DNA of 64,000 bases. It comes from Flammeovirgaceae bacterium. GTDB lineage: Bacteria; Bacteroidota; Bacteroidia; Cytophagales; Cyclobacteriaceae. The notes under the pieces are model-generated. The model saw only the letters and a list, made by a program, of their open reading frames with translations. It had not been told where the DNA came from and did not search any database. The stretch is from contig JAJTEH010000001.1 of assembly GCA_021298355.1 (NCBI GenBank), forward strand, positions 124,001 to 188,000, read 5' to 3'. Both the position numbers and the translations under genes were made by a program. Positions 1 to 64,000 of the stretch are shown here, in pieces (position 1 is the stretch's first letter; every line of letters begins with the position of its first letter).

Positions 1-623
1 GAACCTTCTATTTTGTAGTTGATGTAATACAACTTGCTTTGAACATCGCGGTAGATTACCTCATCATCAGCTAAAGCAGTTTTGCCTTGCGGATCCCAGT
101 TAACCATGCGCTTGCCGCGGTAGATGTATCCTTTTTTAAATAAATCGATAAACGTATCGATAACGGCATCGTAATAACCGGCATCCATCGTAAAAGTATT
201 TCTACTCCAATCGCATGATGCACCTAATTTTTTTAATTGTTCTAAAATAATGCCACCATATTTCTCCTTCCATTCCCACGCATATTTTAGAAATTCTTCT
301 CGGGTTAAATCAGATTTTTTTATTCCTCGCTCGCGTAACATTGCCACAACTTTTGCTTCGGTAGCGATAGAGGCATGGTCTGTTCCCGGTACCCAGCACG
401 CTTCTTTGCCTTGCATGCGCGCTCTGCGAACAAGAATATCCTGAATGGTATTGTTCAACATGTGCCCCATGTGCAAAACGCCCGTAACGTTAGGAGGAGG
501 AATGACGATGGTATAGGGTTCTTTTTCAGGATTAGGTTTAGCAGTAAAAAATTGCTTGTCCATCCAGTATTGGTACCATTTATCTTCTACTTCGGCCGGG
601 TTGTATTTGGTAGCTAACGACAT
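1..623 (-). CDS. valS: Valyl-tRNA synthetase, N-terminal part (runs off the left edge)
   Basis: Charges tRNA-Val with valine in the cytoplasm. About 207 residues from the start are present and the reading frame is open to the window edge. Seen directly: a class I start typical of ValRS ([14 protein letters not shown]), the ATP-binding HIGH-type motif written [15 protein letters not shown] near residue 45, followed by [14 protein letters not shown] and, further on, [20 protein letters not shown] at the beginning of the editing (CP1) region. The PPPNVTG lead-in separates ValRS from IleRS and LeuRS. The ATG at 621-623 places these motifs at the usual distance from the N-terminus. It diverges from the MFS-like gene at 736. 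The KMSKS loop and C-terminus lie outside the window. Confidence 0.96.
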
Positions 624-702
624 GTGTTCAATTTTAGAGCCGCAAAAATAAGGAAAAGCCCGAAATGCATCTTTTTTTAAATCCATAAATCCAAAAGCTT
701 TC

Positions 703-710
703 TACCTTTC
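703..710 (+). promoter_or_regulatory. Possible -7 box for the MFS-like gene
   Basis: TACCTTTC lies 25 bases before the ATG at 736 and differs from the Bacteroidota consensus TAnnTTTG only in the last base. No clear -33 TTTG was found, so this is a tentative call. Confidence 0.3.
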
Positions 711-735
711 GTATATCATCCAAAATCTTAAAAGC

Positions 736-1863
736 ATGGAAACGACAGTGCATCAGCATGATGAGCAAAAAATTGAATGGAAACAGTTTTGGAGTTTGGC
801 TGCGGTTTACGCATCCGTGGTAATCGGTTGGATTGCCTACCAACGCTATCAACCTAAATTATTGGTTCAATTTAATTTTACAGGCTTTACCTTCCTTCTC
901 ACTTTCGTACAAGGTTTAATTTTGGTGATTACGCCACCAATTGCTGGGCGTTTGGGCGATAAACATCGTTTTCAACGCGGTAATCGTTTACCCATTATCA
1001 GTGCAGGTATCTCTTTCGCAGCTATGGTTTTTATGGCGGTAGCGTTTACGTTGTTGAGCAATCCGGGAGAAATTTTCAAATGGATTCTACCTGTTTTGAT
1101 TGTGTTTTGGTTGTTGGCGATGAGCATTTTTACTAGCCCCGCACTATCAACGATTGAAACTTTTATGCCAGTTGAAAAATTACCGCGTGCCATGGCCATC
1201 TTAACCATCGTTGCTAATTTATTATATGCGCTAGAGCCAGTTATTGTAGATATAATTGATGCAGTTGGCGCATCCGCTACTTTTATTTCTGGAGGTGTAG
1301 TTGTATTTATTTCTGGTTATGCCTTACGTAAGAATGCGAATGATTTATTTAGCAAATCTGGTGGCAAAGAACCTAAACCTAATGTTGCTTTTAGATTAGA
1401 TACACAAAAATCGAATTATGGATTTATACTTTTAATAGGACTTTCATTAGGGTTAGCTACAACTGTGTTGTTCAATATTTTTCCTGACTTGTTAGCAGGT
1501 AAATTAAGCATGTTGTTAAATGGAAATAACCCAAAAGTTTTTTCTGTCGGTATCTTGATTATTTCTGCGATTCTGTCCTTACCGTTTAGTTCATTGGTAA
1601 CATCGTATGGTTTGATGAAATCTTTTTGGTTAAGTTCAGTGTTGGTGTTGGTTGCTATTGCAGGTGTGGTTGGGTTAAGTTCACCTTTGGCTTTGGTATT
1701 GATGGTGGCTATATTTGGAATAGGATTTTCTGCTTTATCGGTTAGTACTTTGCCATTAGCCATATCAAAGGCGAATTACTATGAAAAAGTATATTGTGTC
1801 GGAATATTTTTCGCAGGTGTTGCTATACCCGATGCTATTGTAGAATCGATTCAAGCATTTTAG
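736..1863 (+). CDS. MFS-like membrane transporter
   Basis: A 375-residue integral membrane protein of roughly ten to twelve hydrophobic segments, read as a major facilitator superfamily carrier. The first membrane segments are followed by a loop PPIAGRLGDKHRFQRGNR, which resembles MFS motif A (G-x-L-x-D-x-x-x-R) after the second segment. A longer hydrophilic stretch around residues 200-215 fits the central loop between the two halves. There is no signal peptide and no recognisable substrate signature, so the cargo is unknown. It stands alone on the plus strand, facing away from valS and converging on the RNA methyltransferase across a bidirectional terminator. Confidence 0.7.
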   Translation: METTVHQHDEQKIEWKQFWSLAAVYASVVIGWIAYQRYQPKLLVQFNFTGFTFLLTFVQGLILVITPPIAGRLGDKHRFQRGNRLPIISAGISFAAMVFMAVAFTLLSNPGEIFKWILPVLIVFWLLAMSIFTSPALSTIETFMPVEKLPRAMAILTIVANLLYALEPVIVDIIDAVGASATFISGGVVVFISGYALRKNANDLFSKSGGKEPKPNVAFRLDTQKSNYGFILLIGLSLGLATTVLFNIFPDLLAGKLSMLLNGNNPKVFSVGILIISAILSLPFSSLVTSYGLMKSFWLSSVLVLVAIAGVVGLSSPLALVLMVAIFGIGFSALSVSTLPLAISKANYYEKVYCVGIFFAGVAIPDAIVESIQAF

Positions 1864-1900
1864 AATTTGAGTGATTGAGAATTAACTTGGTAGATGAAAT

Positions 1901-1930
1901 TAAAGTCCACGACTAAACCGTGGACTTTTT
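1901..1930. terminator. Bidirectional intrinsic terminator
   Basis: A 7-bp perfect stem (GTCCACG / CGTGGAC, 1905-1911 and 1919-1925) with a 7-base loop is preceded by AAA and followed by five Ts. It sits between two convergent genes. The stem core GTCCAC/GTGGAC recurs in two other terminators of the window. Confidence 0.75.
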
Positions 1931-1972
1931 CATTATAATGATATAATTTTTTTTGACGATTGTGATGGCGTA

Positions 1973-3361
1973 TCACTTTAATTCCATTCTGATTCTCCAT
2001 TCTGGTGGATACAAATTATTATACCGATTGCTTATTTTATTGATGAAACCCAAATGCACATTGTGATAGCGCATGAGGTTAAAACCATTTTCAGCTTGGT
2101 TGATGGCATCATGATTAAACTGATCCTTTCTTAAAAATAGTAAAGCTTCCTCTTTTTCTAAATCAATAAAAGGAAATTCATTTTCTTTTAAAGCGATGGA
2201 TAAAGCTAAAGCATGAGATGGTATGACTTTGTTTTGTTTGATTTCACCCATCATTAATCCACAAGAAATTAAATATGCATGTTGGGTTAGAAAATCTATC
2301 GTTGGTATATGCTCAATAGGTAACGCTAAAATTTGATCTTTATATTGAAACAGTGTACTGCTATCGTTAATCCACTCTTTCACATACGTATGTTTTTTTT
2401 CTAATGATGTGAAAACAGATTTTTTTGATTTCAATTTTGCATGACTCATTGCAGATTTTTTTCGCAAAACTGATAGGAAAAAACCTTCACCTTTAACTAA
2501 GTGAGGGAAACAATAATACCCTATGATGCTTTCTGTTTTTACAATTTCTATTCCCCACACGTTTTGTAAATTCAACTCAATACTTTCTGCATTATTGTTT
2601 TTGATAAAACGCGTGAGGTTGTTTTCGTTTTCATCCGGATTATAGGTGCATGTACTGTAAATGAGTAAACCATTTTCTTTTAAAGCTGGCCATAGGTCTT
2701 CCAAAATTCTTGTTTGTCTTTGCGCACATAACTGAGCGTTATTTACAGACCATTCTTCACTTGCATGAGCATCTTTTCTAAACAAACCTTCTCCGGAACA
2801 AGGCGCATCTACAATAATAGCATCTAGCCAACCTTCTGTTTTTCCGAATATACTGGGGTCGCTGTTGGTAATCACCACATTACTATGGCCCCACTTAGTA
2901 AGGTTTTCATGTAAGACTGATGCTCTGGATTTGATTACTTCATTGCTAACGAATAAAGTATCTCTCGAAAGTAAACTCAGCAGATGGGTTGATTTACCAC
3001 CGGGTGCTGCGCAAGCATCTAAAATGGTAAGTTTGGGTTGATTCAGTTTTGTTTGGATGATGGCTTGCTCCAACAACATGGAACTGGCTTCTTGTACATA
3101 AAAATGCCCGCCATGCAAAGCAGGAAGTAAAGTAAAGTTGGGCCGATTAGGAAGGTAAAATCCGGTTTCTGTCCACGGAACATTTTCTAAATTGTTCTCA
3201 AACAAAGTTTGAATTTCTTCTGCATTTGTTTTTAATGGATTGAAACGTATGCTGATAGGAGCATCTTCTTGTAAAGCTTTAAAAAATGCTTGTGCATCAA
3301 ATCCTTTTCTGGCCTGTATACGACTAACAAAATGGGGTGGCCAGGAAAAATTTTCTTTCAT
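1973..3361 (-). CDS. RsmF-type RNA (cytosine-5) methyltransferase
   Basis: Methylates cytosine C5 in RNA, most likely 16S rRNA, using S-adenosylmethionine (NOL1/NOP2/Sun family). Of 462 residues, the first ~300 hold the catalytic domain: the SAM loop LDACAAPGGKSTHLL near residue 115, the motif IV cysteine in DAPCSGEGLFRKD and the catalytic cysteine of motif VI in STCTYNPDENE. The remaining ~150 residues fit the RsmF-like C-terminal domains, which is why RsmF is preferred to RsmB (no NusB domain at the N-terminus). It is divergent from fahA with only 50 bases between the two starts. The exact target cytosine cannot be told from sequence. Confidence 0.88.
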   Translation of the reverse strand: MKENFSWPPHFVSRIQARKGFDAQAFFKALQEDAPISIRFNPLKTNAEEIQTLFENNLENVPWTETGFYLPNRPNFTLLPALHGGHFYVQEASSMLLEQAIIQTKLNQPKLTILDACAAPGGKSTHLLSLLSRDTLFVSNEVIKSRASVLHENLTKWGHSNVVITNSDPSIFGKTEGWLDAIIVDAPCSGEGLFRKDAHASEEWSVNNAQLCAQRQTRILEDLWPALKENGLLIYSTCTYNPDENENNLTRFIKNNNAESIELNLQNVWGIEIVKTESIIGYYCFPHLVKGEGFFLSVLRKKSAMSHAKLKSKKSVFTSLEKKHTYVKEWINDSSTLFQYKDQILALPIEHIPTIDFLTQHAYLISCGLMMGEIKQNKVIPSHALALSIALKENEFPFIDLEKEEALLFLRKDQFNHDAINQAENGFNLMRYHNVHLGFINKISNRYNNLYPPEWRIRMELK

Positions 3362-3411
3362 AATTCAATCACCAAAAGCCGAAGGTATAAAATTTACTAA
3401 CTTAACGCCCT

Positions 3412-4683
3412 ATGTCAGCAGCGAACAATCCGCAATTAAAATCATGGGTTCAGGTTGAACCTCATTCCGATTTCCCTATTCAAAATTTACCTTTTGGTAT
3501 TTTTAAAACACGGTATTTGGCACCGGGTGCAGGTGTAGCAATTGGTAATTTTGTTTTAGACTTGGTTTATCTTCACGAACAAGGTTATCTGGATGGATTG
3601 GGTTTACCCAGTGGCATTTTTAATCAGGCACAGTTGAATGGCTTTTTCGCTTTGGGAAGGAAAAAGATTTCCAGCGTACGCGAAAGAGTTTCAGAATTGT
3701 TGCAATACGATAATGAAGAATTAAACGCAGCCGCACGAGAAATTGCACTCGTGCCTATGGCGGAAGTAAGAATGCTGATGCCTGTGCAAGTTCATAATTA
3801 TACCGACTTTTACAGCAGCGAAGAACACGCAACCAATGTTGGCAGTATGTTTCGCGATCCTAAAAATGCTTTGCTTCCAAATTGGAAACATTTACCGGTG
3901 GGTTATCACGGCAGAGCTTCTTCGATTGTTGTATCGGGTACGGCAATTCATCGTCCGTACGGACAAATAAAATTACCTGATCAAGAATTACCGGTTTTCA
4001 GTGCTTCGCGCAAAATGGATTTCGAGTTAGAGATGGCTTTTATCACTTGCGGAGAAAGTAAACTTGGAAATCCGATTTCAATAAAAGAAGCGGAAGCTAA
4101 CATAGCAGGTTTGGTTATTTTCAATGATTGGTCGGCAAGAGATATACAACAATGGGAATACGTGCCACTAGGTCCGTTCTTAGGTAAAAATTTTGGTTCA
4201 ACTTTATCTCCTTGGGTTGTAACACTCGATGCGTTAGAACCCTTTCGTGTGCAGGGCCCGGAACAAAATCCTCAAGTATTGCCCTACTTACAAACAGAAG
4301 GCAAAAGAAATTTCGATATTCAGTTAGAAGTATATCTACAAACAGAAAAATCTGAAGCTACTACCATCTGCCGTTCTAACATGAAATACTTATACTGGAA
4401 CGTTGCCCAACAGTTGGCGCATCATACCATTAACGGGTGTAACATTGCAGTAGGAGATGTGTATGCCTCCGGAACCATTAGTGGTCCATCTCCGGGTTCG
4501 TATGGTTCTTTGTTAGAATTAACCTGGAACGGACAAAAGCTTATTGAATTAAGCAATGGCGAAAGCAGAACTTTTATACAAGATGGCGATTCTATCATCA
4601 TGAAAGCGTTTGCTTCTAACAATCAGGTAAGAATAGGTTTTGGCATTTGCGAAGGAAAAATTTTACCGGCTAAAAGTCTGTAA
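3412..4683 (+). CDS. fahA: Fumarylacetoacetase
   Basis: Hydrolyses 4-fumarylacetoacetate to fumarate and acetoacetate, the last step of tyrosine and phenylalanine breakdown. At 423 residues it has the normal family length. An N-terminal SH3-like domain precedes the catalytic domain, which shows YTDFYSSEEHATNVG (metal Asp and catalytic His), LPVGYHGRASSIVVSGT, the metal-binding acids in ELEMAF, and FNDWSARDIQQWEYVPLGPF. It is followed two bases later by a flavin reductase-like gene, so the two are probably one transcript. The other tyrosine pathway genes are not in the window. Confidence 0.95.
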   Translation: MSAANNPQLKSWVQVEPHSDFPIQNLPFGIFKTRYLAPGAGVAIGNFVLDLVYLHEQGYLDGLGLPSGIFNQAQLNGFFALGRKKISSVRERVSELLQYDNEELNAAAREIALVPMAEVRMLMPVQVHNYTDFYSSEEHATNVGSMFRDPKNALLPNWKHLPVGYHGRASSIVVSGTAIHRPYGQIKLPDQELPVFSASRKMDFELEMAFITCGESKLGNPISIKEAEANIAGLVIFNDWSARDIQQWEYVPLGPFLGKNFGSTLSPWVVTLDALEPFRVQGPEQNPQVLPYLQTEGKRNFDIQLEVYLQTEKSEATTICRSNMKYLYWNVAQQLAHHTINGCNIAVGDVYASGTISGPSPGSYGSLLELTWNGQKLIELSNGESRTFIQDGDSIIMKAFASNNQVRIGFGICEGKILPAKSL

Positions 4684-4685
4684 GT

Positions 4686-5516
4686 ATGTACAAGAGAATA
4701 GATCCGAAAGAAGTAACAACAGGTGTGTTGCATAGTTATCTGTTGGGAGCTATCGCACCTAGACCTATAGCTTTTGCCAGCACAATCGATAAAGAAGGAA
4801 AAGTAAATTTAAGTCCGTTTAGTTTTTTTAATGTGTTTGGTGCCAATCCACCTATTCTTATTTTTTCTCCTGCCAGAAGAGGAAGAGATAACACAGTAAA
4901 ACATTCGTACGAAAATGTTTTAGAAGTACCGGAAGTAACCATCAACATAGTTGATTATGCTATGGTGCAACAGATGTCGTTAGCCAGTACAGAATATCCA
5001 AAAGGTGTAAACGAATTTGTAAAAGCAGGATTAACAGAAATAGCTTCAGAAAAAGTGAAACCACCACGCGTAGCGGATGCTCCAGCTAGCTTCGAGTGTA
5101 AAGTTTTGCAAGTTATACCAACCGGAATAGAAGGAGGCGCAGGTAACCTGATTATTTGTGAGGTGGTATTGGTACATATAGCCAACCGTGTTTTAGATGG
5201 GAATGGAAAGATAGATCCCTTTAAATTAGATGCGGTAGCCCGCATGGGTGGCGATTGGTATTGCAGAGCCAATGGCGATGCGTTGTTTACTGTTCCTAAG
5301 CCTTTAGAAAAAATAGGCATTGGCATTGATCAACTGCCTGATGAGATACGATTAAGCAAAGTATTAACCGGAAATGAATTAGCGATGCTGGCCAATATTG
5401 AAGGTTTACCTTTAGCTAAGCATTTTTCTTCAGATGCGAACATTCATTTGCAAGTAAAGGGATTATTGGAAAAGCAATTGATTGCTGAGGCCTGGGGGTT
5501 ATTAAGTATTAGATGA
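4686..5516 (+). CDS. Flavin reductase family (FMN-binding split-barrel) protein
   Basis: A 276-residue protein whose first ~200 residues match the flavin reductase-like fold: a start PRPIAFASTIDKEGKVNLSP followed by FSFFNVFGANPPILIFSPA, which line the FMN site in this family. Such proteins bind FMN and reduce flavin, or act as the reductase of a two-component oxygenase; the actual substrate is unknown. The ~70-residue C-terminal tail after RMGGDWYCRAN is an extension outside the core. The gene begins two bases after the fahA stop, which suggests a link with aromatic amino acid breakdown, but that is inference from position only. Confidence 0.85.
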   Translation: MYKRIDPKEVTTGVLHSYLLGAIAPRPIAFASTIDKEGKVNLSPFSFFNVFGANPPILIFSPARRGRDNTVKHSYENVLEVPEVTINIVDYAMVQQMSLASTEYPKGVNEFVKAGLTEIASEKVKPPRVADAPASFECKVLQVIPTGIEGGAGNLIICEVVLVHIANRVLDGNGKIDPFKLDAVARMGGDWYCRANGDALFTVPKPLEKIGIGIDQLPDEIRLSKVLTGNELAMLANIEGLPLAKHFSSDANIHLQVKGLLEKQLIAEAWGLLSIR

Positions 5517-5701
5517 AGAGTAAAATAAAAAAGGCCACAAATTTATTGCAGCCTTCAAATTTCTTTATCCGTTTGGATTTCTTAGAAAATCCATGAAATT
5601 ACAAACATCATTAGCAGGAGTAGGAAAAATATTATCATATGGTCGTGATTGGTTAATGCGTTATACGCTAAACATATAGCAGAGTTTAACAAATATTACA
5701 A

Positions 5702-8083
5702 TTAATTGTTCTTTTTTACCGTTTGAGGGTTACCGCGGTAGCTAACCTTGCTTCCTACAGTTTCTTTAATTTCTAAAGCGTTGGTTACGAATATTTTAGC
5801 CGAAGAAACGCCAACAACATCTACGGTAGCATCTTGTGTTTCGAATTCGTAGGCTTTAAGTTTGGAAGCGCCCGCCAATCTGGCTTCCAGGTTATTGCAA
5901 TTACCTTTAAGTTCTAACTCCGAGGCACCAACCAAGGCAACGGTAAGATTTTGAGCTGTAAGATTGCCTTTGCATTGGAAAGCTCCAGTAAGGTTTATGG
6001 TCAAATCTTCATTTGTAAAACCATCTAATCTTATTTTTCCGGCACCCTTGCTTTTGAGTTCTTCTAACTTGGGTGTACCAATTCGAATTTTTACCGTGCT
6101 GGTTTCGAAAAGATTATTCGACCAATCAACAGATGGCGAATCTGAAAACTTATCGTAGTTGATTACTAGCTTATTCCCCTCTTGTTTGATAGTATAAAGA
6201 TCTTTCTCTTCATTATCGCCTGTTATTTCTACTTGATACGTTTCTGCATATTCCACAACTAAATCAGCTAAGCCGGTCACTTCAATATTTTCGAACGACC
6301 ACTCCTGATTAAGGCTTTCTGCCACACTACCTTCACAATCGATGCAGCGCAAGCCATTCACCGTCATTTTCCAGGTTTTGCTATCGAGGTTGTCCCAATC
6401 GATATACTGCGATATAAAACGTGCCATTGCAGTTTCCATGATAAATGGTTTTTCGAAAGGAATGAACAATACCATTTCAAGTTCCTGGCCTCTGAAAATG
6501 GCATCTTTATTAAAGGTAAAATTGGAATCAAAAATCAGGATTGAATCTTGTTGCGAAACTACATAGGAGATCATGTCGGCATTCGCTATAGCATCTTGCT
6601 GGTTGGTACCTTGTGCCTTAAACTTTTGTACAAGTAAAAACTGATTTTGCTCGTGGCCTTTTAAGGTGAGTGAAATGTTATCGTAATCTTCCATACCAGC
6701 AGGCTTAACACGGAGTATGGGTTTTGTTCCGGAAGGATTAAATACGATTTCTTTTTTAACCTCGCCACTTTCTTTGAAGCCATAGACTATTCTAGGAATA
6801 GAAATACCAAGCACAATAACAGAGGCTAACCAAAGGCCAAAGAAAGACCAGCCTACTACAGCGTTAAACACATATCTACGGGCAATAATCGATATGCCTA
6901 ACAGCAAAAAGAAAAGAACAGGAATTATAGCTGCAACAAAACAGGCTACCAACGTAATAGGAGAAAAGCTGTTCATAAATGCTTCGATAGGAAAACTCAA
7001 ATCGCTTTTAAATCCTATTTGCAGCCAATCCGGAACGCTGGATAGTAAGCCAACCAATACACTTCCGCCAATTACAATGGCTACCAAAGTAAGAACACAA
7101 ATTATGGTTAACAGAATACCAACCATTACGCGCACAACTTCAGCTATTGGCACCAGAACTTTTCCTAAAGCAGTGATAATGGCCCCCAGAGCCCTGAAAG
7201 GCAATAAGATTATTTTGGTTAGGGTGCTCTCGTCTCGGCTACTTTCGAACTGTACGTTTTTTTTTATGTTAGATTCTATATTTGAAAGTGTTACCGGTTC
7301 ACCTTGCATTTGCATACGTTCGGTTATAGATCGTGCTTCAGGCAGCACGATCCACAAAACGAAATACAAAATGAAACCCGTGCCAAAGAAAAACAGGCCT
7401 ACCAAAAACAAAATACGAACGATTGCTATATCCAAATTAAAATAAGCAGCTACACCCGCAGCTACGCCTCCTAATACTTTTCTCTCCGGATCGCGATACA
7501 TTTTTTTGGTGTCGGTTGGTTCTTCCAACTCTACGCTACCGGGCACGGCCACCCACAATATCAGGTAAGCAATAAAGGCTGTTCCATAGGCAAAAAGCAA
7601 TAACACAAAAAGCAGGCGAATCCAAACGGCATCTACATTAAAGTAATTGGCCAACCCTGCACATACACCTCCTAAGATTTTTCTTCTTTGATCTCTGAAT
7701 AATTGTTTGCCTTGGGAAGTATTTTTATAATGTCCGCCTTGCGTAAAAGTGGCTTTGCTTTCCGGTTCATTTTGTTTGGTATTTTCCGACTTAAATTCAG
7801 TTGTGTTTTCGGTTTGTTCCGCAGCTTTAAAATCGTTTACACTACCCATTACGGCCATTAGGTTGTTTACATCTTCGGCTGTAATTACTTGTTTAGATTC
7901 GCTCAACTTACCCAGAAATATTTCGGCCATGCGTCCTTCTATATCTGCTAAAATCTCTGCGCTATCTTCAAAAGAAGCAAAGTAACGATTTACCGAATCC
8001 AGGTATTTTCTGAGTAAATCATACCCATCTTCTTCTATGTGGAAAATGATACCACTGATGTTGATGCTGATATTCTTTTTCAT
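5702..8083 (-). CDS. Double PspC-domain membrane protein with C-terminal GIN (DUF2807) domain
   Basis: A 793-residue envelope stress-type protein. Residues ~1-80 form a soluble head (SVNRYFASFEDSAEILADIE). Two PspC domains follow in tandem, each starting with a Lys/Arg-rich RKILGGVCAGLANYFNVD or RKVLGGVAAGVAAYFNLD sequence and ending in a membrane hairpin (~130-185 and ~200-255). About four more hydrophobic segments lie between ~290 and 430. The C-terminal ~330 residues are soluble and end in a beta-helical GIN/DUF2807 region with the repeated pattern GASELELKGN / GASKLKAYEF. It is co-transcribed with the PadR gene 14 bases upstream, a pairing in which PadR usually represses the membrane protein. 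The exact role is unknown; PspC proteins of other bacteria respond to membrane stress. Confidence 0.87.
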   Translation of the reverse strand: MKKNISINISGIIFHIEEDGYDLLRKYLDSVNRYFASFEDSAEILADIEGRMAEIFLGKLSESKQVITAEDVNNLMAVMGSVNDFKAAEQTENTTEFKSENTKQNEPESKATFTQGGHYKNTSQGKQLFRDQRRKILGGVCAGLANYFNVDAVWIRLLFVLLLFAYGTAFIAYLILWVAVPGSVELEEPTDTKKMYRDPERKVLGGVAAGVAAYFNLDIAIVRILFLVGLFFFGTGFILYFVLWIVLPEARSITERMQMQGEPVTLSNIESNIKKNVQFESSRDESTLTKIILLPFRALGAIITALGKVLVPIAEVVRVMVGILLTIICVLTLVAIVIGGSVLVGLLSSVPDWLQIGFKSDLSFPIEAFMNSFSPITLVACFVAAIIPVLFFLLLGISIIARRYVFNAVVGWSFFGLWLASVIVLGISIPRIVYGFKESGEVKKEIVFNPSGTKPILRVKPAGMEDYDNISLTLKGHEQNQFLLVQKFKAQGTNQQDAIANADMISYVVSQQDSILIFDSNFTFNKDAIFRGQELEMVLFIPFEKPFIMETAMARFISQYIDWDNLDSKTWKMTVNGLRCIDCEGSVAESLNQEWSFENIEVTGLADLVVEYAETYQVEITGDNEEKDLYTIKQEGNKLVINYDKFSDSPSVDWSNNLFETSTVKIRIGTPKLEELKSKGAGKIRLDGFTNEDLTINLTGAFQCKGNLTAQNLTVALVGASELELKGNCNNLEARLAGASKLKAYEFETQDATVDVVGVSSAKIFVTNALEIKETVGSKVSYRGNPQTVKKNN

Positions 8084-8097
8084 AAAGGATTCGGATT

Positions 8098-8439
8098 TTA
8101 AACTTTAGCTTGAGATTTTGAAGTAATCATAGTAGTAGAATGAATAAGTTCATCCCAGGTTTCGGTTAGGCCATGTAAAAATAATCTACCGTGGTCAGTT
8201 AATGTATAATACTTTCTGGGTGGACCTGATTTAGATTCAACCCATTTGTATTCTACCAGACTCGCATTTTTAAGTCGGGTAAGCAGAGGGTAGAGTGTGC
8301 CTTCTACTACAATCATTTTGGCTGCGGTAAGTTCGTCTAACATGTCAGACGCATATACTTCACCCCGCGCAATAATATGTAGAATGCAATACTCTAAAAT
8401 GCCTTTCCTCATTTGAATTTGTGTGTTTTCGAGGTTCAT
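8098..8439 (-). CDS. PadR family transcriptional regulator
   Basis: A 113-residue winged-helix DNA-binding protein. Seen directly: RKGILEYCILHIIARGEVYASDM at the start, then the recognition region VVEGTLYPLLTRLKNASLVEYKW and GPPRKYYTLTDHGR, which is the hallmark wing of PadR proteins. There is no long C-terminal helical domain, so it belongs to the short PadR class. It is the first gene of a two-gene leftward operon with the PspC/GIN protein. An array of AGTACT hexamers just upstream is a good candidate for its own operator, which implies autoregulation. Confidence 0.92.
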   Translation of the reverse strand: MNLENTQIQMRKGILEYCILHIIARGEVYASDMLDELTAAKMIVVEGTLYPLLTRLKNASLVEYKWVESKSGPPRKYYTLTDHGRLFLHGLTETWDELIHSTTMITSKSQAKV

Positions 8440-8456
8440 AAGCCTTTAGGGTAATT

Positions 8457-8500
8457 CATAGTACTATTATACGGTAAAGTACTATGTATGGCCAAGTACT
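8457..8500. promoter_or_regulatory. Putative PadR operator: AGTACT repeat array
   Basis: Two 9-base arms, CATAGTACT (8457-8465) and AGTACTATG (8478-8486), form a perfect inverted repeat with a 12-base spacer, and a third AGTACT lies at 8495-8500. The array starts 18 bases before the PadR start codon on the minus strand, where an autorepressor would act. Binding by PadR is inferred from position and symmetry. Confidence 0.55.
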
Positions 8501-8602
8501 TTAAGAATTTTTTTATCTTTTTTTTTAAAACCTTTAAAAAATGAAAAAAAAGAGGTTTCGAAGCTTTTGTTTACCTTCGTGTTTCGGGTGGTATTATACG
8601 TG

Positions 8603-11600
8603 ATGCAAAAGAGATTAAGGTACTTTTTTTCGATAGTCGTTTCTTTGTTTTATACCCTGGCCAACGCACAGCAGGGGAACGAATGGATCAATTTCGGCCA
8701 AGTGTATTACCGAATTCCGGTTGGAAAAGATGGTATTTACCGTATTTCGAAAAGCGATTTAGAACAAGCCGGTTTTCCTGTTAATCTGGATCCAAGGCGT
8801 TATCAAATATTTTGTAAAGGTGCCGAGCAAGCCAGATTTATAGCAGGCCAGGAAGATGCCGTTTTTAACGATGGAGATTATATTGAGTTTTACGGAAAAC
8901 GTAACGATGGCACACAAGACAACGCATTATACAAGGAGGCAAACCATCAACCTCATGCGTATACCGCTTTATATAACGATACCACCTATTACTTCCTTAC
9001 TTTCAACCCACTCACTCAGGGAAAGCGTCTTCAAACTTTTTTTGAAACCAACGATGCTTCCTTGCCAAAAGAAATAGCCCAGGAAACCGAGCAGCTTACC
9101 GTAAATGCAACAAGTTATGCTGTTGGCGAAACGGCCTTTAACGTTATTCAGCGTACACAGTTTGATGTAGGAGAAGGTTGGAGTGGGCCTGTAATACGCG
9201 AAGGAAATTTTACCGATGTTACCCTTACCGGCCTTGCAAACGCAGTACCTGCACGCGGTTTACCCTCGGCCGAAATTCAATTACTTGGCAGAGGAGCAGG
9301 TGTACATAGGGCCGAAATTTGGGTTGGTCCTTCAACTGCGAATGTAAGATTATTACAAAGTGTTACATTCAACGGCTTTCAGCCCTTTACCATTACCCAA
9401 ACATTACAACATTCAGATATAAGTCCATCGGGCTCATTGCTAATACGCATGCAAGTAGTAAGCGCAGGTGTAGCAGATTTTATAAGTCTTTCGTACGCTC
9501 GCATAACCATGCCGCAAAATTTTTCTTTATCTGGGTTAACAGAGCGGTACCTGAATTTGTATACCAATGCCAATGGTAAATCTTACGTAGAATTCGAAAA
9601 CACTCCGGCCAATACGCGAATTTATGATGTTACTAGCACCAACGAAGTAAGGCAAATAGGCACACAAGGAACGGTAACGGTATCAGCAATTATAAACAAT
9701 ACACAACTCGAAAAAAGAAAGTTGTTTGCAACCACTATTATAAATACACTAAACCCGCTTAGCATTAAACGGGTAACGTTCCGCTCTTTCTCAACAGTAA
9801 CTCCCGATTTTTTAATTATTACGAACAGGCAGTTTTTAAGGCCGGCAGCCGGCAGCCTCAATCCGGTAAAGGATTATGCCATATACAGGGCATCGGCAGC
9901 CGGAGGAGGATACGATACACTAACCGTAACAGTAGATCAACTCTATAATCAATTTACCTACGGAGAAGCTACACCTTTGGCCATCTATAGATTTTTAAAA
10001 TTTTTGGAAAACAAAAAACGTCCCGATTACCTGTTTCTGATTGGCCGCGGGTTAGATGTTTTCAATAATTATTATCGTAACCCCACCATTCCGGCATTTT
10101 CTGTTTTAAAAGATTATGTTCCATCGGCAGGTTATCCGGCATCAGACATGTATTACAGCGTTGGGTTGAGTGATCCTAATACTAACGAGCCAGCTATACC
10201 TACTGGAAGATTAAGTGCCACAACAGGAGAACATGTTGTTTTTTATTTAAATAAAGTAATCAAGCAAGAAGCAACATCTAAAACGGCCTCATGGCGCAAG
10301 CGTATTTTACATTTAAGCGGAGGAATCTCACAAGGCGAACCGGAAGCCTTCAAAAGTTATATGGAAGACTTTGCTTCTTTGGCCACTGAACCATATTTGG
10401 GAGGCGAAGTAAAAGCAATTGCCAAGCAATCGTTAGAGGCAGATGAAAGTATAAACATATCGGAAGAAGTAAACGCAGGATTAAATCTGATTACTTTCTT
10501 TGGTCACTCGTCAACAACAACAACAGATTTTGATATCGGTTTCGCAACTAACCCTGTACTAGGTTACGACAATAAAGATGCGTATCCTACCTTATTGATA
10601 AACGGCTGCAATGCAGGAGCATTTTTTACCAGTTCGCGTATTTTATTTGGAGAGGATTGGGTAAATGCTGCAGATAAAGGCGCAATAGGTTTTATCGCCC
10701 ACAGCTCTTTCGGATTTGTTTCTTCTTTGAAACGCTACACCGATATTTTTTATACTACTGCATTCAACGATATCAATTATGTTAACAAAGGCATTGGCGA
10801 TATTCAAAAAGTTATAGCTCAGCGTTATTTAGAAAATGTGCCACCTACTTTTGCCAACATTACTCAGGTACAACAAATGATTTTGCTGGGCGATCCGGCT
10901 GTTGTTTTATTTCCTGCTGAAAAACCAGATTACGAACTAACTGCTAACCAGGTTAGTGCTATAGCTAACGATGGAAAACAAATTACCAATACAACCTCGG
11001 AATTTACGTTAAAAATTGTTGGACGCAATGGTGGCCTAGCTTTACTGGCAAACTACCGACTAAGTGTTATTCATAAACTTCCGGACAATACCACAATAGA
11101 TTATTCGGTAAACGCTGTAGCCACACTTACAAAAGATACAACTAACATTATCATAGGTAATCCATCCGGTTTAGTTGGTACACATCAATTCCAAATTAAA
11201 GTAGATGCAAACGATGAAATAGACGAGTTAAATGAAAATAACAACACTTTAACCTACACGTTGTTTATCCCGCGAAGCGGAACCAAAAATTTGTTTCCTG
11301 AAAATTTTGAGATTGTGAAAGATCAAAACTTGTCTTTGGTTTTTCAAAGTGCAAACCTGGTAGATAGTTTACGCGCGTATGTAGTAGAGGTAGATACCAG
11401 TTATTTGTTTACTTCATCTTTTAAGAAACAATTCGTGCTAAAAGCCGAAATACTGGCCCGACAAAACCTTACAATATTAAGTAATGATAGTGTTACCTAT
11501 TATTGGCGAACACGCTTACGTTTTCCGGCAGCAAGCGAAACAGCAGATTGGGAAACTACATCTTTTACCTATATACAAAATAGCAACACGGCTTGGGGAC

Positions 11601-13531
11601 AATTTGAATACGGACAATTTCAGTCTAATACTTTAACCAATCTTCAACTTAAACCAACTGAAAGGAGAGTAGAATTTGAAGAAAGTACAACACCTGTTTT
11701 TGTAAAAACATTTGGAGATAATCACCCAGCACCTTTTACGGATGTGTCGTTAAAAATAGATGGAGTAGAATACAATTTGTCTACGCAAGGACAACCTTGC
11801 CGCGATAATACTTTTAATTTGGTTGCCTTTAACCGAACTAACGCTATACCATATGCAGGTATTCCCTTTAATTTCCAAGATCCACGCACGTGCGGCCGCG
11901 AGCCACAAGTAATTGTTAGTTTTACGGCAGCTGAAGTATATGCAAATGGCACAAACGATTTGGTTGATTATATAAACAGAATTGCCCCTGGTGATTCTGT
12001 TATACTGTTTACTATTGGTAATGCTGGTGTTACTTCGTGGCCAATCGAAGCTCGGAATGCTTTACAAAGTTTAGGCATTAGCACAGCACAATTGGCAGGT
12101 TATTCGAACGGAAATCCACTGATAATTTTTGGAAGAAAAAATGGAATTGCAGGTACAGCAAAAGTGTTTCAGTCGGGTTTAAATCCGGCTAGTGAGCAAG
12201 AGTTAATTGTAAACAAGCAAGTTACTTCCAGAAAAGCAACCGGAGTAATGCAATGGCCGCTTGTGGGTAAAGCCAGTGCCTGGCAAAATTTTGCTATGAG
12301 GTGGAAACAGTCTGGTGCCGATGATAAACGTGCAGAAATAAAAGGTGTGCAAGCTAACGGAAATGAAACACCTATGCTTATTAGTGCCGGACAAAGTGAT
12401 GATCTTTCCTTCATCGATCCATCCGTATATCCTTTCTTATCTTTTTCGTTTATTCCTGAGGATAACCTGGATTTAACCGCGCCACAACTTAGATACTGGT
12501 TAGCAACAGGCACAAGCTTACCCGATGGATTGTTAAGATTAGACGACATCAGTACGGTAAGTGGGGCAGACCCGCTTGCTATTTCGGAAGGCGATAGTGT
12601 TGTTGTAGAATTTACTTTTGAAAATATAAGCACAAAAGCATTTAGCGGACCTTCCGATGCCACACTGCAACTTACAAATCGCGAGAGCGGAGATATTCAG
12701 AATTTCGAAATTTCTTTAGGAACATTAGCTGTTGGCGAAAGCAAATCAGTTAAACTAAAAATATCTACTGTAAGATTAGCCGGTTGGAACGACCTGCTTA
12801 TTAAAGTAAACGAGAACGAAAGTATACCCGAACGTTATTTAGACAATAATACGTTACTTGCACAAAATGCTTTTTGGGTAAACGAAGATGTTTTTAATCC
12901 AACACTTATAGTAACTTTTGATGGACGAATACTGGAAAACGGTGACAGAGTTTCGGCATCACCGCAGATACAGGTTCGCGTATTAGATAATAATTTGTTT
13001 TTACTTAAAAAAGATACGCTAGGTTTGAATTTATTCTTAACCAAACCATGTAGCGGTTGTGCTCCAGAAAGAATTTACTTTTCCAGCAATGAAGTTACCT
13101 GGCAACCTGCTACTACAGTAAGTCCGTTTAGCATTTTGTATACCCCTCAACTTGTAGAAACCGGGCAATATACTTTACAAATTACAGTAGCCGATGCTAA
13201 AGGCAACACATCTGGTATGGAGCCTTACCTGATAGACTTTGTTGTTACGGACGAAGCCGGAATAAATTTTTCGGAGCCTTATCCAATTCCTGCTCGCGAT
13301 GAAATAACTTTTAAGGTTTTAATTAAACAAGAGATAAAACCATTGCCAAATTCTTTTACTTTATGGGACACCAACGGAAGATTGGTTTTGCGTACAGAGG
13401 AGCAACAAGGTGATGTTTTTACCGGAACTAATTATTTTAGATTTGAATTACCAGAACTACCAGGTGTATATGCTTACGAGTTACAATGCCAAGGCATTAT
13501 AAAACGTGGGAGGATTATACTTACTCCTTAA
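8603..13531 (+). CDS. PorU2-like C25 (gingipain-fold) cysteine protease with type IX secretion tail
   Basis: A very large exported protein (1642 residues from the chosen start). After a signal peptide (SIVVSLFYTLANAQ) comes a beta-rich N-terminal region opening with FGQVYYRIPVGKDGIYRISK, as in PorU and PorU2. The peptidase C25 domain spans roughly residues 400-770, with the catalytic His in FFGHSS (H635) and Cys in LINGCNAGAFF (C669). Beta-sandwich and CARDB-like segments (VDANDEIDELNENNNTL; KVNENESIPERYLDNN) follow. The last ~85 residues end in a T9SS C-terminal domain (YPIPARDEITFKV ... IIKRGRIILTP). Family members cut and anchor type IX cargo or act at the cell surface. The ATG at 8603 is preferred to 8567 because it starts the signal peptide. 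The 3' end overlaps convergent murA by 11 bases. Confidence 0.85.
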   Translation: MQKRLRYFFSIVVSLFYTLANAQQGNEWINFGQVYYRIPVGKDGIYRISKSDLEQAGFPVNLDPRRYQIFCKGAEQARFIAGQEDAVFNDGDYIEFYGKRNDGTQDNALYKEANHQPHAYTALYNDTTYYFLTFNPLTQGKRLQTFFETNDASLPKEIAQETEQLTVNATSYAVGETAFNVIQRTQFDVGEGWSGPVIREGNFTDVTLTGLANAVPARGLPSAEIQLLGRGAGVHRAEIWVGPSTANVRLLQSVTFNGFQPFTITQTLQHSDISPSGSLLIRMQVVSAGVADFISLSYARITMPQNFSLSGLTERYLNLYTNANGKSYVEFENTPANTRIYDVTSTNEVRQIGTQGTVTVSAIINNTQLEKRKLFATTIINTLNPLSIKRVTFRSFSTVTPDFLIITNRQFLRPAAGSLNPVKDYAIYRASAAGGGYDTLTVTVDQLYNQFTYGEATPLAIYRFLKFLENKKRPDYLFLIGRGLDVFNNYYRNPTIPAFSVLKDYVPSAGYPASDMYYSVGLSDPNTNEPAIPTGRLSATTGEHVVFYLNKVIKQEATSKTASWRKRILHLSGGISQGEPEAFKSYMEDFASLATEPYLGGEVKAIAKQSLEADESINISEEVNAGLNLITFFGHSSTTTTDFDIGFATNPVLGYDNKDAYPTLLINGCNAGAFFTSSRILFGEDWVNAADKGAIGFIAHSSFGFVSSLKRYTDIFYTTAFNDINYVNKGIGDIQKVIAQRYLENVPPTFANITQVQQMILLGDPAVVLFPAEKPDYELTANQVSAIANDGKQITNTTSEFTLKIVGRNGGLALLANYRLSVIHKLPDNTTIDYSVNAVATLTKDTTNIIIGNPSGLVGTHQFQIKVDANDEIDELNENNNTLTYTLFIPRSGTKNLFPENFEIVKDQNLSLVFQSANLVDSLRAYVVEVDTSYLFTSSFKKQFVLKAEILARQNLTILSNDSVTYYWRTRLRFPAASETADWETTSFTYIQNSNTAWGQFEYGQFQSNTLTNLQLKPTERRVEFEESTTPVFVKTFGDNHPAPFTDVSLKIDGVEYNLSTQGQPCRDNTFNLVAFNRTNAIPYAGIPFNFQDPRTCGREPQVIVSFTAAEVYANGTNDLVDYINRIAPGDSVILFTIGNAGVTSWPIEARNALQSLGISTAQLAGYSNGNPLIIFGRKNGIAGTAKVFQSGLNPASEQELIVNKQVTSRKATGVMQWPLVGKASAWQNFAMRWKQSGADDKRAEIKGVQANGNETPMLISAGQSDDLSFIDPSVYPFLSFSFIPEDNLDLTAPQLRYWLATGTSLPDGLLRLDDISTVSGADPLAISEGDSVVVEFTFENISTKAFSGPSDATLQLTNRESGDIQNFEISLGTLAVGESKSVKLKISTVRLAGWNDLLIKVNENESIPERYLDNNTLLAQNAFWVNEDVFNPTLIVTFDGRILENGDRVSASPQIQVRVLDNNLFLLKKDTLGLNLFLTKPCSGCAPERIYFSSNEVTWQPATTVSPFSILYTPQLVETGQYTLQITVADAKGNTSGMEPYLIDFVVTDEAGINFSEPYPIPARDEITFKVLIKQEIKPLPNSFTLWDTNGRLVLRTEEQQGDVFTGTNYFRFELPELPGVYAYELQCQGIIKRGRIILTP

Positions 13532-14834
13532 CAGCAACACGCTCGATACTGGCTCCAAGAGCTTGTAAACGTTGATCAATTTGCTGATAACCTCTATCAA
13601 TTTGTTCGATATTAGAAATCTCGCTTGTACCATTGGCAGAAAGTGCGGCAATCAACAAGGAAACACCTGCGCGAATATCCGGTGAAGACATTTTAATGCC
13701 ACGCAATTGTTGCTTTCTTTCTAAACCAATAACAGTGGCTCGATGCGGGTCACACAAAATGATTTGAGCGCCCATGTCAATTAATTTATCTACAAAGAAC
13801 AATCTGCTTTCGAACATTTTTTGATGTATCAAAACTGTGCCTTTCGCTTGTGTAGCAACTACTAACACTATGCTTAATAAATCCGGGGTGAAACCAGGCC
13901 ACGGTGCATCGGCAATGGTTAAAATTGAGCCATCGATAAATGTATCAATCTCATATAAGTTTTGTGATGGAATGTAAATATCATCTCCACGAAATTCCAT
14001 TTTAATACCCAGTCTTTTGAATACATCAGGAATAATACCCAACATATCGATGCGACAATTCTTGATGGTAATTTCAGATTGAGTCATCGCTGCTAACCCA
14101 ATAAAACTTCCGATTTCAATCATATCGGGAAGTAGAGTGTGTTCAGTTCCGTTTAATTCACTTACACCTTCTATGGTTAACAAATTAGAACCGATGCCAC
14201 TGATATTGGCACCCATTCGGTTTAACATTAGGCAGAGTTGTTGCAAGTAAGGTTCGCACGCTGCATTGTATAAAGTTGTTTTTCCTTTCGCTAATACTGC
14301 CGCCATGATAATGTTGGCCGTTCCGGTTACAGATGCTTCATCTAAAAGCATATAGCATCCCGTTAATTCACTGGCATCAATATGAAAAAGATGTTCGCTG
14401 GCATCGAAGTTAAATTTCGCCCCTAACTTTTGAAATCCTAAAAAGTGTGTATCTAATCTTCTTCTTCCAATTTTATCGCCACCTGGTTTGGGTAAACTGG
14501 CTTTGCCAAAGCGTGCTAAAATGGGACCTAGTAACATAACAGAGCCACGCAAGGCGGCTGCTTTCTGTCTGTAATCAGCGGATTCTAAATAATCCATGTT
14601 GATGTTACTGGCTGTAAACCTGAAGGAACCCTTTCCTAAGTTTTCTACTTTACAACCAAGGTCGGCCACGAGTTCAATCAATTTGTTTACATCGCGGATA
14701 TCGGGCAAGTTATCAATAGTAACCGGTTTGGCTGTTAGCAAAACGGCACTCACAATTTGTAAGGCTTCGTTTTTTGCACCTTGCGGAATAATTTCTCCTT
14801 TTAATTTTTTGCCGCCTTGAATTCTAAAAATCAT
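13521..14834 (-). CDS. murA: UDP-N-acetylglucosamine 1-carboxyvinyltransferase (Asp-type active site)
   Basis: Transfers enolpyruvate from PEP to UDP-GlcNAc, the first committed step of peptidoglycan synthesis in the cytoplasm. The 437 residues show the family start GEIIPQGAKNEALQIVSA with the Lys-Asn pair of the active site, and two inside-out alpha/beta domains typical of EPSP synthase-like enzymes. The loop that holds Cys115 in E. coli reads PGGDKIGRRRLDTHF here, so the position is Asp120, the fosfomycin-insensitive type known from mycobacteria and chlamydia. It is the last gene of a leftward uvrD - DUF4290 - murA group. Confidence 0.95.
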   Translation of the reverse strand: MIFRIQGGKKLKGEIIPQGAKNEALQIVSAVLLTAKPVTIDNLPDIRDVNKLIELVADLGCKVENLGKGSFRFTASNINMDYLESADYRQKAAALRGSVMLLGPILARFGKASLPKPGGDKIGRRRLDTHFLGFQKLGAKFNFDASEHLFHIDASELTGCYMLLDEASVTGTANIIMAAVLAKGKTTLYNAACEPYLQQLCLMLNRMGANISGIGSNLLTIEGVSELNGTEHTLLPDMIEIGSFIGLAAMTQSEITIKNCRIDMLGIIPDVFKRLGIKMEFRGDDIYIPSQNLYEIDTFIDGSILTIADAPWPGFTPDLLSIVLVVATQAKGTVLIHQKMFESRLFFVDKLIDMGAQIILCDPHRATVIGLERKQQLRGIKMSSPDIRAGVSLLIAALSANGTSEISNIEQIDRGYQQIDQRLQALGASIERVAVKE

Positions 14835-14896
14835 AGTATTGCGATGTAACCTTTCGGAAACTTTTATAATATTTTACAATTAGAGAATTGGGATGA

Positions 14897-15577
14897 TTAA
14901 CCGTTATCTCTTCTTCTGAATTTATTCTTGTGCTTATTGAAAGGCCTGTTGCCCTGGTGACGTTGCCCGTGATGCCCACCTTGAAAACCGTGAGGTCTTT
15001 GTTTCTTTTTATCGCGGTATAATTTTTCGAACATGTTGTCTTCGCGAATTTGTTCGATGTTAATGGTTAGTGCGCCTTTAGATAGTGTTTGTAAATCGCG
15101 TAAGATTACGGAGTCGTCCAGGGTTTCTTTGTTCCAATTCGCGAAGAAGGTTTTCATCAATTTACCGAGGTAGATGATGGCATCTTGTCTTTCTTCCGTA
15201 TCGGTTTTCTTCAATGCTTCCTGAATTAACAACTCGATGTTTTTGCCATAATGTTTGTAGCGAATAGTTGATTGCGGATAAGGCATTTTCTCCGGCCTTT
15301 TTGCCAATGTTTCTGGAGTAGGAACGGGATATGGGTTGTTTAAATCGAGATTAAAATCTGCCATGATGTATAAATCATCCCACATGCGTTGTGGATCTTC
15401 GCCTTGATCTTTAATGCTAGGATTTAAGAATTTTATCAACTCTATCAGTGTAGATGCTAGTGATGTTCTTTTATCCTTATCCGGCACGGTGCGGATGTAT
15501 TCAACTAATTTTTGCACGTTACGCCCGTATTCTTTTAAGATGATATCGGGGCGGGAGGTATTGTATTCTGCTGTCAT
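14897..15577 (-). CDS. DUF4290 family protein
   Basis: A 226-residue soluble protein of unknown function restricted to Bacteroidota. The helical core (about 1-180) shows NTSRPDIILKEYGRNVQKLV, NPYPVPTPETLAKRP and YPQSTIRYKHYGKNIELLI. The last ~35 residues are very basic and rich in Gly, His, Arg and Asn (GGHHGQRHQGNRPFNKHKN), which could contact nucleic acid; that is inference. It lies 62 bases upstream of murA and 24 bases downstream of uvrD. A gene of this family next to murA is a common arrangement in the phylum. Confidence 0.88.
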   Translation of the reverse strand: MTAEYNTSRPDIILKEYGRNVQKLVEYIRTVPDKDKRTSLASTLIELIKFLNPSIKDQGEDPQRMWDDLYIMADFNLDLNNPYPVPTPETLAKRPEKMPYPQSTIRYKHYGKNIELLIQEALKKTDTEERQDAIIYLGKLMKTFFANWNKETLDDSVILRDLQTLSKGALTINIEQIREDNMFEKLYRDKKKQRPHGFQGGHHGQRHQGNRPFNKHKNKFRRRDNG

Positions 15578-15601
15578 GTATCGTTTTTGCCTTTTAAGAG
15601 A

Positions 15602-17884
15602 TTAGGCGTGTATTTTCAGTTTAGCAAAGCTAAGTAATAAGGTTTTTTCTCCAAAATTATCGAAAAGTATCCTAGCTTTTCTTTCTGCTCCACTTATATC
15701 CAACGCTTGCACGGTGCCAAAGCCAAATTTTGGATGTTCTACTTTTTGTCCGGCTTGCAGTTGGTCGGTGTTGCTAGGTGTAAAATCGGCCGGAGGTGTG
15801 TAAGCTACGGTATTTTTTGGTTTTGACGAAATGGCCGGAGGTGTATTTGTTTTTCTGATGCTGCTGACCAAGCTTTTTGCATATTGACTATTGCCTGCAG
15901 CATAGTTTGGTGTTGATTGATACCCACTTCCCGATTTAGATGAAGTTTTGATGAAGGCGGAATTGATGTCATCTAGGAAACGGCTAGGCTCGCAGTTTTT
16001 CAATCGGCCAAAACGGTAGCGCGATAAAGCGTAAGACAAGAACAAACGTTTTTCTGCGCGTGTAATGGCTACGTAAAACAATCTTCTTTCTTCCTCTAAT
16101 TCTGCCCGGCTGCTCAACATCATTTGCGAAGGAAACAAATCTTCTTCCAAACCAACTAAATACACATACTTAAACTCCAAACCTTTCGCCATGTGTATGG
16201 TCATCAACGTAACTTTATCGGGGTCTTTATCTTTGTCTTCATCGTTAGCCGTAAGCAAAGAAACTTCTTGTAAGAAAGAACCAAGCGATTTGTCTTCTCT
16301 TTCCGGCTGGTCTACAAACTCTTTAATCGCGTTGAGTAATTCTTGCACGTTTTCGTATCGACTTAAGCCTTCCACTGTTTTATCTTCGTATAACTCGCGC
16401 AATAAGCCCGAACCTTTTGCAATTTCAAATGCAGCATCATACGCATCTTTTCTTTCTGTTTCCAGTTGAAAGCGTTTGATCATCGCTACAAAATCTTCGA
16501 TAGGTGTAGCAGCTCGGCCACCCACAAAAGGAGAGGGGTTTTGTAAAATTTCCCAAATAGAAGTGCCATGATCGTTGGCAGCTACTACAATTTTATCGAT
16601 GGTAGCATCGCCAATGCCGCGTTTCGGTAAATTGATGATTCTTCTGAACGAAGCTTCATCTTGTTGATTGAGTGTGTAACGCAAATACGCTAAAATATCT
16701 TTGATCTCTTTGCGCTGATAGAAAGATAAACCTCCAATCACTTTGTATTTGATGTTCATTCTGCGCAAAGCTTCTTCAATAGCACGCGATTGACTATTGG
16801 TTCTGTACAAAACCGCAAAATCGCTGAAAGATAATTGATGTTGCATCTTCTCTTCGAAAATAGAGCTGGCTATCAATCTACCTTCTTCATTATCAGATAA
16901 AGCTTTAATCAATTCAATAAGTTGACCTTCTTCGTTTTCTGTCCAAACATTTTTAGGAAGTTGCGCTCTGTTTTTTTTGATAACTGAGTTTGCAGCTTCT
17001 ACTATATTTTTGGTTGAGCGATAATTCTGTTCGAGTTTGATGATGCGCAAATCAGGATAATCGCGTTCGAAATTTAAAATGTTAGAAATGTCGGCCCCAC
17101 GGAAAGCATAAATACTTTGAGCATCATCACCAACAACACAAACATTTTCGCGCACCGAAGCTAACTTGCGAATAATGTAATACTGGCACAAGTTGGTATC
17201 CTGAAACTCATCTACCAACACATAATGAATTTTGTGTTGATACTTGTTTAAAACTTCGAGGTGTTCTTTAAAAAGTTTATCGGTGTTGAATAACAAATCA
17301 TCAAAATCCATGGCACCAGATTTGAAACAACGCTGGGCATAGGTTTTATAAATTCTTCCAATTTCTGGTCGCATGTTGGCGGCATCGTCACCCATCAATT
17401 CAGCATTGCCAACATATTCTTGCCAACCGATTAATTTATTTTTTGCTGATGAAATTCTGTTATATAAAATATTTGGTTTGTAGATGTTTTCATCAAGTTG
17501 CATTTCTTTTACAATCGATTTTAACAATGACTTTGAATCATCTACATCATAAATGGTGAAGTTAGAAGGATAACCTAGGTGATGCGCTTCGGCACGTAAA
17601 ATTCTGGCAAACACACTGTGGAAAGTTCCCATCCACAAATTTTTGGCATCGCTTCCTACAACCTTTTCGATGCGTTCGCGCATTTCTTTCGCTGCCTTAT
17701 TGGTGAACGTAAGCGCCATGATGTTAAACGCATCTACTTGTTTAGACTGAATAAGATGCGCAATGCGATACGTTAAAACCCTTGTTTTTCCGGAGCCTGC
17801 GCCAGCAATCAACATGCACGGCCCTTCCGTGTTTAAAACGCCTTCGCGCTGAGGTTCATTAAGTGTATCTAAATAATTTGCCAT
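15602..17884 (-). CDS. uvrD: UvrD/PcrA-type ATP-dependent DNA helicase
   Basis: A superfamily 1A 3'-5' helicase of 760 residues used in DNA repair and in clearing the replication path. Visible motifs: Q-motif LNEPQREGV, Walker A AGAGSGKTRVLTYRIAHLI, motif Ia ALTFTNKAAKEMRERI, Walker B VDEFQDTNLCQY, motif III VVGDDAQSIYAFRGAD, motif IV EQNYRST, motif V TIHMAKGLEFKYVYLVGLEE and motif VI RRLFYVAITRAEKRLFL. A C-terminal Tudor-like segment VEHPKFGFGTVQ is the one that binds RNA polymerase in PcrA. The ATG at 17884 (MANYLDTLNEPQ) fits the family; an in-frame ATG three codons earlier (17893) is also possible. Confidence 0.95.
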   Translation of the reverse strand: MANYLDTLNEPQREGVLNTEGPCMLIAGAGSGKTRVLTYRIAHLIQSKQVDAFNIMALTFTNKAAKEMRERIEKVVGSDAKNLWMGTFHSVFARILRAEAHHLGYPSNFTIYDVDDSKSLLKSIVKEMQLDENIYKPNILYNRISSAKNKLIGWQEYVGNAELMGDDAANMRPEIGRIYKTYAQRCFKSGAMDFDDLLFNTDKLFKEHLEVLNKYQHKIHYVLVDEFQDTNLCQYYIIRKLASVRENVCVVGDDAQSIYAFRGADISNILNFERDYPDLRIIKLEQNYRSTKNIVEAANSVIKKNRAQLPKNVWTENEEGQLIELIKALSDNEEGRLIASSIFEEKMQHQLSFSDFAVLYRTNSQSRAIEEALRRMNIKYKVIGGLSFYQRKEIKDILAYLRYTLNQQDEASFRRIINLPKRGIGDATIDKIVVAANDHGTSIWEILQNPSPFVGGRAATPIEDFVAMIKRFQLETERKDAYDAAFEIAKGSGLLRELYEDKTVEGLSRYENVQELLNAIKEFVDQPEREDKSLGSFLQEVSLLTANDEDKDKDPDKVTLMTIHMAKGLEFKYVYLVGLEEDLFPSQMMLSSRAELEEERRLFYVAITRAEKRLFLSYALSRYRFGRLKNCEPSRFLDDINSAFIKTSSKSGSGYQSTPNYAAGNSQYAKSLVSSIRKTNTPPAISSKPKNTVAYTPPADFTPSNTDQLQAGQKVEHPKFGFGTVQALDISGAERKARILFDNFGEKTLLLSFAKLKIHA

Positions 17885-18005
17885 AACCAACATGCAAGAT
17901 AAAACAGACTTTACATACGCGAGCCTTATTCAAAAAAAATATGAGAGATAATTTTAGTTTGAATTCAACAGAATGCCTTTGCTTTTTTTATTTTTGTTTA
18001 ATCGC

Positions 18006-18845
18006 ATGGCAAACTATTTGGTAAATCCTGTTCCGTTTTCTGCTGATGATTTCTCTATCACAGCAATAGAGCCCTGGTTTAAAGTAAAGGTTCAAGTGAT
18101 TAAAGAATATTTACAAGCCTTTACGTTGCAAACAACCGGATTAGCAGATGAAATTATCTTTTTAGATTTACAAGCCGGTAGTGGATTTTACAGCTTAGGC
18201 GCACAGAAACAACTCGTGCCCATGCCTTCTTTGGAAGCGTTGAGGGTAGATCCGCCATTTCATAAAGTAATTCTTTGCGAAGAAAATCCGGAATATGCCA
18301 AAGCGCTGAAGGTTAGGGTTAACAAATATTTCAGACAAAGAAATGTTTTGTTATTTGAAGAAGATGTAAACTCACTCATCCGCAAGCTGCATCATTTTGT
18401 ACCACCCAGTAAACGCAACCATAAAGTGGCACCACTTTGTTTGGTAGATCCTCATCATTTTTCAATTTCATTTTCATTGATAGAGCAATTAGCCAATCTC
18501 GGATTTAGCTTTATCGTTCCGTATACCTTTCCTTTAAACAACAGATTAAATTATAAACACTACCAACGCGAGTTGGCACAAACGGTACAATCTTTTGTAG
18601 GGCCAAATGTTGCTTCGGTAATGACGGCCAACACCAATACAGAATTTTATAAAAAACTGGTGAGGAGCCATCAGAATAATTTACTCACCTTAGGCATGCA
18701 AGTTTCCTTATCTGCACACAAATCGGAATACACGCAAATGGATGTGCCAGTGTTTTATGTAGGCATGTATTCTAAGTTGGTATCGGCCAAAGAAATTGTA
18801 AAAGATGTGAAAGTAAATGGAATACAACAAACAGAGTTATTTTAG
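18006..18845 (+). CDS. Methyltransferase-like protein resembling three-Cys-motif partner (TcmP)
   Basis: A 279-residue protein whose order of motifs looks like a class I SAM methyltransferase: [14 protein letters not shown] (motif I, around residue 50), [13 protein letters not shown] (acidic motif II), and [12 protein letters not shown] in the motif IV place. The layout and start ([20 protein letters not shown]) resemble the TcmP family, whose function is unsettled. Choosing the ATG at 18006 drops an odd Phe/Leu-rich 11-residue leader from the longer frame that begins at 17973. The DUF3109 gene follows after 5 bases, so the two are probably co-translated. Family placement is by eye and moderate in certainty. 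Confidence 0.6.
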
Positions 18846-18850
18846 CAAGT

Positions 18851-19453
18851 ATGATACAAGTAGGAGAAGTTTTAGTTTCGGATGATATCAAAGAAAAAGA
18901 ATTTGTTTGCAACCTCGAAAAGTGCAAAGGAGCATGTTGTGTGGAAGGAGATTTTGGTGCGCCCTTAGAAGAAGATGAATTAGAAATTTTAAAAGAAATT
19001 TATCCTAAAGTAAAACCTTACCTATCTAAAGAAGGCATTAAAGTAATTGAAAAAGAAGGAACCCACACTGTTGATGACGATGGAGAATATTGCACGCCCA
19101 TTATCAAAGGAAGAGAATGTGTGTATGCCATTTATGATGAAAAGCATGTTTTAAAGTGTGGCATTGAACAAGCGTATTTAGATGGTAAGATAGAGTATAA
19201 GAAACCTATTTCTTGCCATTTATATCCGATAAGAATTACGAAGAAGAAAAATTTTGAAGCAGTTAACTATCACAAGTGGAGCATTTGTTCGGCTGCGTGC
19301 GCATTAGGAAAAGAATTGCAAGTACCCTTATATAAATTTTTGAAAGATCCGTTGATTCGCAAATATGGCGAAGCTTGGTACAACGAATTGGTGAATCAAA
19401 TTACAGCCATAGAAAAAGAAGAAGCGAAGGAGACTAAGGAGAAGAAAAAGTAA
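18851..19453 (+). CDS. DUF3109 Cys-rich protein, putative metal or Fe-S binding
   Basis: A 200-residue soluble protein with a tight N-terminal cysteine cluster, [18 protein letters not shown] (C-x4-C-x3-CC), and further cysteines at [25 protein letters not shown]. The clustering is like that of the YkgJ/CxxCxxCC metal-chelating families, and DUF3109 is usually grouped with them. The C-terminus is a charged Lys/Glu tail. The metal and the reaction are unknown. It follows the methyltransferase-like gene by 5 bases and ends before a strong terminator. Confidence 0.85.
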
Positions 19454-19483
19454 TTACATTTTATAAAGATATAGATTATAAAT

Positions 19484-19520
19484 AAAAAAAGTCCACAATG
19501 TTGGTTGTGGACTTTTTTTT
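19484..19520 (+). terminator. Intrinsic terminator after DUF3109 gene
   Basis: Perfect 8-bp stem GTCCACAA / TTGTGGAC (19491-19498 and 19505-19512), loop TGTTGG, flanked by seven As and eight Ts. The core differs at only two of 28 bases from the hairpin at 21982-22009. Confidence 0.85.
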
Positions 19521-19687
19521 GTATCAATTCATCGCTTTATTATAATTTATGAATTTGATAGATACATATAACTTTTACAAAATAACATTTATTTTTATTT
19601 AAGTTATTTTCTTTAGTAGGAAAAAAACTATATTTATTAATTAACAATTTCAAATATGTAAAACGACTTTAACATAATCCCGGCTTC

Positions 19688-19721
19688 TGTGAATAATAAA
19701 ATTAGTTCACCAAAATTCACA
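19688..19721. repeat. Inverted repeat before the lipoprotein start
   Basis: TGTGAAT (19688-19694) and ATTCACA (19715-19721) are perfect inverted arms separated by 20 bases and end four bases before the ATG at 19726. It could be an operator or a leader hairpin hiding the start; nothing in the sequence decides which. Confidence 0.35.
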
Positions 19722-19725
19722 TTAG

Positions 19726-21336
19726 ATGAAGCTTTTGAAAATTTTAACTCTTCTCGTTACTTTCTGTGTGTTATTTAGTTCCTGTGAGAAAGAAAGCCTG
19801 ACCCTTACTGATGTTTCTGAAAAGCCAAGAATGACAAAACTTGGGAAAAAACTGAAAAACCCATTTTCTGTGGCGAATATGCAACAAGCCTATAATAACT
19901 TGTTAGAAAAAAATGCCGATGCTCGCGTAAAGGATTTAGAGATTAGGCCAACACATTTATATGTAAGATATCTACCACCTACTCAAGCTTTGTATGATTC
20001 TTTAGTAAATGATTCAACACTTTATCTGGAGGATTATCCATTGGATTACGAAGTGATTGAACAAGGTGAATATTATCATGATCCTTCTATACCGGAAGGA
20101 CTACCAACGTATCAATATACGTCAGTTCCTATTGACTATGTACCACCTACGGGTATTGCATTTGAAGTTTTGGATGAGCTTTATTTGCCTAAAGAAGATA
20201 CTACATTAGAAGATGAATCTGGAAGATTATCGCAAGATGTTGAAGAATGGGTAGATATGTTAGAATATGAATCTTTACTTTTAACAGACAACTTATCGGA
20301 AGAGGAAAAAATTGAAACTGAAAATGGAAGAATAAAAGGTTTATTGCCTTCTAAATATCATCCCAATGGCATAGTAAGATATGTTGATACTCGTGTTGGT
20401 GTAATTTATTTAGAAGGTGTTAAAATAAGAACCAGACGTTTTTTTGAATTTCATGAGGCAATTACTGATGCGAGCGGAAATTTTTGGGAAGAGGGGACCT
20501 ATAGATATAAGTTTCATTATAAAATAATTTGGGAAAGAGCAGACTTTGATATTAGAAGTGGCACATTTGGCCAGGCTAATTTAGATGGCCCCGAATGCAA
20601 ATGCAGATGGGATGTGCCAATAATGAATGGGGTTCAACAATTTTATGCAAGTATTTTCAGAGGCGCCCATCGATACTTTTATGGAAATATAGACGGTTTA
20701 AGAAGACCTAAAATGCTGACCAAAATGAAAATATCTGCATATGATAAAAATGGAGACAAAAACGGAGACAATTGGGGAGACTGGGATAATTCGGGTATCT
20801 TTCCTGATATTAGAATTTGGAGATTTGTAGATAATAGAGAAAGAGGTACTGACGAAATTTTTTCGACAACAATACACGAAATTGCCCATACAACACACAT
20901 ACAACTTATGAATCGTGGATGGGTTCAATTCTTGCAAGTGAGTGATAAAATTATAGAAAGTTGGGCTGTGGCTGTGCAGTGGCGCATTACTTCAATGGAA
21001 TATAGAGAAAAAGGAATTGCAAATTATGGTGGACCATTTTTTACACTACCAAATTTAGGAAGGTTGCAATTTAGTTTTCAAAATTGGAATAGCGCCATGA
21101 CTGATGCCTATCCATATACATCTTTGTTTATTGATATTGTTGATAATCATAACCAAGTTGGTAGATTTAACGGTAGTGCAATAACAGACAATGTACAGGG
21201 ATACACTCTAGCAAATATAGAGTCTGGCTTTTTAAAACACGTTTATGGTTTTTCTTCATTAAGAGAAAAACTAAAGGATAATAAACCTTTTGGCGTCACT
21301 GATGCTCAAATAGATGAATTACTAAATCAATTTTAA
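19726..21336 (+). CDS. Lipoprotein with HExxH zinc-protease motif
   Basis: A 536-residue exported protein. The N-terminus is a lipoprotein signal (LLVTFCVLFSSCEKE, lipid-anchored Cys at residue 20). The middle part is acidic and rich in Tyr and Pro. The C-terminal half carries TIHEIAHTTHIQLMNRGW with HEIAH at residues 384-388, the zinc-binding and catalytic motif of zincin metalloproteases; a third ligand is not obvious, though the His three residues later is a candidate. I do not recognise a named family. The gene is visibly more AT-rich than its neighbours and, with the small lipoprotein downstream, sits between two nearly identical hairpins, which suggests acquired DNA. Confidence 0.75.
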   Translation: MKLLKILTLLVTFCVLFSSCEKESLTLTDVSEKPRMTKLGKKLKNPFSVANMQQAYNNLLEKNADARVKDLEIRPTHLYVRYLPPTQALYDSLVNDSTLYLEDYPLDYEVIEQGEYYHDPSIPEGLPTYQYTSVPIDYVPPTGIAFEVLDELYLPKEDTTLEDESGRLSQDVEEWVDMLEYESLLLTDNLSEEEKIETENGRIKGLLPSKYHPNGIVRYVDTRVGVIYLEGVKIRTRRFFEFHEAITDASGNFWEEGTYRYKFHYKIIWERADFDIRSGTFGQANLDGPECKCRWDVPIMNGVQQFYASIFRGAHRYFYGNIDGLRRPKMLTKMKISAYDKNGDKNGDNWGDWDNSGIFPDIRIWRFVDNRERGTDEIFSTTIHEIAHTTHIQLMNRGWVQFLQVSDKIIESWAVAVQWRITSMEYREKGIANYGGPFFTLPNLGRLQFSFQNWNSAMTDAYPYTSLFIDIVDNHNQVGRFNGSAITDNVQGYTLANIESGFLKHVYGFSSLREKLKDNKPFGVTDAQIDELLNQF

Positions 21337-21406
21337 TTATTTAGCTAACTAGTTCAATAATTTAGGATGATAAACATTAAACTAATTTTTGTTAATTAAT
21401 AAAAAT

Positions 21407-21898
21407 ATGACGCTAAATAATTTTAAAGGAAATTCGATTATCAAATTCCTTTCAATGATTACAATTATTCTTTATTCTTGCACAGATAAAGATTCACATA
21501 AATCGACTACCTATATTTTTAATGATTCTGGAAGTAAAATCGAATTTGCCATTTTTCGAACTGGTGCGAAAGTTGAATATCAGACTAGAATAATTAATGT
21601 AAATGAGAAGGTTTCAATTTTTACTTCAACAGAAAGTCCTGGCACTTCATATCCAGCATCTTTAGGCGATATATATGACTCTTTATTGGTTTTGTTTGAT
21701 AATAATAAGGTTGCAACACATTATTATTACGGAGTAGTTGGTAATAACCCAAATGCTATTTTATTTACCAATAGCAGAAATCTTTTTAATGAGAAAAATT
21801 ATGAGCATAAAATAATAAAAGACAATAAAAGGGATTTCGAGCAAGAGTTTTTATACACAATAACTGAGCAAGATTATATTAATGCAGTGTCAAATTAA
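21407..21898 (+). CDS. Small lipoprotein of unknown function
   Basis: A 163-residue protein with a lipoprotein signal (FLSMITIILYSCTDKD) and a soluble part of about 135 residues predicted to be mainly beta (TYIFNDSGSKIEFAIFRTG). I recognise no family. The ATG at 21407 is preferred to a TTG six codons upstream. It lies 70 bases after the zincin lipoprotein on the same strand and shares its high AT content, so the two may be transferred and expressed together. Confidence 0.65.
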   Translation: MTLNNFKGNSIIKFLSMITIILYSCTDKDSHKSTTYIFNDSGSKIEFAIFRTGAKVEYQTRIINVNEKVSIFTSTESPGTSYPASLGDIYDSLLVLFDNNKVATHYYYGVVGNNPNAILFTNSRNLFNEKNYEHKIIKDNKRDFEQEFLYTITEQDYINAVSN

Positions 21899-21980
21899 AA
21901 GTTAGCTTTGATCTTTTACATCCACAGATTCTCTAGAAAAGAAATCTGATTTATTACGTCAAATCTGTAATCTTAAAACA

Positions 21981-22011
21981 AAAAGTCCACAATGTTAGTT
22001 TTGGACTTTCT
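21981..22011. terminator. Bidirectional terminator between lipoprotein and purF-like gene
   Basis: GTCCACAA (21985-21992) pairs with TTTTGGAC (21999-22006) with one mismatch, loop TGTTAG, As on the left and Ts on the right. It can end the small lipoprotein gene on the plus strand and the long leftward run that finishes at 22038. Confidence 0.65.
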
Positions 22012-22037
22012 TTATTGCTTGATACAAAAATTGAATA

Positions 22038-23921
22038 TCAATACGCTCTCACCATTTTACCATCTAAATAATTCATGAAGGATTTATTGGCTACTCCCAT
22101 GCCACCGCGTGTTGGGTAGTTGCCTGTAAAATACCAGTCGCCTATATGGTTGGGTATTGCTTTGTGTAAGTTATCAACGGTTTGGAAAACAACAGATAAT
22201 TCTGCTTTCATTTCTACTGGTTTTACAATGGAAGAAATCTTAGCTGAAATTTCTTCATCCGTAAATTGATTGTATAAATGTTGTACACAATTAGCAAACT
22301 CTTGCTCGCTTACTGCTTTGTTACATTTCTCATATACTTCATCCAATAAAAATTCTTTACCATTTTCTTTCAGCAATTCACGCATAGCTCGGAAAGCAAC
22401 AAACTCGCCCATCTTACTCATATCAATGCCATAGCAATCAGGATAACGAATTTGCGGACAAGAAGAAACGACTACTATTTTTTTAGGATTTAGTCTGTCT
22501 AGCATTTTTAAAATACTTTTCTCAAGCGTTGTACCACGCACAATTGAATCATCGATTACTACTAATGTATCGATTCCTTTTCGAATAACTTCATACGTTG
22601 TATCGTACACATGCGAAACCATTTCATCGCGGTGTTCGTCATCTGCAATGAAAGTACGCATCTTTACATCTTTCAACACTATTTTTTCTATGCGCGGCCT
22701 GAAGGTGAGAATGTCTTCGATATCATCTACCGTTGGTTTACCTTCTAATAAAATTTCTTTTTGTTTTTGAATAAGGTAATCTTCTATGCCGGCCATCATG
22801 CCATAAAAGGCTGTTTCGGCAGTATTAGGAATGTAAGAGAAGACTGTATTTTTTAAATTGAAGTTGATGGCTTTTAAAACCTGAGGTACCAACAATTTAC
22901 CCAACTGTTTTCTTTCTCTGTATATATCCGGATCGTTACCTCGGCTGAAATAAATGCGTTCGAAACTACATGATGTTTTTTTACCAGGTGTAAGAATTTG
23001 ATGTTGTTCAAAATCACCATTCTTGTTGATAACCAAAGCATGGCCCGGTTTTATTTCTTCAATTTGATTATAATTGATATTGAATGCTGTTTTGATAGCT
23101 GGTTTTTCTGAAGCGATAACAACTACTTCATCATCAGCATAAAAATAAGCAGGACGAATACCATTCGGGTCGCGCACGACAAAGGCAGAACCGGAACCAG
23201 TTAAACCTGCCATGGCGTAACCACCATCAAAATCTTTGCATGCTCTTCTAAGCACACGTTCAATTTCAATTTCATTTTCAATGATTTCAGAAATTTCTTT
23301 GTTGCTGTATTTGTCTTTGTATTTTTCGAAAAGGCTTTGTACTTCTTCATCTAAAAAGTGTCCGATTTTTTCCATCACCGTAACGGTATCTACCTTTTCT
23401 TTCGGATGTTGTCCAAGTTGAACAAGGATGTCGAACAACTCATCATTGTTGGTCATGTTAAAATTGCCTGCCATAACCAAGTTACGACTACGCCAATTAT
23501 TTTGTCGCAAGAAAGGATGAACATTTTCAATGCTATTTCTACCATGTGTACCATAGCGTAAGTGTCCGAGCCACAACTCTCCGGTAAAAGCAACATTTTC
23601 TTTTAGCCAGGAATCATCTTTAAATTTTGCCTTTCCTTCCTTCTGTGCTTTCTTATATTTTTTACTGATTTTTCTGAATAGGTGTGCAACCGGTTGTTGC
23701 TTGATGGAGCGGTATCTGCTGATGTAACGGTGTCCCGGCTCCACATCAATTTTAATATTGGCTATGCCCGCGCCATCTTGCCCTCTGTTGTTTTGTTTTT
23801 CCATTAGGATATACATCTTATTCATGGCGTAAGTGGGGCCGTATTTTTCGATGTAATAGGATAATGGTTTACGCAAGCGGATCATGGCAATTCCGCATTC
23901 GTGTAAAATTTCGTCAGTCAT
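22038..23921 (-). CDS. Long amidophosphoribosyltransferase (PurF-type)
   Basis: Joins glutamine-derived ammonia to PRPP in the first step of purine synthesis, if the family assignment holds in full. The class II glutaminase nucleophile is Cys9 in LHECGIAMI, after eight residues that could be a cleaved propeptide as in B. subtilis PurF. NNRGQDGAG and GHLRYGTHGRNSIENVHP are glutaminase motifs. The PRPP loop reads TLVVIDDSIVRGTT near residue 455. At 627 residues it is about 120 longer than E. coli PurF, with insertions in both halves, as in a Bacteroidota-specific subgroup. It closes the leftward run and starts 8 bases after nuoN. Whether it is the sole PurF of the genome cannot be seen. Confidence 0.85.
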   Translation of the reverse strand: MTDEILHECGIAMIRLRKPLSYYIEKYGPTYAMNKMYILMEKQNNRGQDGAGIANIKIDVEPGHRYISRYRSIKQQPVAHLFRKISKKYKKAQKEGKAKFKDDSWLKENVAFTGELWLGHLRYGTHGRNSIENVHPFLRQNNWRSRNLVMAGNFNMTNNDELFDILVQLGQHPKEKVDTVTVMEKIGHFLDEEVQSLFEKYKDKYSNKEISEIIENEIEIERVLRRACKDFDGGYAMAGLTGSGSAFVVRDPNGIRPAYFYADDEVVVIASEKPAIKTAFNINYNQIEEIKPGHALVINKNGDFEQHQILTPGKKTSCSFERIYFSRGNDPDIYRERKQLGKLLVPQVLKAINFNLKNTVFSYIPNTAETAFYGMMAGIEDYLIQKQKEILLEGKPTVDDIEDILTFRPRIEKIVLKDVKMRTFIADDEHRDEMVSHVYDTTYEVIRKGIDTLVVIDDSIVRGTTLEKSILKMLDRLNPKKIVVVSSCPQIRYPDCYGIDMSKMGEFVAFRAMRELLKENGKEFLLDEVYEKCNKAVSEQEFANCVQHLYNQFTDEEISAKISSIVKPVEMKAELSVVFQTVDNLHKAIPNHIGDWYFTGNYPTRGGMGVANKSFMNYLDGKMVRAY

Positions 23922-23929
23922 GGCAGGGC

Positions 23930-25417
23930 TTATCTTAAGGCAAAGTTAAAGTTATTCAGCCAACCCATCAACATAGAAGGGAATAAGAATAAACTGATTA
24001 GCAATAAGGCCAAAACCAAAGCTAAAACAGGAAAGTTCCGCAGCTTTTTTGATGTTGTTTCGGTTTGTACGGCTGTATTTTCTTCTTTTAAGAAAGCGAA
24101 ATACGGTATTTTGATGTAGTAGAATAGTGCAAGAGCCGTGTTGATGATGCCGACAATTAGTAAGTTAAGCCAAAGTGCGCTTGGTCTTACCTGATATTGC
24201 TCCCATAATTGCGTGAAAATCAAAAATTTTCCTGTAAAGCCTGCTGTTGGAGGCAAGCCAGCTAAAGCAATTAAACCCACGCTCGCGGAGAAAATCCACC
24301 AAAAGTATTTCTTTCCTTTTCCGGCATAGTCCTCTATTTTCTCTATTCCATTTTTCTCTGTATGAAGTATCAATAAGAAAACACAATAATTACCAAACAC
24401 AAAAACGATAGAGTAGAAAATTACGACAGGTAAATTTTGTAAATCAAAATTGAGAATAGCCATAAGCAAAAATCCTGATTGAGCAATAGACGAGTAAGCC
24501 ATCATGCGCCTTGCATTTTTTTGTCGGAGTGCACTGAGGTTGCCAACCAATAAGGTGAATAAAGAGAGGTAGGCAATCAACACAGACCATCTTACTCCAT
24601 AGCGTGTTTGTAAATGAAAGCAAACAAATAATAAGGCTCCGGTTGCTGCAATTTTAGGAACAACAGAAAGGATGGCTACTACTGGCGCTGGCGCGCCTTC
24701 GTACACATCTGGCGACCACGCATGAGCGGGCGCTACATTGATTTTGAAGAGTAAACCACCCAATAGCAAACAAACTGCTATGAACAACATAGCGTGTTGG
24801 TTCAATTGAATCTGTTCGTTAAAAGCGGCATTATAAAAGTTGAAAGTACCCGTTATGCCATATAACCACGAGATGCCATAAAGCATTAACGCTGATATAA
24901 AGGATCCAAAAACAAAATATTTGATAGAGGCTTCGAAATTCTTTTTTTCTTTTTTAAAAGCAGCGAGCAAATAACCTGGTATGGCAATTAATTCCAGGCT
25001 GATAAAAAATATCAACCAATTTGCTGATAAGCACAGAAGATGACAACCTAATAAAATGCTTAGCAATACTATCAAGAATACATTTTCATCTTTTTGTATA
25101 TAAGGTAAGCTGATGAGTAAACCAATCAACATGGCAACATCACAAACCAATATGAAAAGCAAAGCGGGTGCATGTTGTACCAATTGCCCATGAAACAAAT
25201 AGATAGGATTTGAATACGAAGAGAGTTTGGACAAAATCAGAAAGATGGACAAGAGAATAGCAAGAAAGGAAATTGTCCAGGCTAATGGTTTTCTTGTAGA
25301 TGGTTTAAAAAGAATAGTAAAAACCAGCAACACAATTCCTATAGCCAAAATAATTTCAGGTAGAATAAAAGATAAACTCAATTCACTCAGTTGTATTTTT
25401 TCTGCTAATCCCGTCAT
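23930..25417 (-). CDS. nuoN: NADH-quinone oxidoreductase subunit N
   Basis: A proton-pumping antiporter-like subunit of complex I in the inner membrane, 495 residues and about 14 hydrophobic segments. Typical stretches are FKINVAPAHAWSPDVYEGAP, MMAYSSIAQSGFLLMA and GLIALAGLPPTAGFTGKF. A longer frame begins at 25468 inside nuoM; the ATG at 25417 is preferred because it starts two bases past the nuoM stop and gives the expected N-terminus (SFILPEIILAIGIVLL). It is the last nuo gene of the run. Confidence 0.95.
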   Translation of the reverse strand: MTGLAEKIQLSELSLSFILPEIILAIGIVLLVFTILFKPSTRKPLAWTISFLAILLSIFLILSKLSSYSNPIYLFHGQLVQHAPALLFILVCDVAMLIGLLISLPYIQKDENVFLIVLLSILLGCHLLCLSANWLIFFISLELIAIPGYLLAAFKKEKKNFEASIKYFVFGSFISALMLYGISWLYGITGTFNFYNAAFNEQIQLNQHAMLFIAVCLLLGGLLFKINVAPAHAWSPDVYEGAPAPVVAILSVVPKIAATGALLFVCFHLQTRYGVRWSVLIAYLSLFTLLVGNLSALRQKNARRMMAYSSIAQSGFLLMAILNFDLQNLPVVIFYSIVFVFGNYCVFLLILHTEKNGIEKIEDYAGKGKKYFWWIFSASVGLIALAGLPPTAGFTGKFLIFTQLWEQYQVRPSALWLNLLIVGIINTALALFYYIKIPYFAFLKEENTAVQTETTSKKLRNFPVLALVLALLLISLFLFPSMLMGWLNNFNFALR

Positions 25418-25418
25418 A

Positions 25419-27014
25419 TCACAAACCGATTGCTGAAGCTGGAAAAACAACTGACATCCATTGTTCAATAAATGGATTGATGTATTGTAAAATTACTTGA
25501 GGAAATAAACCCAATACAAAAACAAGAATGGCAAGCGGAACGAGCATCATTTTTTCTTGTGAACTCAGGTCAGTAAAGACAGATTTTTCTATGGACAAAG
25601 AAGTATGAAAAGTTCCCATGAACATGCGTTGGATGGTCCATAAGTAATAGCCAGCACTTAATAAAATGCCAACCAAAGCTAACATTGGGAAAACAAATGG
25701 GATGATAGCTTGCGAACCTCCTGCCATGAATGCCCCCGTTAACACAAAAAACTCTGCCATAAAACCAGATAAACCCGGCATACCTAGTGAAGCAAAAAAG
25801 GCAATCAATACAAATGAAAAATAGACAGGCATTACTTGGTGCAAACCGGAGTAATGAGCAATTTTTCTGTCATGTGTTCGCACATATAAAACTCCGGCTA
25901 GTAAGAATAACATCGCAGAAATAAAACCATGACTAATCATTTGGTAAATGACTCCTGCGATACCTTCTGCATGTGCTGAGGCCAATCCTAACAACACAAA
26001 ACCCATATGAGAGATAGAAGAATATGCAATTAACTTCTTTAAATCTTTAGATGCCAACGCACACCACGCACCATATACGATGGAGATTACACCAACTAAA
26101 CCAACCCAGAAACTAAGTTGCAAAGCTTCTGATGGAAATACTGGATATGCAATGCGTAATAATCCATAGCCACCAATTTTTAAAAGAATGGCTGCTAGAA
26201 TAACTGAAATAGGAGTGGGCGCTTCAACGTGTGCATCGGGTAGCCAAGTATGAAAGGGAAACATCGGTAACTTAATGCCGAAGCCTATGAATAAAAATAT
26301 GAAAGCCCATGTTCTCAGTGACAATCCACCTATACCACTAAAGTTATTAGGATGGAGCAAGGCATCAGCTTGTAATAAATTGGATTGCTGAGCCATGTCG
26401 AAACTGAATGAATAAACAGTTGGGTTCGCGCCTTGTCCGTAACTCATGTACAAAGCAATTAATACAACCAATATCAACAAAGAGCCCAATAAAGTATAGA
26501 GAAAAAATTTGATACTGGCGTACTCTCTTCTTTTACCTCCCCATATACCAATTAAAAAATACATGGGTAATAACATAAACTCGAAGAAGAGATAGAACAG
26601 CAGAAAATCCTGCGCCATAAAAGAACCCATGATAGACGCATTGAGCAATAACAGTAAACTGAAATATCCTTTTTTCTTGTTGGTAATTTCTTGTGAAGCT
26701 AAAGTAGCTATTAACAAAACAAGGATAGACATACCAATTAAAGGTAAACTCAATCCATCTAATAGTAAGTGATAATGGGTTTGAAGAATACCACTCTTGC
26801 CTAATGGTAAAGTAAACCAATTTACTTTTTCACTTAGGTAGATCGTGTTCGAGTTTAAAGAAGTTTTGAAAAGAATGACACCAAATAGTAGAACTTGCAA
26901 CAGACCTACAGCTAAGGCTAAGCGTTGAAATAACGTATCGCCATTAACCAACAAGATAAGCAAGGCTCCCAGTAACGGTATTAAAATCAATAATGTTAAT
27001 AACGGTAGTTCCAT
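25419..27014 (-). CDS. nuoM: NADH-quinone oxidoreductase subunit M
   Basis: Antiporter-like membrane subunit of complex I, 531 residues. Recognisable parts are FFEFMLLPMYFLIGIWGG, with the key Glu of the proton channel, KLPMFPFHTWLPDAHVEAPT, IAYSSISHMGFVLLGLASA and GMPGLSGFMAEFFVLTGAF. It is separated by one base from both nuoL upstream and nuoN downstream, so translation is probably coupled. Confidence 0.97.
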   Translation of the reverse strand: MELPLLTLLILIPLLGALLILLVNGDTLFQRLALAVGLLQVLLFGVILFKTSLNSNTIYLSEKVNWFTLPLGKSGILQTHYHLLLDGLSLPLIGMSILVLLIATLASQEITNKKKGYFSLLLLLNASIMGSFMAQDFLLFYLFFEFMLLPMYFLIGIWGGKRREYASIKFFLYTLLGSLLILVVLIALYMSYGQGANPTVYSFSFDMAQQSNLLQADALLHPNNFSGIGGLSLRTWAFIFLFIGFGIKLPMFPFHTWLPDAHVEAPTPISVILAAILLKIGGYGLLRIAYPVFPSEALQLSFWVGLVGVISIVYGAWCALASKDLKKLIAYSSISHMGFVLLGLASAHAEGIAGVIYQMISHGFISAMLFLLAGVLYVRTHDRKIAHYSGLHQVMPVYFSFVLIAFFASLGMPGLSGFMAEFFVLTGAFMAGGSQAIIPFVFPMLALVGILLSAGYYLWTIQRMFMGTFHTSLSIEKSVFTDLSSQEKMMLVPLAILVFVLGLFPQVILQYINPFIEQWMSVVFPASAIGL

Positions 27015-27015
27015 T

Positions 27016-28899
27016 TTAGAATAAAACCCAAATTATAAATAATACAGCTGTAAATAAAAACCAAAATAAATAATGTTGCACATATCCACTTCTGCTCACT
27101 CTTACCCAACCACCCAGCGTATAGCTTGCTTTGTAAGTCATGCGTACTAATCCATCTACTAACCAATAATCTAAAAAGCTGATGATATGGCTAAATAATA
27201 CAGTTGCAAAAGCCATAACATGAATAAAACCATCGATCCATTTTTTTTCTATGGATAAAAATAAGTTTCCTATAAAGAGAGTTGGTTGAACAAACAATTT
27301 TTGTTGCAAATTATCTAAAGCAAAGCCTTGCAGCAAGAGTTGATTAGGTGAGTTGCTAATGTCTCTGCTATTGAAATACCGAAATGCCAAAAAGAACAAA
27401 ACAGGAAAGAACAGCGTACTGCCGATGGTTAACCAAACAGGTGTTGTAAATGTGGTTTTCGAAAAGAAATAAAAATCCGCATGAAAAGGATTAAAATTTA
27501 TGATCCACCAAAAACTTGCTATACTCAATGCAATTAGTGGAAATAAGAAAACTGGCTTTTTCTCTGATGAAGCTGAATTAAAGTTTTCTTTGCTCTTATT
27601 GAAGAAGGTATAAACAATCAAACGGGTAGTATAGATAACCGTGATAGTCGATGTCAGGATAATAAACACAAAATAAAATATTGAAAGTGAGTTTTTGCTA
27701 TTCCAGGCTTGGGTTAATAAATATTCTTTCGATAAAAACCCTGATGTGAAAGGAATGCCACACAAGGCTAAACTAAAAATTAAAATGGTGTAAAAGGTAT
27801 AAGGATAACTTTTGTAAGGCGCTCCTAAGTTGCGTATATCTTGAACGTTAATTTCTTTATTTACTCGATTTTCTTCTAAATGATGAATTAAAGCGCCTAC
27901 ACCCAAAAACAATCCAGCCTTAAAAAAAGCATGACTTATCATATGTAACATTGCCGCTTGCGGACTTGCAATTCCAACAGCTGCCATCATCAAACCCAAC
28001 TGAGATATAGTAGAGTAAGCCAATATTTTCTTTACATCAAATTGTTGTGTGGCTGCCAGCGCTCCTAGTAAGGCTGTTAAACTGCCGATGGTGGTAAGAC
28101 CATGTAAAACGGATAAAGGTAAAATGGGAGATAGCCTGATCATTAAATAAACACCGGCAATAACCATGGTGGCAGCGTGTATCAGTGCTGAAACAGGCGA
28201 AGGTCCAGTCATGGCGCTCGGCAACCAATTCATTAAAGGAAATTGTGCTGATTTTGCCAGAACACCTAAAAGCAACATCCAACCCACCAGTTGAGGTAAA
28301 GTTTGTTGGCTATCGATGATTTCTTTGAGATTGAACGATTGATAGTAGGCAAACATCAAAATAATAGCACTGAGCAATAGCAAATCGCTGAAGCGATTCA
28401 ACAGCATGGCTTTTAAAGCTGCGAAACCTGCTTCTGTTTTTTCTCTGTAAAAACCTATTAAAAGATAGGAAGCAAGTCCTAGACATTCCCATGCTAAAAA
28501 GATAACAATCAAGTTTCCGGCACAAACAAAAAGCAACATGGAGGCTGTAAAGAATAGCAAACCATTGAAATAGCGCGATAAAGATTTTTCATAGGCCATG
28601 TAGCCAATTGAAAACACATGCACCAAAAATGAAATGATACTCACCACTGGCAATAGCAAGATGCTATCCCGATTGATGTAATAATTTAATTCGATGGAAA
28701 AGCTTTGCAGCTTAAACCAAATCAAACTGGTTTCTATTTGTGTTTCGTGCTGATTGATAAAATAGAAAACCAATATATTGATGATGAATAAAAAAAACGT
28801 TGATGTATACGCAACATATTTTCTCAGCCATAGATTCATCAACATACCAGCAAAAGGTAAGCAACAAATTAGCGACACAAGAATAAAAGATTGACTCAT
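27016..28899 (-). CDS. nuoL: NADH-quinone oxidoreductase subunit L
   Basis: The largest antiporter-like membrane subunit of complex I, 627 residues. Seen directly: FLAWECLGLASYLLIGFYR, LAKSAQFPLMNWLPSAMTGP, SALIHAATMVIAGVYLMIR, LAYSTISQLGLMMAAVG and the C-terminal hydrophobic anchor after the long lateral helix. It overlaps nuoK by four bases (ATGA). Confidence 0.97.
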   Translation of the reverse strand: MSQSFILVSLICCLPFAGMLMNLWLRKYVAYTSTFFLFIINILVFYFINQHETQIETSLIWFKLQSFSIELNYYINRDSILLLPVVSIISFLVHVFSIGYMAYEKSLSRYFNGLLFFTASMLLFVCAGNLIVIFLAWECLGLASYLLIGFYREKTEAGFAALKAMLLNRFSDLLLLSAIILMFAYYQSFNLKEIIDSQQTLPQLVGWMLLLGVLAKSAQFPLMNWLPSAMTGPSPVSALIHAATMVIAGVYLMIRLSPILPLSVLHGLTTIGSLTALLGALAATQQFDVKKILAYSTISQLGLMMAAVGIASPQAAMLHMISHAFFKAGLFLGVGALIHHLEENRVNKEINVQDIRNLGAPYKSYPYTFYTILIFSLALCGIPFTSGFLSKEYLLTQAWNSKNSLSIFYFVFIILTSTITVIYTTRLIVYTFFNKSKENFNSASSEKKPVFLFPLIALSIASFWWIINFNPFHADFYFFSKTTFTTPVWLTIGSTLFFPVLFFLAFRYFNSRDISNSPNQLLLQGFALDNLQQKLFVQPTLFIGNLFLSIEKKWIDGFIHVMAFATVLFSHIISFLDYWLVDGLVRMTYKASYTLGGWVRVSRSGYVQHYLFWFLFTAVLFIIWVLF

Positions 28900-29204
28900 G
28901 CTTGTTCTTTTAAATCTTGAATGGAACTAGGTGTAATGGTTTTGTATTGTCTTGCCACTTGAATCATGATGGCTATGCCACATGCTGTTTCACATATGGC
29001 TATGGCCATGATGAATAATGTTGTTGTTTGTCCGTTTACATTTTGAGGATACAAATGATTGAACGCCACTAAATTTAAATTGACTGCATTTAAAATCAGT
29101 TCTATTCCAATCAGAATAAATAATAAACTTTTTCGGGTTAACACCAACGCGGTGCCAATGGCAACCAACACAATAGCAGTGTAAATGAGATAAGTCGGAT
29201 TCAT
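28896..29204 (-). CDS. nuoK: NADH-quinone oxidoreductase subunit K
   Basis: Small membrane subunit of complex I (102 residues, three hydrophobic segments) in the E-channel region. LLFILIGIELILNAVNLNLV carries the conserved membrane Glu, and FIMAIAICETACGIAIMI carries the second. It overlaps nuoJ upstream and nuoL downstream by four bases each. Confidence 0.96.
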   Translation of the reverse strand: MNPTYLIYTAIVLVAIGTALVLTRKSLLFILIGIELILNAVNLNLVAFNHLYPQNVNGQTTTLFIMAIAICETACGIAIMIQVARQYKTITPSSIQDLKEQA

Positions 29205-29698
29205 GATTGTGTGTGATTGGTTTTTCCGGCAATATAGGCCACGCCAATAAAAATACTGAGTAACAAAATGCCTGTCACTTCAAAGGGCAAAGCAAAATCA
29301 CTTAATAACTCAAAACTAAGTTGTTGTACATCGTTCTTAACTTTTACTTCGTTTGGTAATTTTTTTACGGCTTGTGTAGCATATAGCAGAAGTGAACCCA
29401 GCACTAAGGCAATACCCATACCTGAGAAAATTTGCGTATAGGCAACTTTCGTAAAACTGAAACCTTTCTTATCCGATAGCATAATACCAAAAATGAACAA
29501 CACTGCTACTCCTCCTGCATAAATAAGAATTTGAGAAACACCAATAAACTCTGCTTGCATCAAAATAAATAAACCGGCAACACACAACATCACTACCAAT
29601 AAAAGCAACACAGCGTATAAAATTTGCCTCACAAACAATAATGCAAAAGCAGAAGCTAAGGTTAAAAAAATAAAAAAGTAAAAAACGAACTGAATCAT
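29201..29698 (-). CDS. nuoJ: NADH-quinone oxidoreductase subunit J
   Basis: Membrane subunit of complex I, 165 residues with five hydrophobic segments. The conserved helix LLLVVMLCVAGLFILMQAEF and the following VSQILIYAGGVAVLFIFGIM are characteristic. Overlaps nuoI and nuoK by four bases at either end. Confidence 0.95.
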   Translation of the reverse strand: MIQFVFYFFIFLTLASAFALLFVRQILYAVLLLLVVMLCVAGLFILMQAEFIGVSQILIYAGGVAVLFIFGIMLSDKKGFSFTKVAYTQIFSGMGIALVLGSLLLYATQAVKKLPNEVKVKNDVQQLSFELLSDFALPFEVTGILLLSIFIGVAYIAGKTNHTQS

Positions 29699-30384
29699 GC
29701 TTGTGGGGTTGAACTACCAGGTGGTTTTATTTTAGGTTTAAACACAGGCTTGATAGCTTTTGGTTTATCGGTGTTTTGAGTGGGTTGATCTGAATTATTC
29801 TCTTCAGCAGCAACAGCAGGAGTTTGTTTGGCATTTTCTTTAGCAGCCTGGTGTTCGCTCCATACTTTTTGCTTCGCATCAATTTCATCAGCACTCATTA
29901 CAGCAAATGCAAAATTGTGTTCTTTAATGTTGGTAACGCTGTAATCAAAATCAGGCGTCATGGTTAGGCATTCGGTAGGACAAACCGTAGTACACAAACC
30001 ACAGAAACAACATTTAGCCATGTCGATGTCAAACTTCGCAGCGTAAATTCTTTTCGAAGTTCCATCAGAGGTTTTGCCAATCACTTCAGGAGATTTTATC
30101 GGTTCGATGGTGATGCAATCAACCGGACAAACAACTGCGCATTTATCGCACACAATACAATCATCAATTTCATTGTGCAATTGATATCTTCCTACATCAG
30201 GAATTGGAATTTCAACATGTGGATAGGCAATGGTTGCTGTACCTTCTGCTTTCTGGAAATAATCAACATCGCGAATATCTCTCGGCTGACCTTTTTTCAA
30301 AACGGTCTTCATCTGTTTCCAGGTGAGGTGTAAACCTTGTCTGACAGATTGAGTAGCCGATAAAAGATCTTTCCAATACTTCAT
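29695..30384 (-). CDS. nuoI: NADH-quinone oxidoreductase subunit I (two 4Fe-4S clusters)
   Basis: Peripheral-arm ferredoxin-like subunit carrying clusters N6a and N6b of complex I. Two C-x2-C-x2-C-x3-CP motifs are intact: CIVCDKCAVVCPVDC and CCFCGLCTTVCPTEC. At 229 residues it is longer than the ~180-residue E. coli protein because of a low-complexity Asn/Lys/Pro-rich tail of about 45 residues. It is the first nuo gene of the run; nuoA-H are not upstream, where a thioesterase gene lies instead. Confidence 0.94.
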   Translation of the reverse strand: MKYWKDLLSATQSVRQGLHLTWKQMKTVLKKGQPRDIRDVDYFQKAEGTATIAYPHVEIPIPDVGRYQLHNEIDDCIVCDKCAVVCPVDCITIEPIKSPEVIGKTSDGTSKRIYAAKFDIDMAKCCFCGLCTTVCPTECLTMTPDFDYSVTNIKEHNFAFAVMSADEIDAKQKVWSEHQAAKENAKQTPAVAAEENNSDQPTQNTDKPKAIKPVFKPKIKPPGSSTPQA

Positions 30385-30416
30385 AGATCAAAATAAACAA
30401 CAATAAATGAATTTCG

Positions 30417-30968
30417 TTACGCTTTCAATTGAATTTCACATCTTTCGTTTGCTAATAATTCTTCCGCTTTATCTAAATGTACAGCCGAGTTTGCATCGTC
30501 CATCTGTTGTCTTATGTTTTGTTTGATTTCTTTCATGTGTAAAGCTTCGATAAAGCGTTTTACTTCTTCTTGGTTTTGCAATAAAAGGGGAGGAACAAGA
30601 GCAGGTTTATCATCATCACCTTTGGCGACCATTGTAAAATAACAGGAGTTAGTATGTTTGATTTTCCCTGTTTTAATTTGTTGTGCTTCCACCCGAATGC
30701 CAATCACCATCGATGTTTTACCAACGTAATTAACAGATGCTTTCAAGGCAACCAATTCACCTACTTCAACAGGTTGTAAAAACTCTACTTTATCAACTGT
30801 AACGGTTACGCAATAAGTGCCGGCATGTTTTGAGGCTGTAGCATATGCTACTTTATCCATCAGCGATAATAAAATACCTCCATGAATTTTACCTCCAAAG
30901 TTAGCGTAGGAAGGAATCATCAGTTCCGTTATCGTAGTTTGTGAATAGGAAACAGGTCTGGCTTGCAT
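30417..30968 (-). CDS. Acyl-CoA thioesterase (hotdog fold)
   Basis: Hydrolyses acyl-CoA to free acid and CoA in the cytoplasm. The 183-residue sequence has the single hotdog domain of the YciA/BFIT type: ANFGGKIHGGILLSLMDKVA with the HGG turn and catalytic Asp, VTVDKVEFLQPVEVGELV and KTSMVIGIRVEAQ. The last ~40 residues are a charged helical tail. It lies 23 bases downstream of the MATE gene and 32 bases upstream of nuoI; the chain-length preference is unknown. Confidence 0.9.
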   Translation of the reverse strand: MQARPVSYSQTTITELMIPSYANFGGKIHGGILLSLMDKVAYATASKHAGTYCVTVTVDKVEFLQPVEVGELVALKASVNYVGKTSMVIGIRVEAQQIKTGKIKHTNSCYFTMVAKGDDDKPALVPPLLLQNQEEVKRFIEALHMKEIKQNIRQQMDDANSAVHLDKAEELLANERCEIQLKA

Positions 30969-30991
30969 AGTACTGTTTTAGCTGATGTAAT

Positions 30992-32341
30992 TTACAAATC
31001 GTTTGCTGCTTCTGATATTTTTTTCTTAATCTGATTGCGCAATCGAATAAATAAAGCAATGGCTACCAGAGTTAAACCAATCAATAAACCCATCCAAATG
31101 CCTCTCGCGCCCCAATCAGCGTAAAAAGCTAGCCAATATCCAAGAGGCAAACCAATAACCCAGTAAGAAATGAATATAAGAACGGAAGGAATTTTAACAT
31201 CTTGTAAACCGCGTAAGGCTCCTGCACAAACAACTTGAAGTCCATCCGACAGTTGAAAGAATCCTGCAATAATCATGAGCGGTGCTGCCATTTCTATAAC
31301 AGCCCAATCATTTACATATAAGCTTGGAAAAAAATACCGACCGATGAAAAAGACAAGTGCAAAAACACCCATTAATGTTAATGCCATGCCGACTAAGCTA
31401 TAGGCTGCTAATCGTAAATCGTGCCATGCATTTTTTCCAATAGCATTTCCCAATCGGATAACCGCTGCTGCGCCTAATCCACTGGTTGTCATGTAACTGA
31501 TGGCTGCTAAGTTGATAGCAATTTGATGCGCAGCCAAGGCATTTGTTCCAATCCAGCCCATCATCACGGCACTAAAATCGAAGGCTGCTACTTCAAAAAT
31601 AAATTGAAGTCCTGCAGGTAAACCGATGTGCAACATGTTTTTAAACAATTGCGAATCAAAATTTTTTAGAATGAAGATGCCGCGGTATGCTTTCAATTTC
31701 GAATGGAAGAACACGTACAGCGCAATTCCCGCTGCCATAAAAATTCTGGAAATCAAAGTGGCGTAACCTGCCCCTGTTAACCCCATCGGTTCAAAACCGA
31801 AATGCCCGTAAATGAAAGTATAATTCAATAGAACGTTCAGCAAATTAGCAGCGATGATGATGTATAGCGATAAGTAAGTGAGCGACAAACCATCTGAAAA
31901 TTGTCTGAAACTTTGAAAGATTAATGTGGGAATTAAAGAGAATGTGATGATTTCTAAATATGGAACAGCTTGGTTAACTACTTCATCTGGTTGATCGAGA
32001 TGAAAAAGAAGATTGCTCCCGGCCATTACACCTAAAACCAATAACAAACTCACTAAAAAATTGATAACAAAACCATGTCTGAAAACAGACACGATTTTAT
32101 TCACATCTTTTTTTCCATCGGCTTCCGCCACTAAGGGAGTGATGGCATAAGAAACACCTATGCCAAAAACCAACAAAACATTGAACGTAACATTGGCTAA
32201 AGATGCACCAGCCAGTGGAGTGGCACCCACTCTTCCTACCATCACATTATCGGTAACACCCATTGCAATATGCCCGAGTTGACTCAACATCACGGGCAAA
32301 GCAATCTTGATGTTACTTTGTATATGTTCTTTTAAAGTCAT
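30992..32341 (-). CDS. MATE family multidrug/toxin efflux transporter
   Basis: A cation-coupled exporter with 12 predicted membrane segments in 449 residues. Family features are ALPVMLSQLGHIAMGVTDNV at the start, GASLANVTFNVLLVFGIGVS, LPAGLQFIFEVAAFDFSAVM in the second half, and ALRGLQDVKIPS near the end. It resembles the NorM/DinF-type branch. The substrate cannot be told. It overlaps the Nudix gene by four bases (ATGA). Confidence 0.94.
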   Translation of the reverse strand: MTLKEHIQSNIKIALPVMLSQLGHIAMGVTDNVMVGRVGATPLAGASLANVTFNVLLVFGIGVSYAITPLVAEADGKKDVNKIVSVFRHGFVINFLVSLLLVLGVMAGSNLLFHLDQPDEVVNQAVPYLEIITFSLIPTLIFQSFRQFSDGLSLTYLSLYIIIAANLLNVLLNYTFIYGHFGFEPMGLTGAGYATLISRIFMAAGIALYVFFHSKLKAYRGIFILKNFDSQLFKNMLHIGLPAGLQFIFEVAAFDFSAVMMGWIGTNALAAHQIAINLAAISYMTTSGLGAAAVIRLGNAIGKNAWHDLRLAAYSLVGMALTLMGVFALVFFIGRYFFPSLYVNDWAVIEMAAPLMIIAGFFQLSDGLQVVCAGALRGLQDVKIPSVLIFISYWVIGLPLGYWLAFYADWGARGIWMGLLIGLTLVAIALFIRLRNQIKKKISEAANDL

Positions 32342-32889
32342 GATTCAATTTTGTTTAATAAGATGGCTGCTTTCAAAATGCCGGCAACACTCATCGAATC
32401 GGTTATCTTTCCTTCCATTACCATCTTTAAAGCCTCAGCAAAGGGTAGCTTCTTTACTTGCAAATCGGCTTCGCTTTCTTCTAATTGATTATCACCAAAT
32501 TGTAAATCAGTTGCTAAGAAAATAAAGCCTTCTTCATCGGTTACAGAATTGGATGTATGAAAACGCATGAGCAATTGCCAGCTATTGGCTTCGATGCCCG
32601 TTTCTTCTTTTAATTCTCTTTTGGCTGATGTAAGCACATCGATGTGCAAGGGTCCGCCACCTTCAGGAATTTCCCAACTCCATTCGTTAAGTGTATAGCG
32701 AAACTGTCCCACTAACCAAGTGTTACCTTCTGCATCTATCGGAACTATACCAATAGCTTTATTTTTGAAATGAACTTTGCCATAAATGCCTTTACCACCT
32801 CCGGGGTTGATAACCTGATGTTCCTCCAAACGAATCCATTTGTTATCGTAAATGGTTTGTTGACCAAGCGTTACCCATTTATTTTCCAT
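32338..32889 (-). CDS. Nudix hydrolase, ADP-ribose pyrophosphatase-like
   Basis: Cleaves a nucleoside diphosphate linked to another group; the length (183 residues) and the start resemble ADP-sugar pyrophosphatases. The Nudix box reads GGGPLHIDVLTSAKRELKEETGI: the REL-x-EE-x-G core is intact, but the upstream Glu of the G-x5-E element is replaced by Ile. QFRYTLNEWSWEIPEGGG precedes the box as in ADPRase-like enzymes. It is the first gene of the ten-gene leftward run. Confidence 0.88.
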   Translation of the reverse strand: MENKWVTLGQQTIYDNKWIRLEEHQVINPGGGKGIYGKVHFKNKAIGIVPIDAEGNTWLVGQFRYTLNEWSWEIPEGGGPLHIDVLTSAKRELKEETGIEANSWQLLMRFHTSNSVTDEEGFIFLATDLQFGDNQLEESEADLQVKKLPFAEALKMVMEGKITDSMSVAGILKAAILLNKIES

Positions 32890-32910
32890 GCATCAATTTT
32901 TAGCAAGTCG

Positions 32911-32918
32911 CAAAGGTA
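32911..32918 (-). promoter_or_regulatory. Likely -7 box for the Nudix - MATE - nuo - purF run
   Basis: On the minus strand TACCTTTG matches TAnnTTTG exactly and lies 22 bases before the Nudix ATG. No good -33 TTTG is at 19-21 bases, so strength is uncertain. It is the only promoter-like site I see for the whole run. Confidence 0.45.
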
Positions 32919-32937
32919 AATAACTTATCTTTCGGCT

Positions 32938-33537
32938 GTGTTAAATCTTTTTTATTCATCTGATAAAATAGAAGCCGGCTGCGATGAAGTAGGTCGTGGT
33001 TGTTTGGCCGGACCAGTGGTTGCTGCCGCTGTGATTTTGCCAAAAAGTTGTGAGATTGATGGACTAACAGATTCAAAAAAATTATCAGAATCACAAAGAA
33101 TAAAGTTAGGACCCGAAATTAAAAAGCTAGCGTTGGCATGGGCTGTAGCGGAAGTATCTCCGGCTGAAATAGATGCCATCAATATTTTACAGGCAACGTA
33201 TAAAGCCATGCATTTGGCAGTAAAACAATTGAAAACTAAACCTGAATTGTTACTGATTGATGGCAACCGATTTAAACCCTTTAAAGATGTACCACACGTT
33301 TGCATCATTAAAGGAGATAGTCAATACTTATCTATTGCTGCTGCTTCTGTTTTAGCAAAAAATTATAGAGATAAATTGATGAAAGATTTACACCACCATT
33401 ATCCGAACTATGGATGGATTAAAAATGTTGGATATCCAACAGTAGAGCATAGAACAGGAATTGAAAAATTTGGCGTTACACCCCATCACAGATTGAGTTT
33501 TCAACTTTTGAAAAAACAATTGGATTTATTTGAATAG
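32938..33537 (+). CDS. rnhB: Ribonuclease HII
   Basis: Cuts RNA in RNA/DNA hybrids and removes single ribonucleotides from DNA. The 199-residue protein shows AGCDEVGRGCLAGPVVAAAV with the first catalytic Asp-Glu pair, LLIDGNRFKPF with the third acid, IKGDSQYLSIAAASVLAK with the fourth, and YPTVEHRTGIEKFG near the end. No ATG lies before the DEVGRG motif, so translation must start at the GTG at 32938, giving the usual family length. A near-consensus -7 box TATCTTTC sits at 32926-32933, so the leader would be very short. Confidence 0.94.
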   Translation: MLNLFYSSDKIEAGCDEVGRGCLAGPVVAAAVILPKSCEIDGLTDSKKLSESQRIKLGPEIKKLALAWAVAEVSPAEIDAINILQATYKAMHLAVKQLKTKPELLLIDGNRFKPFKDVPHVCIIKGDSQYLSIAAASVLAKNYRDKLMKDLHHHYPNYGWIKNVGYPTVEHRTGIEKFGVTPHHRLSFQLLKKQLDLFE

Positions 33538-33549
33538 AAATAAAGAATT

Positions 33550-34314
33550 ATGTGTTTGATTTTTTTTGGCATAAAACAACATCCGGAGTATAAGCTAATT
33601 GTAGCAGCCAATCGCGATGAGTTTTATAACCGACCCACTTTACCCGCACATTGGTGGGAAGAAAAAGATGTTTTAGCCGGAACCGATAGTGAAGCGGGCG
33701 GAACGTGGATGGGTATCCATAAAAACGGAAGGATAGCCTGGGTAACCAATTACCGCGATTTAAAAAATTTGAAAGAAGTAGCGCCATCGCGAGGTAAATT
33801 AGTTTCGGATTTTTTGGAAAATAATGAGTCTGCGAAAGATTATCTTGAAAAATTATCGCCACACACATCTGCCTTCAATGGATTTAATTTAGTAGTAGGT
33901 ACTGTAAATGAACTTTGGTACGCTTCTAATTATAAAGAAGGTTTTGAAAAAATAACGATAGGTGTACATGGTTTAAGCAATGCTTTGCTCGATACACCTT
34001 GGCCTAAAGTAGAAAGCGGCAAGCTAGAGTTTGCGCAATTGATTAACAATAAAGAAATATCAGTTGAAGCTTTATTTTCACTTTTAAAAAACGAAAATAG
34101 AGCGAATGATAATCAACTTCCGGATACTGGAATTGGAGTGGAAAGAGAAAGGGTTTTATCTGCTAGGTTTATCAAAAGTCCGGGATATGGAACGCGTTGT
34201 TCAACCATTGTTTTAGTCAACTTGCAAAACGAAGTAAACTTTATTGAACGAACGTACGATTTATCCACGTTCGACTATACGGAGAAGACCTATCAATTTA
34301 TTTGTAATGGCTAA
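33550..34314 (+). CDS. NRDE (TANGO2-like) family protein
   Basis: A 254-residue cytoplasmic protein starting MCLIFFG with a Cys in position 2, then LIVAANRDEFYNRPTLPAHWW, which contains the family-naming NRDE tetrapeptide. GGTWMGIHKNGRIAWVTNYR follows. Human TANGO2 is a homologue linked to lipid or haem handling; the bacterial role is unsettled. Lies 12 bases after rnhB and probably in one transcript with it and the hydrolase downstream. Confidence 0.9.
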   Translation: MCLIFFGIKQHPEYKLIVAANRDEFYNRPTLPAHWWEEKDVLAGTDSEAGGTWMGIHKNGRIAWVTNYRDLKNLKEVAPSRGKLVSDFLENNESAKDYLEKLSPHTSAFNGFNLVVGTVNELWYASNYKEGFEKITIGVHGLSNALLDTPWPKVESGKLEFAQLINNKEISVEALFSLLKNENRANDNQLPDTGIGVERERVLSARFIKSPGYGTRCSTIVLVNLQNEVNFIERTYDLSTFDYTEKTYQFICNG

Positions 34315-34318
34315 TCAT

Positions 34319-35188
34319 ATGAAGAAAAACAAAAAGCCATCGCTACCTTTCGCACTCAAAGCCATTCAGTTTCTATATCCTAAGGTAGAATTTATTTCAT
34401 CTTATCTGGCGGCTAAGTGGTTTATTCATTTGTTTTTTAGTCCGATTAAATACAAACCCACACACAAAGAAATTGAAGCGCTTAGCAGGGGAAAATCGTA
34501 TTTTATAGAAGTTGAAAACAAGAAAATTCATGTTTGTAGTTGGGGCGAAGGACGTGCAGTTTTAGCAGTGCACGGTTGGGCGGGCAGAGGTACGCAATTC
34601 AGAAAAATGGTCGAACCCCTTAACAAAGCTGGTTTTAAATTAGTAGCGATTGATGGCCCCGCACATGGTAAAAGCGATGGAAGCAAAACTGAAATTAGAG
34701 AGTTTTCTCGTGTAATCTCGGCTGTTTATCAACAAGAAAATGCTTGCGCAATTATCGCTCATTCTTTTGGTGGAGTTGCCAGTTTATATGCGATCAGTGA
34801 AGGACTACAAAACAAAATACAAATCAATATTGCCAGCCCAACTATTGGAGAAGAAATCATCCAAACATTTTTGAAAGCATTAAAAGCATCTCAAGATATT
34901 GGCAAGCGTTTCAGGAATTATATCATTCAAAAGACGGGTCAACCCTTCGAGTATTTCTCAGCGCTATCCATTATCAAAAGAATACCCATTGAATTAAATC
35001 TTTTGCTCGTTCATGATTTGGCCGATCCCGAAGTTTCCATCGAACATCCTAAAGCTTTGCGCTCGGTTTATCCTCCGGCTGAGTTATTGCAAACGAATGG
35101 GTTAGGCCATAATCGCATACTAAAGGATGACGAGGTGATTCAACAAATTGTAACATTCATCAGGCAAAAAACGTCAATAGAAAAATAA
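34319..35188 (+). CDS. Alpha/beta hydrolase
   Basis: A 289-residue enzyme of the alpha/beta hydrolase fold; the substrate is unknown. The oxyanion strand is VLAVHGWAGRGTQFRKM, the next strand VAIDGPAHGKSDGSKTE, and the nucleophile elbow is IIAHSFGGVAS (Ser with Ala in place of the first Gly). The final His is in LGHNRIL and an acid in VHDLADPE. The ATG at 34319 is chosen; ATG at 34307, overlapping the NRDE stop, is nearly as good. The first ~60 residues are a hydrophobic-basic leader before the core domain. Confidence 0.85.
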   Translation: MKKNKKPSLPFALKAIQFLYPKVEFISSYLAAKWFIHLFFSPIKYKPTHKEIEALSRGKSYFIEVENKKIHVCSWGEGRAVLAVHGWAGRGTQFRKMVEPLNKAGFKLVAIDGPAHGKSDGSKTEIREFSRVISAVYQQENACAIIAHSFGGVASLYAISEGLQNKIQINIASPTIGEEIIQTFLKALKASQDIGKRFRNYIIQKTGQPFEYFSALSIIKRIPIELNLLLVHDLADPEVSIEHPKALRSVYPPAELLQTNGLGHNRILKDDEVIQQIVTFIRQKTSIEK

Positions 35189-35294
35189 TAGGAAGAATAT
35201 GTAATTTTTGGGCAATTCTTCTACCTATGTAACAATTCATTTATCATAATTAAAAGAGTATTTAAAAGATTGATAAAATAGCCAAGACAAGCGC

Positions 35295-36008
35295 ATGAAA
35301 ATCATCGAAACGCACCACATTTCCAGAGAATATAAAATGGGAACCAACCTGGTAAAAGCTTTACAAGATATTTCCATTTCAGTAGACAAAGGCGAATATG
35401 TAGCCTTTATGGGTCCATCAGGTTCTGGAAAATCAACGTTGATGAACATTGTGGGTTGTTTAGATACACCCAGCAGCGGCACTTACATTCTGAATAACCA
35501 AGTGGTAAGTGAAATGACAGAAAATGAACTGGCAGTAGTACGCAATAAAGAAATCGGTTTCGTATTTCAAACGTTTAATCTTTTGCCAAGAGCCAGCGCG
35601 CTAGAAAACGTGGCTTTGCCTTTGATTTATGCCGGTTATGGAAAATCAGACAGAGAAGACATGGCGATGGAAGCGTTGAAAAATGTAAACCTTGAAGATC
35701 GTTGGCATCATAAACCCAATGAACTTTCTGGTGGTCAAAGACAACGTGTTGCAATCGCTAGGGCTTTGGTAAACAATCCATCCATCATATTAGCTGATGA
35801 ACCAACCGGTAACCTCGATTCGAAAACCTCTTATTCCATCATGAATTTGTTTCAGGAGTTACACGATAAAGGAAACACCATCATCATGGTTACACACGAA
35901 GATGATATTGCACATTACGCCCACCGCATCATCCGATTAAAAGATGGATTGATAGAGTGGGATAGAAAAAATGAAAACGTAAACAGGGGAGAACCCATTC
36001 ATGGTTGA
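35295..36008 (+). CDS. ABC transporter ATPase, LolD/MacB type
   Basis: A 237-residue nucleotide-binding subunit. Walker [18 protein letters not shown]-loop [11 protein letters not shown], signature [15 protein letters not shown], Walker [16 protein letters not shown] and the switch His in MVTHEDD are all intact. The sequence type belongs to the MacB/LolD/FtsE-like group that powers lipoprotein release or efflux. No permease gene is next to it, so its membrane partner must be encoded elsewhere. It is followed by a terminator. Confidence 0.92.
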
Positions 36009-36047
36009 AATTGAGCAATAAAAATGGTTTTATCTTTATTTTCAAGT

Positions 36048-36074
36048 AGATGCAAGGGTATTGCATCTTTTTTT
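36048..36074 (+). terminator. Intrinsic terminator after the ABC ATPase gene
   Basis: Perfect 8-bp stem AGATGCAA / TTGCATCT (36048-36055 and 36061-36068), five-base loop, then a run of Ts to 36074. Confidence 0.85.
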
Positions 36075-36107
36075 GTTTAATTATCGGCTGCTTTCGAAAC
36101 TATAACG

Positions 36108-36134
36108 GGGAATATTAACTTATAAAATATTCCC
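36108..36134. repeat. Inverted repeat upstream of the adenosyltransferase gene
   Basis: GGGAATATT (36108-36116) and AATATTCCC (36126-36134) are perfect 9-base arms with a 9-base spacer. No T-run follows, so it is more likely a regulatory dyad or leader hairpin than a terminator. Confidence 0.4.
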
Positions 36135-36148
36135 TTTATTAAATAATG

Positions 36149-36172
36149 AAGCTGTTACAATTGTATCAGCTT
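36149..36172. promoter_or_regulatory. Operator-like 24-bp dyad with ACAATTGT core
   Basis: The 24 bases are an almost perfect palindrome (11 of 12 pairs), with arms AAGCTG / CAGCTT and the centre ACAATTGT at 36157-36164. The centre lies 61 bases before the adenosyltransferase ATG. The same core forms the middle of the 16-bp palindrome at 36777. Confidence 0.5.
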
Positions 36173-36221
36173 TAATTATTTTAATTTAGTTAATCTTTTT
36201 ATTACCATCAAAAATTCAAGT

Positions 36222-36770
36222 ATGAAAATCTACACCAAAACCGGAGATAAAGGAACCACCGCTTTATTCGGAGGAAAAAGAGTAGCCAAAAATGATTTGC
36301 GTGTAGAAGCATACGGAACAATAGATGAATTAAATTCTTGGTTGGGCCTTTTGCGCGACCAGCCTGTTAATACACTCCGAAAAGAACTATTGATTCAAAT
36401 CCAAAATGATTTATTTGTTATTGGGTCCATATTAGCAACAGAACCAGGCAACGATAAAGTAAAAGTACCTTCCCTAAAGGCAGAACATATTCAGGATTTA
36501 GAAAAAGCCATGGATGAAATGGATCTTGTTTTACCCCCTATGCGTTTTTTCGTTTTACCGGGTGGGCATCCTACAGTTTCCTATTGCCATATCGCACGTA
36601 CAGTGTGCAGAAGAGCAGAACGAAACATACTCAGCCTGCATCAGGCAGAACCCGTTTCTGAATGGGTATTGCAATATGTAAACCGATTATCCGATTACCT
36701 TTTCATGCTCTCCAGAAAACTTACAGCTGAGCTAAACGCGCAGGAAATACCGTGGATACCTGTTAAGTAA
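36222..36770 (+). CDS. Cob(I)yrinic acid a,c-diamide adenosyltransferase, PduO type
   Basis: Adds the adenosyl group from ATP to cob(I)alamin, making coenzyme B12. At 182 residues it is a standard PduO/MMAB-type enzyme: MKIYTKTGDKGTTALFGGKR is the ATP-binding N-terminus, VEAYGTIDELNSWLGLLR follows, and HIARTVCRRAERNI with VLQYVNRLSDYLFMLSR are the conserved helices. It is followed by ilvE 68 bases later with a palindrome between them. No B12 riboswitch consensus was seen upstream. Confidence 0.94.
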   Translation: MKIYTKTGDKGTTALFGGKRVAKNDLRVEAYGTIDELNSWLGLLRDQPVNTLRKELLIQIQNDLFVIGSILATEPGNDKVKVPSLKAEHIQDLEKAMDEMDLVLPPMRFFVLPGGHPTVSYCHIARTVCRRAERNILSLHQAEPVSEWVLQYVNRLSDYLFMLSRKLTAELNAQEIPWIPVK

Positions 36771-36776
36771 ATGATT

Positions 36777-36792
36777 CCTAACAATTGTTAGG
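36777..36792. promoter_or_regulatory. Perfect 16-bp palindrome upstream of ilvE
   Basis: CCTAACAATTGTTAGG is a perfect palindrome without a loop, so it looks like a dimer-binding operator rather than a terminator. It lies 46 bases before the ilvE ATG and near where a -33 element would sit for the candidate -7 box TAACTTTC at 36812-36819. Confidence 0.55.
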
Positions 36793-36838
36793 GCAATTCG
36801 GTTTTATCTTTTAACTTTCGGCCATCAGCATTAAAACT

Positions 36839-37903
36839 ATGGTTATTACAGATAAAATCTCCATTCAGAAAACAGGCGCTAGCCGCCTCAATCAAGTCGA
36901 TTTTAGCAACATTCCATTTGGTAAAATCTATACCGACCACATGTTTTTAGCTGATTATAAAAACGGAGCGTGGTCAAATCAGCGTATTATACCGTATGGC
37001 TATATGCCAATTAGCCCGGCCACACCCGCTTTGCATTATGGCCAATCTATTTTCGAAGGCATGAAGGCCATCCGAAACGATAAGGATGAGGTTTTGATTT
37101 TCAGACCCTACGACAATTGGCAGCGCCTTAATAAATCCGGATACAGAATGTGCATGCCCCATCTACCGGAAGAAATTTTTGTAGAAGGTTTGCGCACATT
37201 ATTAGATTTAGATAAAAACTGGATACCTAAAACCGAGGGCAGCTCCTTATACATAAGGCCATTTATGTATTCAGCAGATGAGTACATTGGTATACGACCA
37301 TCCGAGAATTTCACTTTCCAAATAATACTTTGCCCTGTAGGTGCGTATTACTCTACACCTGTAAAAGTTAAAGTAGAAACACACTACACGCGCGCGGTGG
37401 CAGGTGGTACGGGCTATGCAAAGGCCGGTGGTAATTACGGTGGCGCCATATATCCTGCAAAGCTTGCCCAAGATAGAGGCTATCATCAGCTCATCTGGAC
37501 AGACGGCATCGAACACAAATACATTGAAGAATCCGGCACGATGAACGTAATGTTCGTTATCAACAACAAGCTGGTTACTCCGGCATTAAGCGATTCTATT
37601 TTAGCAGGCATAACACGCGATAGTGTTTTAAAATTGGCCAAACATTTAGGAATACAAACCGAAGAAAGAAAAATCTCTGTACAAGAACTTCGCGAAGGTT
37701 TAGAGAATGGATCAGTGACCGAAGCATTCGGTGCCGGAACAGCAGCAACCATTGCACACATAGAATTAGTTGGCTTTGATGATAAAGACATTTATTTACC
37801 ACCTATTGAAAATAGAAAAATATCTAATCTGATTTATAAAGAATTAGACGCTATAAAACGGGGCAACGCTCCTGATCCTTTTATGTGGTTAGCGAAATGG
37901 TAA
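36839..37903 (+). CDS. ilvE: Branched-chain amino acid aminotransferase
   Basis: Moves the amino group between glutamate and the keto acids of leucine, isoleucine and valine, using PLP. The 354-residue length matches the mammalian-like BCAT class. Seen: TPALHYGQSIFEGMKAIR, GSSLYIRPFMYSADEYIGIR, the TGYAKAGGNYGGAIYPAKLA region around the PLP lysine, EESGTMNVMFVI and the phosphate-binding SVTEAFGAGTAATIAHIE. It ends before a terminator that is itself the start of the 744-bp duplicated unit. Confidence 0.95.
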   Translation: MVITDKISIQKTGASRLNQVDFSNIPFGKIYTDHMFLADYKNGAWSNQRIIPYGYMPISPATPALHYGQSIFEGMKAIRNDKDEVLIFRPYDNWQRLNKSGYRMCMPHLPEEIFVEGLRTLLDLDKNWIPKTEGSSLYIRPFMYSADEYIGIRPSENFTFQIILCPVGAYYSTPVKVKVETHYTRAVAGGTGYAKAGGNYGGAIYPAKLAQDRGYHQLIWTDGIEHKYIEESGTMNVMFVINNKLVTPALSDSILAGITRDSVLKLAKHLGIQTEERKISVQELREGLENGSVTEAFGAGTAATIAHIELVGFDDKDIYLPPIENRKISNLIYKELDAIKRGNAPDPFMWLAKW

Positions 37904-37946
37904 CAAAGTAAAGAAAACGCTTTTTATTTTTAATACAACACTTTTT

Positions 37947-37974
37947 AGTCGTAGCCCAGTGCTACGACTTTTTT
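37947..37974 (+). terminator. Intrinsic terminator after ilvE (first repeat copy)
   Basis: Perfect 9-bp stem AGTCGTAGC / GCTACGACT (37947-37955 and 37961-37969), loop CCAGT, then a T-run. A copy with one loop change lies at 39405-39432. Confidence 0.85.
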
Positions 37975-38083
37975 ATTTTAACCAAACACGTTCATGAGAT
38001 AAATAAAATTTGAAAAAAATTGGGATGAACTAAATGTTATGATAATCGAATTTCTTTCTACATATCAGAAAAAACCATCGCTC

Positions 38084-38091
38084 TACTTTTG
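38084..38091 (+). promoter_or_regulatory. -7 box of the first tandem lipoprotein gene
   Basis: TACTTTTG fits TAnnTTTG exactly, 20 bases before the ATG. No clear -33 TTTG at the usual spacing. The same box is in the second repeat copy at 39542. Confidence 0.5.
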
Positions 38092-38111
38092 TACGCATAA
38101 AACCATTTGGT

Positions 38112-39371
38112 ATGAGTATCAGAGTAATTTTGTTTTTAACAATCCTCATCAGCACATTGTCCTGTAGTAATGATGATGCTGTTTGTACGCCTCCTGCCGG
38201 AACCATAAGTGCAGAAACCATCGCGCAGCAAAAACTTCCACCGGCTACAGTAGCCATAAAAGGAAGTGAACATGCAAATTTTATCGGTTCGTGGAGTTTG
38301 GTAAATGGAAATGGAGGAAGTTTTGCCAACGCCAAACAATCCGAAACTACATTTACAGGCACACCCGGCCAGGCCTATACGCTACGTTGGTCATTAAGCG
38401 GATGCAATCTATTTTATAAGGATATAGAAGTAACCATTGGCTGTCCAACTCTGCAAGCCAATGCCGGAGTTGATCAACAAAATACACTTACCACGTACAC
38501 ACTAAATGGCAACGTACAGGAAGGAGCCACCGGAATGTGGACAATTGTGAGCGGCACAGGCGGGCAATTTGCCAACGCAACCAACCACAACACAAATTTT
38601 ACAGGCACAGCCGGAACAACCTACACATTACGATGGACACTAACCAACGCTTGCGGCCAAACACAATTTGATGAGGTGATTGTATCGATAGTTTTACCTC
38701 AAACAAAATTCAGAATTTCAAAAGTTATTACTCCGGAATTTGATGTAGAAATCGCGTATGTGTATAAAAATGGTAAACTCGATAAAGAAGTAAGAAAGTT
38801 TTCAGGGCAAACAATTGAAACATCTTTTGAATATTCACCTACAGGACAATTAGTTAAAATTCTTCATCCGCAGGTAACAGTTATTTATACTTACCTAAAC
38901 GAAGTAGTAGAAAAAAGCGAAACGTTTTTAACAAATGGAAGTTTGCTATTTACCACTACATTTACCTATACGAATAACATGATTACATCATCCATTACCG
39001 ATTATGTAGATGCCCAACCAGATATAAAATCTACCTATACCTATGGCACATCTAGCGAATTACTTCTTGTAAAAAATGAACAGCTAAACAACCCCTCTAT
39101 TTTTACAACATTTACCCGCTCGTATTACACTGAAACCGCACTAGTTAAAAGACCCTATACTGAATTCGGTCCTAAACTTCCCGAGAACTTTTCTAATTTG
39201 TTAATTAAAAGTTATGATTATGTAGATACGTCCAATCCAAACACCAACAATTCCATTCAATACACATACGAGTTCGATCAATTAGGAAGAGTAAGTAAAT
39301 TAATTGCGAAATATCCATTAAAACCTGAAAATAATTATACTGAGATTTTGGTATACGAAATAGCTAATTAA
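38112..39371 (+). CDS. Tandem lipoprotein 1 (PKD-like head, YD-like tail)
   Basis: A 419-residue exported lipoprotein: signal LFLTILISTLSC with the lipid-anchored Cys at residue 18. Residues ~25-193 are two beta-sandwich repeats of similar sequence (GSWSLVNGNGGSFANA and GMWTIVSGTGGQFANA, each followed by TFTGTPGQAYTLRWSLSG-like text), as in PKD/Ig-like surface domains. Residues 194-419 are strand-rich with YD/RHS-like phrases (FEYSPTGQLVKI, YTYEFDQLGRVSKL). No known ligand. The head is almost identical to that of the next gene while the tail has diverged. Confidence 0.8.
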   Translation: MSIRVILFLTILISTLSCSNDDAVCTPPAGTISAETIAQQKLPPATVAIKGSEHANFIGSWSLVNGNGGSFANAKQSETTFTGTPGQAYTLRWSLSGCNLFYKDIEVTIGCPTLQANAGVDQQNTLTTYTLNGNVQEGATGMWTIVSGTGGQFANATNHNTNFTGTAGTTYTLRWTLTNACGQTQFDEVIVSIVLPQTKFRISKVITPEFDVEIAYVYKNGKLDKEVRKFSGQTIETSFEYSPTGQLVKILHPQVTVIYTYLNEVVEKSETFLTNGSLLFTTTFTYTNNMITSSITDYVDAQPDIKSTYTYGTSSELLLVKNEQLNNPSIFTTFTRSYYTETALVKRPYTEFGPKLPENFSNLLIKSYDYVDTSNPNTNNSIQYTYEFDQLGRVSKLIAKYPLKPENNYTEILVYEIAN

Positions 39372-39404
39372 AAACTTTAATCAATATCATATACTATTTC
39401 AATT

Positions 39405-39432
39405 AGTCGTAGCCCAGCGCTACGACTTTTTT
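39405..39432 (+). terminator. Intrinsic terminator between the tandem lipoproteins
   Basis: Stem AGTCGTAGC / GCTACGACT (39405-39413 and 39419-39427), loop CCAGC, then a T-run; copy 2 of the ilvE terminator, so each lipoprotein gene is insulated from the gene before it. Confidence 0.85.
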
Positions 39433-39541
39433 ATTTTAACCAAACACGTTCATGAGATAAACAAAATTTGAAAAAAAATGGGATGAACTAAATGTTATGA
39501 TAATCGAATTTCTTTCTACATATCAGAAAAAACCATCGCTC

Positions 39542-39549
39542 TACTTTTG
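39542..39549 (+). promoter_or_regulatory. -7 box of the second tandem lipoprotein gene
   Basis: TACTTTTG, 20 bases before the ATG at 39570, in the repeat copy of the leader. Confidence 0.5.
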
Positions 39550-39569
39550 TACGCATAAAACCATTTGTT

Positions 39570-40817
39570 ATGAGTATCAGAGTAATTTTGTTTTTAACAA
39601 TCCTCATCAGCACATTGTCCTGTAGTAATGATGATGCTGTTTGTACGCCTCCTGCCGGAACCATAAGTGCAGAAACCATTGCGCAACAAAATCTTCCACC
39701 GGCTACAGTAGCCATAAAAGGAAGTGAACATGCAAATTTTACCGGTTCGTGGAGTTTGGTAAAAGGAAATGGAGGAAGTTTTGCCAACGCTAAACAATCC
39801 GAAACTACATTTACTGGCACACCCGGCCAGGCCTATACGCTACGTTGGTCATTAAGCGGATGCAATCTATTTTATAAGGATATAGAAGTAACCATAGGCT
39901 GCCCAACTCTGCAAGCGAATGCCGGATTTGATCAACAAAATACACTTACCACCTACACACTAAATGGCAACGTACAGGAAGGAGCCACCGGAATGTGGAC
40001 AATCGTGAGCGGCACAGGCGGGCAATTTGCCAACGCAACCAACCACAACACAAATTTTACAGGCACAGCCGGAACAACCTATACATTGCGATGGACACTA
40101 ACCAACGCATGCGGCCAAACACAATTTGATGAGGTAATTGTTTCTATCCTGTTAAAGTATCGTATAAAAAAGATTGAAAGCGCAGACGGAACCAGCAGTA
40201 CTACATTTGAATACAAAAACGGAAAACTCAGTAAAGTAATAAACGAATACAATGGAGATAAAACAGAATTACTCTATGAATACGCATCTAATGGTCAACT
40301 TTCAAAAGTTAGCAATTGGTTATTCGAATTTATTTTTACCTATTCAGGCAATACATTAGTTAAAGATGAACAATTTTCTATATCAAGCGGTAAAGTTTTA
40401 AGCAATACACAAACGTATACATATACGAACGATAAAATTTCTTCTTATATAATTGATTATGCAAGCGTTGGTTCTAACGATTTAAAAAACCTTTACACGT
40501 ACGGTGCAAATAATGAATTAACGAAATCATCTTTAGAATTTGTAAACAACCCTGGAGTAGAAATTGTAACCCGAACCTATACGTACTATAACCAAATTAA
40601 CTTAGTAAAACACCCCGCTGAGGAAGTAGACCCAAGGTTGGTTGGTAGATACTCTAATCTTTTAATAAAAAGTATGGACATTGAAGGCTTAAATTTTGCT
40701 GACGAACAATACACCTATGAATTCGATCAATTAGGCAGAATCAATAAAAAAACCACAACCTTTTTACCTTCCGGAAGTACTTTTGTTGAGATATACACGT
40801 ACGAAATATCAAACTAA
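39570..40817 (+). CDS. Tandem lipoprotein 2 (paralogue of the preceding gene)
   Basis: A 415-residue lipoprotein with the same signal and lipobox as its neighbour and four differences in the first 193 residues (Lys to Asn, Ile to Thr, Asn to Lys, Val to Phe). Residues 194-415 are homologous but strongly diverged, keeping short anchors such as SNLLIKS and YTYEFDQLGR. It has its own copy of the promoter and leader. The likeliest history is whole-gene duplication followed by gene conversion of the first half or fast change of the second half. Function unknown; a surface-binding role is only inference. Confidence 0.8.
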   Translation: MSIRVILFLTILISTLSCSNDDAVCTPPAGTISAETIAQQNLPPATVAIKGSEHANFTGSWSLVKGNGGSFANAKQSETTFTGTPGQAYTLRWSLSGCNLFYKDIEVTIGCPTLQANAGFDQQNTLTTYTLNGNVQEGATGMWTIVSGTGGQFANATNHNTNFTGTAGTTYTLRWTLTNACGQTQFDEVIVSILLKYRIKKIESADGTSSTTFEYKNGKLSKVINEYNGDKTELLYEYASNGQLSKVSNWLFEFIFTYSGNTLVKDEQFSISSGKVLSNTQTYTYTNDKISSYIIDYASVGSNDLKNLYTYGANNELTKSSLEFVNNPGVEIVTRTYTYYNQINLVKHPAEEVDPRLVGRYSNLLIKSMDIEGLNFADEQYTYEFDQLGRINKKTTTFLPSGSTFVEIYTYEISN

Positions 40818-41001
40818 AAAGAGTTGTAAACAAGAACAATAGCATGTTACGATGAGTGTTTTTTTAGCTCAACTGTTTTTATCGATAAGTAAATTAAACT
40901 ATAGCACATACATAAAAACGGTTAGACCGAAACAGCATAAGCTTTGTAGAAAAAAAATAGTAGGTTATGGTTAGTAAAATTCGAACATTAAAGTTTACCA
41001 T

Positions 41002-41008
41002 TACTTTG
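41002..41008 (+). promoter_or_regulatory. Possible -7 box for the DoxX gene
   Basis: TACTTTG, one base shorter than TAnnTTTG, lies 65 bases before the ATG. Weak evidence. The rest of the 40818-41073 gap shows no gene or RNA that I can recognise. Confidence 0.25.
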
Positions 41009-41073
41009 CAACGGAACTTTTATGCGTAAAAACCAGTTTCTGAAAAACAGAGTATAAACCTAACCCCTTTACT

Positions 41074-41454
41074 ATGAAACAGAAAATAACAAACGTTTTA
41101 AACTGGCTAATGGCAGCTATGTTTTTAAATGCAGGTCTCAATAAAATATTTAACTACATACCACCACCGCCCGACTTGCCCGAAGCAATGGTAAAAGATT
41201 TTGCTGCCTTTATAGAAATAGAATGGCTTTTTCCACTTGTAGCTGTTACGGAAATAGTGGGAGCTTTTTTAATTATTCTAAAACAAACACGACCATTGGG
41301 CACTCTTGTTTTGTTTCCGGTTGTTATCGGAATTGCTTTAGTACATTTTATCGTTGAGCCAAGTGGCATTATAATTTCAATTATACTATTGGCACTTATA
41401 GGTTGGAATTTGTGGATGGATAAAAACAAGTTTCTGTCTTTAGTAAAAGCCTAA
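41074..41454 (+). CDS. DoxX family membrane protein
   Basis: A 126-residue inner-membrane protein with four hydrophobic segments. VLNWLMAAMFLNAGLNKIFN is the typical DoxX opening, LFPLVAVTEIVGAFLIIL the second segment and PLGTLVLFPVVIGIALVHFI the third. Relatives act as accessory subunits of quinone or thiol redox systems; the role here is unknown. It stands alone and is closed by a terminator. Confidence 0.82.
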   Translation: MKQKITNVLNWLMAAMFLNAGLNKIFNYIPPPPDLPEAMVKDFAAFIEIEWLFPLVAVTEIVGAFLIILKQTRPLGTLVLFPVVIGIALVHFIVEPSGIIISIILLALIGWNLWMDKNKFLSLVKA

Positions 41455-41473
41455 AATTGATTGAACTCAAGGT

Positions 41474-41501
41474 AGCTCGCTGTTTACAGCGAGCTTTTTT
41501 T
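41474..41501 (+). terminator. Intrinsic terminator after the DoxX gene
   Basis: Perfect 9-bp stem AGCTCGCTG / CAGCGAGCT (41474-41482 and 41487-41495), loop TTTA, followed by Ts to 41501. Confidence 0.9.
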
Positions 41502-41804
41502 GTTGAATGAAATGCGCCTAGTAATCAAAATTCTTTTCATATATTTTAATTCCTTACGCAGTAAGATTCTTAAATCCTGAAATATAAAATCGAAATTAAA
41601 AAACTCAGTGAATAACTTTTTTAATACCTGAAATTCTAACGTAAAAGTTCTTGTTTAACAAAAGGAGTAAAAAGCGTAAGTATACTTCAACCATTTACAG
41701 AAAACATATCGAAGAAGAATAACTTTTAAAAGATCGGATTGGTAGGTTAACGCTAAAGGAAATACAAAACCAAATTAAACGTGTTAAAAGTCTCTCTTTT
41801 CAAT
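41502..41804. other. Noncoding stretch before prfB
   Basis: About 300 AT-rich bases with no open frame of useful size, no tRNA-like clover and no strong hairpin that I can see. It may include a long leader for prfB or decayed sequence; nothing decides. Confidence 0.5.
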
Positions 41805-41812
41805 ATATTTGC
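41805..41812 (+). promoter_or_regulatory. -7 box for prfB
   Basis: TATATTTG matches TAnnTTTG exactly and ends 16 bases before the prfB ATG. The -33 element is not clear. Confidence 0.45.
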
Positions 41813-41828
41813 ATCATATCTACCCTAC

Positions 41829-42930
41829 ATGACAACCGAGCAACTCAAAGACCTTAAAGCCCGCGTAGTGGCGTTAAGGCGCTATCTTTGACTACGACCG
41901 TAAAAAAATTGAAGTTCAGGATTTCGACCTGATAACCCAACAATCCGATTTCTGGAATAACCCCAAACAAGCCGAACTCACGCTAAAAAATATGCGTGGC
42001 CTAAAAGTCTGGACGGATGCTTTCGAATCAGTGTCAAAAAAAATAGAAGACCTTGAGGTTCTAAATGAATTTCATGATGCTGGAGAAGTAACAGACGAAG
42101 AACTCGAAAAAGAGTACAAACAAACTGCACAAGCGATAGAAGATCTAGAATTTAAGAAAATGCTGAGTAAAGAAGAAGATCAGCTATCTGCAATTCTTGA
42201 AATTAACCCAGGAGCAGGAGGAACAGAAAGTAACGATTGGGCTGATATGCTCAACCGGATGTACATTATGTGGGGAGAAAAAAATGGTTTTCAGGTTAAA
42301 CAATTAGATTATCAGCCAGGCGAAGTAGCGGGATTGAAATCATCGACATTAGAATTAGAAGGACCGTTCGCATACGGTAAATTGAAATCAGAAATTGGAG
42401 TTCATCGTTTAGTGCGTATTTCTCCATTCGACTCCAATGGCCGCAGACATACATCATTCGCATCGGTTTTCGTTTATCCTAAAGTAGACGATTCGGTTGA
42501 GATTGAAATTAATCCTGGAGACATTGAGTTGCACACCTCACGTTCAGGTGGTGCTGGCGGACAAAATGTAAACAAGGTAGAAACCAAAGTACAATTAACC
42601 CATAAGCCAACTGGAATTGTTGTTGTATGCCAGGTAGAGCGTTCTCAACATGCTAACCGCGAAAGAGCTATGCAAATGTTGAAGTCGCGCCTTTATCAAA
42701 TGGAGATGGAAAAGCGAAATGCAGAGAGAGATAAAGTAGAGGCGGGAAAAATGAAAATAGATTTTGGTTCGCAAATAAGAAATTATGTTTTGCATCCTTA
42801 TAAATTGGTAAAAGATGCCAGAACTGGAGTAGAGCGTACCGATGCACAAAATGTTTTAGATGGAGATTTAGATGATTATATAAAAGCATTTTTATTAGAA
42901 GCTCAAGAACAAGAAAACAAGTCGGCCTAA
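41829..42930 (+). CDS. prfB: Peptide chain release factor 2 with programmed +1 frameshift
   Basis: Ends translation at UGA and UAA. The ATG at 41829 opens a 20-codon frame ([20 protein letters not shown]) that stops at TGA 41889-41891 in the context TATCTTTGACTACGAC, the classical autoregulatory slip site. After a +1 shift from CTT the frame goes on at GAC (41890) to the stop at 42930, giving 366 residues, the normal RF2 length. An AAGG a few bases before the slip codon may act as the internal Shine-Dalgarno. The SPF codon-reading motif ([15 protein letters not shown]) and GGQ motif ([15 protein letters not shown]) are intact. Without the shift, only 312 residues from an internal ATG at 41992 would be called. 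Confidence 0.96.
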
Positions 42931-42933
42931 TAC

Positions 42934-44571
42934 ATGAAAAAGGCACAACCTATATTGTTTGTTTTATGTTTCGCATTTAGAATTGTGCAAGCCCAAACTG
43001 TGCAGGAAAGTATTTTGATAGACTCCGAAACTAAGCGTGCGGTACCCTATGCCTCAATAGGAATAGTAGGCACAGCAAAAGGCACAAGTTCAAATCTGGA
43101 TGGACAATTTTCGTTACCAATTCCTGTAGGGGCAAGTATTCGTATTTCTTGTTTAGGATACAAAACAATTGATGTAGCCGAACCCATTCCGAAAGTTATC
43201 TACCTAAGCCCTGTGATTACTCAATTGCAAGAAATAATTGTTACTAACAAAAAAGTAAATGCGGCTGGTGTTGTATCCAAAGCCTTTCGATCTTTAAAAG
43301 ATAACTGCCTTCAACAATCATTTAATCAAACTTTTTTTTATCGCCACTATTGTAAAGACAACGAAATATATGGCAGGTTAATTGAAGCATCGGTTGATGT
43401 GTATAAACCCAATGGGTACAAAACAGTACGATCTAAACCAGGAGAAAATGAATCGATACGAGTAAACCAACTAAGACGCAGTTTCGATAAAACTATATTT
43501 GCTATGGGCCATGTACCTATTGCCATCAATAGTATTTTAGAAAGTGATGTAACGGCATATAGAACCAAACAACCTATAGGGAAAGTAGATTTTTTTAGTG
43601 AAGTAAATGCTACCAAGGCCGATTTTAGTTTGTACACTTTTACGTTAGCAGGTATAACCGTGCAAGATAATGAAGAGGTATATGTAATAGAATTTCAATC
43701 GGTTATCGATTCAGTCCGAACGACAACCGGTAGGTATGTTTACTTACCACAAGCCAAAGGAAAATTTTTTATTACAATAAACTCCCTTGCTTTTGTTAAA
43801 ACTGAAGTTGAAAAAGTATGGGGTACAGATACAACCGTAACCAATACGTACTATAAAAAATACGATGGATATTTTTATCCCTATCATATAACCAGAACAG
43901 GCAAAACATATATGCGCGATGGATCCACTCATTTTTTTACCATCGAATTTGTATCTACAGATATAGAAACAAAAAAACCTGAACCCTTTGAAGGCAAAGA
44001 ACCTGGTCGTTTTCAACTCTTATCTATTCCATACGATTCTTCCTATTGGAATACAATGCCATTGTTAAAAACTACTCCTCTGGAAGATAGAATTATTGCC
44101 GATCTTGGAGGAGGAAAATCATTAGCTCAACAATTCTATATATATCAGCGTGAACAAATACAGAAGATAGAAGAAGGTAAGAATGGAGATGAAGGATTTA
44201 CGTGGTTGGTAAGTGAAGATTTTAAGAAGCCAAAATTTGTTGCATTCTGGAGAAGCGAATGCCAGATTTGTATTGAAGAGATTAACTCAATTTTGCAATC
44301 AACGAAAGAAGAATTTTATCTTGTTTCAGTTTCTTTAGATCGAGATTCTGCCAATTGGAGTAAAGCCATGAAGAAACTCAATTGGAAAAATACTGAAAAC
44401 ATCAAACATATTTGGTTAGGAAATTTCTCAGTTATGCTGGATGAACTAAACGTAAAAGAATTACCCAGATATACATGGTATGATAAACGCGGCAAGCTGG
44501 TAGTGAAACAGGCAGCAAAACCAACAACAATGGCCTGGCGTAATCAGATAAACAAATTAATTAACGAGTGA
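42934..44571 (+). CDS. Exported CarboxypepD_reg-like protein with C-terminal thioredoxin-like domain
   Basis: A 545-residue protein with a signal peptide ending near FRIVQAQ. Residues ~22-105 form a carboxypeptidase regulatory-like (CarboxypepD_reg) domain: VPYASIGIVGTAKGTSSNLD and ISCLGYKTIDV. The middle ~300 residues resemble the unknown beta-rich part found in many Bacteroidota proteins of this type. The last ~130 residues look thioredoxin-like: PKFVAFWRSECQICIEEI with a CxxC pair (CQIC), then LVSVSLDRDSANW and ELPRYTWYDKRGKLV, as in TlpA/ResA proteins. A redox role in the periplasm is likely but not proven. It starts 3 bases after prfB and overlaps the MFS gene by 4. Confidence 0.78.
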   Translation: MKKAQPILFVLCFAFRIVQAQTVQESILIDSETKRAVPYASIGIVGTAKGTSSNLDGQFSLPIPVGASIRISCLGYKTIDVAEPIPKVIYLSPVITQLQEIIVTNKKVNAAGVVSKAFRSLKDNCLQQSFNQTFFYRHYCKDNEIYGRLIEASVDVYKPNGYKTVRSKPGENESIRVNQLRRSFDKTIFAMGHVPIAINSILESDVTAYRTKQPIGKVDFFSEVNATKADFSLYTFTLAGITVQDNEEVYVIEFQSVIDSVRTTTGRYVYLPQAKGKFFITINSLAFVKTEVEKVWGTDTTVTNTYYKKYDGYFYPYHITRTGKTYMRDGSTHFFTIEFVSTDIETKKPEPFEGKEPGRFQLLSIPYDSSYWNTMPLLKTTPLEDRIIADLGGGKSLAQQFYIYQREQIQKIEEGKNGDEGFTWLVSEDFKKPKFVAFWRSECQICIEEINSILQSTKEEFYLVSVSLDRDSANWSKAMKKLNWKNTENIKHIWLGNFSVMLDELNVKELPRYTWYDKRGKLVVKQAAKPTTMAWRNQINKLINE

Positions 44572-45746
44572 ATACACCTAGTAAAGTATATAACCTTCAG
44601 TTCTGGCTGGTTTGTTTAAGTTCTCTGTTGTTCTTCTCTAGTTTCAACATGATGATTCCTGAGTTATCCGGATATTTAACTTCATTAGGAGGCGAAGAGT
44701 ATAAAGGACTGATCATTTCCTTGTTTACATTAACTGCGCTTATTTCGCGCCCATTTAGTGGAAAGCTAGCGGATACTATTGGCAGAGTTCCCATTATGTT
44801 TTTTGGAACAGCAGTATGCATCGTTTGTAGTTTTCTTTATCCTGTATTAGCCAGTGTTTCCGGGTTTTTATTTTTACGTTTGATTCACGGTTTTTCTACC
44901 GGGTTTACGCCAACAGGCCTAACCGCTTATTTATCGGATGTAATTCCGGCTGAAAAAAGGGGCGAAGCTATGGGCATATTAGGAACGGCCGGCTCTATTG
45001 GTATGGCCGCAGGGCCAGCCATAGGTGGTGAAATAGCCAATCAATTTTCTTTAGATGCACTCTTTTATGCTTCTTCTATTTTTGCTACTGCATCTGTAGC
45101 TATTTTGTTTAACGTAAGAGAAACACTTCAAACAAAAAAGAATTTTACACTAGCGGCTTTAAAACTCGAAAAGTACGATTTACTGGAACCAAGAGTTATC
45201 ATCCCGTGTATTATTATGCTTTTAGCATGTTATGCGTATGGTGCCATCTTTACTGTATTGCCCGACTTTGGTTTATACATTGGAATTGAAAACAAAGGTG
45301 TGCCATTTACTTTTTTAACGATTGCATCACTAGCGGTAAGGCTTATAGCAGGAAAGTTATCAGATAAAATCGGGCGAGTGGCTGTATTACGATTATCCAC
45401 TTTTTTAATCGTAACCGGAATGCTGATTATAGCATTCGCTAACAGTGCCTTTATGGCATTAGCTGGTATAACAATTTATGGAATGGCACAAGGTATGACG
45501 TCTCCCACATTATTTGCCTGGGCAACAGATTTAAGTTTAAATCAGTTTAAAGGTAGAGGCATTGCAAGTCTATATATTTTCATGGAAGCAGGTATTGGAA
45601 TTGGTGCACTTGCATCTGGTTTTATTTACGGAAATAAAAGCACAAACTTTCTCTATACCTTTATTATCTGTGCTTTAATAGCTTTGGTGGCATTTCTATA
45701 TCTTACATTTTTCTTTCGCAAAACTCATTTACCAAAACCGGAATAA
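44568..45746 (+). CDS. MFS transporter
   Basis: A 392-residue, 12-segment drug/metabolite exporter-like carrier. MFS motif A appears twice in its usual places: SRPFSGKLADTIGRVPIM after segment 2 and AGKLSDKIGRVAVLR after segment 8. Motif C-like AGPAIGGEIANQF is present in segment 5. The GTG start at 44568 overlaps the previous stop in GTGA, so translation is coupled. Substrate unknown. Confidence 0.9.
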   Translation: MNTPSKVYNLQFWLVCLSSLLFFSSFNMMIPELSGYLTSLGGEEYKGLIISLFTLTALISRPFSGKLADTIGRVPIMFFGTAVCIVCSFLYPVLASVSGFLFLRLIHGFSTGFTPTGLTAYLSDVIPAEKRGEAMGILGTAGSIGMAAGPAIGGEIANQFSLDALFYASSIFATASVAILFNVRETLQTKKNFTLAALKLEKYDLLEPRVIIPCIIMLLACYAYGAIFTVLPDFGLYIGIENKGVPFTFLTIASLAVRLIAGKLSDKIGRVAVLRLSTFLIVTGMLIIAFANSAFMALAGITIYGMAQGMTSPTLFAWATDLSLNQFKGRGIASLYIFMEAGIGIGALASGFIYGNKSTNFLYTFIICALIALVAFLYLTFFFRKTHLPKPE

Positions 45747-45779
45747 AAAAAGTATGAAACATACTTCATACTTTTTTTA
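45745..45779. terminator. Bidirectional terminator between MFS and GIN genes
   Basis: Stem AGTATGAA / TTCATACT (45751-45758 and 45765-45772), loop ACATAC, with As before and seven Ts after; the two flanking genes converge here. Confidence 0.8.
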
Positions 45780-45797
45780 AAGGCAAAAAACTATTTC

Positions 45798-46616
45798 TCA
45801 GTTCATTTTTTTAACTGTGCCGCTACCGCCAGCGCGCGCGTTTATCTTCTTTGGATTTCCAACATAACGCACATCACCACTGCCCGCAATACTTGCGTCT
45901 ATTTCTTCGCTTACTTGTATATCTACACTGCCGCTACCAGCAATTCTTATTTTGGCAGTTGTTACAGAAAAGTTTTCTCCTTTAATTCCACCAGAACCAC
46001 TAATGCTGGCTTCGAATAAATCGGCTTTTCCTTGTAGAATAATTTTACCAGAACCAGAAATAGCAAAAGAAGAATTGCCTTCGCATACAACATTTGCATG
46101 TACATCTCCCGAACCACTCACCTGACTTTCGAAAGTGTTAGCAGTACCAGAAATTTTAACATCACCACTTCCTGAAACTTTTGTGTCGAGATTTCCTTTA
46201 ACATCAGCTTCGGCTTGTAAAAATCCTGAGCCGCTCACGTGTAAATAGAGTGCATTCGTTTTAATTCTGTTCTTCGCAATTACATCGCCCGAACCGGCAA
46301 CGGCAAGTCCTTCTATTTTTGCTACTGTAATATTGACTATTATCTCATCATCATTCCCCCAATTCCAGTCCATCCATTTTGTCTTGGGTTTAATTATCAA
46401 CTTGCCATCTTCTACATTGAGTTCATATTTTTCTAAAAGCTCCTTAGAGCCTTCTGCAACAACGCGCTGTGGTTCATCTTGTGTTACATATACTTTACCA
46501 GCTCCAGCAAAAGAAATTCTGTTAAACTCCGGAAGATCATACGTTTTCTTATTCTGTGCGTAATTGAACAATGGCAAAAAAGCAAACAGAATAATGGCTA
46601 TGCGAGTATTTTTCAT
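45798..46616 (-). CDS. Secreted head-GIN (DUF2807) protein
   Basis: A 272-residue exported beta-helical protein. After a signal peptide (IILFAFLPLFNYAQ) the whole chain is a DUF2807 domain with repeated Gly-Ser-Gly turns: FAGAGKVYVTQ, VAGSGDVIAKN, VSGSGDVKISG, ISGSGKIILQG, IAGSGSVDIQV. The ATG at 46616 starts the signal peptide; a longer frame to 46658 only adds a hydrophilic leader. A related domain ends the PspC protein at 5702. Function unknown; adhesin-like surface roles have been proposed for the family. Confidence 0.87.
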   Translation of the reverse strand: MKNTRIAIILFAFLPLFNYAQNKKTYDLPEFNRISFAGAGKVYVTQDEPQRVVAEGSKELLEKYELNVEDGKLIIKPKTKWMDWNWGNDDEIIVNITVAKIEGLAVAGSGDVIAKNRIKTNALYLHVSGSGFLQAEADVKGNLDTKVSGSGDVKISGTANTFESQVSGSGDVHANVVCEGNSSFAISGSGKIILQGKADLFEASISGSGGIKGENFSVTTAKIRIAGSGSVDIQVSEEIDASIAGSGDVRYVGNPKKINARAGGSGTVKKMN

Positions 46617-46710
46617 GGCGTGTTGGATTTTGGTTTTATTTTTAGTGGTAAGACACATTATTTCGGTTGGGGTTGCATGAAAATAAAGTAATTTTAATCA
46701 ATTCGAATCT

Positions 46711-47346
46711 TTGCCTGAACATTCAACATATTACCAACCAACAATTTCTACTTCTGCTCAGGTTAAGGAGAAAGGGATTAAATTTATTGGCTTTACTTTT
46801 CCTGTTGTTGACTTGAACGAAATAGAAACTCATTTGTTGGCGTTGAAAAAGCAATTCCCCGATGCAACACACCATTGCTTCGCCTGGCAAATAGGATTAA
46901 GCAAACAGCAATACAAAGCACACGATGATGGCGAACCAGCCTATAGTGCGGGTGCACCAATCTTAGGGCAAATTCGTGCACATCACTTAACTAACGTGTT
47001 GGTTGTAGTAGTTCGGTATTATGGAGGTGTAAACTTAGGTGTTGGAGGATTGATCAGTGCTTATAAAACTGTGGCAAGTCTGGCGCTTGCTCAAGTAGTG
47101 CCACAGCCTATTAAGCAAACGCTTAATGCAATACTTACATTTGATTATGCACACACCAATTTGGTAAATAGAATTTTACACGAATTAAAGATTAAACCTT
47201 TTAATGAAGTTTTTACCGAAACATGCGAATGGCAGATTGCCTTACCTGAAAACGAATTATCAGCTATTCAAAATCGATTACAAATTTTACAGCAAAAGGG
47301 TTTTTCTATTTCTATTACTGTATTAAGCGAATCAGTTAACCGATAA
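46711..47346 (+). CDS. YigZ/IMPACT family protein
   Basis: A 211-residue protein: the IMPACT domain has THHCFAWQIG, DDGEPAYSAGAPILGQI and VVVVRYYGGVNLGVGGLISA, followed by a short DUF1949-like domain. Homologues regulate translation stress or bind ribosomes; the bacterial role is uncertain. No ATG precedes the domain, so the TTG at 46711 is taken as the start. The MFS exporter gene follows after 9 bases. Confidence 0.88.
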   Translation: MPEHSTYYQPTISTSAQVKEKGIKFIGFTFPVVDLNEIETHLLALKKQFPDATHHCFAWQIGLSKQQYKAHDDGEPAYSAGAPILGQIRAHHLTNVLVVVVRYYGGVNLGVGGLISAYKTVASLALAQVVPQPIKQTLNAILTFDYAHTNLVNRILHELKIKPFNEVFTETCEWQIALPENELSAIQNRLQILQQKGFSISITVLSESVNR

Positions 47347-47355
47347 CCGACTTAT

Positions 47356-48564
47356 ATGAATAAAAGCAAAAAAGCTTCTGTATGGTTTATCTTCATCACT
47401 CTGCTTATCGATGTTACTGGTTTTGGAATTATCATTCCGGTAATGCCAGGTATCATACAAGAATTAACAGGAACTAACATTAGTGGTGCTGCTCGCTACG
47501 GAGCTTGGTTAGTTGCAGTATATGCTGGCATGCAGTTTTTATTTGCGCCACTCATTGGTGCCATTAGCGATAGGTATGGAAGAAGACCTGTATTGCTTTG
47601 TTCCTTGTTTGGTTTTTTTATCGACTATCTTTTGCTTGCCTTTGCACCAACCATAACCTGGCTTTTTATCGGACGCTTTCTGGCCGGAATTTTCGGTGCC
47701 AGCTTTACCACTGCAGGGGCTTACATTGCCGACATCAGCGAGCCTGAAAAGCGAGCACAAAATTTTGGTATGATGGGAGCTGCTTTCGGAATGGGTTTTG
47801 TTTTAGGTCCGGTGATTGGAGGTTTATTAGGAGATTTAGGAAATCGGGTTCCATTTTTCGTTGCCGCAGGTTTAACGTTTTGCAATTGGTTATATGGTTA
47901 TTTTATTTTACCAGAATCTTTGAAAGAAGAAAATAAAAGAGCATTTGTTTGGCAACGAGCAAATCCAATTGGAACGATTAAAAGTTTGTTTCGCTTTAAA
48001 GTGGTGGCCGGACTTTTTGGTGCGTTAGCCTTGCTTTACTTGGCATCGCATGCTGTGCAAAGCAATTGGTCGTTTTATACAATAGAAAAATTTAAGTGGA
48101 CAGAAACACAGATTGGTATTTCACTTGGTGTTGTAGGAATTGTTTTTGGTTTAGTGCAAGGAGTTCTTATTCGTAAAACTATTCCTTTGATGGGAGAGGA
48201 GAGGAGCATTTACACAGGCTTGGCCTTATATGCAATAGGCTTTATGTTATATGCTTTTGCCAATCAGGGTTGGATGATGTATGGTATAACGATTGTGTAT
48301 TGCCTTGGTGGTATTGCAGGCCCTGCTTTGCAAGGAGTTATGTCTAAGCTTATTCCGGCTAACGAACAAGGAGAACTACAAGGTGGTTTCACCAGTGTAA
48401 TGAGTTTAACTGCAATTGTAGGGCCGCTGTTAATGAATGGAATATTTTCTTATTATACTAGCGATAACGCTCCGCTATACTTTCCCGGTGCTGCTATGAT
48501 AGTAGGAGGTATCTTAACGTTGGGCAGTGCTTTTTTGGCTTGGGTAACGTTAAAGAAAAGTTAA
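47356..48564 (+). CDS. TetA-like MFS exporter (TCR/Tet type)
   Basis: A 402-residue, 12-segment proton antiporter. LLIDVTGFGIIIPVMPGIIQ is the Tet-type first segment, LIGAISDRYGRRPVLL is motif A, and GFVLGPVIGGLLGDLG is motif C of antiporters. GPALQGVMSKLIPANEQGEL is typical of TetA-like carriers. Many chromosomal copies of this family in Bacteroidota are not linked to resistance, so tetracycline export should not be assumed. Ends one base before the convergent OmpA gene. Confidence 0.9.
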   Translation: MNKSKKASVWFIFITLLIDVTGFGIIIPVMPGIIQELTGTNISGAARYGAWLVAVYAGMQFLFAPLIGAISDRYGRRPVLLCSLFGFFIDYLLLAFAPTITWLFIGRFLAGIFGASFTTAGAYIADISEPEKRAQNFGMMGAAFGMGFVLGPVIGGLLGDLGNRVPFFVAAGLTFCNWLYGYFILPESLKEENKRAFVWQRANPIGTIKSLFRFKVVAGLFGALALLYLASHAVQSNWSFYTIEKFKWTETQIGISLGVVGIVFGLVQGVLIRKTIPLMGEERSIYTGLALYAIGFMLYAFANQGWMMYGITIVYCLGGIAGPALQGVMSKLIPANEQGELQGGFTSVMSLTAIVGPLLMNGIFSYYTSDNAPLYFPGAAMIVGGILTLGSAFLAWVTLKKS

Positions 48565-48565
48565 C

Positions 48566-50653
48566 TTAGTTTTGTAAAACTTTAAATTCAACCCTCCGGT
48601 TTAGTTCGCGGCCTTCGTCCTCGTCATCGTTGCTGGCCAATGGTTTGGTTTCTCCATAACCTTTAGCTGTAATTCTTCTTGCATCAATGCCTTTCTTTAC
48701 TAAATAATCTTTCACCGCTTCAGCTCTTCTTTTAGATAACAATAAATTCATTGAATTAGAACCATAAGAATCTGTGTGGCCGCCAATCTCAACTTGCAAT
48801 GAACTGTTGCCTTGCATCATAGATAAGAGTTTATTCAATTCAGGATAAGCTTCAGTTTTAAAAGAAGCTTTGCCAAAATCGAAATAGATGTTTCTTAAAA
48901 TGGAGACAGTTCCAACCAATAATTTCTTCATCGTAACTGTTCTGTTAACTGTTTTAGGGTCGATAGAAGCGCCCGCGAGTTTTACATTGATATTTTGAAA
49001 TACATAACCGTCTGCTTCAACGGATAGTCTATAGTCTTTAGTTTGTTTAGCAGTTAAGGAAAATTCAAATTCACCAGGACCGTTTTGTTTTACGCCAGCC
49101 ACTACATTATCGCGTAGGCCTTTTAAACTTACTTTAGCATCTAAAGCCTGATTGCTTTCATCAACAACTTTTACTATAAAGGTTGATGGTGAAACTGTTT
49201 TTTCTACTTTTGGTTCAGTTGGTTTTACTTCAGGTTTTACCTCTGGTTTTATATCAACAGGTTTTGTGTCGGCCACAACAACACTATCTTTTTTAGGTGG
49301 ATCTACTTTAACCGGTTCAGGATCTTTTTTAGCAACAGGGGCAACGGGTTCTGTAATCATATAGATGTCCGTGAATCCTAAGCCATCTTCTCTTACAGAA
49401 GAGTAGTACGCACGTTTCCCATCTTTATTTCTAACATAAAAAATATCATCATCGCTTGTGTTAATGGGGTAGCCAAGGTTTACAGGTTCAGACCATTCGC
49501 CTGTGGCATCATCCATGGTAGAAGAGAAGATGTCATACCCACCCATTCCTTTTCTTCCTTTAGAACTGAAGTAAAGTGTTTTTTGGTCGTAATCAATAAA
49601 CGGGCTGGTATCATCCGTATCGGTATTGATTTTCGGCCCCATGTTTTTTACACCACTCCACTCGCCTTTGCTGTCTTTGGTGGCTTTGTAAATATCTAGT
49701 CCTCCATAACCTCCGGGGCGGTTGCTCGAAAAGTAAATTGTTTTACCATCTTTTGTAATGGAGATGGAGTTCTCTTCAGCAGATGAATTGATAAAGCCCG
49801 GAAGGGGTGTAGGTTCTGTCCATTCGCCATCTTTTTTTTCTGTATAAATTATATCTCCACCATTATCATCAGAATAAATGAAAAGTGTTTTACCGTCTGG
49901 AGATAGCGCTAAGTTAGAATCGTGGTAAGGTGTGTTTACGGTTGCGCCAATGTTGGTGGCATCGGCCCATTTATCACTTTTTTTAACGGCAATAAAAATA
50001 TCTTCGTAGGGCTTGTTATCATCAAACACGTTTTGGTTTAAGTTGCCGTCTTTTCTACGTGATGTAAAAACTATTTCATCTTCATCTTCATTTAGTACGG
50101 GTGCGTAATCTTCAAATTCAGAATTTATTTCTCTACCAATGTTAACAACTGAAAACTGGCCGGGGTTTGCCATATACTCTTTGCCATTTTCGCACTCATA
50201 AATTCTTCTGTCGGTTTCAATTACAGATATTTTATCTTTGCCGGAGTAGTTGGATTTAGCTTGTAATCTTTTCTTATAGAGGTTGTAGTATTCGATGGCT
50301 TTATCGAATTGTATTCCATATTGGTAGCTTCTCCCGATCAAGTATTCGATTGTAAATTTATAATCAGGATCGTTTTTATAAACGCGTAGAAAGTATTCTG
50401 CGGCTTTGTCTTTTCCAATGGTTTTTAAGTGTAAACTACCAGCTTCGAAATTGGCCTTTAAATTTTTGGGGTCGTAGTTGGCAGCTATAACCATTAAGTC
50501 GAGTGCAATGTCTTCGGCTTTTGTTTCAGCCAAAGTCAATTCTGCCTGCAACATATATGATTTGGATTGTTCTACGCTATCCTCTTGAGCGAATGCTTTG
50601 GAGGTTAACAGAACAAACGTTGAAAAAATGGTCAGTATCCTGAATAAGGGCAT
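48566..50653 (-). CDS. OmpA-family protein with TPR and beta-propeller (PorE-like architecture)
   Basis: A 695-residue exported protein, probably bound to peptidoglycan in the periplasm. Signal peptide (TFVLLTSKAFAQ), TPR-like helices at ~25-150 (LMVIAANYDPKNLKANFEAG), a PD40-type beta-propeller at ~165-430 with repeats such as DGKTLFIYSDDNGG, DGKTIYFSSNRPGGYGG and DQKTLYFSSKGRKGMGG, a Pro/Lys/Val-rich linker, a carboxypeptidase regulatory-like domain (~500-570), and a C-terminal OmpA domain (IYFDFGKASFKTEAYPELN, EIGGHTDSYGS, LLSKRRAEAVKDYL). PorE of the type IX secretion system has the same domain order but is a lipoprotein, whereas no lipobox Cys is seen here. Confidence 0.85.
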   Translation of the reverse strand: MPLFRILTIFSTFVLLTSKAFAQEDSVEQSKSYMLQAELTLAETKAEDIALDLMVIAANYDPKNLKANFEAGSLHLKTIGKDKAAEYFLRVYKNDPDYKFTIEYLIGRSYQYGIQFDKAIEYYNLYKKRLQAKSNYSGKDKISVIETDRRIYECENGKEYMANPGQFSVVNIGREINSEFEDYAPVLNEDEDEIVFTSRRKDGNLNQNVFDDNKPYEDIFIAVKKSDKWADATNIGATVNTPYHDSNLALSPDGKTLFIYSDDNGGDIIYTEKKDGEWTEPTPLPGFINSSAEENSISITKDGKTIYFSSNRPGGYGGLDIYKATKDSKGEWSGVKNMGPKINTDTDDTSPFIDYDQKTLYFSSKGRKGMGGYDIFSSTMDDATGEWSEPVNLGYPINTSDDDIFYVRNKDGKRAYYSSVREDGLGFTDIYMITEPVAPVAKKDPEPVKVDPPKKDSVVVADTKPVDIKPEVKPEVKPTEPKVEKTVSPSTFIVKVVDESNQALDAKVSLKGLRDNVVAGVKQNGPGEFEFSLTAKQTKDYRLSVEADGYVFQNINVKLAGASIDPKTVNRTVTMKKLLVGTVSILRNIYFDFGKASFKTEAYPELNKLLSMMQGNSSLQVEIGGHTDSYGSNSMNLLLSKRRAEAVKDYLVKKGIDARRITAKGYGETKPLASNDDEDEGRELNRRVEFKVLQN

Positions 50654-50810
50654 TGGTCAAAAAATTTAGTCGCAACTTACATGCACTTTATAAAAAGTAA
50701 TAGCCCACTAAGGTATAAAATTCTATTTATTTTCAAAGATTTTTATTTAACGTAAAAACTAAACAATTACTTGTTTACTTTACCGAACTGAAAGTTTTAC
50801 TTTAAGTACT

Positions 50811-51419
50811 ATGCAAATTAAGCAAGCTCAATTTATATCTAGTGTAGGCAGGTTAGACCAATGCCCGACCGCAGACCGGCACGAATTCGCCTTTATTGGT
50901 CGCTCGAACGTGGGTAAATCGTCTTTACTGAATATGTTGATGAGTAGAAAGGGTTTAGCAAAAGTTTCGCAAAAGCCTGGTAAAACACAGACAATCAATC
51001 ACTTTCTTGTTAACGACCAATGGTATTTGGTTGATTTACCAGGTTATGGTTATGCTTCGGTATCTAAAGATTTAAAAGCAGGATTTGGCAAGATGATTGA
51101 CTTTTACGTAACCAAACGCACTAACCTGGATTGCCTCTTCGTGCTGTTGGATAGCAGAGTGCCACCACAGCGCATCGACCTGGATTTTATACTTTGGGCT
51201 GGCGAACATGGTGTGCCTATGGCTCTGATTTTTACCAAAACAGATAAACTTTCGGGAAACGAGCTGACCAAATCTATGAAAGCCTACGAAAGAAAATTAT
51301 TGGAAATTTGGGAAGCCCTGCCACCTAACTTTGTATCATCTGCAGAAACCGGAAGAGGAAAAGAGGAAATTCTCAACTTCATGCAAACTGTGATGAGTGA
51401 ATCTGAAGAAAATAAATAG
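50811..51419 (+). CDS. engB: Ribosome biogenesis GTPase YihA/YsxC
   Basis: An essential GTPase needed for assembly of the large ribosomal subunit. All G motifs are present in 202 residues: FIGRSNVGKSSLLNMLM (G1), GKTQTINHF (G2), VDLPGYGYA (G3), IFTKTDKLS (G4) and SSAETGRGKEE (G5). It faces away from the OmpA gene and is followed after 12 bases by the DUF5606 gene. Confidence 0.96.
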   Translation: MQIKQAQFISSVGRLDQCPTADRHEFAFIGRSNVGKSSLLNMLMSRKGLAKVSQKPGKTQTINHFLVNDQWYLVDLPGYGYASVSKDLKAGFGKMIDFYVTKRTNLDCLFVLLDSRVPPQRIDLDFILWAGEHGVPMALIFTKTDKLSGNELTKSMKAYERKLLEIWEALPPNFVSSAETGRGKEEILNFMQTVMSESEENK

Positions 51420-51431
51420 CTTTGCGCAAAT

Positions 51432-51872
51432 TTGAAATTTATGTCGATCACGCTATCAGAAATAGCCACCATTTCAGGAAAGAGTACGCTTTTTAAAGTT
51501 TTAAAACCGGGTAAATCAGGTGTGATTTTAGAATCTCTGGACGCAGCTAAAACTAAAATTGTAGCCAACGCTACGCATCGTTTATCTGTGTTAAGCGAAA
51601 TCTCTATTTATACAACTACGAAAGAAGGAACTGTGCCATTGGAAGAGGTATTGAAAAAGATTTACGAGAATTACAAAAACGATATTGGCATTGAAGGAGA
51701 AGGTGAGAACAACGAGTTGAAATCATTCTTGAAATCGGTTGTACCAGATTACGATGAAAGCAGAGTGTATGTATCAGATATGAAGAAACTTGTGCGTTGG
51801 TATAGAATAATAGCAGAACATGCACCGGAAATATTAACTGCGAAAGCAGAAGAGAAAGAAACTGAAAAATAA
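51432..51872 (+). CDS. DUF5606 family protein
   Basis: A 146-residue soluble protein found only in Bacteroidota. The start LSEIATISGKSTLFKVLKPG and SGVILESLDAAKTKIVAN, then LSEISIYTTTKEGTVPLEEV, are characteristic; the fold has been likened to small ribosome-associated or SH3-like barrels but no function is known. Placement directly after engB suggests a link to translation; that is inference. Confidence 0.88.
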   Translation: MKFMSITLSEIATISGKSTLFKVLKPGKSGVILESLDAAKTKIVANATHRLSVLSEISIYTTTKEGTVPLEEVLKKIYENYKNDIGIEGEGENNELKSFLKSVVPDYDESRVYVSDMKKLVRWYRIIAEHAPEILTAKAEEKETEK

Positions 51873-51901
51873 ATTTAGCATACCTTACAAAAAGCTGTAT
51901 T

Positions 51902-51930
51902 AAAAAAGCCCGAATGTGTCGGGCTTTTTT
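51902..51930. terminator. Bidirectional terminator between DUF5606 gene and fbp
   Basis: Perfect stem GCCCGA / TCGGGC (51908-51913 and 51919-51924), loop ATGTG, with six As on one side and six Ts on the other, between convergent genes. Confidence 0.88.
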
Positions 51931-51932
51931 AT

Positions 51933-52916
51933 TTAATAACTCACGGCTTTCTCCACCATATTTTTAGAACCAACATAAAAAGGAACTCTCTGGTGTAGAC
52001 TTGTTGGTTGAATATCTAAAATTCTTTTTTGCCCGTCTGTAGCTAAACCTCCGGCTTGTTCTGCAACAAAGGCCAACGCATTGCATTCGTACATCAATCT
52101 TAACTTTCCGTTCGGATCTTTCGCTGTAGAAGGATAAATGTAAATTCCACCTTTCAACATGTTTCTGTGAAAATCAGCTACTAATGAGCCAATATAACGT
52201 GCAGTATATTGATTGTCTTTGCAAAATTGTACGTAGGCTTTAACGTTGTCGGGAAATGAATTCGCGGAGCCTTCATTGATGGAATAAATTTTTCCTTTCT
52301 CAGGCATCATTAGTCTGTCTTTCGATAAGAAATACTCACCTAAACTAGGCTCGTAAGTAAAGCAGTTAACACCATGGCCTGTAGTGTAAACCAACATGGT
52401 ACTGGAGCCATACAAAATGTATCCTGCCGCTACTTGCTCACTTCCTTTTTGCAAAATATCTTCTTCGCTAATAGGTGTACCCACCTTTGTTTTTCTTCTA
52501 TAAATTGAAAAAATAGTTCCGATAGAAACATTTACATCGATGTTAGACGATCCATCTAAAGGATCGATAGCGATTACATATTTTCCATCGTTGTTTAAAT
52601 CGGTGTACGATTCATTCTCTTCTGAAATTAGTGCACAGGCTTCTCCACCTTTTGCTAAAGCTCGCGTAAAGCGAATATTGGCTAGTACATCTAACTTTTG
52701 TTGATCATCTCCGGTATTGTTTTGCGAACCCATACCGCCCATGATGTCAATCAACCCTGCCTTATTGATTTCACGATTCACCACTTTAGAGGCCAAAGCG
52801 ATATCGCGCAGCAATTGAGAAAGCTCGCCACTGGCAAAAGCAAACTCATCCTGGTTGTTTTTAATGAACCTATCTAAGGCAATACCAATAGGTTGCGCAA
52901 TTCTGGAACTCTCCAT
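51933..52916 (-). CDS. fbp: Class I fructose-1,6-bisphosphatase
   Basis: Removes the 1-phosphate of fructose 1,6-bisphosphate in gluconeogenesis. The 327 residues hold [20 protein letters not shown], the metal site in [40 protein letters not shown] and [11 protein letters not shown]. The ATG at 52916 ([11 protein letters not shown]) is preferred to in-frame ATGs at 52961 and 52982, because a consensus promoter at 52967-52997 would place those at or before the transcript start. It diverges from lysC. Confidence 0.94.
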
Positions 52917-52966
52917 GCTTGCAGTGTTCAATTTAATACTTGTATTTTGCGAGCTAATCATCGGTA

Positions 52967-52997
52967 CAAAGATAGATTGCAAACGATTTAGTTCAAA
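52967..52997 (-). promoter_or_regulatory. Consensus Bacteroidota promoter for fbp
   Basis: On the minus strand TTTG (52994-52997), a 19-base spacer and TATCTTTG (52967-52974) fit the -33/-7 pattern TTTG-N19-21-TAnnTTTG completely. It is the best promoter in the window. Its -33 box is only four bases from the lysC start on the other strand. Confidence 0.7.
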
Positions 52998-53001
52998 TAA
53001 A

Positions 53002-54264
53002 ATGAAGGTTTTTAAGTTTGGTGGAGCATCCGTTAAAAATGCTCAGGCGGTAAAGAATACCGTTTCAATTTTACAGCGTTTTCAGCAAGAGGCCTTATGG
53101 GTAGTAATTTCGGCTATGGGAAAAACCACGAATGCTTTGGAAATTGTGGCTAACCTTATTAACGATAAAAAACCATTTAACGAGTCTTTAACTGAAATTG
53201 AAAACTATCATGTTCAGATTATTGACGAGTTATTCTTAGCAGATGAAGCAAAAGAGATTAAAGCAAGTATTCAACAAGATTTACAAAGTTTGCAGTGGTT
53301 GGCAAAAGGTAATTTAAAAGGTGATGTTTTATACGACCAAGTTGTTTCTTTAGGTGAAATTCTTTCCACCAGAATTGTAGCTGCCTATCTGCAAAAGTTA
53401 AATGTGGCTGTTGCGTGGTTAGATGCGCGTGATTTAATAGTAACGGATGATACCTTCAGAGAAGGCAAAGTGCAGGTAAACGCAACACGACAAAATTTAC
53501 AACGTGCCGATGAACAACATCTCAACACCATTAAATTAACACAAGGGTTTATCGGGAAAACCGAAGGTGGTTTAACTACCACGTTAGGACGCGAGGGTTC
53601 GGATTATACAGCTGCCATTATCGCATCGTGTTTGCAAGCAGAAAGTGTAACCATTTGGAAAGATGTGCCAGGCGTAATGAATGCCGACCCCAAGCGTTTA
53701 CACGCAGCCATTGTTTTTGATGAATTGCCATTTAGAGAAGCTGCTGAAATGACTTATTACGGTGCTTCGGTTATTCACCCTAAAACCATTAAGCCTTTGG
53801 CCAATGCCAACATTCCGCTGTGGGTTAAAAACTTCGATAATCCTGATTTACCCGGAACGAAAATTCATGCTTGCACCGTGCAAGATTTACCTCCCTTAAT
53901 TGTCATCAAGGATAATCAATGTTTGGTTTCTTGTAAGGTTACCGATTACAGTTTTATTAGCGAGGCGCAAATAGAAAAAATTTTTGGAGGGTTATCTGAA
54001 GCAGGCATCAAAGTAAATTTAATGCAGAACTCAGCTATTTCATTTTCTTTTTGTTTCGATTACCGCGAAAGTAAATTGAACAAACTGATAGACAAATTAC
54101 GCGACCAATTCGAAATTTATTACAACACTAACTTGCAACTCATCACGGTTAAAAATTATGATCAAAAAACATTTGATGAATACAGAAGTAAGCGTGGCGT
54201 TATCATGGAACAATCTTCGCGCTCTACTTTGCAGATTTTGCTAAAACCGGAAACATCATTTTAG
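53002..54264 (+). CDS. lysC: Aspartate kinase
   Basis: Phosphorylates aspartate, the entry step to lysine, threonine and methionine. The 420 residues open with [17 protein letters not shown], and then show [35 protein letters not shown], the substrate loop [15 protein letters not shown] and [20 protein letters not shown]. The last ~120 residues hold two ACT-like domains for feedback control. A longer open frame from 52855 runs antisense through fbp and is rejected because the kinase fold starts at MKVFKFGG. It is a single-function kinase without a homoserine dehydrogenase part. The 3' end overlaps the convergent phosphatase gene by 9 bases. Confidence 0.95.
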
Positions 54265-54723
54265 CTGATAAAGCAAAGCAGCTGTTGCTTTATCTAACAC
54301 TTCAAACACGTGCTGAAAATCTTTTTCTGTTCCGTAATAGGGATCAGGAACTTCGTTTTCATCATCACTCGTATCAATGCTTCGTAACAATTTTACTTTT
54401 TGTTGATGTTGTTCTTTAGACGTTAAACGCAAAACATTTTTTAAGTTTTGTTTATCCATTACTAAAATATGATCGAATGTTTCAAAATCATCCATAGAGA
54501 ATTGTCTGCCGAGATGGTTGATGTCAATTCCATTCTGTTTGGCATTGGCAATCGTTCTTGCATCAGGAGGTATACCAACATGATAATTAGCCGTGCCACA
54601 AGAATCTATCAAAAATGAATCGTGCAATCCGGCTTGCGTTACTTTGTGTTTGAATAAAGCTTCTGCCAAGGGCGAACGACAAATATTGCCAAGGCAAACA
54701 AATAAAACTTTGGTTTTATGCAT
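54256..54723 (-). CDS. Low-molecular-weight protein-tyrosine-phosphatase
   Basis: A 155-residue phosphatase. The P-loop C-x5-R-S is seen at the start, LFVCLGNICRSPLAEALF, and the general acid Asp in VPDPYYGTEKDFQHV near the end. DSCGTANYHVG matches the family's strand after the loop. Members act on phosphotyrosine proteins, often in polysaccharide control, or on arsenate; no such genes are adjacent. It diverges from the enoyl-CoA hydratase gene. Confidence 0.94.
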   Translation of the reverse strand: MHKTKVLFVCLGNICRSPLAEALFKHKVTQAGLHDSFLIDSCGTANYHVGIPPDARTIANAKQNGIDINHLGRQFSMDDFETFDHILVMDKQNLKNVLRLTSKEQHQQKVKLLRSIDTSDDENEVPDPYYGTEKDFQHVFEVLDKATAALLYQLK

Positions 54724-54790
54724 AGCACAAAACTAGCAGGCTTTGTATCTCCTTACAATTTAATCTTGTTTTTTACCAAATCATTTCCTT

Positions 54791-54797
54791 TACTTTG
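54791..54797 (+). promoter_or_regulatory. Possible -7 box for the enoyl-CoA hydratase gene
   Basis: TACTTTG, one base shorter than consensus, ends 19 bases before the ATG. Suggestive only. Confidence 0.3.
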
Positions 54798-54816
54798 AAT
54801 ACTAATTTTTATAACG

Positions 54817-55590
54817 ATGGAATTGATACTAGTAAATAAACAAATAGCGGAAGGTGTAGCACAAATTACGTTGAACCGACCTAAAGAGCTGAACGCATTA
54901 AACTTACAAGTAATGCGCGAGATAAGAGATGCATTAAAAGAATTTGATGCAGATGATACTATCAAAGTAATCATTATTACAGGCAACGAACAAGCTTTTG
55001 CGGCCGGTGCAGATATAAAACAAATGGCCGATAAAACTGCAATTGATATGGTATTGATTGATCAGTTTAGCACGTGGGATCAAATCAGAAAAACAAGAAA
55101 ACCCATTATTGCAGCGGTATCTGGTTTTGCATTGGGTGGAGGTTGTGAACTTGCCATGACGTGCGACATGATTATCGCAAGCGAAACTGCCAAGTTTGGT
55201 CAACCGGAAATAAAAATCGGAGTTATGCCCGGAGCTGGTGGCACACAACGTTTAACAAAAGCCATAGGAAAAGCCAAGGCGATGGAATTAGTTTTAACCG
55301 GAAGATTCATCAGCGCAGATGAAGCGCTTCAATATAGATTGATAAATAAAGTTGTACCTGTAGAAATGTTAATGCACGAAACACTAACATTGGCTAAAGA
55401 GATTGCCCAACAATCACCTATTGCAATTATGTTAGCTAAAGAAGCTGTGAACAGAAGTTTTGAAACACATTTAGATGAAGGTTTGCATTTCGAGAGAAAG
55501 AATTTTTATCTGGCGTTTGCTTCTGAAGATCAAAAAGAAGGTATGGCTGCTTTTGTTGAAAAAAGAAAACCGAATTTTAAAGGTAAATAG
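54817..55590 (+). CDS. Enoyl-CoA hydratase/isomerase (crotonase)
   Basis: Adds water across the double bond of enoyl-CoA in fatty acid breakdown. The 257 residues give AQITLNRPKELNALNLQVMR, the first oxyanion loop FAAGADIKQMADK, the second GFALGGGCELAMTCDMI, and both catalytic acids in QPEIKIGVMPGAGGTQRLTK. Both Glu residues of true hydratases appear to be in place (GGCELAM and PGAGG region to be aligned), so hydratase is favoured over isomerase. It stands alone with its own terminator. Confidence 0.92.
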   Translation: MELILVNKQIAEGVAQITLNRPKELNALNLQVMREIRDALKEFDADDTIKVIIITGNEQAFAAGADIKQMADKTAIDMVLIDQFSTWDQIRKTRKPIIAAVSGFALGGGCELAMTCDMIIASETAKFGQPEIKIGVMPGAGGTQRLTKAIGKAKAMELVLTGRFISADEALQYRLINKVVPVEMLMHETLTLAKEIAQQSPIAIMLAKEAVNRSFETHLDEGLHFERKNFYLAFASEDQKEGMAAFVEKRKPNFKGK

Positions 55591-55605
55591 ATAAACGTAT
55601 CTTAG

Positions 55606-55643
55606 ATAAAAAAAAAGGGTTGATGTGTCATCAACCCTTTTTT
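55606..55643. terminator. Bidirectional terminator after enoyl-CoA hydratase gene
   Basis: Perfect 10-bp stem AGGGTTGATG / CATCAACCCT (55616-55625 and 55629-55638) with a 3-base loop, an A-run before and a T-run after. It also serves the DUF6588 gene coming from the other side. Confidence 0.9.
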
Positions 55644-55661
55644 ATTGTGTATAGATTCTAA

Positions 55662-56690
55662 TTATCTGATGGATAAACCAACACCCGCTGTAAGTGTGCT
55701 GTACTTTTGCAAAGTATAATCTGCGTGAATGGTTAAAATTAAAAGTTTTAAACGTAAACCTGCTGTAATACGAGGTCCGTTTTGAGTTGCACTAATCGAA
55801 ACCGGATCTTCAATAGAGGTAATATTATCAATCTGATAAGTTCCTTTTACATCTGCAGATGCTTTACCAAAAGCATATCCTATGGCAGCGTATGGAGTTA
55901 AAACAGATATCTTTTTAGAAATTAATGCTTGTACTGTGGTGCCTGTTACCGTAAAATTTCCTTCGCCATTAGGGCCGCCATCTTCTAAGCGGGCATTGAT
56001 GTTAAATCTAGAATAGGTTACCAACGCTGATAAATCAAATGGCAACATTTTTATTCCGGGTAAGTATTGTTTTACATCGTGCATTAAGCCAAAGCCGATC
56101 ATGCTTAATTCGCCATCACCTACATCTATTTTTGGTGTCCAACGCACTTTTAATTCAGTTCCTTTTGGCAAACCAATTCCAATATTGGCAACCGGTATAG
56201 GAATTCTGTTGCTGATAATGTCTTCAAATTCGGCACCATCGGGTGCATCAAAGTCGGCACCTAACACAGGGTTAGCAAAACCAAATCGGGCGGCATTATC
56301 ACTACCACCGGGGCCGAAGATAGTTGGAATTTGCCCTGTTCCATTTGCAGCAACCGGGTTTCCGTTTACATCCTGTTCTAAAGCAATACTGTTTAATGAA
56401 TTATTGTCGACTGTAAAAAACTTTGCAGTTGATGGTATCGATACAAATGCAATGGATGCCGTAATATCAAAACCTGCGATTTTATGTGGTTTGGCTGTAT
56501 TAAACCAACCTTGGTTTAGCCCCGTAGCTGTAACTTTTAAGAAGGGCTCCAAATAACCTCTTGCCAGATAATTGGCATCGTCTTTAGAACCCTTTAATAA
56601 ATCATCTAGGTTGCCTTGCGAGAAAGCAAAGAAATTTGAAGTTAAGATCAACCCCAAAGCTATAGCAATAGTTTGAAAGTGTTTTTTCAT
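55662..56690 (-). CDS. DUF6588 family outer-membrane-like protein
   Basis: A 342-residue exported protein: signal peptide (LGLILTSNFFAFSQ), then ANYLARGYLEPFLKVTATGL and NQGWFNTAKPHKIAGFDITA, the marks of DUF6588. The remainder alternates short amphipathic strands (ISVLTPYAAIGYAFGKASAD, TILTIHADYTLQKY) and ends on an aromatic-poor strand VGLSIR, which suggests an outer-membrane beta-barrel. Its function is unknown. Diverges from waaA. Confidence 0.82.
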   Translation of the reverse strand: MKKHFQTIAIALGLILTSNFFAFSQGNLDDLLKGSKDDANYLARGYLEPFLKVTATGLNQGWFNTAKPHKIAGFDITASIAFVSIPSTAKFFTVDNNSLNSIALEQDVNGNPVAANGTGQIPTIFGPGGSDNAARFGFANPVLGADFDAPDGAEFEDIISNRIPIPVANIGIGLPKGTELKVRWTPKIDVGDGELSMIGFGLMHDVKQYLPGIKMLPFDLSALVTYSRFNINARLEDGGPNGEGNFTVTGTTVQALISKKISVLTPYAAIGYAFGKASADVKGTYQIDNITSIEDPVSISATQNGPRITAGLRLKLLILTIHADYTLQKYSTLTAGVGLSIR

Positions 56691-56788
56691 TAGGAATAGG
56701 TTTTAATTACAAGTAAGCTAAAAATTTTCAAAGTCTATAGCAGTAAGGTAAAAAATGTAACCTCAAAAGCTTTTCCTATTTTTACACC

Positions 56789-58027
56789 ATGATTTTTCTG
56801 TATTGGGTTTTCGTTCAGTTATCTTTTGGTCTATACAAAATTGCTTCATGGTTTAATTCCAAGGCTAAACTATTTGTTGAAGGCAGGAAAAACTGGAGAA
56901 ATTCATTAGCAGTTCAATTCGAAAAGAAATCGAATGCTATTCTTTGGTTTCATTGTGCATCTGTTGGTGAATTTGAACAGGCACGACCCATTATAGAATT
57001 TATTAGAGAGAGGAATTTTTCAGTAAAAATTTTATTGACTTTCTTTTCACCTTCGGGATATGAATTAAGAAAAAACTATGACAAGGTAGATGTTGTAGCT
57101 TATCTACCTTTAGATTCACCTAAAAACGCAAGAGATTTTGTTAGCATAACTAAACCAGATCTCGCTATTTTTATTAAGTATGAATTCTGGCATTACTATA
57201 TTAAAGAATTGAACAATAAAAAAATTCCGATTTGGTCTGTTTCTTCTATTTTCAGAAAAGAACAAATCTATTTTAAATGGTATGGAGGTTTCTATGCTAA
57301 GATTTTATCTCGCATCAATCAATTCTTTGTACAGAATGAAGAATCTGTTCAATTGCTTACAGATTTAGGTATTGCCCAGGTAATAAAAGCTGGCGATTCG
57401 CGATTTGATAGGGTAGTGGACATTGCAAAAAAAGGAGAGCCCATTCCAACTGCTGCGTTGTTTTCTCATAACAAGCAAGTTGTAGTTGCAGGTAGTATTT
57501 GGAAAGAAGATATAGACGTTATAATTCCTTTTTTAAAAAATAACAATCAGCTATATGCAATTATTGCACCTCACGAATTAAAAGAAGAGTATTTTAGTTT
57601 TTTCGAAAAGAAATTTCCGAACGAATGTTTAAAATATTCTGAAGCTAATGAAGAAAATATTGTAGGGAAAAGGATTTTATGGATTGATAATGTGGGTATG
57701 CTTTCTCGATTGTATAGGTATGGAAAGTATGCTTATGTGGGTGGAGCATTCGGAAAAGGTTTACACAACACAGTAGAAGCAGCATGTTACGGTATTCCGG
57801 TTTTCTTTGGGAATAAAAAATATCAAAAGTTTTTGGAAGCAAAAGAGATGATAACCAAAGGTGTTGCGTTTGCCATTGCTGACGAAAATGAACTGCAACA
57901 AATTTTTATGAAGTTGCAAAATCATAATGTTTACGTAAATGCTTGTGAGCAAGCCATGGCGTATGTTAACAGTAAAACCGGAGCTACAAAGATTGTGGTA
58001 GAAGAGATTTTAAGAAAGGTATCATGA
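56789..58027 (+). CDS. waaA: 3-deoxy-D-manno-octulosonic acid (Kdo) transferase
   Basis: Adds Kdo to lipid A precursor at the inner membrane. The 412 residues begin with a membrane anchor (YWVFVQLSFGLYKIASWF), then WFHCASVGEFEQARPIIE with the catalytic Glu, LTFFSPSGYELRKNY, YEFWHYYIKEL, the second Rossmann domain VVAGSIWKED ... IAPHELKEEYF, and the nucleotide-binding end YVGGAFGKGLHNTVEAACYG. The family is GT30. It overlaps rsgA by four bases (ATGA). Confidence 0.95.
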   Translation: MIFLYWVFVQLSFGLYKIASWFNSKAKLFVEGRKNWRNSLAVQFEKKSNAILWFHCASVGEFEQARPIIEFIRERNFSVKILLTFFSPSGYELRKNYDKVDVVAYLPLDSPKNARDFVSITKPDLAIFIKYEFWHYYIKELNNKKIPIWSVSSIFRKEQIYFKWYGGFYAKILSRINQFFVQNEESVQLLTDLGIAQVIKAGDSRFDRVVDIAKKGEPIPTAALFSHNKQVVVAGSIWKEDIDVIIPFLKNNNQLYAIIAPHELKEEYFSFFEKKFPNECLKYSEANEENIVGKRILWIDNVGMLSRLYRYGKYAYVGGAFGKGLHNTVEAACYGIPVFFGNKKYQKFLEAKEMITKGVAFAIADENELQQIFMKLQNHNVYVNACEQAMAYVNSKTGATKIVVEEILRKVS

Positions 58028-58941
58028 AAGGACTTATTTTAAAATCTACCGGAAGTTGGTACGAAGTAGAGGGCGAAGACAAGCAAATTTATGCTGCGCG
58101 TATGCGCGGAAAAATCCGTTTAGATGAAATCAAGGAAACGAATCCGGTGGCAGTGGGCGATTATGTTGAAGTACAAATTGAAAAAAACAAGGAGGGAATT
58201 ATAACTGAAATTTTACCACGCAAAAATTTTATTTCTCGCCAATCAGTAAAGAAAACAGGTCATGCACATATTATTGCAGCCAACATCGATCAGGCTTTGT
58301 TGGTAGTTACATGGGCAAAGCCAAGAACATCATTAGGTTTTATTGATCGTTTTTTAGTGGCCGCTGAGTCATTCCGAATTCCACAAATTATTGTTTTTAA
58401 TAAAGAAGATTTATTGAACGATGAAGAAAGAAAAGAAATTGAAAACCTGATTTCTCTCTATTCAAGTTTACAGGTGAAATGTATTCTGGTATCAGCTAAA
58501 TATGCAGATGTTGCCGAAATTTTATTCCCGGTTTTACACAACAAGAAAACACTCTTCTCGGGTCATTCCGGTGTGGGTAAATCAACGTTAATCAACCAAC
58601 TTGGTAACATCAATCAGAAAACTTCGCTCATTTCTGATTTTTCGAGTAAAGGTATTCACACCACAACATTTGCAGAAATGTTTTCGATTGATGAAAACAC
58701 GTACATCATCGATACACCTGGTATTAAAGAATTGGGTTTGGTTGATATCAGCGAAGAAGAACTTTCTGATTATTTTATTGAGATGCGCGAATTACGATTG
58801 TCTTGCAAATTTGGATCGCGTTGCCTGCACGATAAAGAACCGGCTTGTGCCATAAAATTAGCAGTAGAAGAAAATAAGATTTCCGCGAGCCGCTACCACA
58901 GTTATTTAAGTATTTTACGAGGCGAAGATAACCGTAAATAA
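58024..58941 (+). CDS. rsgA: Small ribosomal subunit-dependent GTPase A
   Basis: A late 30S assembly GTPase. An N-terminal OB-fold (~1-70) is followed by the circularly permuted GTPase: G4 VFNKEDLL and G5 ILVSAKYADV come before G1 FSGHSGVGKSTLINQLG and G3 IIDTPGIKELGL. The zinc finger at the end reads CKFGSRCLHDKEPAC. 305 residues is normal. The gene ends one base before the convergent GT2 gene. Confidence 0.96.
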   Translation: MKGLILKSTGSWYEVEGEDKQIYAARMRGKIRLDEIKETNPVAVGDYVEVQIEKNKEGIITEILPRKNFISRQSVKKTGHAHIIAANIDQALLVVTWAKPRTSLGFIDRFLVAAESFRIPQIIVFNKEDLLNDEERKEIENLISLYSSLQVKCILVSAKYADVAEILFPVLHNKKTLFSGHSGVGKSTLINQLGNINQKTSLISDFSSKGIHTTTFAEMFSIDENTYIIDTPGIKELGLVDISEEELSDYFIEMRELRLSCKFGSRCLHDKEPACAIKLAVEENKISASRYHSYLSILRGEDNRK

Positions 58942-58942
58942 G

Positions 58943-59794
58943 TTATCGGGTAAGCAACGCTTTAAAAGCAAGCGCTATGTAGCTAACCGTTAGTTTCCAA
59001 TTGCCGATTAAAAAGTTTTGTTTGCTTTCGTATACGCAACGTGTTGCCAGTGCTCTGTGCTCTTCGGTGGTTTTGTTGAGTTGATAAATTTTCTGACAAA
59101 CTTTATAGGTGCTACGTTGGTAAGGCGACTGCCACTTTGAAAACTTTTTACTCATGCCTGCTTGTCTTACGGTTTTGCGTAGCAGCGGTTCTTGCGAATA
59201 ACAAAACTTATATCTTCTTGCTAACCGAATCTGAATATCAAAATCTTCGTATAGCAAGGTTTCGTCATAACCTTTAATGCTTAACAAATGATCGCGCTTA
59301 AATAACACAGTAGGCGAACAAATAAAATAATGTTGAATTAATTGTGTATAAATATTTCCTTCGGGCCTTTTTGTAAATCTGGTGGTAAGAGAGTGAAGTT
59401 GAGCTTGTTGGGTTTGTTCATCGAGTAACCAGGCATCGCAATAGTGTGCAGCAAATTCGTTGTTTGTTTGCCTTAACCTATTAACCGATATAGCAATAAA
59501 TTCAGGATGGAGAAGATCATCTGCTGATAAATCTAAAACATATTGCCCGGTGGCAAAAGCTAATCCTTCGTTAAAAGTTTGGCAATATCCTTTGTTGGTG
59601 GTATGAAGAATTAGTTTGAGTTTATACTTTTCTTGTAAGTCGAGCAAAGTTTTTTGCGAATGATCTGTGCTGGCATCATCTATTACTAATAATTCTATAG
59701 GCTGATAGGTTTGCGCCCGAACCGATTGAATACAGGCTTCAAGTGTTTTTTCTTGATTGAATACGATGCAGATAATGGTTACAGTGGCCAACAC
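58943..59794 (-). CDS. Glycosyltransferase family 2
   Basis: Transfers a sugar from a nucleotide donor; acceptor unknown. The 283 residues have the GT-A start TVTIICIVFNQEKTLEACIQ, VRAQTYQPIELLVIDDASTD, and the metal-binding region YVLDLSADDLLHPEF (a D-x-D variant reading SADD). No membrane segments are clear. The GTG at 59794 lies two bases past the stop of the preceding gene and is preferred over the ATG at 59845, which would overlap that gene by 50 bases. It is the last gene of a four-gene leftward operon. Confidence 0.85.
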   Translation of the reverse strand: MLATVTIICIVFNQEKTLEACIQSVRAQTYQPIELLVIDDASTDHSQKTLLDLQEKYKLKLILHTTNKGYCQTFNEGLAFATGQYVLDLSADDLLHPEFIAISVNRLRQTNNEFAAHYCDAWLLDEQTQQAQLHSLTTRFTKRPEGNIYTQLIQHYFICSPTVLFKRDHLLSIKGYDETLLYEDFDIQIRLARRYKFCYSQEPLLRKTVRQAGMSKKFSKWQSPYQRSTYKVCQKIYQLNKTTEEHRALATRCVYESKQNFLIGNWKLTVSYIALAFKALLTR

Positions 59795-59795
59795 A

Positions 59796-60713
59796 TTATA
59801 ATTCTTTATATAGCGTAAGTTTTGCCGAAGGATAAGCACCGGCATTAAGCTTAAAATCTTGTAAACCTATGTTAGGTTTATTATCTATATGCGCGCTTCC
59901 CAAATCTATACGTTTGATGTGATTGGTTTTACACCAATTATAAATTCCTTCAAGTAGAAAAACATTAGGACTTGTACTCTTATAGGTTAAATCCTGATCA
60001 TAATATAATGTGTAGCAGGTTGAGTCGTCAGGTAATATGGCAATACAGGCAGCAATAATTTTGGTTTCGTCTTTTACGCAAAAAAGTTTTACAGACTGCG
60101 GAAACTCAGTTAAGATTTTCTTAATCTTATCAAAGCTCAGCGATAATTGATATTTTTTATTCTGCCTTTGTTCGAATATAAACTGATAAATTTCTTTTAC
60201 GTTTTTTTTACCAACCAGATCGAAGGTAAAATACTTTTCTCGTGCTTTCTTTAATTTCCGTACTTGAATTTTTTCAACAAACTGTTCGAAAAGAACTTCT
60301 TTGTTAACATCAAGTAAAAAATGATTGATTACTTTTTTTATACCAAAACCTTCGCTCATTAAAATTTCGGCAATAAGAGAAGTATGATACGTTGAGTACC
60401 CTTCGGGTGGTAAAACAATTTCTACACTTTCAACCTGGTATTGCTTTAAAATATCAATTGTACTCAGTATAAAATGAGATGTTTCTTTTACAGTAAGATG
60501 TTGAATTTCCGGACAAGCAAATGGCGCGCTAAGTGGTAATTTAACTTGCGATAGAATTGGTATGCACCAGCTTGTTTTTATTTCGTGCTTAGAACTTTTA
60601 TAGTTTACGAATAGTAATTTTCTTTTGCCATTTAGCAAAATATGATCCGGTTTATTATATAACAATTTAAACGAATAGTCCGGAAAGGTTTCGGTGGCTT
60701 CTACCTTGTTCAA
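59796..60713 (-). CDS. FemAB/GNAT-like acyltransferase
   Basis: A 305-residue soluble protein that looks like two GNAT-type lobes. Residues ~75-150 hold HFILSTIDILKQYQVESVEI and FEQFVEKIQVRKLKKAREK; the second lobe (~165-300) has VKEIYQFIFEQRQNKKY, KIIAACIAILPDDSTCYTLY and PNVFLLEGIYNWCKTNHIKR followed by IDLGSAHIDNKPNIGLQDFK, as in FemAB and CelD/BcsL-like acetyltransferases. Substrate unknown. It lies one base before the GT2 start and one base after the Mpo1-like gene, so the four genes are clearly one operon. Confidence 0.7.
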   Translation of the reverse strand: MNKVEATETFPDYSFKLLYNKPDHILLNGKRKLLFVNYKSSKHEIKTSWCIPILSQVKLPLSAPFACPEIQHLTVKETSHFILSTIDILKQYQVESVEIVLPPEGYSTYHTSLIAEILMSEGFGIKKVINHFLLDVNKEVLFEQFVEKIQVRKLKKAREKYFTFDLVGKKNVKEIYQFIFEQRQNKKYQLSLSFDKIKKILTEFPQSVKLFCVKDETKIIAACIAILPDDSTCYTLYYDQDLTYKSTSPNVFLLEGIYNWCKTNHIKRIDLGSAHIDNKPNIGLQDFKLNAGAYPSAKLTLYKEL

Positions 60714-60714
60714 C

Positions 60715-61194
60715 TTAATACGGAATACCTAGGCGTTTATAAATAAAATGCATTAGCCATGCCGGGCCTATCATTAGAAATTGTAAATCTTTAAAAAACG
60801 ATGGTTTTTTTCCTTCTACTTTATGTCCGTAAAATTGGCCTATCCAGGCTACAACAAAAACAATAATAGAAACTAACCACAAGGGTGCAGGTACGTTTGC
60901 ACTTATTTGCCCAGCAACAAACACACATAAAAGCGAAAATGCTGCCATTCCAATTGTAAGCGATATAGATAACGTTACGTAATAGGCTATCACCAGAATA
61001 AGCACAACAGTAGCCCAGTTGGCATATATATTTCCCTCACCCAAAAAACTTTGAACGAAGCCAGATGGTATAGATGCTAACAAACCAACTACACTGAAAA
61101 AAATTAAAGGAACACAAACCCAATGAATGGCTTTATTGGTTGCGTTTTGGTGGCTTTCGCCATACTCTGCTAAAAGCGCATCTATCTTTCTCAT
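60715..61194 (-). CDS. Mpo1-like (DUF962) membrane protein
   Basis: A 159-residue membrane protein of four hydrophobic segments. The conserved His/Asn pattern of the family is present: YGESHQNATNKAIHWVCVPL at the start and WIGQFYGHKVEGKKPSFF near the end. Yeast Mpo1 is an Fe(II)-dependent dioxygenase that performs alpha-oxidation of 2-hydroxy fatty acids in sphingolipid turnover, so the bacterial relative may handle hydroxy fatty acids; that is inference from family. It lies 11 bases after the DUF4442 gene in the same operon. Confidence 0.85.
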   Translation of the reverse strand: MRKIDALLAEYGESHQNATNKAIHWVCVPLIFFSVVGLLASIPSGFVQSFLGEGNIYANWATVVLILVIAYYVTLSISLTIGMAAFSLLCVFVAGQISANVPAPLWLVSIIVFVVAWIGQFYGHKVEGKKPSFFKDLQFLMIGPAWLMHFIYKRLGIPY

Positions 61195-61205
61195 ATAGGT
61201 ATACG

Positions 61206-61718
61206 TTATGTTTTAGTTTTTACTTTAGACCATGATTTTACCTGCCAGAAAATTTTGCCTGTTGTTAAATGATTTCCCTTCTCATCAAGAATTTTTACCT
61301 CGCAAGGCAATACTACCGATTCTTGCTGGAGTAAGGGCTGATAAACATTTTCGTGCAAAAAAGCATCGTTTAGTTCGAATGTAGCATAGGCATTCATTTT
61401 ACCTTGAAAATGATAGTCCATCTCTAACCGTTGCATAATAATCCGGTATTTCTTTGCATCTATTTTAGAAACCAATAAAAAACCAGTACAAAATTCGGAT
61501 ACCGTGGCGAGCGCACAAGCATGTAAACCACGAATGTGATTGAAATTAATTTTTCTGTACGGCAATTTAACTTTTATGCGGTCTGGTTTAATATCTACCA
61601 CGGCAAAGCCATGAGGTCTGTTAAACGGAATCATCCGGTTTAAACCAAAGTTTAGTAACCACAAGTAGAACTTGCTTGTATAGGCTTTTTTAAGAATGCT
61701 TTGCTGATCAGGTAACAT
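61206..61718 (-). CDS. DUF4442 hotdog-fold protein, thioesterase-like
   Basis: A 170-residue protein with a hotdog domain of the DUF4442 family: PFNRPHGFAVVDIKPDRIKV, NFNHIRGLHACALATVSEF and MQRLEMDYHFQGKMNAYATF. The sequence around RGLHACALA takes the place of the thioesterase active-site helix. Acyl-thioester hydrolysis is probable but the acyl group is unknown. It is the first gene of the leftward operon with Mpo1-like, FemAB-like and GT2 genes, and diverges from the dehydrogenase gene at 61790 across 71 bases. Confidence 0.82.
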   Translation of the reverse strand: MLPDQQSILKKAYTSKFYLWLLNFGLNRMIPFNRPHGFAVVDIKPDRIKVKLPYRKINFNHIRGLHACALATVSEFCTGFLLVSKIDAKKYRIIMQRLEMDYHFQGKMNAYATFELNDAFLHENVYQPLLQQESVVLPCEVKILDEKGNHLTTGKIFWQVKSWSKVKTKT

Positions 61719-61789
61719 TTCAGATTATTATTTTTTAAATCGCTCCTAATTTAGTAATTCTGCCGTTTCTTGGTTAATTAAAATAAAAT

Positions 61790-62920
61790 ATGAAAAAGAA
61801 AGTATTGGTATTAGGTGCAGGTTTAGTTGGAAAAGTGATGGCCGAAGATTTAGCAACTTCATTCGAAGTAACTGCGGCCGATGCCAACGAAGAAGCTTTA
61901 GCGTATCTGAAACAAAAAAACATCCACACTTTAAAATTAGATGTAACAGACACAACACGTTTGCAAGCTGCAGCTAAACAAGCCGATGTAGTATTGGGTG
62001 CAGTGCCGGGTTTTTTAGGGTATAATACAGTAGCGCAAATAATAGAGAGCGGAAAAAACATGGTGGATATTTCTTTTTTTCCGGAAGATCCATTTCAACT
62101 TAACCAAGTGGCAAAAAATAAAGGAGTAACTGTAGTAACCGATTGTGGCGTGGCACCCGGTATGGGCAACATTATTTTAGGCCACCATAATGCTACCATG
62201 AACGTAACAAAGTATGAATGTTTAGTAGGAGGGTTGCCTGCAGTAAGACAATGGCCATACGAGTACAAAGCAGTTTTTAGTCCGATTGATGTTATCGAAG
62301 AATATATAAGACCAGCACGCTATGTGCAAAACGGTGCGGTTGTAGTACGCGAGGCATTGTCTGATCCTGAATTAATTTTCTTTGATAAGGTAGGAACACT
62401 GGAAGCCTGGAACTCAGACGGACTACGATCGCTCATACAAACCATGCCACATATTCCAGACATGATAGAGAAAACATTGCGTTACCCTGGTTGCATTGAA
62501 TATTTGCGCGTACTGAGAGAAACTGGACTATTCTCGCACGAACCCATAGAGGTTAAAGGAGTTAAAATTAAGCCTGTGGATTTGTTGGCTAAGTTGTTAT
62601 TTCCTAAATGGAGTTTACAACCTGGCGAAGAAGAATTCACCATAATGCGCATACTCATAGAAGGGGAACACAACAACCAAAAGCAAAAAATAACCTATAC
62701 CCTCCTCGACAGAACACGCGAAGGTGTTTTATCTATGGCACGCACTACCGGGTATACAGCCACAGCAGCATTACATTTAGTAGCTGATGAAGACTTTAAA
62801 CAGCCCGGTATAAACCCACCCGAATTTTTGGGTAAATCGGAAAGCAACTACACGTTTATTCTTAATTACCTTGCCGAACGTGCAGTTGTGTATACAAAAC
62901 ATGTACAGATAGCAGGTTAA
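61790..62920 (+). CDS. Saccharopine dehydrogenase-like oxidoreductase
   Basis: A 376-residue NAD(P)-dependent enzyme. The Rossmann start is KVLVLGAGLVGKVMAEDLA, followed by FEVTAADANEEAL and KLDVTDTTRLQAAAKQADVV, then the family turn DCGVAPGMGNIILGHH. The C-terminal half fits saccharopine dehydrogenase/lysine 6-dehydrogenase-like proteins. Real substrate not determined; lysine or carboxynorspermidine-type substrates occur in the family. Single gene, followed by the phosphate transporter. Confidence 0.88.
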   Translation: MKKKVLVLGAGLVGKVMAEDLATSFEVTAADANEEALAYLKQKNIHTLKLDVTDTTRLQAAAKQADVVLGAVPGFLGYNTVAQIIESGKNMVDISFFPEDPFQLNQVAKNKGVTVVTDCGVAPGMGNIILGHHNATMNVTKYECLVGGLPAVRQWPYEYKAVFSPIDVIEEYIRPARYVQNGAVVVREALSDPELIFFDKVGTLEAWNSDGLRSLIQTMPHIPDMIEKTLRYPGCIEYLRVLRETGLFSHEPIEVKGVKIKPVDLLAKLLFPKWSLQPGEEEFTIMRILIEGEHNNQKQKITYTLLDRTREGVLSMARTTGYTATAALHLVADEDFKQPGINPPEFLGKSESNYTFILNYLAERAVVYTKHVQIAG

Positions 62921-62992
62921 GCACTGATAAAAGTTAGCATTTAGGTAATGTGCGAATTCTTAATTTAACTGCCGAATTAAGTATGCTTGTGT

Positions 62993-64000
62993 ATGACCTT
63001 ATACATCCTTTTGCTGGTTCTTCTGTTTATGCTGGCTATTATTGATTTAATAGTTGGTGTAAGCAACGATGCCGTTAATTTTTTAAATTCTGCAATAGGC
63101 TCTAAAGTAGCCCCCGTTCGGGTAGTACTCGCTATTGCAAGTGCCGGAATTTTAGCAGGAGCTGTTTTTTCTGAAGGCATGATGGAAATTGCACGTAGCG
63201 GCATTTTTCAACCTTCGTTTTTCAGTTTCGAAAAAGTGATGATAATCTTTTTAGCCGTAATGTTTACAGATGTTATCCTGTTAGATATTTACAATTCATA
63301 CGGTTTACCCACATCAACAACAGTTTCGTTGGTGTTCGAGTTATTAGGAGCTTCGTTTTTTGTAGGGCTCTTTTTTTTGTTCGAGCAACAAAAACCAATT
63401 GGCGAAATTAGCGGTATTTTAAATTACCAAAGTGCTATAACCATTATCGGAGGAATTTTCTTATCTGTTCTCGTTTCGTTTTTTGCTAGTTCAGTTATTC
63501 ACTTTTTTGTTCGCGCCACTTTTACCTTTCGCTTAAAGAAAACCATCAAGTTATTTGGTTCGGTTTTTAGTGGACTAAGTTTAATGATTATCACATACTT
63601 TCTGCTGATAAAGGGATTGAAGGGTACATCGCTCATCAGCAAAGAAAGTGTACAATGGATTAATGAAAACACATATCTGTTGTTGTTACTAACTTTTGTT
63701 GGTTGGTCTTTACTAAGCGAAGTGGCGTTGCGATTTTTTAAAATCAACCCACTAAAAATTATTGTACTTACAGGAACATTTGCGTTGGCTATGGCTTTTG
63801 CAGGAAACGATTTAGTAAATTTTATAGGCATAGCCGCTGCGGGTTTATCAGCATTCGAACTTTGGGTTGCACAAGCATTACCTGCCAATCAGTTTTTTGT
63901 GGGTGCATTGGCAGGAAGTATTGCTACCTCCCCCTGGATTTTAATTATATCGGGTGTTATTATGGTTATAACATTATGGACAAACGCAAAAAGCCGTAAG
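62993..64000 (+). CDS. Inorganic phosphate transporter, PiT family (partial, runs off the right edge)
   Basis: At least 336 residues of a multi-segment phosphate or sulfate permease. The N-terminal signature IDLIVGVSNDAVNFLNSAIG, with the N-D-A core, and its repeat FALAMAFAGNDLVNFIGIAA in the second half match PF01384; GLPTSTTVSLVFELLGASF is the third mark. The open frame begins at the ATG at 62993, which opens a hydrophobic first segment, and has no stop before the window end. No PhoU-like or regulator gene is next to it in the part shown. Confidence 0.93.
   Translation, partial: MTLYILLLVLLFMLAIIDLIVGVSNDAVNFLNSAIGSKVAPVRVVLAIASAGILAGAVFSEGMMEIARSGIFQPSFFSFEKVMIIFLAVMFTDVILLDIYNSYGLPTSTTVSLVFELLGASFFVGLFFLFEQQKPIGEISGILNYQSAITIIGGIFLSVLVSFFASSVIHFFVRATFTFRLKKTIKLFGSVFSGLSLMIITYFLLIKGLKGTSLISKESVQWINENTYLLLLLTFVGWSLLSEVALRFFKINPLKIIVLTGTFALAMAFAGNDLVNFIGIAAAGLSAFELWVAQALPANQFFVGALAGSIATSPWILIISGVIMVITLWTNAKSRK

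Follow-up and report, generated by a model that had tools for sequence, protein, structure and literature searches.

Recombination has probably homogenised the 5′ half of two tandem genes for predicted surface lipoproteins in a member of the Flammeovirgaceae

Two adjacent genes of a Flammeovirgaceae bacterium, termed A and B, share a nearly identical first half together with the DNA upstream of it, while their second halves are strongly diverged homologues. They are located on the plus strand (A, 38112-39371, 419 aa; B, 39570-40817, 415 aa) of the window, i.e. the whole stretch of 64,000 nucleotides that was analysed. The pair probably goes back to an old tandem duplication, whose copies would later have recombined with each other and so become alike again in their 5′ half. 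We infer conversion as the process from the block of near-identity, its borders and the contrasts seen at silent sites and towards an outgroup. Both products are predicted to be lipoproteins exposed on the cell surface, in which two PKD-like domains would form a stalk between a lipid anchor and an RHS/YD-like beta-barrel at the tip. The features of the pair are compiled in Table 1.

Table 1. Features of the tandem gene pair; positions are those of the window.
Feature	Position	Strand	Remarks
Terminator-like hairpin, copy 1	37945-37979	+	stem 37947-37969, T run; -13.2 kcal/mol, z -6.1; left border of shared block, 3′ of aminotransferase-like gene
Shared leader and presumed promoter, gene A	37980-38111	+	promoter function presumed from sequence
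Gene A head	38112-38690	+	lipoprotein signal peptide (LSC/SNDD), two PKD-like domains
Gene A tail	38691-39371	+	RHS/YD-like all-beta domain; 41% identity to B tail
Terminator-like hairpin, copy 2	39403-39437	+	stem 39405-39427; -13.7 kcal/mol, z -6.0
Shared leader and presumed promoter, gene B	39438-39569	+	promoter function presumed
Gene B head	39570-40148	+	PF22352 match 29.1 bits, cut-off 27
Gene B tail	40149-40817	+	predicted beta-barrel like Bacteroides 'porin-like' 4ghb and 3tzg
Probable right border of homogenised tract	A 38652-38678; B 40110-40136	none	placed by silent-change pattern

Results

The shared block

The copies at 37947-38690 and 39405-40148 (offset 1458) agree at 720 of 744 positions (96.8%) and align with no gap. 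At the same offset, 298 other 744-bp windows, with starts near the shared block left out, gave a mean identity of 26.6% and a maximum of 32.9%. The repeat was the only direct-repeat family reported in the whole window (exact seeds of 16, length of at least 40). Four differences lie in the upstream 165 bases including the hairpin. The head, codons 1-193, carries 16 synonymous and four amino acid changes (K41N, I58T, N65K and V120F), corresponding to a dS of 0.128, a dN of 0.009 and a pS of 0.118. The original prediction had described terminator, leader and 193 codons as gapless with four residue changes counted by eye, and exactly these four were obtained by alignment. A graded divergence along the block was considered and dropped, as 13 of the 24 differences lie in its last 288 bases (p 0.14) and only a cluster in the last five codons was significant.

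The block contains 24 differences in all, and no identical stretch in it exceeds 111 bases, so the homogenising event is not brand new. The same figures bear on a possible assembly artefact, in which a mixed population would have contributed two variants of a locus that were then joined in tandem. The assembly is indeed split into 82 contigs; still, differences spaced in this way are normally resolvable by paired short reads, and on both sides of the pair homology resumes to the aminotransferase-like and DoxX-like genes of a genome of the same genus (G002, see below). An artefact is thus considered highly unlikely.

Borders of the block

The hairpin marks the left side, where identity sets in at 37945; in 37904-37944, only 13 of 41 bases match. 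The gene upstream of the first hairpin copy is, as we take it from its sequence, a branched-chain aminotransferase-like gene. A hairpin of this sequence is located 5′ of A and 5′ of B and is absent 3′ of B, which fits a duplicated unit reaching from the terminator to just past the stop codon of the first gene. The left border then falls together with an end of the repeated unit, and it may be no more than the place where the duplication stopped. A dispersed repeat or mobile terminator was rejected, as the stem pattern occurred without mismatch at these two sites only when the source genome was searched. With two mismatches and a different core it was found at three other places in the genome, compared to one for a reversed control pattern.

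The right border is located within the genes. A and B differ by 12 silent changes in codons 1-188 and by four in codons 189-193, and silent sites are saturated beyond. Thus, four of the last five head codons differ silently with their residues kept (scan-corrected p 0.0004). This tail-like silent change places the DNA border near 38652-38678, while the last shared residues were probably kept by selection (DEVIVSI in A and B, DEVTIQI in G002). Kept residues together with changed silent sites allow recombination to be told apart from selection at this point. The claim of sharp borders at a terminator stem and in mid-gene therefore holds for the stem and for the step as such, but the step does not lie quite at the Ile of DEVIVSI, where it had been placed.

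Head-versus-tail contrast

Over 218 aligned codons (12 gap columns), 89 residues of the two tails are identical (41%), and they are related yet strongly changed, as had been proposed. Their silent sites are saturated (pS 0.762), with a pN of 0.393 and a dN of 0.557. At columns with the same residue in A and B, Met and Trp left out, the codon differed in 16 of 183 cases in the head and in 42 of 89 in the tail (Fisher 2e-12). Equal silent divergence of head and tail, which would have argued for a simple old duplication, was checked for in this base-by-base count of synonymous and non-synonymous changes and the opposite was found, namely nearly identical heads and silent-saturated tails. Fast diversification of the second half, offered originally as one of two explanations, gains no particular support from these values, as the tails look like ordinary old divergence.

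Comparison with the single-copy relative

The sole full-length relative found is a single-copy gene for 406 amino acids in G002. It has the same head and tail architecture, so the fusion of head and tail was not made by the A/B pair. The heads of A and B each share 110 of 193 residues with it, and the tails 41 of 200 (A) and 52 of 203 (B). Among head codons for the same residue, 67 of 105 (A) and 64 of 105 (B) differ from G002, and silent sites are saturated (pS 0.775 and 0.762 for the two paralogues). Hence, silent sites of the head are free to change. The dN to G002 was 0.381 for the head of both paralogues and 1.125 (A) and 0.886 (B) for the tail. Expressed as a share of these distances, the dN between A and B amounts to approx. 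2% in the head and 50-63% in the tail, where similar shares would be expected after an undisturbed duplication. A and B are closer to each other than either is to G002, at silent sites too.

The tail is the faster-evolving half also in comparison with G002. Since the head evolves more slowly there as well, the contrast of head and tail at the protein level is partly ordinary. A simple old duplication, after which purifying selection alone conserved head and promoter, would agree with this better conservation of the head (110/193 compared to 41/200 for A). However, silent sites and upstream DNA are near-identical between A and B too, and the G002 head differs from that of A at the 67 same-residue codons given above. 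Selection as the only cause was rejected on silent sites and upstream DNA and appears extremely improbable.

Upstream of the gene, the best match between the pair and G002 was one 12-base stretch, TCTACTTTTGTA (E 0.008); the rest was short and at chance level. It is located at 38082-38093 in the leader of gene A and is present upstream of the single-copy relative too. TCTACTTTTGTA resembles the Bacteroidota -7 motif, TAnnTTTG, and judged by its sequence it may be a promoter element.

The head GC3 was 0.383 in A, 0.373 in B and 0.281 in G002, and codon changes counted at same-residue columns lean mildly to G/C (28 compared to 19 for A, 27 compared to 17 for B). GC-biased conversion is not claimed on this basis.

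Distribution and genomic neighbourhood

The pair is located on a 333-kb contig of the source genome (97.29% complete, 82 contigs). A full-length gene was found in two of five genomes of the genus, at different places. In the source genome it sits between aminotransferase-like and DoxX-like genes and in G002 between uvrA-like and lpd-like genes, all neighbour names being readings of the sequences. The region behind lpd in the source genome and the aminotransferase-DoxX interval in G002 hold other genes. The flanks of the interval from the aminotransferase-like to the prfB-like gene (37904-41991) lie close together on one contig in all five genus genomes, and the genes inside differ.

No third copy of the tail was found in the source genome, where at E 0.01 the B tail had no match other than B and A. 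For A, this genome gave nine further matches at E 10, and all of them end by residue 197, i.e. in the head. Phage, partner or antigen variation, which the original prediction had brought up, finds no support here. A programmed system of this kind, in which alternative tails are switched behind a fixed anchoring head, would share with the Borrelia Erp proteins (PMC10016077) a conserved anchor and upstream DNA with a variable tip. However, the tails of A and B are homologous and not unrelated, both frames are intact with an upstream copy each, and no further tail copy turned up among the sequences of this 97%-complete genome, which leaves switching without support. It is regarded as very unlikely. 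A cassette reservoir of tails was likewise looked for in the source genome and none was found.

In wider comparisons, relatives were detected mostly through the head. A query of the length of gene A gave matches in 14 of 59 relative genomes at E 1e-5, and among the matches listed all but A, B and the G002 gene end by residue 218 of 419, in the PKD-like head. A three-row profile matched 21 of 390 genomes of the order at E 1e-15 with at most four candidates scored per genome, in all but the source genome through the head. The B tail matched eight of 390 family genomes at E 0.01 including the source genome, the other seven weakly (E 0.0017-0.0093). Two of these seven loci (L046 and L050) both look like stand-alone lipoproteins. 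The YD-like stand-alone lipoprotein of L046:1309-2250 adjoins an MFS transporter resembling that at 44568-45746 of the window; partial synteny and chance are both possible.

When contigs of a wider set of genomes were scanned with B alone, no relative was found. The three-row alignment gave 19 loci, one of which (L103) was taken as the G002 gene. In the remaining 18, which include L108 and L114, two further loci that were inspected, it is mainly the PKD-like head that is matched, and three matches reach further (L112, residues 25-250; L113, 41-223; L115, 115-304). The matches in L112, L113, L115 and L118 lie in open frames of 1399, 1329, 2066 and 713 aa, three of which run off the locus, and these are therefore not genes of the size of A and B. 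A locus with many PKD-like repeats was noted in the source genome itself (G000:C66:303201-305496; L003-L005, L007-L011). An in-frame TAG lies within two of the matches there and the open frames are not the same, so that the large gene at this locus may be broken.

Predicted proteins

The signal of both proteins is of the lipoprotein type and ends in LSC, followed by SNDD. Surface export signals of Bacteroidetes include polar-then-acidic sequences such as SDDDD and SDDFE, as described in PMC5080379. C-S-N-D-D resembles these without an exact match and does not correspond to the K-(D/E)2 or Q-A-(D/E)2 of C. canimorsus. The two PKD-like domains of the head share 41% identity over 66 residues, and the second was above the Pfam cut-off for PF22352 in both proteins (29.8 bits for A and 29.1 for B, cut-off 27).

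The structure model of the whole protein A, the less confident of two models, had a pLDDT of 72.7 and a pTM of 0.45, with 4ghb as best Foldseek match. For the B tail, a five-row alignment led to an all-beta model (pLDDT 83.1, pTM 0.76) that superimposed on 4ghb with Z 15.3 (rmsd 3.4, 203 aligned) and on 3tzg with Z 14.3 (rmsd 3.9, 200 aligned), followed by the next row with Z 9.9. The B tail is accordingly predicted, from the model, to share the Bacteroides porin-like fold over the whole domain. Rhs cores and teneurins ranked high in Foldseek too. RHS_repeat (PF05593) matched all five tail sequences at E up to 10, with a best E of 0.00065, and the B tail was below its cut-off (12.4 bits compared to 22). 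Weak matches were also obtained with NCBIfam (E 0.026 and 0.1), with PF05047 of Pfam (E 0.2 and 0.029) and with PDB sequences (E 0.31 and 1.3); all of these were put down to chance. The tip would have a binding role.

Discussion

Origin of the pair

The proposed course starts with a tandem duplication that would be old enough for the tails to reach 41% identity. Homologous recombination between the copies, either by gene conversion or by an unequal crossing-over within the head, would then have copied the terminator, leader, anchor and stalk of one gene onto the other, and it would stop where the tails are too diverged to pair. The cell would thus retain a single common module for export and expression, combined with two different tips. 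Gene conversion of the first half, or an equivalent recombination, had been the other original explanation, and it is supported by silent sites, non-coding DNA and the comparison with the relative.

The main rival, though an unlikely one, is the opposite course: a recent tandem duplication, after which one tail, together with its 3′ end, would have been exchanged by recombination for that of a diverged allele or of a paralogue from another strain. The left border lies at the end of the repeated unit as this would have it, and exchange of DNA is plausible at a site where species of the genus differ in their gene content. However, no donor tail was found, with two tails in the genome and the weak matches in seven others of the 390 family genomes, G002 has the same combination of head and tail, and even so the head would have to supply homology for a break near 38652-38678. 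Recombination in the head is thus needed by homogenisation and by replacement of a tail. Since the searches gave a single relative that carries both halves, an overwritten head, compared to a replaced tail, is the more probable direction rather than a certain one.

Comparison with known systems

Conversion between paralogous genes of bacteria has been well described, and outer membrane protein genes are stated in PMC6053082 to be frequent among the short-term cases. The concerted evolution of prokaryotic paralogues treated there resembles the present case in that the paralogues are closer to each other than to the relative, at silent sites too; in contrast, A and B are homogenised in the 5′ half and the upstream DNA only and not in the 3′ half. 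Allelic exchange and gene conversion are discussed in PMC5266723 as ways in which surface proteins of Porphyromonas gingivalis diversify.

The Erp lipoproteins of Borrelia have a shared promoter and leader and diverged outer parts, according to PMC10016077. Common to both are the shared promoter, leader and sorting segment and recombination in the history of the family. The external parts of the Erp proteins are said there to have many independent origins and are found on cp32 replicons. Unlike these, A and B are two adjacent copies on a 333-kb contig with homologous tails (89/218 identical).

Among solved structures, the Bacteroides 'porin-like' proteins BACUNI_01323 (4ghb) and BVU_2266 (3tzg) are alike to the B tail in predicted fold over about 200 residues. 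In A and B, unlike in these two, the barrel is part of a fusion with a PKD-like stalk and a lipid anchor, and sequence identity is 12-14%. We take DUF4595 to be the family label of 4ghb and 3tzg; a literature search for the Bacteroides porin-like family returned nothing on it. RHS/YD repeat proteins differ from the A and B tails in that each tail is one small domain and no long repeat array, the B tail being below the Pfam cut-off.

Lipoproteins from a different bacterial family of the order (L061-L063 and L078) are similar in lipobox, PKD-like domains and the presence of a C-terminal module, but this module, presumably FISUMP-like, is unrelated to the tails of A and B. A SusD-like gene was located upstream in the four loci read (L078:610-2052 and L061-L063).

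Significance

A wider reading would be that the shared head is a standing recombination anchor, by which a lineage of Cyclobacteriaceae collects and exchanges RHS/porin-like tips between strains at a variable site. We regard this as rather improbable; if true, exchange via the head would be a chromosomal counterpart of the Erp scheme. The pair itself appears to be a clear instance of an evolutionary process that is already known, and no new class of system. With it, an uncharacterised lipoprotein family is tied to a solved Bacteroides fold that was deposited without a named function. It would represent a natural example in which recombination homogenises the half for expression and anchoring and the outer half is free to differ, with a border between them that can be mapped.
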